From contig CADATR010000041.1 of assembly GCA_902790885.1 (NCBI GenBank), positions 1-12,134 on the forward strand: DNA of 12,134 nt. The letters are read 5' to 3'. The number at the start of each line of letters is the position of its first letter. Positions within the stretch are counted from its first letter, which is position 1. Made by a program: the position numbers and the translations under genes. The notes below the pieces were generated by a model. That model was not told the DNA's origin. It worked only from the letters and a program-made list of their open reading frames with translations, and made no database searches. Origin of the DNA: an uncultured Eubacteriales bacterium (lineage in GTDB: Bacteria; Bacillota_A; Clostridia; Peptostreptococcales; Anaerovoracaceae). Positions 1 to 12,134 of this stretch are shown piece after piece.

Positions 1-175
1 ATGCTATCTGACAGGCCACCTTTCGATGGCTTTCTTTTGATGCCCCCATACTTATTTATTAGTCGTTACTGTGTATTTTCAAACTTGCCACCTCGTCTTT
101 CTTCGTTACCTTGTGACTAAATGATATGAGAGTGCTCTCTTTAAGAACATTGCAGTTTATGCTCAAAAAATGCAA
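1..175. other. Left-edge non-coding stretch
   Basis: I find no gene I can support here. On the minus strand an open frame begins with ATG near position 50 (MGASKESHRK...) and runs off the left edge, but it has no Shine-Dalgarno sequence. On the plus strand AGGCCA (13-18) can pair with TGGCTT (27-32, one G-T wobble), followed by TCTTTT. This could be a weak terminator for a rightward gene outside the window. The stretch is AT-rich like the operon next to it. Confidence 0.4.
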
Positions 176-200
176 AGAGCATCATTCACAACGATGCTCT
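176..200 (-). terminator. Intrinsic terminator of the AraC-like operon
   Basis: A perfect 8-bp inverted repeat (AGAGCATC at 176-183, GATGCTCT at 193-200) has a 9-nt loop and lies 13 bp past the stop codon at 214. Read on the minus strand, the stem is followed by TTTGCATTTTTTG, a suitable U-rich tail. Confidence 0.75.
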
Positions 201-213
201 CAAATAATCATTC

Positions 214-1359
214 TTATTCAAAATAGGTATCATCACCTATGACTTCATCGTTATTCCCCCACAATTCTTCGATATAGTCTTCAAATTTATTTATTTCCTG
301 TTCAGCTTTTTCATTTTCCAATTCCATTTCCATTAGAGTATTCTCTAGTCTATCTTCCGGATTGATGTCATCATATTCTTCCCAGGTCTCTACATCTGAA
401 CTATCTGCATATGGATCTTCCGACAATTCATCAAGACTATCATCTCCGAAATAATAATCGAAAGCTTCACTGTTATTCATTTCATATTCAAGATGATAAT
501 TAAAATCCTCTATTTCATACATTCCGCGTATTTCTTTCTCCATTTCTTCAATTTCAAATCTGAAGTCATATAGTGCCTCATCACACAAAGATTCAAGAGC
601 TTGTCCGGTATTTAAGGATTCTCTATAAAGGTTCAATATCTGTTCAACAGTGAATCCATATTGTCTCCGGCATTCTTCGACTTTCAAGAACTTCAAATAC
701 TCATCTTTCTTAATAGTATGCCTTTTATGTGTTTCTACTGTCGCCATTCTATTTGACATCTCCTTGCGTTTGATTTGCATCAGTTCATCTTTCAGACTAT
801 AGTTTTCATCAATCAAGCGTTTTATTTCTTCAATATAATTATCTGATTTTTTCTCGGCCACCTGATTGATTATTGCCAGTTCATCTTTCAGATGAGTGTT
901 TTCCTCTTGTATTCGCTTTACTTGTGCTATGTATTTTTTGGTTTTTTCTTTTGTCAATATGAAGCTTCGACCTTGAGGAAATATTTCCATTTTTAAAATG
1001 TCATTTAGATGTTTGACTTCTGGGACTTTGTACCCTTCATTTCTTAACTTTTGCGGAGGCTTTCCAACCATTGCCCTAACGTCTGTAGAAAACCTGGAAG
1101 CATCGGAAATACCATATTTTTCTGCTACATGTTCGGATGTTTTTCCCGAAATAAAATCTTGCAATGCGCAGTATAACTTTCTATCTCTAATGTATTTTTT
1201 AATAGTTCGGCCTTCCGGTTCTACACAAGAAAAGAATTCGTCAGCATCTCTTCCTGGAACATTCAATAGTTTTTCAGCTGCGTCGAAGAGAACTCCTTTA
1301 TTTTCCGTTATATTGTCTTCGATATAATCTATGGTATTGTCGTAATCCTTTATTGACAT
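214..1359 (-). CDS. AraC-like HTH protein with coiled coil and acidic tail
   Basis: 381 aa. Residues about 8-105 resemble a two-helix-turn-helix AraC/XylS domain: an N-terminal YIEDNITE-like helix, then RTIKKYIRDRKL and a second HTH (SEHVAEKYGISDASRF, ending VGKPPQKLR). The first HTH is a poor match. Residues about 136-205 are a predicted coiled coil holding two copies of an ENxxLKDEL unit 32 residues apart. Residues about 265-381 are strongly acidic (Asp/Glu/Tyr-rich). AraC regulators usually carry the HTH at the C-terminus after a sensor domain, so an N-terminal HTH joined to a coiled coil is unusual. The start ATG has GAGGT upstream. It lies 18 bp after the 96-aa gene, in the same operon, and both are visibly AT-rich compared with the rest. 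A DNA-binding role is inferred; the target is unknown. It could instead be a structural or partition-type coiled-coil protein. Confidence 0.75.
   Translation of the reverse strand: MSIKDYDNTIDYIEDNITENKGVLFDAAEKLLNVPGRDADEFFSCVEPEGRTIKKYIRDRKLYCALQDFISGKTSEHVAEKYGISDASRFSTDVRAMVGKPPQKLRNEGYKVPEVKHLNDILKMEIFPQGRSFILTKEKTKKYIAQVKRIQEENTHLKDELAIINQVAEKKSDNYIEEIKRLIDENYSLKDELMQIKRKEMSNRMATVETHKRHTIKKDEYLKFLKVEECRRQYGFTVEQILNLYRESLNTGQALESLCDEALYDFRFEIEEMEKEIRGMYEIEDFNYHLEYEMNNSEAFDYYFGDDSLDELSEDPYADSSDVETWEEYDDINPEDRLENTLMEMELENEKAEQEINKFEDYIEELWGNNDEVIGDDTYFE
781..892 (-). repeat. 96-bp-spaced internal repeat coding for a coiled-coil unit
   Basis: CAGTTCATCTTTCAGA occurs exactly at 781-796 and 877-892, a 96-bp (32-codon) period in frame. 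It encodes two similar peptides, ENTHLKDEL and ENYSLKDEL, each after a KRI/KRL segment. This suggests internal duplication within the coiled coil. Confidence 0.7.
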
Positions 1360-1377
1360 TTCACAACCTCACTATTT

Positions 1378-1668
1378 CTAAGCTGCAGCCTTCTGTATTC
1401 TTTCCTTTGTTTTATTTAGTACTGCAATTTCATTTTGACTTTCAATGTATCTAATGTAAAGCCTTAATTTATCCATCGTCCTATGGATTGCGCAATCAGT
1501 CTTTCCTCTACTGTGTTTTAATGCTAATTCCAATGCAACTCCATTTTGATAATATCTTTCCACGCCCTTTCTTCTGTTTTGTGAGAACAAGAAGTACTCT
1601 CGCCCTTCGAACACAATATAAAAGTCATTGTACGATTTTCTAGTTCTGCAAAAGATCTTAGTTTTCAT
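1378..1668 (-). CDS. Basic 96-aa protein of unknown function
   Basis: I do not recognise a family. The protein is rich in Lys and Arg, with aromatic residues near the N-terminus (SYNDFYIVFEGREYFLF) that look like beta strands. A more helical C-terminal half ends KERIQKAAA. There is no signal peptide or membrane segment. The start ATG has an excellent ribosome binding site (GAGGAGGAAATAGCT before ATG). It is first in an AT-rich operon with the AraC-like coiled-coil gene, 18 bp between them. A small basic protein next to a HTH protein could bind nucleic acid, but this is only inference. Confidence 0.7.
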   Translation of the reverse strand: MKTKIFCRTRKSYNDFYIVFEGREYFLFSQNRRKGVERYYQNGVALELALKHSRGKTDCAIHRTMDKLRLYIRYIESQNEIAVLNKTKERIQKAAA

Positions 1669-1703
1669 AGCTATTTCCTCCTCTTTTTCGATGATTAGAT
1701 TCT

Positions 1704-1733
1704 ATATAAGAAGTGCTACTCTAAACATTGCAA
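1704..1733 (-). promoter_or_regulatory. Possible promoter of the AT-rich operon
   Basis: On the minus strand TTGCAA (1728-1733) and TTATAT (1704-1709) are separated by 18 bp and lie about 35 bp before the start codon of the 96-aa gene. The match to sigma-A consensus is moderate and the spacing is one base long. The similar strings TTTTGCA and TTTGCGA sit just upstream. Confidence 0.3.
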
Positions 1734-1781
1734 AACTTATCCTACTTTCGCAAAGCAGTGGCTAAAATACCGTCATGTATT

Positions 1782-1800
1782 GCGGCACTTTAAGTGCCGC
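1782..1800. repeat. 19-bp palindrome at the base-composition boundary
   Basis: GCGGCACTT (1782-1790) and AAGTGCCGC (1792-1800) form a perfect 9-bp inverted repeat around one T, 7 bp past the stop codon of the YdbC-like gene. Neither strand has a T tract after it, so it is not a standard intrinsic terminator. It could end transcription with a factor, stabilise the mRNA 3' end, or bind a dimeric protein. Confidence 0.6.
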
Positions 1801-1807
1801 ATAATGA

Positions 1808-2101
1808 CTACCTTGCGTAGTCGTCCCTCATGGGAGTAGAGTGTTCCTGGGCTCTGGATCTGAATCTGTCCACAAGCGCCTTGGTCAGCTTCATTGCCTG
1901 ATCCTCAGTCAGGGTAATGCCGCGGCCCATACGGTCGTGATTCGCATTCCAGTCCCTCACATCGATTTTCGGCTTGCCGCCGTTCCATGCGACTACATTG
2001 ACCTCTTTGGTCCACTTCTCATCCCTGTTTTCAATCGAATCGATCACTCCGATGTGTTCGACGATCTCAAAGGTTACCTCATTGCTTCTGTTTTCTGCCA
2101 T
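1808..2101 (-). CDS. YdbC/PC4-family single-stranded nucleic-acid-binding protein
   Basis: 97 aa. The central part (KEVNVVAWNGGKPKIDVRDW, then MGRGITLT at about 58-65) matches what I recall of the YdbC family, bacterial relatives of the PC4 transcription coactivator that bind ssDNA or RNA as dimers. The length is slightly above the usual ~75-80 aa because of a polar tail (SRAQEHSTPMRDDYAR). The start ATG follows GAAAGGAGCTGTAT, a good ribosome binding site. It is the last gene of the accessory run, 34 bp after the RadC-like gene. In mobile elements such proteins probably handle single-stranded DNA during transfer or replication. The family call is by recognition of conserved residues, not by search. 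Confidence 0.8.
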   Translation of the reverse strand: MAENRSNEVTFEIVEHIGVIDSIENRDEKWTKEVNVVAWNGGKPKIDVRDWNANHDRMGRGITLTEDQAMKLTKALVDRFRSRAQEHSTPMRDDYAR

Positions 2102-2135
2102 ATACAGCTCCTTTCGGTTAAGTTGAAATAGTATT

Positions 2136-2630
2136 TTATCTTTCCCAGTCCCTGCGTTTGGGCCTGAGTTTATCGAGCAATCCTTCGCTCCTAAAGCTGT
2201 AGATATCGCCTGTCTCTCCGGCGACTATGATGTGATCAAGCATCCTAACGCCAAGCAGATCTGAGCAGGCGAGTAGCCTCTTCGTGACATCCTTGTCTTC
2301 CTGGCTTGGGTTTATGTTCCCGCTCGGATGGTTGTGGATCGCGATGAACCCTCCGGAGTTCGACAGGATGATGCTCTTGAATATCTCGCGGGGAGATACC
2401 ACTGAAGAGTCCAGCGAGCCGACGCTGCAGATGTTGAGATTTATAGGCTGCCCGTTTACCTTCAGATTGAGGACCGCAAAGACCTCTCTGTCATAGCTGG
2501 CCAACTCATCTGCGATCAACCGGAGGGCATCATCCGGCGTCCTGATCTTCTCTGCGCTGTAAAGTGATGGCTCCTTTACCATGCGGATGGTGACAACGTC
2601 TATCTTCTCGTCATTAGGTCTCCTGCCCAT
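2136..2630 (-). CDS. Short RadC-family JAB/MPN domain protein
   Basis: 164 aa. Residues about 25-155 form a JAB-type metalloprotease-like domain. The JAMM signature is intact: Glu49 (DREVFAVLNL), His99-Asn-His101-Pro-Ser-Gly, Ser109 and Asp112. Chromosomal RadC is about 220 aa and has an N-terminal helix-hairpin-helix region. Here that region is missing, as is common for copies on plasmids and integrative elements. The old DNA-repair role of RadC is not established, so a metal-dependent peptidase or DNA-associated role is only inferred. The start ATG at 2630 lies inside the end of the upstream 51-aa gene (17-bp overlap), with only a weak GGGGATGG ahead of it, so translation is probably coupled. 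Confidence 0.87.
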   Translation of the reverse strand: MGRRPNDEKIDVVTIRMVKEPSLYSAEKIRTPDDALRLIADELASYDREVFAVLNLKVNGQPINLNICSVGSLDSSVVSPREIFKSIILSNSGGFIAIHNHPSGNINPSQEDKDVTKRLLACSDLLGVRMLDHIIVAGETGDIYSFRSEGLLDKLRPKRRDWER

Positions 2631-2769
2631 TGATCACCATCCCCTCGAGCGATACTGAGATCACCTCGCCATCATTCAGCGCCTCGACCAGTTCCTTAAG
2701 GGTCTTATCAGTTTCCGTAACTGTAGGATCCTTCGCTTTCACTACTGTATCCGACATCTTCATGCACAT
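2614..2769 (-). CDS. Small acidic protein of unknown function (51 aa)
   Basis: Residues begin MCMKMSDTVVKAKDPT and end LEGMVINGQET. The frame extends further upstream, but AAGGAGG lies 9 bp before the ATG at 2769, which fixes the start there. It overlaps the upstream 103-aa gene by 62 bp and the downstream RadC-like gene by 17 bp. I recognise no domain. The middle (TDKTLKELVEALNDGEVISVSLEG) looks like one helix followed by a strand. Overlaps on both sides with good signals support a real gene in a tight operon. Confidence 0.6.
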   Translation of the reverse strand: MCMKMSDTVVKAKDPTVTETDKTLKELVEALNDGEVISVSLEGMVINGQET

Positions 2770-3019
2770 CTTTAGACACCTCCTTCTTCTCAGGCTTCTG
2801 ATCCTCGCCATCCATGAGCCATGCGAGTTCTCCGTGATTGGCTTTGATCGCGTCCTGCAGATCAAAGATGTTTTCCATCTCCGTTATCAGATCGTTCTTA
2901 AGTATCGACCTGCCATCGAGCGTCTTGATCTTGTTCGCTGTGTCGAAGCCTTTTTCCTTAAGCTTCTCCATCGTCTTCAGCTTGGATTTGTTCAATCCGT
3001 TCTTCTTCTCCGCTGCCAT
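2708..3019 (-). CDS. Unknown 103-aa charged protein
   Basis: I do not recognise a family. The N-terminal half is Lys-rich and probably helical (KSKLKTMEKLKEKGFDTANK), a middle part contains LDGRSILKNDLITEMENIFD, and the C-terminal third is low complexity (KPEKKEVSKD... SSESEGSYSYGN) and probably disordered. The ATG at 3019 has AGGAGGAGACGG directly before it, a strong ribosome binding site. It overlaps the Cys-rich gene upstream and the 51-aa gene downstream, each by 62 bp, which indicates a compressed operon. Confidence 0.65.
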   Translation of the reverse strand: MAAEKKNGLNKSKLKTMEKLKEKGFDTANKIKTLDGRSILKNDLITEMENIFDLQDAIKANHGELAWLMDGEDQKPEKKEVSKDVHEDVGYSSESEGSYSYGN

Positions 3020-3155
3020 CCGTCTCCTCCTCTTCTTTCTTCCTGCCTAATATCTCGAGCATGCAGTATCCGCAGAATGGTGCGAGTTTGCTGCGGTATC
3101 TGCAGTTATCCGGGCACATTGTCCTTATCCCCGGTGGCTTAGGTATCGGTCTCAA
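2958..3155 (-). CDS. Four-cysteine, probable zinc-binding small protein
   Basis: 65 aa if it starts at TTG 3155. The core CPDNCRYRSKLAPFCGYC has the spacing C-x3-C-x9-C-x2-C, a small zinc-ribbon or knuckle pattern, followed by an acidic tail (KKEEEETDGSGEEE...). I prefer the TTG start because it overlaps the stop of the upstream gene as TTGA and has GCAGGTG at suitable spacing. ATG at 3119 (53 aa) and GTG at 3164 are alternatives. All keep the cysteines. Similar short Cys proteins occur in clostridial integrative elements as far as I recall. The function is unknown; DNA or protein binding is likely. Confidence 0.6.
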   Translation of the reverse strand: MRPIPKPPGIRTMCPDNCRYRSKLAPFCGYCMLEILGRKKEEEETDGSGEEERIEQIQAEDDGEA

Positions 3156-3487
3156 CCAATACACCTGCTGTCGTCTAGCAGTTCATCACCATACGAAGTG
3201 AATGTGTACCAATAGGTATGATCAAATTTGTCCTGACTGTGAGTCGCAACTTTTATGATCCCCTTTTCCACCAACTTCTTTACGGAATGCCGCACCATAT
3301 CTTCCGTAAGAAATGGCAGATGAACTGTCATTGTCTTCTGTGAACACTTCACCCAGAAGTACCCGTGCCTGTAAGTAGTCTCATCGCCGGTGAACTGGAG
3401 GGCTCTAAGGAAGTCTGCTATTACAGCTTCCCTGAGTCCGCAAACAGCCGCGATGTCTGTATTGAATTTCCTCTCGTTGTAGTTCAT
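3152..3487 (-). CDS. Small winged-helix-like DNA-binding protein
   Basis: 111 aa. MNYNERKFNTDIAAVCGLREAVIADFL looks like the first helices of a winged helix. FLTEDMVRHSVKKLVEKGIIKV resembles a recognition helix plus wing entry, and TYWYTFTSYGDELL a closing strand. This pattern is seen in N-terminal domains of phage or plasmid replication-organiser proteins and in small regulators. No second domain is present. The ATG at 3487 is chosen because GGAGG lies 9 bp ahead; the frame is open to 3514. It is the first gene of the accessory run that ends with the YdbC-like gene. A terminator-type hairpin lies only 33 bp upstream, leaving no room for a normal promoter after it. Fold assignment is by pattern only. 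Confidence 0.6.
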   Translation of the reverse strand: MNYNERKFNTDIAAVCGLREAVIADFLRALQFTGDETTYRHGYFWVKCSQKTMTVHLPFLTEDMVRHSVKKLVEKGIIKVATHSQDKFDHTYWYTFTSYGDELLDDSRCIG

Positions 3488-3514
3488 TTTTACTGTCCTC
3501 CATATTTTGAGCAA

Positions 3515-3560
3515 AATAATAGAGGCGGCTGCTTGTATAAGCCTCCGCCTCTGCGTCAGT
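3515..3560 (-). terminator. Hairpin repeat copy A (terminator of the ATPase gene)
   Basis: AGAGGCGG (3521-3528) pairs with CCGCCTCT (3545-3552), with an inner GCTT/AAGC stem. On the minus strand the stem is followed by ATTATTTTG, so it can end transcription of the ATPase gene. The 6 bases before (AATAAT) and 8 bases after (GCGTCAGT) are the same as in copy B at 4886-4929; only the loops differ (16 against 14 nt). Confidence 0.7.
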
Positions 3561-3584
3561 TGCGTCCTGTCTTAATTGGTCCTA

Positions 3585-4808
3585 TCAAATAAGCCACACC
3601 GGAATAATATAGTTGTCCTTGTCAATTGCACTGAGGTCCTGCTTCATGCAAATTATTGCGCCTTTCCCTTTCGGTACAGATGCCCGATCCAGCAGAGAAA
3701 ATACTTTGGTCAATTCCCTTCCCGGATTAGATGACCTCTTAATCTCGATTGGATTAAGCTCACCATCCCGCTCCAGAACAATATCAATCTCCTTCGCATC
3801 CTTGTCACGATAATAGTACATGAACGGCTCTTGTCCGCAACCCAGGAATGATTTTGCCACCTCTGATACGACATAGTTTTCAAGTATTGCTCCGCTCATT
3901 GCACCATTAGCGAGAGTTTCCGCACTGCTCCATCTTGTCAGATAACAGACGAGTCCAGTGTCATAGAAGTACAGCTTTGGTGTCTTGATAAGCCTCTTTA
4001 GAAGATTATTTGAATAAGGGTGAAGATAGAATATTATCCCAAGTGTCTCAAGGATCCCAAGCCAGTCTTTGACCTGCTTCTGATTGATATCAGCATCTTT
4101 AGCTATCTCTGCCATGTTTATCATCTGGCCGCATCTGGCTGCCACAGCAGTAACAAATCTCATAAACTTCAGAGAATCGATTGAATCGGAAATCTCCCTC
4201 ACATCTCTTTCAATATATGTTGATATATAGCCGCTGTAAAACATGTGGATGTTAGTTATCTGGCCGCTGGCAATCGCCGGCATAGAGCCGCGATATATGC
4301 GCTCATAGATGCCATCCAGATCAGCTGGTATCCTTTTTCCCTTCCTTTCACTCAAATCACCCAGATCAACTTTGAATGGCTGAAGCTCGCGCTCGCTTAT
4401 TTCCGCCTGTGATAAAGGTGTGAGTGACAAGACCGCCACTCTTCCGGCCAGAGACTCTCTTATCCCTTCCATCAGTTTGAAGGCCTGTGAGCCTGTCAGC
4501 CAGAAAGCCCCAGGTTCTTTCATCCTGTCTGCAATGATCTTTATATAAGTGAACAACTCCGGGGCATACTGGACCTCATCTATGAGAACCGGCGGCTTGT
4601 GTATCTGCAGAAATAGTTCCGGATCATTTTTTGCCAATGCCCTCTCATTCAGATCATCAAGAGACACATAAGAACGATCAGTGTCTTCCATTAGTTTCTG
4701 AAGCATAGTAGTCTTACCGACCTGCCTAGGGCCGGTAACAAGCACTACCGGATATTCAGCACTTGCATCTCTTACTATAGATTCAAGACTTCTTTTTAAA
4801 TATTTCAT
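3585..4808 (-). CDS. AAA ATPase with C-terminal DUF4143/PD-(D/E)XK-like region
   Basis: 407 aa, full length for the AAA_14/DUF4143 family. Walker A is GPRQVGKTT (26-34) and Walker B is VLIDEVQ (74-80). LTGSQ at 104-108 fits sensor 1. The middle contains YIERDVRE (198-205) and a probable winged helix (MAEIAKDADINQKQVKDWL, 232-250). The C-terminal part has KEIDIVLE (339-346) and IEIKRS (354-359), the Asp/Glu-x-Lys pattern of a restriction-nuclease-like fold. Members are common in gut bacteria and often stand alone; their biological role is unsettled. The start ATG has AAAAGGA 8 bp upstream. The gene has its own promoter and operator-like dyad and is bounded by matching terminator hairpins, so it behaves as a separate cassette within the element. 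Confidence 0.88.
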   Translation of the reverse strand: MKYLKRSLESIVRDASAEYPVVLVTGPRQVGKTTMLQKLMEDTDRSYVSLDDLNERALAKNDPELFLQIHKPPVLIDEVQYAPELFTYIKIIADRMKEPGAFWLTGSQAFKLMEGIRESLAGRVAVLSLTPLSQAEISERELQPFKVDLGDLSERKGKRIPADLDGIYERIYRGSMPAIASGQITNIHMFYSGYISTYIERDVREISDSIDSLKFMRFVTAVAARCGQMINMAEIAKDADINQKQVKDWLGILETLGIIFYLHPYSNNLLKRLIKTPKLYFYDTGLVCYLTRWSSAETLANGAMSGAILENYVVSEVAKSFLGCGQEPFMYYYRDKDAKEIDIVLERDGELNPIEIKRSSNPGRELTKVFSLLDRASVPKGKGAIICMKQDLSAIDKDNYIIPVWLI

Positions 4809-4819
4809 ACGTCGAATCC

Positions 4820-4860
4820 TTTTCGGCTAATCTGTACTATGATTACATAATAGCCGAAAA
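4820..4860. promoter_or_regulatory. Operator-like dyad at the ATPase promoter
   Basis: TTTTCGGCTA (4820-4829) and TAGCCGAAAA (4851-4860) are perfect 10-bp inverted arms, start to start 31 bp (about three helical turns). One arm lies beside and partly over the -10 box, the other covers the Shine-Dalgarno region. The -10-side arm lies before the likely transcription start, so the dyad cannot be an mRNA hairpin. A dimeric repressor site is the simplest reading; the regulator is unknown. Confidence 0.6.
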
Positions 4861-4875
4861 AGATGCGTTTGGCAA
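4847..4875 (-). promoter_or_regulatory. Sigma-A type promoter of the ATPase gene
   Basis: On the minus strand TTGCCA (4870-4875) and TATTAT (4847-4852) are spaced by exactly 17 bp, about 40 bp before the ATPase start codon. This is the best promoter match in the window. Confidence 0.65.
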
Positions 4876-4885
4876 GATAGGTCAT

Positions 4886-4929
4886 AATAATAGAGGCGGT
4901 CGCTGTTAAGCTTCCGCCTCTGCGTCAGT
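4886..4929 (-). terminator. Hairpin repeat copy B (terminator of the adhesin gene)
   Basis: AGAGGCGG (4892-4899) pairs with CCGCCTCT (4914-4921) across a 14-nt loop, 23 bp past the adhesin stop codon. On the minus strand it is followed by ATTATTATG, a weaker tail than copy A. Flanks are identical to copy A. Confidence 0.65.
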
Positions 4930-4952
4930 AATTCGTTATTGCCCGATGCTGC

Positions 4953-7900
4953 TTAGTCAACGAACATTGCCATATCCTCAGCTCTTTCTCTGCGTCTGCG
5001 AATAGTCTCTTTTATCGCTACAGTCAGAGCTGCTGCGAGAGCGCCCGCAAAAATGATCACATAAAACCGCAGCATTGTGTTGTCCCCTGTCTTAGGCGGA
5101 ACTCTCTTGGCTGTCTTGGACACCTTTACGGTCTGGCCTTCATCCTTAAGATCCTTATGCTCGGCAACGACAGTCTTGTCTGCCTTTGAGACATCATCGC
5201 CCTTCTTAAATTCGTTCAGGCGATAACAGTTCTCGAATGCAACGAGTTCCTTGCCGTCGAGCTTAGTAGTATCGATGATGAATCTGACCTCGCTCGCTCC
5301 GTTAGATCTCGCCGGTTTAAACGGCTCGCTCATTACGGTAACTGGCTTGCCGTGCTCCACGAGAGGATCACCGCTGTCCTTTACCATCAGAGTTCCCTCG
5401 AATACATACCACTTGGAAGTATCGAGACCGACATACGCGATAGTATCGATTAGCTCAGTATCCTTTGCCGTAGCAACGGTCTTGTCGCCCTTGCTGTTTG
5501 CAAGTGAGGTCCCGATCGCAGGCTTTTGAACAGGAGTCTGTGCCACATCGTCCTTAGGCTCCAGAGTTCCCGGCTCATCAGGATTATCCGGCTTAGGATA
5601 TGTCACGTTCTCACACTTCGCGGTATTCCAGTAGCCGTCCTTATTGTCGGTCTTGTTCTTCTGGTAAACCCTGTTAGTGTCGTGATTTTTCTCATCCAGC
5701 GAGTCAGAATCTTTTGCCTTTGCCGCAAGATATGCCTTGGCTTCGTCCTTTACTACCGCGGTGTATGTGACAGTAGCTTTCTCGCCGGGCATCAAAGTGA
5801 TGTTGGCTTTGAACTCATCCTTGCCCTTGTTATTCCATGTGCCCTCGCCGGCGAACTTGACGTCCTTGAGCTTTGGTACTGTGAAGTACTCAGGGTTCTG
5901 AGTGAACTGGTCTGTGACATCCATTGTGATCTCGATGTTTCCGGTGTTCTCTACATGGACCTCGTACTCGACTTCATCCTGCGCGAAGAAGCCATACTTG
6001 TCCCCAGCGGAAGGAGCCTTAGTAGTACGGATTTTATACATCTCGTAGGAAGGCTTCATGTGCTCCCACGTTACTGTCTGGCCTTCGTCATCGATCTCTT
6101 CGTGCTTTGCAGTGACGTGTCCTTCGCTGTCGTATACCTTCTCGAACACTACTGTGTCCTTGCCATAGAGGCTGGTAGCATCAAATGTGAATGTGACCTT
6201 TACCTTGCCGCTGCTTATAAATGTCTTGAATTCCTGTTCAGCAGTGATCTGCTTTCCATTTATGTCGAGTACCGGCGCCTTAGTCGCCTTGTCCATAAGA
6301 ACTCCCTTGGCAGTGTAAGTCTCGCCCTTTTTCAGATTCTTGTACTCTATAACATCTACAAGCTTGATTTCTTTTTGCGGACGGATATCCTTATTCTTTC
6401 CATCAACAGAAGCTGTAGTTCCGATTTCAGGGACATCATCAGTGATGGTCTCAAGATCAACGAATCCGTTCTGGCTCTTCTGATCTACTGTGAAGTAGAA
6501 CTTCTGAAGGATATATCCCTCGTTATGCTCACATGGCATCTCTTCAAGGATATACGAGTCATAAGGGAGTGCTCCGAACTTGCTGTTCATCTCCGTCTTG
6601 TTCCCGAACTCGCCTGTGCCGAACCATACTCCGTGGAGGATATCCTGGGATCTCTTCTCGAGGTCAGCAGTCTTGATATCCTCAGCCTCAAGCAGATCAT
6701 CGAATGGATTCTGCTTTCTTGCAGTATCCGCGTCCTCATCCTCATCGAAGTCTCCGGCGGATCTTCTGTCCTTTGTAGAGAAGAAGCCGTTCTTATCAGT
6801 TACAACTACATGTGTCTCACCGTTGGTAACAGAAATGATCTTGAATGGAACATACGAGAATCTCTCGGAAGTTGAATCCGCGATCTTGGTTCCCTGTACA
6901 TCTGAACGATAGACATAGTCATCGAAAGTCAGCGCCTGCTCATTCTTATTGTCATCGAATGCAACAATGACACCGTCCTCACGGATGGTAAACATGTGCT
7001 CTGTCTTGTCTGTTCTCTGATATGTCTCATTGGTCTTGGACTCACGTATAGTGTAGGTTCCGTACGGAAGGTCATCTGCAAGAGTCTCAGCAGTATAAGC
7101 CTTCTTCTCTTCGTTCCAGTGGACTGTGATCTTGCCAATGTCCTTGCCGGTAGGCACTCTCTTGATTGCTTCGCTTTCAAAGAGATCCTTCTTGGATTTG
7201 AGCTTCTTCCAGTCAATCTTATCAGTCTTGTTGTCGAGATCCTTTCTTACGACAACATCTCTTCCGGATACGTTCTTGATGGTCATGACGATCCCGTCAA
7301 GGTGCGCACCGCCGAGAGCTTCGGACTTTACGAGTTCCTTATCTCTCTTGATTATCTGCACGCCGCCTCTCTCTACGGCTTCTCTTACTTTATCCTCAGT
7401 CAGGTCAATGATCTTTCCATCCTCTCGGATAGAGAACGCTCTGGACCACTGAGTATTCAGGAGATACCCCTTTGAAGGCTTAGTCTCCTTGATGAGGTAG
7501 GATCCGTATGGGAGGGCATGAGTATCCGAAGCTGCGATACCGTCTGCATTTGTAGTGATCACGAGTGCAGCACCTCCCTTTGCGATCTCCTTCCCACCTA
7601 CCATTACAGACTCTTTGGACTGGTTGTAGATGGTGCACTCGGCTCCCTGCAGAGTCGCATCGCCCTGCGCGTAGTTTTCATCCAGATCGTTATCGATTTT
7701 GGACAATTTCACACCACCGCGGACGATCGTGTCATCGCCTTTGATCTTCTCGTTATAAGTCTTCACATGAAGGTTGTCTGTACCGTCCTCTGTGACATGG
7801 CACACCAGCTTCGCATTATTGACAAGATATCCGGCCGGTGCCTCTACCTCTCTGATTACATATGTGCCGAGAGGATAAGCTGTCTTACCCTCCTTGTCTT

Positions 7901-9119
7901 TGTAGAATGCAGAACTTGCATATCCCTGTGCTTTCACAGGGTTCTGCCCGCTGATCTTTCCGTGCTCATCGGTAACAAGGTTCCAAGTTGCCTTCAGCGT
8001 ATTGGATGCTTCGGCAGCTGTCGCAGTATCGTACTGGCCGGCATAGAACTTGAATTCATAGACAGCGCCCTTCAGAGTCGCGTCGCCTTCACCGTGGTCA
8101 TGAGGATAGCCAACCGGATTCTTAGTGAGCATGAGCTCGATCAGATCCGTAATAGGCTCATCCTTTGCTGTGAATTCCGTTGTCTCCTCGGAAACTATCT
8201 TCACCGAATATGTCGTGTCGTCCTTCGCATATCCCTTCGGGGCCTTTGTCTCCTTCACCGTATACTTGCCCGCCAGGAGTTCGATGGTGTTGCTCTCACC
8301 GTTCGCCTTCACTGTGAGCTTCCCGGCCGACTTGCCGGCGCTGTCATATACCGTGTATTCTGCTCCTTCGATCGAGTAGCACGAATTACCATCCGTTATG
8401 GATGTCCTGTTGCTGACTTTCTTCATGTTCAGGTATCCCGGAGATTCCAGGTAACCAACGATCATGTCCTGTACGCCGGACATATACGCGATAAACACCT
8501 TGAAGCTGTCAGGAACTGCATCGTCTTTCGTGCTATCTGCCTTCCAGAGAGCGTCGCCCAGTTTCTTGGCTTTGGTCCATACCGAACCGAGGTCGGATGC
8601 ATGTGTTCCGCCCCAGGTATCCATATCTGACGGCCTGCCGGCATAGACATAAGAGAGCGCCAGGTGGGCGATTCCCCAGTCTGTGCTGTAGTCACCTGTG
8701 TAGTAGTCGCCTTTGATGTTCTTCACGTTGTCGTCATAGCCAGGATAGGATGGCGAGTAGTAGATGACATTTCTCAGTGCGTTCCACTTTCCCTTGTCGT
8801 CCTCATCCGTAACGACTTTATCGACTGTTACAGTGCCTGTAGGCGGTGAGTTCTTCGCCGGCTGCACGCAGTACGAATACCTGCTTCCGAGGTCATCGCC
8901 CAGATCACACTTTCTTGTTAGGCTGTAACCTCCGAGACCGGATCCGTAAGTCATTCTGCCTCCGTCGGTCACTGTGTATTTGCTGCCCACCTTGCCGCTG
9001 AAGCCCTTTGCCAGCGCTGTCTGTGTCGCTGCCGGGAGCGTCGCACCGAGCATCATGACGAAGGCAACGGCAATTGTGAGCATTCGTCTGAATACGCTTG
9101 AATGCTTGTCGTTTGTCAT
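4953..9119 (-). CDS. Giant wall-anchored SpaA/VaFE-repeat adhesin
   Basis: 1388 aa, secreted. A signal peptide occupies about 1-38 (FRRM, hydrophobic stretch, cut near ALA-KG). Residues about 40-225 look like a thioester-type adhesion domain with candidate Cys84 (YCVQP) and a possible partner Gln217. SpaA-like isopeptide domains follow, each ending in an ETKAPKGY-type motif: Glu290, Glu424, Glu545, Glu693 and the variant LEEMPCEHNEGY near 860. A VaFE repeat spans about 898-1017 (VFEKVY, DEGQTV), then a DUF11-like region about 1025-1165, then a second VaFE repeat about 1200-1333 (VAFE at 1293, DEGQTV at 1326). The end is PPKTGD (1341-1346), a hydrophobic helix and an Arg-rich tail: a variant LPxTG signal. 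No sortase lies in the window. The start has AAAGGAGAAACAACGAA before ATG. It probably mediates attachment to host or mating partner cells and follows a small membrane protein gene. Confidence 0.9.
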   Translation of the reverse strand: MTNDKHSSVFRRMLTIAVAFVMMLGATLPAATQTALAKGFSGKVGSKYTVTDGGRMTYGSGLGGYSLTRKCDLGDDLGSRYSYCVQPAKNSPPTGTVTVDKVVTDEDDKGKWNALRNVIYYSPSYPGYDDNVKNIKGDYYTGDYSTDWGIAHLALSYVYAGRPSDMDTWGGTHASDLGSVWTKAKKLGDALWKADSTKDDAVPDSFKVFIAYMSGVQDMIVGYLESPGYLNMKKVSNRTSITDGNSCYSIEGAEYTVYDSAGKSAGKLTVKANGESNTIELLAGKYTVKETKAPKGYAKDDTTYSVKIVSEETTEFTAKDEPITDLIELMLTKNPVGYPHDHGEGDATLKGAVYEFKFYAGQYDTATAAEASNTLKATWNLVTDEHGKISGQNPVKAQGYASSAFYKDKEGKTAYPLGTYVIREVEAPAGYLVNNAKLVCHVTEDGTDNLHVKTYNEKIKGDDTIVRGGVKLSKIDNDLDENYAQGDATLQGAECTIYNQSKESVMVGGKEIAKGGAALVITTNADGIAASDTHALPYGSYLIKETKPSKGYLLNTQWSRAFSIREDGKIIDLTEDKVREAVERGGVQIIKRDKELVKSEALGGAHLDGIVMTIKNVSGRDVVVRKDLDNKTDKIDWKKLKSKKDLFESEAIKRVPTGKDIGKITVHWNEEKKAYTAETLADDLPYGTYTIRESKTNETYQRTDKTEHMFTIREDGVIVAFDDNKNEQALTFDDYVYRSDVQGTKIADSTSERFSYVPFKIISVTNGETHVVVTDKNGFFSTKDRRSAGDFDEDEDADTARKQNPFDDLLEAEDIKTADLEKRSQDILHGVWFGTGEFGNKTEMNSKFGALPYDSYILEEMPCEHNEGYILQKFYFTVDQKSQNGFVDLETITDDVPEIGTTASVDGKNKDIRPQKEIKLVDVIEYKNLKKGETYTAKGVLMDKATKAPVLDINGKQITAEQEFKTFISSGKVKVTFTFDATSLYGKDTVVFEKVYDSEGHVTAKHEEIDDEGQTVTWEHMKPSYEMYKIRTTKAPSAGDKYGFFAQDEVEYEVHVENTGNIEITMDVTDQFTQNPEYFTVPKLKDVKFAGEGTWNNKGKDEFKANITLMPGEKATVTYTAVVKDEAKAYLAAKAKDSDSLDEKNHDTNRVYQKNKTDNKDGYWNTAKCENVTYPKPDNPDEPGTLEPKDDVAQTPVQKPAIGTSLANSKGDKTVATAKDTELIDTIAYVGLDTSKWYVFEGTLMVKDSGDPLVEHGKPVTVMSEPFKPARSNGASEVRFIIDTTKLDGKELVAFENCYRLNEFKKGDDVSKADKTVVAEHKDLKDEGQTVKVSKTAKRVPPKTGDNTMLRFYVIIFAGALAAALTVAIKETIRRRRERAEDMAMFVD

Positions 9120-9144
9120 TTCGTTGTTTCTCCTTTCCGCTAAC

Positions 9145-9318
9145 TTAAATGCACATGAACGCGAGGATGATCACCGGCATCACAAGTGCCGCCATGAGCC
9201 CTGCCAGCACCCAGCTGAGTTTGTTGGCTGCCTTCTCGCTGAGATAGAGCTGCATACCTGTGTCGTCCGTGCACATGATCACTTCGTTTCTTTCGTCTGG
9301 TTTTTGCTTTTGAGTCAT
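9145..9318 (-). CDS. 57-aa single-pass membrane protein upstream of the adhesin
   Basis: The protein starts MTQKQKPDERNEVIMCTDDT and ends with a hydrophobic helix (VLAGLMAALVMPVIILAFMCI, from about residue 37) with almost nothing after it, so it is probably tail-anchored with a charged cytoplasmic N-terminus. AAAGGAGTGAGAA lies directly before ATG. It ends 25 bp before the adhesin start, and the two are almost surely cotranscribed. I recognise no family. It may help secretion or assembly of the adhesin, or be a lytic or immunity-type peptide; only the operon link is visible. A longer frame over the same DNA (9140-9343) lacks such a signal and gives a composition unlike a real protein. Confidence 0.72.
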   Translation of the reverse strand: MTQKQKPDERNEVIMCTDDTGMQLYLSEKAANKLSWVLAGLMAALVMPVIILAFMCI

Positions 9319-9343
9319 TTCTCACTCCTTTCCGGGCATACAA

Positions 9344-9377
9344 AAAGACGTCTGCTTATTCCGATACAGACGCCTTT
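9344..9377 (-). terminator. Terminator-type hairpin in the adhesin operon leader
   Basis: AAAGACGTCTG (9344-9354) pairs with CAGACGCCTTT (9367-9377) over 11 bp with one G-T wobble and a 12-nt loop. On the minus strand it runs into TTTTTG. It lies about 150 bp after parB and 25 bp before the start codon of the 57-aa gene, so it may act both as the end of the par operon and as an attenuator for the adhesin genes. Confidence 0.75.
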
Positions 9378-9525
9378 ATGCATTTCTCTTTATTATTTAG
9401 TTATTAGCTATACTCTTACTCTATTTATTTCTTCTTCGGGTAGTAACTGGTAGTTCGAGAGGTAGGGTTACAGGGAAGGAGACGGGAAAACCTGCTCCTC
9501 ATACCGGCGTGGATGATTCCATATG
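9378..9525. other. Intergenic region between parB and the adhesin operon
   Basis: No gene is supported. The part at 9380-9430 is AT-rich, with -10-like strings on the minus strand (TATAGC, TAATAAC, TAAATAAT) but no convincing -35. GGTAG occurs three times on the plus strand at 9439, 9449 and 9461 (10 and 12 bp apart), and GGAGACGGG at 9478-9486 repeats a motif from the array beyond parA. A promoter or a protein-binding site is likely but not proven. Confidence 0.4.
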
Positions 9526-10473
9526 TCACCTGGCATCATCTCTCGTTCTTTGACGTTCCCGATGCCTGCCGTAGTATTCCATAGCAGCGGCTATATAGTC
9601 CTCTCGCTTGGATAACGGCAGATCCGGCGGGAAGAGCCTGCTGATCTTGTCCCCTCTCAACACGATCCTCTCCTTCTGGTTTGGTTTCTCTTCAAGCATT
9701 ATGGCTTCGATTGCTTCCCTTGTGAGTTTGCCTTCCTCAGACATACGCCTCATCCGAATAGCCTGGGAGTATGATGGCGTGCACTCCTCGAGTTCCATCT
9801 GCTGCCAGATCTCTCCTTGCTTGAGCTTGGGGATATATGAGAGTTCGACAGCAGGCCTCATGGCGATCTGCCCGTCATCTACCATGTCCAGGATCTCTGG
9901 AATAAGTTCGGTGAGGCGGATATATCTTCTGATTTGTTCCCTGCTTTCACCAGTCTCATCCGCCAGTATTGTTCTTGATTTACCAGAAAGGGGCTCCACT
10001 GGTGCCCCATTTCTCTCTGGTCTTCTTCCAGGCAACCGTTTCATCGCCTCCAGCCTCATCTTGTATGCAAATGCCTTTTCACTTGGAAGTATTTTGGTCC
10101 GCTGGAAATTGCTCTCGACCATAAATACTACGGCTTCATCTCTGCTCATCTCGACTACTTCACATCTGAGTGTATCGAGTCCCGCTATCTGAGATGCTCG
10201 CATTCGCCTGTGTCCTGAAAGGAGCTCATATCTTCCGTCTTCCTTTTTTCGTACCGTAGCAGGAGTAAGAACTCCGTTAGTACGGATAGACTCAGCAAGG
10301 TTCATCATGTCCTCGTCATCCTGCACCTTGAAAGGATGGTCAGGAAACTTATCTATATCGAGGATCGGGATATCATATATTCTTTTCAGTTTTGCGTCGT
10401 CTCTTTCCTCCTGAGATGAGAACAGATCATCTAGCGATGGCAGCCTCATCTCTACGCTTTTCTCTTTCGCCAA
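9526..10473 (-). CDS. parB: ParB-family partition protein
   Basis: 315 aa. Residues about 33-120 are the ParB/Spo0J N-terminal domain with the CTP/DNA-binding motif GHRRMRAS (87-94), preceded by SIRTNGVLTPATVR. VESNFQRTKILPSEKAFAYK (about 119-138) is the next conserved box. The central part (GKSRTILADETGESREQIRRYIRL, then GQIAMRPAVELSYI) is the helix-turn-helix region that reads the centromere. The start is TTG at 10473, 9 bp after AGGAGG; the ATG between them belongs to the parA frame. It overlaps the parA end by 47 bp. With ParA it should segregate or stabilise the element. No sequence like the chromosomal parS site was seen nearby, so its site is probably element-specific. Confidence 0.9.
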   Translation of the reverse strand: MAKEKSVEMRLPSLDDLFSSQEERDDAKLKRIYDIPILDIDKFPDHPFKVQDDEDMMNLAESIRTNGVLTPATVRKKEDGRYELLSGHRRMRASQIAGLDTLRCEVVEMSRDEAVVFMVESNFQRTKILPSEKAFAYKMRLEAMKRLPGRRPERNGAPVEPLSGKSRTILADETGESREQIRRYIRLTELIPEILDMVDDGQIAMRPAVELSYIPKLKQGEIWQQMELEECTPSYSQAIRMRRMSEEGKLTREAIEAIMLEEKPNQKERIVLRGDKISRLFPPDLPLSKREDYIAAAMEYYGRHRERQRTRDDAR

Positions 10474-11245
10474 GTCTCATCACCTCCTTTGTCAGCGCCT
10501 CATAAGCCTTTGCAGGTTTCGAATCACGATCATACGCATATATGCTCTGCCCGGCTTTTGAAGCCTCTGCTGCTTTGACCGCGACCGGGATCTGCGTATC
10601 GAATATCCTTATCTGCATCCCGTACTTTGTCCTGAGAGTATCTATCACCTCTTTAGCTAGATTTGTACGGTTATCTACCAATGGCATGACAATGCCGTTT
10701 ATTTGCAGTTTGCCGTTAGTATGGTTCCTGACCATATCGATGCTCCTGATCAGCTGTGTCATGCCTTTAGCAGGAAGATATTGGGCTTGTACGGGTATTA
10801 TTACGCTGTCTGCAGCCGTCAGGGCATTTATCGTTATCATGCCAAGAGATGGCATACAATCGATGAGGATATAGTCGTAATCTTTTTCCACGTCCCTCAG
10901 GATGTTCGAGAGTATCTTTTCCCGGCTCATCGCGTTCACAAGCTGTGTCTCCATAGATGAAAGATCCAGATTGGATGGGATCAGGTCTACTCCCTCCGGA
11001 TGATGGATGATCGTATCCCGAATTTCAGGCTTATTCTCCTGTGTTGCCAGATACATAAGTCTGCCGAGCGACTTCTCTAGAGCATCTCCGTTCCATCCGA
11101 GCGATGCTGTAAGGTCGCTCTGGGGGTCTGCATCCACAAGCAAAACTTTTTTGCCCTGCCTGGCTAGACCGACTCCGAGATTCAGCGTAGTGGTCGTCTT
11201 TCCAACGCCGCCTTTCTGATTACATACAGCTATAGTCTTTGCCAC
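10427..11245 (-). CDS. parA: ParA/Soj-type partition ATPase
   Basis: 272 aa. The deviant Walker A box KGGVGKTT is at 11-18, the A' motif VDADPQSD at 37-44 and Walker B LIDCMPSLG at 127-135. The protein begins right at the Walker fold with no N-terminal DNA-binding domain, so it is of the short Soj type. It binds ATP, coats DNA non-specifically and moves ParB-bound DNA. The start is GTG at 11245, overlapping the stop of the 58-aa gene by one base (TAGTG), a sign of coupled translation. Its C-terminal end (LGEREKRRDEAAIAR) is encoded in the overlap with parB. The gene sits between two small accessory genes and parB in a maintenance operon. Confidence 0.93.
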   Translation of the reverse strand: MAKTIAVCNQKGGVGKTTTTLNLGVGLARQGKKVLLVDADPQSDLTASLGWNGDALEKSLGRLMYLATQENKPEIRDTIIHHPEGVDLIPSNLDLSSMETQLVNAMSREKILSNILRDVEKDYDYILIDCMPSLGMITINALTAADSVIIPVQAQYLPAKGMTQLIRSIDMVRNHTNGKLQINGIVMPLVDNRTNLAKEVIDTLRTKYGMQIRIFDTQIPVAVKAAEASKAGQSIYAYDRDSKPAKAYEALTKEVMRLGEREKRRDEAAIAR

Positions 11246-11421
11246 TACTCATCACCGTCCAGTCTTCGTATGATCCCTTCGGCCATATCGCTCAGAATGA
11301 GTGCGTTCATCGTCATGCGATTCAGTTCTTCCGCTATCTGCATCAGTTCCTCGCGGATCTCAGGTTCCTGCTCCGTTCTCTCTGCCATCTTTACTTTGAT
11401 TCTCTTGATAATTCTGATCAT
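11245..11421 (-). CDS. 58-aa helical protein preceding parA
   Basis: MIRIIKRIKVKMAERTEQ begins with a basic segment, and the rest (EIREELMQIAEELNRMTMNALIL... IIRRLDGDE) looks like one or two amphipathic helices. The frame is open upstream to 11508, but GGGGAGGAAACAAT directly before the ATG at 11421 decides the start. A 5-bp GC hairpin (11436-11450) ends 6 bp upstream of this site and could affect its access. The stop overlaps the parA GTG. No family is recognised; tight coupling to parA suggests a role in partition or its control. Confidence 0.68.
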   Translation of the reverse strand: MIRIIKRIKVKMAERTEQEPEIREELMQIAEELNRMTMNALILSDMAEGIIRRLDGDE

Positions 11422-11466
11422 ATTGTTTCCTCCCCGCCGGCTCCTCCGGCCTTTCTCAAATAAATA

Positions 11467-11490
11467 ATCCTGCCCGTTAGTGAGCAGGAT
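11467..11490 (-). terminator. Weak terminator or attenuator inside the par operon
   Basis: ATCCTGC (11467-11473) pairs with GCAGGAT (11484-11490) over 7 bp with a 10-nt loop. On the minus strand TTATTTATTTG follows. It lies between the 48-aa and 58-aa genes, so it would lower expression of parAB relative to the first gene. The stem is short. Confidence 0.45.
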
Positions 11491-11516
11491 ATGTACGGAA
11501 GGATCCATTTGAAAGA

Positions 11517-11663
11517 CTATGCCAGGAGCTTGATAAGCAGATCATCAACGGCATCTGTATAACGGCCTTCTTCTATGAGAGCGTTTCTAAGTTCATTGAG
11601 TGCATATACAAGGACTCTGATCTCATCGTGAGTCACTGACAGCTTTATCTTGTTCCCGAACAT
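11517..11663 (-). CDS. 48-aa conserved-looking small protein, first gene of the par operon
   Basis: The sequence begins MFGNKIKLSVTHDEIRVLVY and ends DAVDDLLIKLLA. It is predicted to be two helices (THDEIRVLVYALNELRNALIEEG and TDAVDDLLIKLL) joined by GRY. AAAAAGGAGGAAATCACC before ATG is the best ribosome binding site in the window. Small proteins of this look occur in clostridial integrative elements as I recall, without an assigned function. It is followed by a hairpin and the 58-aa gene. Confidence 0.72.
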   Translation of the reverse strand: MFGNKIKLSVTHDEIRVLVYALNELRNALIEEGRYTDAVDDLLIKLLA

Positions 11664-11687
11664 GGTGATTTCCTCCTTTTTGCTTTT

Positions 11688-11716
11688 ATGCTATATCGGT
11701 GAATGTATTACCGCAA
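11688..11716 (-). promoter_or_regulatory. Possible par-operon promoter
   Basis: On the minus strand TTGCGG (11711-11716) and TAGCAT (11688-11693) are 17 bp apart and would start transcription just before the strong ribosome binding site of the 48-aa gene. Both boxes are only partial matches. Confidence 0.35.
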
Positions 11717-11757
11717 TTATGCAAAATCTCTTTCATATTTGAAGGCATTTGCAGATA

Positions 11758-11873
11758 GGAGACGCTTTGGGTACCACGGGTTTTGCGGGAAAAGGCCCTA
11801 ATTTCGAGGAGACGGGCTATTCAAGGTGTTTCAAGGTGTCCGGTGATCATTTGGGAGACGAATGGGAGACGGG
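11758..11873 (+). repeat. GGAGACG repeats, including an 11-bp tandem pair
   Basis: GGAGACG occurs at 11758, 11808, 11854 and 11865. The last two are inside a tandem 11-bp pair, TGGGAGACGAA (11852-11862) and TGGGAGACGGG (11863-11873). A related GGAGAC lies on the other strand at 11945-11950 and another GGAGACGGG follows parB at 9478. Four copies of one 7-mer within 115 bp is well above chance. Confidence 0.7.
11820..11839 (+). repeat. Perfect tandem 10-bp repeat
   Basis: TTCAAGGTGT occurs twice back to back (11820-11829, 11830-11839), one helical turn apart, which suits side-by-side protein binding on one DNA face. Confidence 0.75.
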
Positions 11874-11932
11874 TATAAGGGGGTTTGCGTACCATGAAAA
11901 ATATCGTACTCATCTCCTCAAAGACCGCTCTT

Positions 11933-11956
11933 ATCCCCTAATTTGTCTCCTAATTT
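11933..11956 (-). repeat. Tandem 12-bp repeat
   Basis: On the minus strand AAATTAGGAGAC (11945-11956) is followed at once by AAATTAGGGGAT (11933-11944), 10 of 12 bases alike. It contains the GGAGAC core in inverted orientation to the main array. Confidence 0.65.
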
Positions 11957-11974
11957 TGGACTTTGAGCGACCTC

Positions 11975-11993
11975 CGGGTACCCGCGTGTACAC
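11975..11993. repeat. Two adjacent palindromes
   Basis: CGGGTACCCG (11975-11984) and GTGTACAC (11986-11993) are perfect palindromes one base apart, both centred on GTAC. GTACC also occurs in two similar 13-mers, TTTGGGTACCACG (11766) and TTTGCGTACCATG (11884). Confidence 0.6.
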
Positions 11994-12057
11994 CTCTGCG
12001 AAAGTCCATTTTTTGTTGAAATTTAAGGCCCAGAGGCTGAAATGATTGCAAAGAAAG

Positions 12058-12084
12058 AGCCCTGAGATTCTGTCTCTCAGGGCT
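12058..12084 (-). terminator. Terminator of the tRNA-Ser gene
   Basis: AGCCCTGAGA (12058-12067) and TCTCAGGGCT (12075-12084) form a perfect 10-bp stem with a 7-nt loop, 6 bp past the tRNA end. On the minus strand it is followed by CTTTCTTTG. Confidence 0.8.
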
Positions 12085-12090
12085 ACCCTG

Positions 12091-12134
12091 TGGCGGAGAG
12101 CATGGGACTCGAACCCACGAGGCTGTTACACCCT
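12091..12134 (-). tRNA. tRNA-Ser, 3' part (cut by the window edge)
   Basis: Read on the minus strand, the sequence ends GCTCTCC-G-CCA. The T arm is GTGGG-TTCGAGT-CCCAT, and part of a long variable arm (AGGGTGTAACAGCCTC) precedes it. A long variable arm with discriminator G and a CTCTCC acceptor strand points to serine rather than leucine, which has A. The anticodon lies outside the window. CCA is encoded, as usual in Bacillota. The 3' end of a tRNA is a common integration site. Confidence 0.87.

What the first reader, a model, noticed from the sequence alone, without database searches (positions are those of the whole stretch)
11758..11993. Dense repeat array between tRNA-Ser and the par operon: candidate new centromere, origin or att-arm region
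Within about 240 bp there are four GGAGACG copies, a perfect 10-bp tandem repeat, an 11-bp tandem pair, a 12-bp inverted-orientation tandem pair, two GTAC palindromes and a TTTGSGTACCAYG pair, none of them coding. Unit lengths of 10-12 bp fit binding of a protein along one DNA face. Position next to parAB favours a centromere; position next to a tRNA 3' end favours recombinase arm sites.
Basis: partly seen in the sequence, partly recalled or inferred. Interest (0 to 1): 0.75.

Follow-up and report, generated by a model that had tools for sequence, protein, structure and literature searches.

The report
Attachment arms, with centromere inside parB
The repeat cluster beside the tRNA gene is most likely where a mobile element's integrase grips DNA, while the element's likely centromere is a palindrome hidden inside its own parB gene that evolves together with the protein that reads it.

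Summary
The repeats are real: 40 pairs of identical 7-mers against 11.8±4.3 in shuffles. They lie between the 3' end of a tRNA-Ser and the par operon of an integrative conjugative element (ICE).

In three related ICEs whose array and both ends I located, the element-specific repeat of the par-side array recurs between the integrase gene and the far attachment site. The window's own far end and integrase were not found. Best reading: recombinase arm sites, not a centromere.

Following the centromere idea led elsewhere. At one fixed place inside parB, just before the helix-turn-helix codons, sits a palindrome: 81 of 85 parB genes have their best palindrome there. Arms differ between elements but mostly stay self-complementary (87.6% of cells paired against 64.0% shuffled). 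They co-vary with recognition residues, at two positions almost one residue to one base, independently of overall ParB distance. Site and HTH look exchanged as a ~100-bp block. The window's copy is 9990-10008.

A parS inside parB has precedents (B. subtilis, SCP1). Fixed position, hypervariability and readable code appeared in no paper I found. Binding is inferred, not shown.

The parts
12091..12134 (-). 3' part of a tRNA-Ser gene (cut by the window end); the attachment target
   Evidence: aligned with tRNA-Ser(GGA) of L004 and with L199 and L200
12091..12113 (-). probable att core (TTCGAGTCCCATGCTCTCCGCCA)
   Evidence: by homology: L194 joins foreign DNA to an L004-like left end at TTCGAGTCCCATGTCCTCCGCCA
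12058..12084 (-). terminator-like hairpin after the tRNA
   Evidence: 10-bp perfect inverted repeat, 7-nt loop; conserved in relatives
11756..11993 (.). repeat array: proposed arm-type region of the ICE attachment site
   Evidence: by analogy
11758..11764 (+). GGAGACG copy 1
11808..11814 (+). GGAGACG copy 2
11854..11860 (+). GGAGACG copy 3
11865..11871 (+). GGAGACG copy 4, 11 bp from copy 3
11931..11954 (-). 12-bp pair, the same motif class in the other orientation (AAATTAGGAGAC / AAATTAGGGGAT)
   Evidence: corresponding pairs in L199 and L200 keep the spacing with altered letters
11975..11993 (.). two GTAC palindromes in about 10-bp register (CGGGTACCCG, GTGTACAC), part of a second candidate arm motif
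   Evidence: GGGTACAA-type tandems occur at right ends of other islands at tRNA-Ser
11517..11663 (-). conserved small ORF, 48 aa, first gene after the array; function unknown
   Evidence: relatives in 22 of 148 genomes of one family
11245..11508 (-). ORF of 87 aa, no Pfam match
10427..11245 (-). parA
   Evidence: Pfam AAA_31, ParA
9526..10473 (-). parB
   Evidence: Pfam ParB_N, HTH_ParB; fold matches ParB/Noc/KorB
9990..10008 (-). candidate parS inside parB: GGGGCACCAGTGGAGCCCC, 19 bp, one mismatched pair
   Evidence: family evidence
9910..9981 (-). codons of ParB residues 165-188 (HTH) with the covarying positions K165, R167, R178, E179, R182

Best explanation
The array is the arm-type region (P-arm) of the attachment site of an ICE integrated at the 3' end of a tRNA-Ser. 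A tyrosine integrase encoded at the far end of the element would hold the short repeats with its N-terminal domain while cutting at the core in the tRNA. The array is not the centromere. The element's ParB most likely nucleates on a palindrome inside its own gene (window 9990-10008), written in the codons of a poorly structured linker just before the HTH. Site and HTH form one block whose specificity has diversified between elements. Shown: the repeats, their recurrence at both ends in three relatives, the position-fixed palindrome, its two-sided changes, its covariation with HTH residues. Inferred: protein binding, function as centromere, block exchange, and that the window's own integrase uses these repeats.
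For: Array: element-specific repeats at the par side recur between the integrase stop and attR: G012 TTTACGACA 5 left, 2 right, 0 elsewhere in 58 kb; Monoglobus TGCTAAT 6 left, 2 right, 3 elsewhere in 59.6 kb; G013 TGCTAAC 6 left, 1 right, 6 elsewhere in 80 kb (right-interval Poisson p 0.00015 for Monoglobus, 0.021 for G013, 0.00045 for the 7-mer TTACGAC in G012; for the four motifs of 7-8 letters so tested, none of 419 to 1679 letter-permuted motifs reaches the left count). Par-side geometry is kept in four tRNA-Arg elements (spacings 10-12, 21-22, 21, 32-33; some sites with one mismatch) while TGCTAAT becomes TGCTAAC. The G012 integrase has the Tn916-type DNA-binding domain PF02920. In 349 family genomes the window's array DNA matched 2, both par-bearing, while 165 of 349 hold the tRNA-Ser end pattern. 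Centromere: 81 of 85 genes; mean site score 9.27 against 3.93 for synonymous shuffles; 12 of 12 pairs with two-sided changes; covariation 0.507 against 0.129, slid copies at most 0.147; partial Mantel r 0.48, highest of 999 permutations 0.126.
Against: The window's integrase and far end were not found, so its own array is assigned by analogy. The window array holds two or three motif classes; which is the integrase's is open. 47 of 63 loci show no significant exact 7-mer array at the place tested; in G295 the array motif AAGGGCCA occurs only at the left. The G013 and Monoglobus integrases matched no arm-domain family, and G013 has only one exact right-hand copy. The window's own parB palindrome is among the weaker ones (2 of 40 synonymous shuffles reach it), and G at base 7 departs from the T usual with K165. 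No binding data.
Confidence: 0.72

Rival explanations
1. The array is the ParB-binding centromere of the element, as its place next to parAB suggests.
For: Position beside parAB; repeat units near one helical turn apart.
Against: The main unit is not palindromic, unlike sites of HTH-type ParB. L003 and L004 share the array but differ in HTH residues and parB palindrome. In three relatives the array motif also occurs at the integrase end. A better site exists inside parB.
Confidence: 0.08
2. Part of the array (perhaps the GGAGAC class or the 10-bp TTCAAGGTGT tandem) binds a recombination directionality factor or another small protein, possibly the conserved 48-aa ORF, with the integrase using only the GTAC class.
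For: Two or three motif classes in the window array; the small ORF directly follows the array in many relatives; right ends of other islands at the same tRNA-Ser core carry GGGTACAA-type tandems.
Against: At least two of those islands (G007, G088) have another integrase class beside their left end, so their right ends need not apply. Three members of the small-ORF family, not the window's own copy, matched no NCBIfam family; Pfam was not tried.
Confidence: 0.3
3. The array is an origin of replication or of transfer.
For: Repeats in a non-coding stretch of a mobile element.
Against: No replication initiator or relaxase family among the ten window proteins scanned; in Monoglobus the relaxase genes lie about 20 kb away; repeats recur at the integrase end in three relatives.
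Confidence: 0.04
4. The parB palindrome is an mRNA hairpin or a ParB operator controlling the gene, not a centromere.
For: Two-sided changes are also what an RNA helix would give.
Against: The symmetry runs up to a single central base (CCA-N-TGG), where an RNA hairpin would have its loop and gain nothing from symmetry; covariation with HTH positions points to duplex DNA recognition. Operator and centromere roles do not exclude each other.
Confidence: 0.12

Closest known systems
Arm-type sites of tyrosine-recombinase ICEs (ICEMlSymR7A attP with five P/arm motifs in 283 bp, PMC11963761 passages; Tn916 and CTnDOT recalled)
   Same: several short repeats within a few hundred bases of the core; repeats at both ends in three relatives; Tn916-type DNA-binding domain in the G012 integrase
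   Different: the window array shows more than one repeat class and sits on the par side; its integrase is unknown and binding untested
B. subtilis parS-359 inside parB (PMC4442127, one passage)
   Same: a ParB site inside the parB gene
   Different: there a member of a set of similar sites (recalled); here the site is element-specific and hypervariable, at one fixed place beside the HTH codons
SCP1 ParB1 and ParB2 with parS inside their genes (PMC13245405, passages)
   Same: plasmid HTH-ParB with 13-bp and 19-bp inverted repeats, cognate sites inside the gene, strict specificity
   Different: three identical sites around each operon there; here one copy was found in 83 of 85 loci (19-mer, up to 3 mismatches), with covariation across a whole family
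ParB/Noc specificity switch (PMC7383237, passages)
   Same: residues aligned to Q162 and R173 contact parS there and covary with the site here
   Different: two natural sites and four residues there; here 76 distinct 31-mers with their HTHs, strongest at positions aligned to 160, 162 and 174

Membership tests
arm region of a tyrosine-recombinase attachment site | short repeats within a few hundred bases of an att core in a tRNA 3' end | tested here: met
   core defined in the relatives L194/L004
arm region of a tyrosine-recombinase attachment site | same repeats at the integrase end of the same element | tested here: inconclusive
   met in 3 relatives; the window's far end is not held, and none of 19 duplicated tRNA-Ser att copies read showed a GGAGAC tandem before it
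arm region of a tyrosine-recombinase attachment site | bound by the integrase arm domain | not testable with these tools
   needs footprinting; a DNA-binding domain PF02920 was matched in 1 of 3 integrases scanned
array as ParABS centromere | palindromic site matching ParB specificity | tested here: not met
   array nearly the same in L003 and L004, HTH and parB palindrome different; GGAGACG is not palindromic
HTH-ParB protein | ParB_N plus HTH_ParB domains and ParB fold | tested here: met
parS (intragenic palindrome) | palindrome under selection as DNA, near parAB | tested here: met
   (family level; the window's own copy is weak)
parS (intragenic palindrome) | co-varies with ParB recognition residues | tested here: met
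parS (intragenic palindrome) | bound by ParB; supports segregation | not testable with these tools
   needs binding and stability assays
canonical parS or Noc site | TGTTTCACGTGAAACA or ATTTCCCGGGAAAT-like sequence (recalled) | tested here: not met
   none in the window at up to 4 and 3 mismatches; none in 86 par regions at up to 2 and 1

The most novel reading that the evidence does not exclude
A whole family of ICE ParB proteins carries its own centromere in its gene, in the linker codons beside the HTH codons. This block of about 100 bp, site plus reader, is exchanged as a unit, so elements change segregation specificity in one recombination step without losing the match. The natural collection spells out an almost one-residue-to-one-base recognition code: residue aligned to 174 against base 4 (E-A, D-G, N/T/S-C, A/P-T) and residue aligned to 162 against base 6 (R-G, D-T, more loosely N-A).
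Probability: 0.75. Interest if true: 0.85.

Novelty: new variant of a known kind. Interest (0 to 1): 0.72.

Why it matters
The array itself is ordinary ICE anatomy. The parB palindrome matters more. In the work I read, ParB specificity was dissected on the ParB/Noc pair; here a sequence database already holds dozens of matched reader and site pairs at the same gene position, so the code and its evolutionary paths become directly testable. It would also let one predict which coexisting ICEs or plasmids share a centromere, and could explain how related elements live together in one genome (G001 and G003 hold 5 and 7 parB matches, some of them two pieces of one gene).

Tried and rejected
ParA as a viral-contig query gave no relatives. 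A GGAGACG-pair pattern in 349 family genomes hit 61 genomes, with the reversed control giving hits of the same order (not totalled), so it was dropped. A cluster of TGCTAAT-like sites in G008 at S63183 lies among chromosomal-looking genes (one reads like GMP synthase, a recalled label), with no integrase, and was judged chance; G008's right end was not found. G006 has both att copies, but its left stretch was only read by eye and not scored. G003 has three copies of a terminator-like stretch and no clear end. G081, a 19-kb island at tRNA-Ser, shares only a short CATACAG by eye. G295's array motif is at the left only. Canonical parS and Noc sites are absent. Of 19 duplicated tRNA-Ser att copies, 14 by my eye follow a GTACAA-type tandem and none a GGAGAC tandem. 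A first ParB model from 22 sequences was poor (pLDDT 54.2) and was replaced by one from 53 (79.5). blastn of the array against plasmids found nothing; phages were searched only with the longer par stretch.

Rows dropped and choices made: one search left out L012 and L058 (too little DNA) and every locus without the small ORF; one search left out L193, and part of its 11 significant rows (L180, L181) rest on A-runs; one search used 85 of 86 parB loci; one search found the HTH anchor in 81 of 85 (not L017, L038, L072, L082), reduced to 74 distinct; one search used 75 of 76 distinct 31-mers (L001 left out because its orientation differed). The six residues of the Mantel test (-24, -23, -22, -12, -11, -8) were set after looking at the table, by an index slip: three of them (-23, -12, -8) are nearly uninformative and the best position (-10) was not among them; the per-position scan of the same call covers all 34. 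The five residues of the partner test were taken from that scan. Positions -34 to about -25 are encoded by or next to the palindrome, so their correlation is partly trivial. The permutations do not correct for relatedness; one search does so only through overall distance. The 29 and 15 pairs share loci and are not independent.

Full report
What is there. The window is the par-side end of an integrative conjugative element. On the minus strand from the tRNA inwards: the 3' part of a tRNA-Ser with a terminator hairpin, the repeat array, a 48-aa ORF, an 87-aa ORF, parA, parB, then a 1388-aa protein (labelled by analogy with the annotated SpaA pilin-related protein at the same place in Monoglobus), an AAA_14/DUF4143 protein, RadC and PC4-like proteins. 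The only two ParB hits with a source name among the 120 listed are Mogibacterium MAGs. An annotated relative in Monoglobus pectinilyticus shows the rest of such an ICE: MobC, relaxase, VirD4 (CD1115 family), VirB4 (CD1110 family) and, at the far end, a site-specific integrase.

The repeats are real. The 361-base stretch holds 40 pairs of identical 7-mers against 11.8±4.3, 0 of 100 shuffles reaching it.

The array goes with the element, not with the tRNA. Of 349 genomes of one family, 165 hold the tRNA-Ser end pattern but only 2 match the array DNA, and both carry the small ORF and parA after it. That search scored two candidates per genome and missed a further relative, G075:C40, found later, so 2 is a lower bound. 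In these relatives spacings are kept while letters change: the 12-bp pair AAATTAGGAGAC/AAATTAGGGGAT of the window stands against AAAGTGGAGACC/AAAGTGGGGCTG in L199 and GAAGTGGGTCT/GAAAGTGGGTCT in L200 (read; alignment).

Both-end test. In relatives, a complete tRNA or tmRNA lies upstream of the par operon on the same strand in 14 of 47 loci scanned (8 of 29, 6 of 18): Ser, Gly, Arg or tmRNA. Some par-side stretches hold a different, element-specific repeat (16 of 63 with z above 3, the window included; 11 of 39 in a second set that overlaps the first). In three elements whose array and both ends I could place, the same repeat lies between integrase and far att: G012 (att in the 3' end of a gene that reads like lysS, a recalled label), TTTACGACA 5 left, 2 right, none elsewhere in 58 kb; Monoglobus (tRNA-Arg), TGCTAAT 6 left, 2 right, 3 elsewhere in 59.6 kb; G013 (tRNA-Arg), TGCTAAC 6 left, 1 right, 6 elsewhere in 80 kb. 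In four tRNA-Arg elements (Monoglobus, G008, G011, G013) the par-side spacing is nearly the same while TGCTAAT changes to TGCTAAC, some sites with one mismatch; right ends were found for two of the four. The right-hand pair of Monoglobus is 41 bp apart; in G013 the exact copy has a one-mismatch partner 40 bp away in the same relative orientation. The Monoglobus and G013 integrases are 78% identical, each 26% identical to that of G012. PF02920, the Tn916-type DNA-binding domain, was matched only in G012's. Against: 47 of 63 loci show no such array by this measure, and G295's motif is at the left only. For the window the other end is missing. It also has GTAC sites in about 10-bp register, resembling GGGTACAA-type tandems at right ends of other islands at the same tRNA core. 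Which class the integrase uses is open.

Why not the centromere. L003 and L004 have nearly the same array but different ParB recognition residues (REQIR against KDQIR) and different parB palindromes.

Where the centromere probably is. Looking for palindromes shared by par regions showed one at a fixed place inside parB, nucleotide 459-474 in most genes. In 81 of 85 genes it is the best palindrome of the whole gene; its mean score is 9.27 against 3.93 after shuffling synonymous codons; in 68 of 85 none of 40 shuffles reaches it. On 75 distinct 31-mers aligned without gaps, 87.6% of cells pair against 64.0% shuffled, all 12 pairs show changes on both sides, and covariation is 0.507 against 0.129 shuffled and at most 0.147 when slid. 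The centre is a single base. More distant ParBs have it too: of the 14 loci L088-L101, ten (L088-L091, L093-L098; 37-44% identical) have their best palindrome there, nine of them clearly just before the HTH (in L090 the next residues differ), L092 has it in a frameshifted gene, and L099-L101 do not show it. Two of 85 loci have a second copy.

Site distance is unrelated to overall ParB distance (r 0.02) but related to HTH residues (partial r 0.48; highest of 999 permutations 0.126; 74 distinct loci). The highest single positions in the HTH are -24, -22, -11, -10 and -7 from the end of ...RYIRLT (0.44, 0.48, 0.33, 0.49, 0.30), window residues 165, 167, 178, 179, 182. Lining up G-E-S-R with G170-K171-S172-R173 of Caulobacter ParB (supported from the G onwards by the ungapped alignment to Myxococcus ParB) makes these 160, 162, 173, 174, 177; Q162 and R173 are named as parS contacts in PMC7383237 (passages). 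Counts in 74 loci: residue -10 against base 4: E-A 18 of 20, N-C 16 of 16, T-C 13 of 13, D-G 11 of 11, S-C 6 of 6, A/P-T 3 of 3, R mixed (3 C, 2 A). Residue -22 against base 6: R-G 20 of 20, D-T 16 of 19, S-T 6 of 6, G-T 3 of 3, N-A 8 of 13, V and A mixed. Residue -24 against base 7: R-G 34 of 36, T-T 11 of 13, K-T 8 of 10. Residues -7 and -11 show weaker, less clear pairings. For 49 loci with a partner of under 70% backbone identity sharing at least 4 of 5 residues, half-site mismatch is 0.10 against 0.57 for all distant loci; 17 of 49 match in all five bases.

Block exchange. In 29 parB pairs with about 93% backbone identity but different sites, identity falls to 48-64% from the site centre to 80 bases downstream (72-80% in the 40 bases before it) and recovers on both sides; 15 pairs with the same site stay at 86-98%. 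This looks like exchange of site plus HTH as one block; the mechanism was not tested.

The window's copy. GGGGCACCAGTGGAGCCCC, 9990-10008, has one mismatched pair and is weak alone (2 of 40 shuffles reach it). Both halves have G at base 6 with R167, and one half has A at base 4 with E179, as the code expects; G at base 7 with K165 does not fit. Its codons (the 31-mer spans 154-164) fall in the low-confidence stretch 151-163 just before helix 165-174 (mean pLDDT 79.5). The model's closest solved folds are ParB, Noc and KorB.

Known and new. A parS inside parB is known: B. subtilis parS-359 (PMC4442127, one passage) and the SCP1 systems (PMC13245405, passages). My literature searches (listings only, apart from the passages named) showed no paper on a position-fixed, hypervariable parS in ICE parB genes or on this code; the library lacks most subscription journals. 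ICE arm sites are known (PMC8138268 and PMC11963761, passages).

Verdict. Array: ordinary ICE attachment arms, by analogy. Off to the side: a strongly supported, not yet proven, intragenic centromere that co-evolves with its reader.

Noticed in passing
G002:C44, G070:C113, G064:C25, G066:C12, G088:C34 and others (L194, L221-L230, L237-L245): A ~75-bp right-end signature with a GGGTACAA tandem matches in 27 of 349 genomes of one family (four of them only by 21-22 bp). In the ten loci read it precedes a tRNA-Ser 3' fragment, usually after unrelated genes; att copies can be about 1 kb apart, like serial accretion of small islands.
   Followed up: partly
window 11517-11663 and relatives: A conserved 47-59 aa ORF follows the array in many ICEs of this kind (22 of 148 genomes of one family); three family members, not the window's own, had no NCBIfam match. 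Candidate excision factor or array-binding protein.
   Followed up: partly
L086: Five copies (one with a one-letter change) of the palindrome TGGGCTCCATTGGAGCCCA downstream of parB, four of them spaced 86-87 bp, different from the parB palindrome of the same locus.
   Followed up: no
L017, L018, L020: ParB variants with extra residues before the site, so the palindrome sits near nucleotide 612-618 instead of 471.
   Followed up: no
L013 / G005:C21: Two parB genes in tandem, about 55% and 70% identical to the window's.
   Followed up: no
L198 (Monoglobus ICE), 32782-35969: The annotated ICE carries predicted tet(O/32/O) and tet(40) genes; described only.
   Followed up: no
G006:C27 (S coordinates 6807, 48856-50831): An island at a tmRNA with two tyrosine integrases just before its far att copy, followed by a stretch that repeats the start of the island, as if a second left end stood in tandem.
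   Followed up: partly
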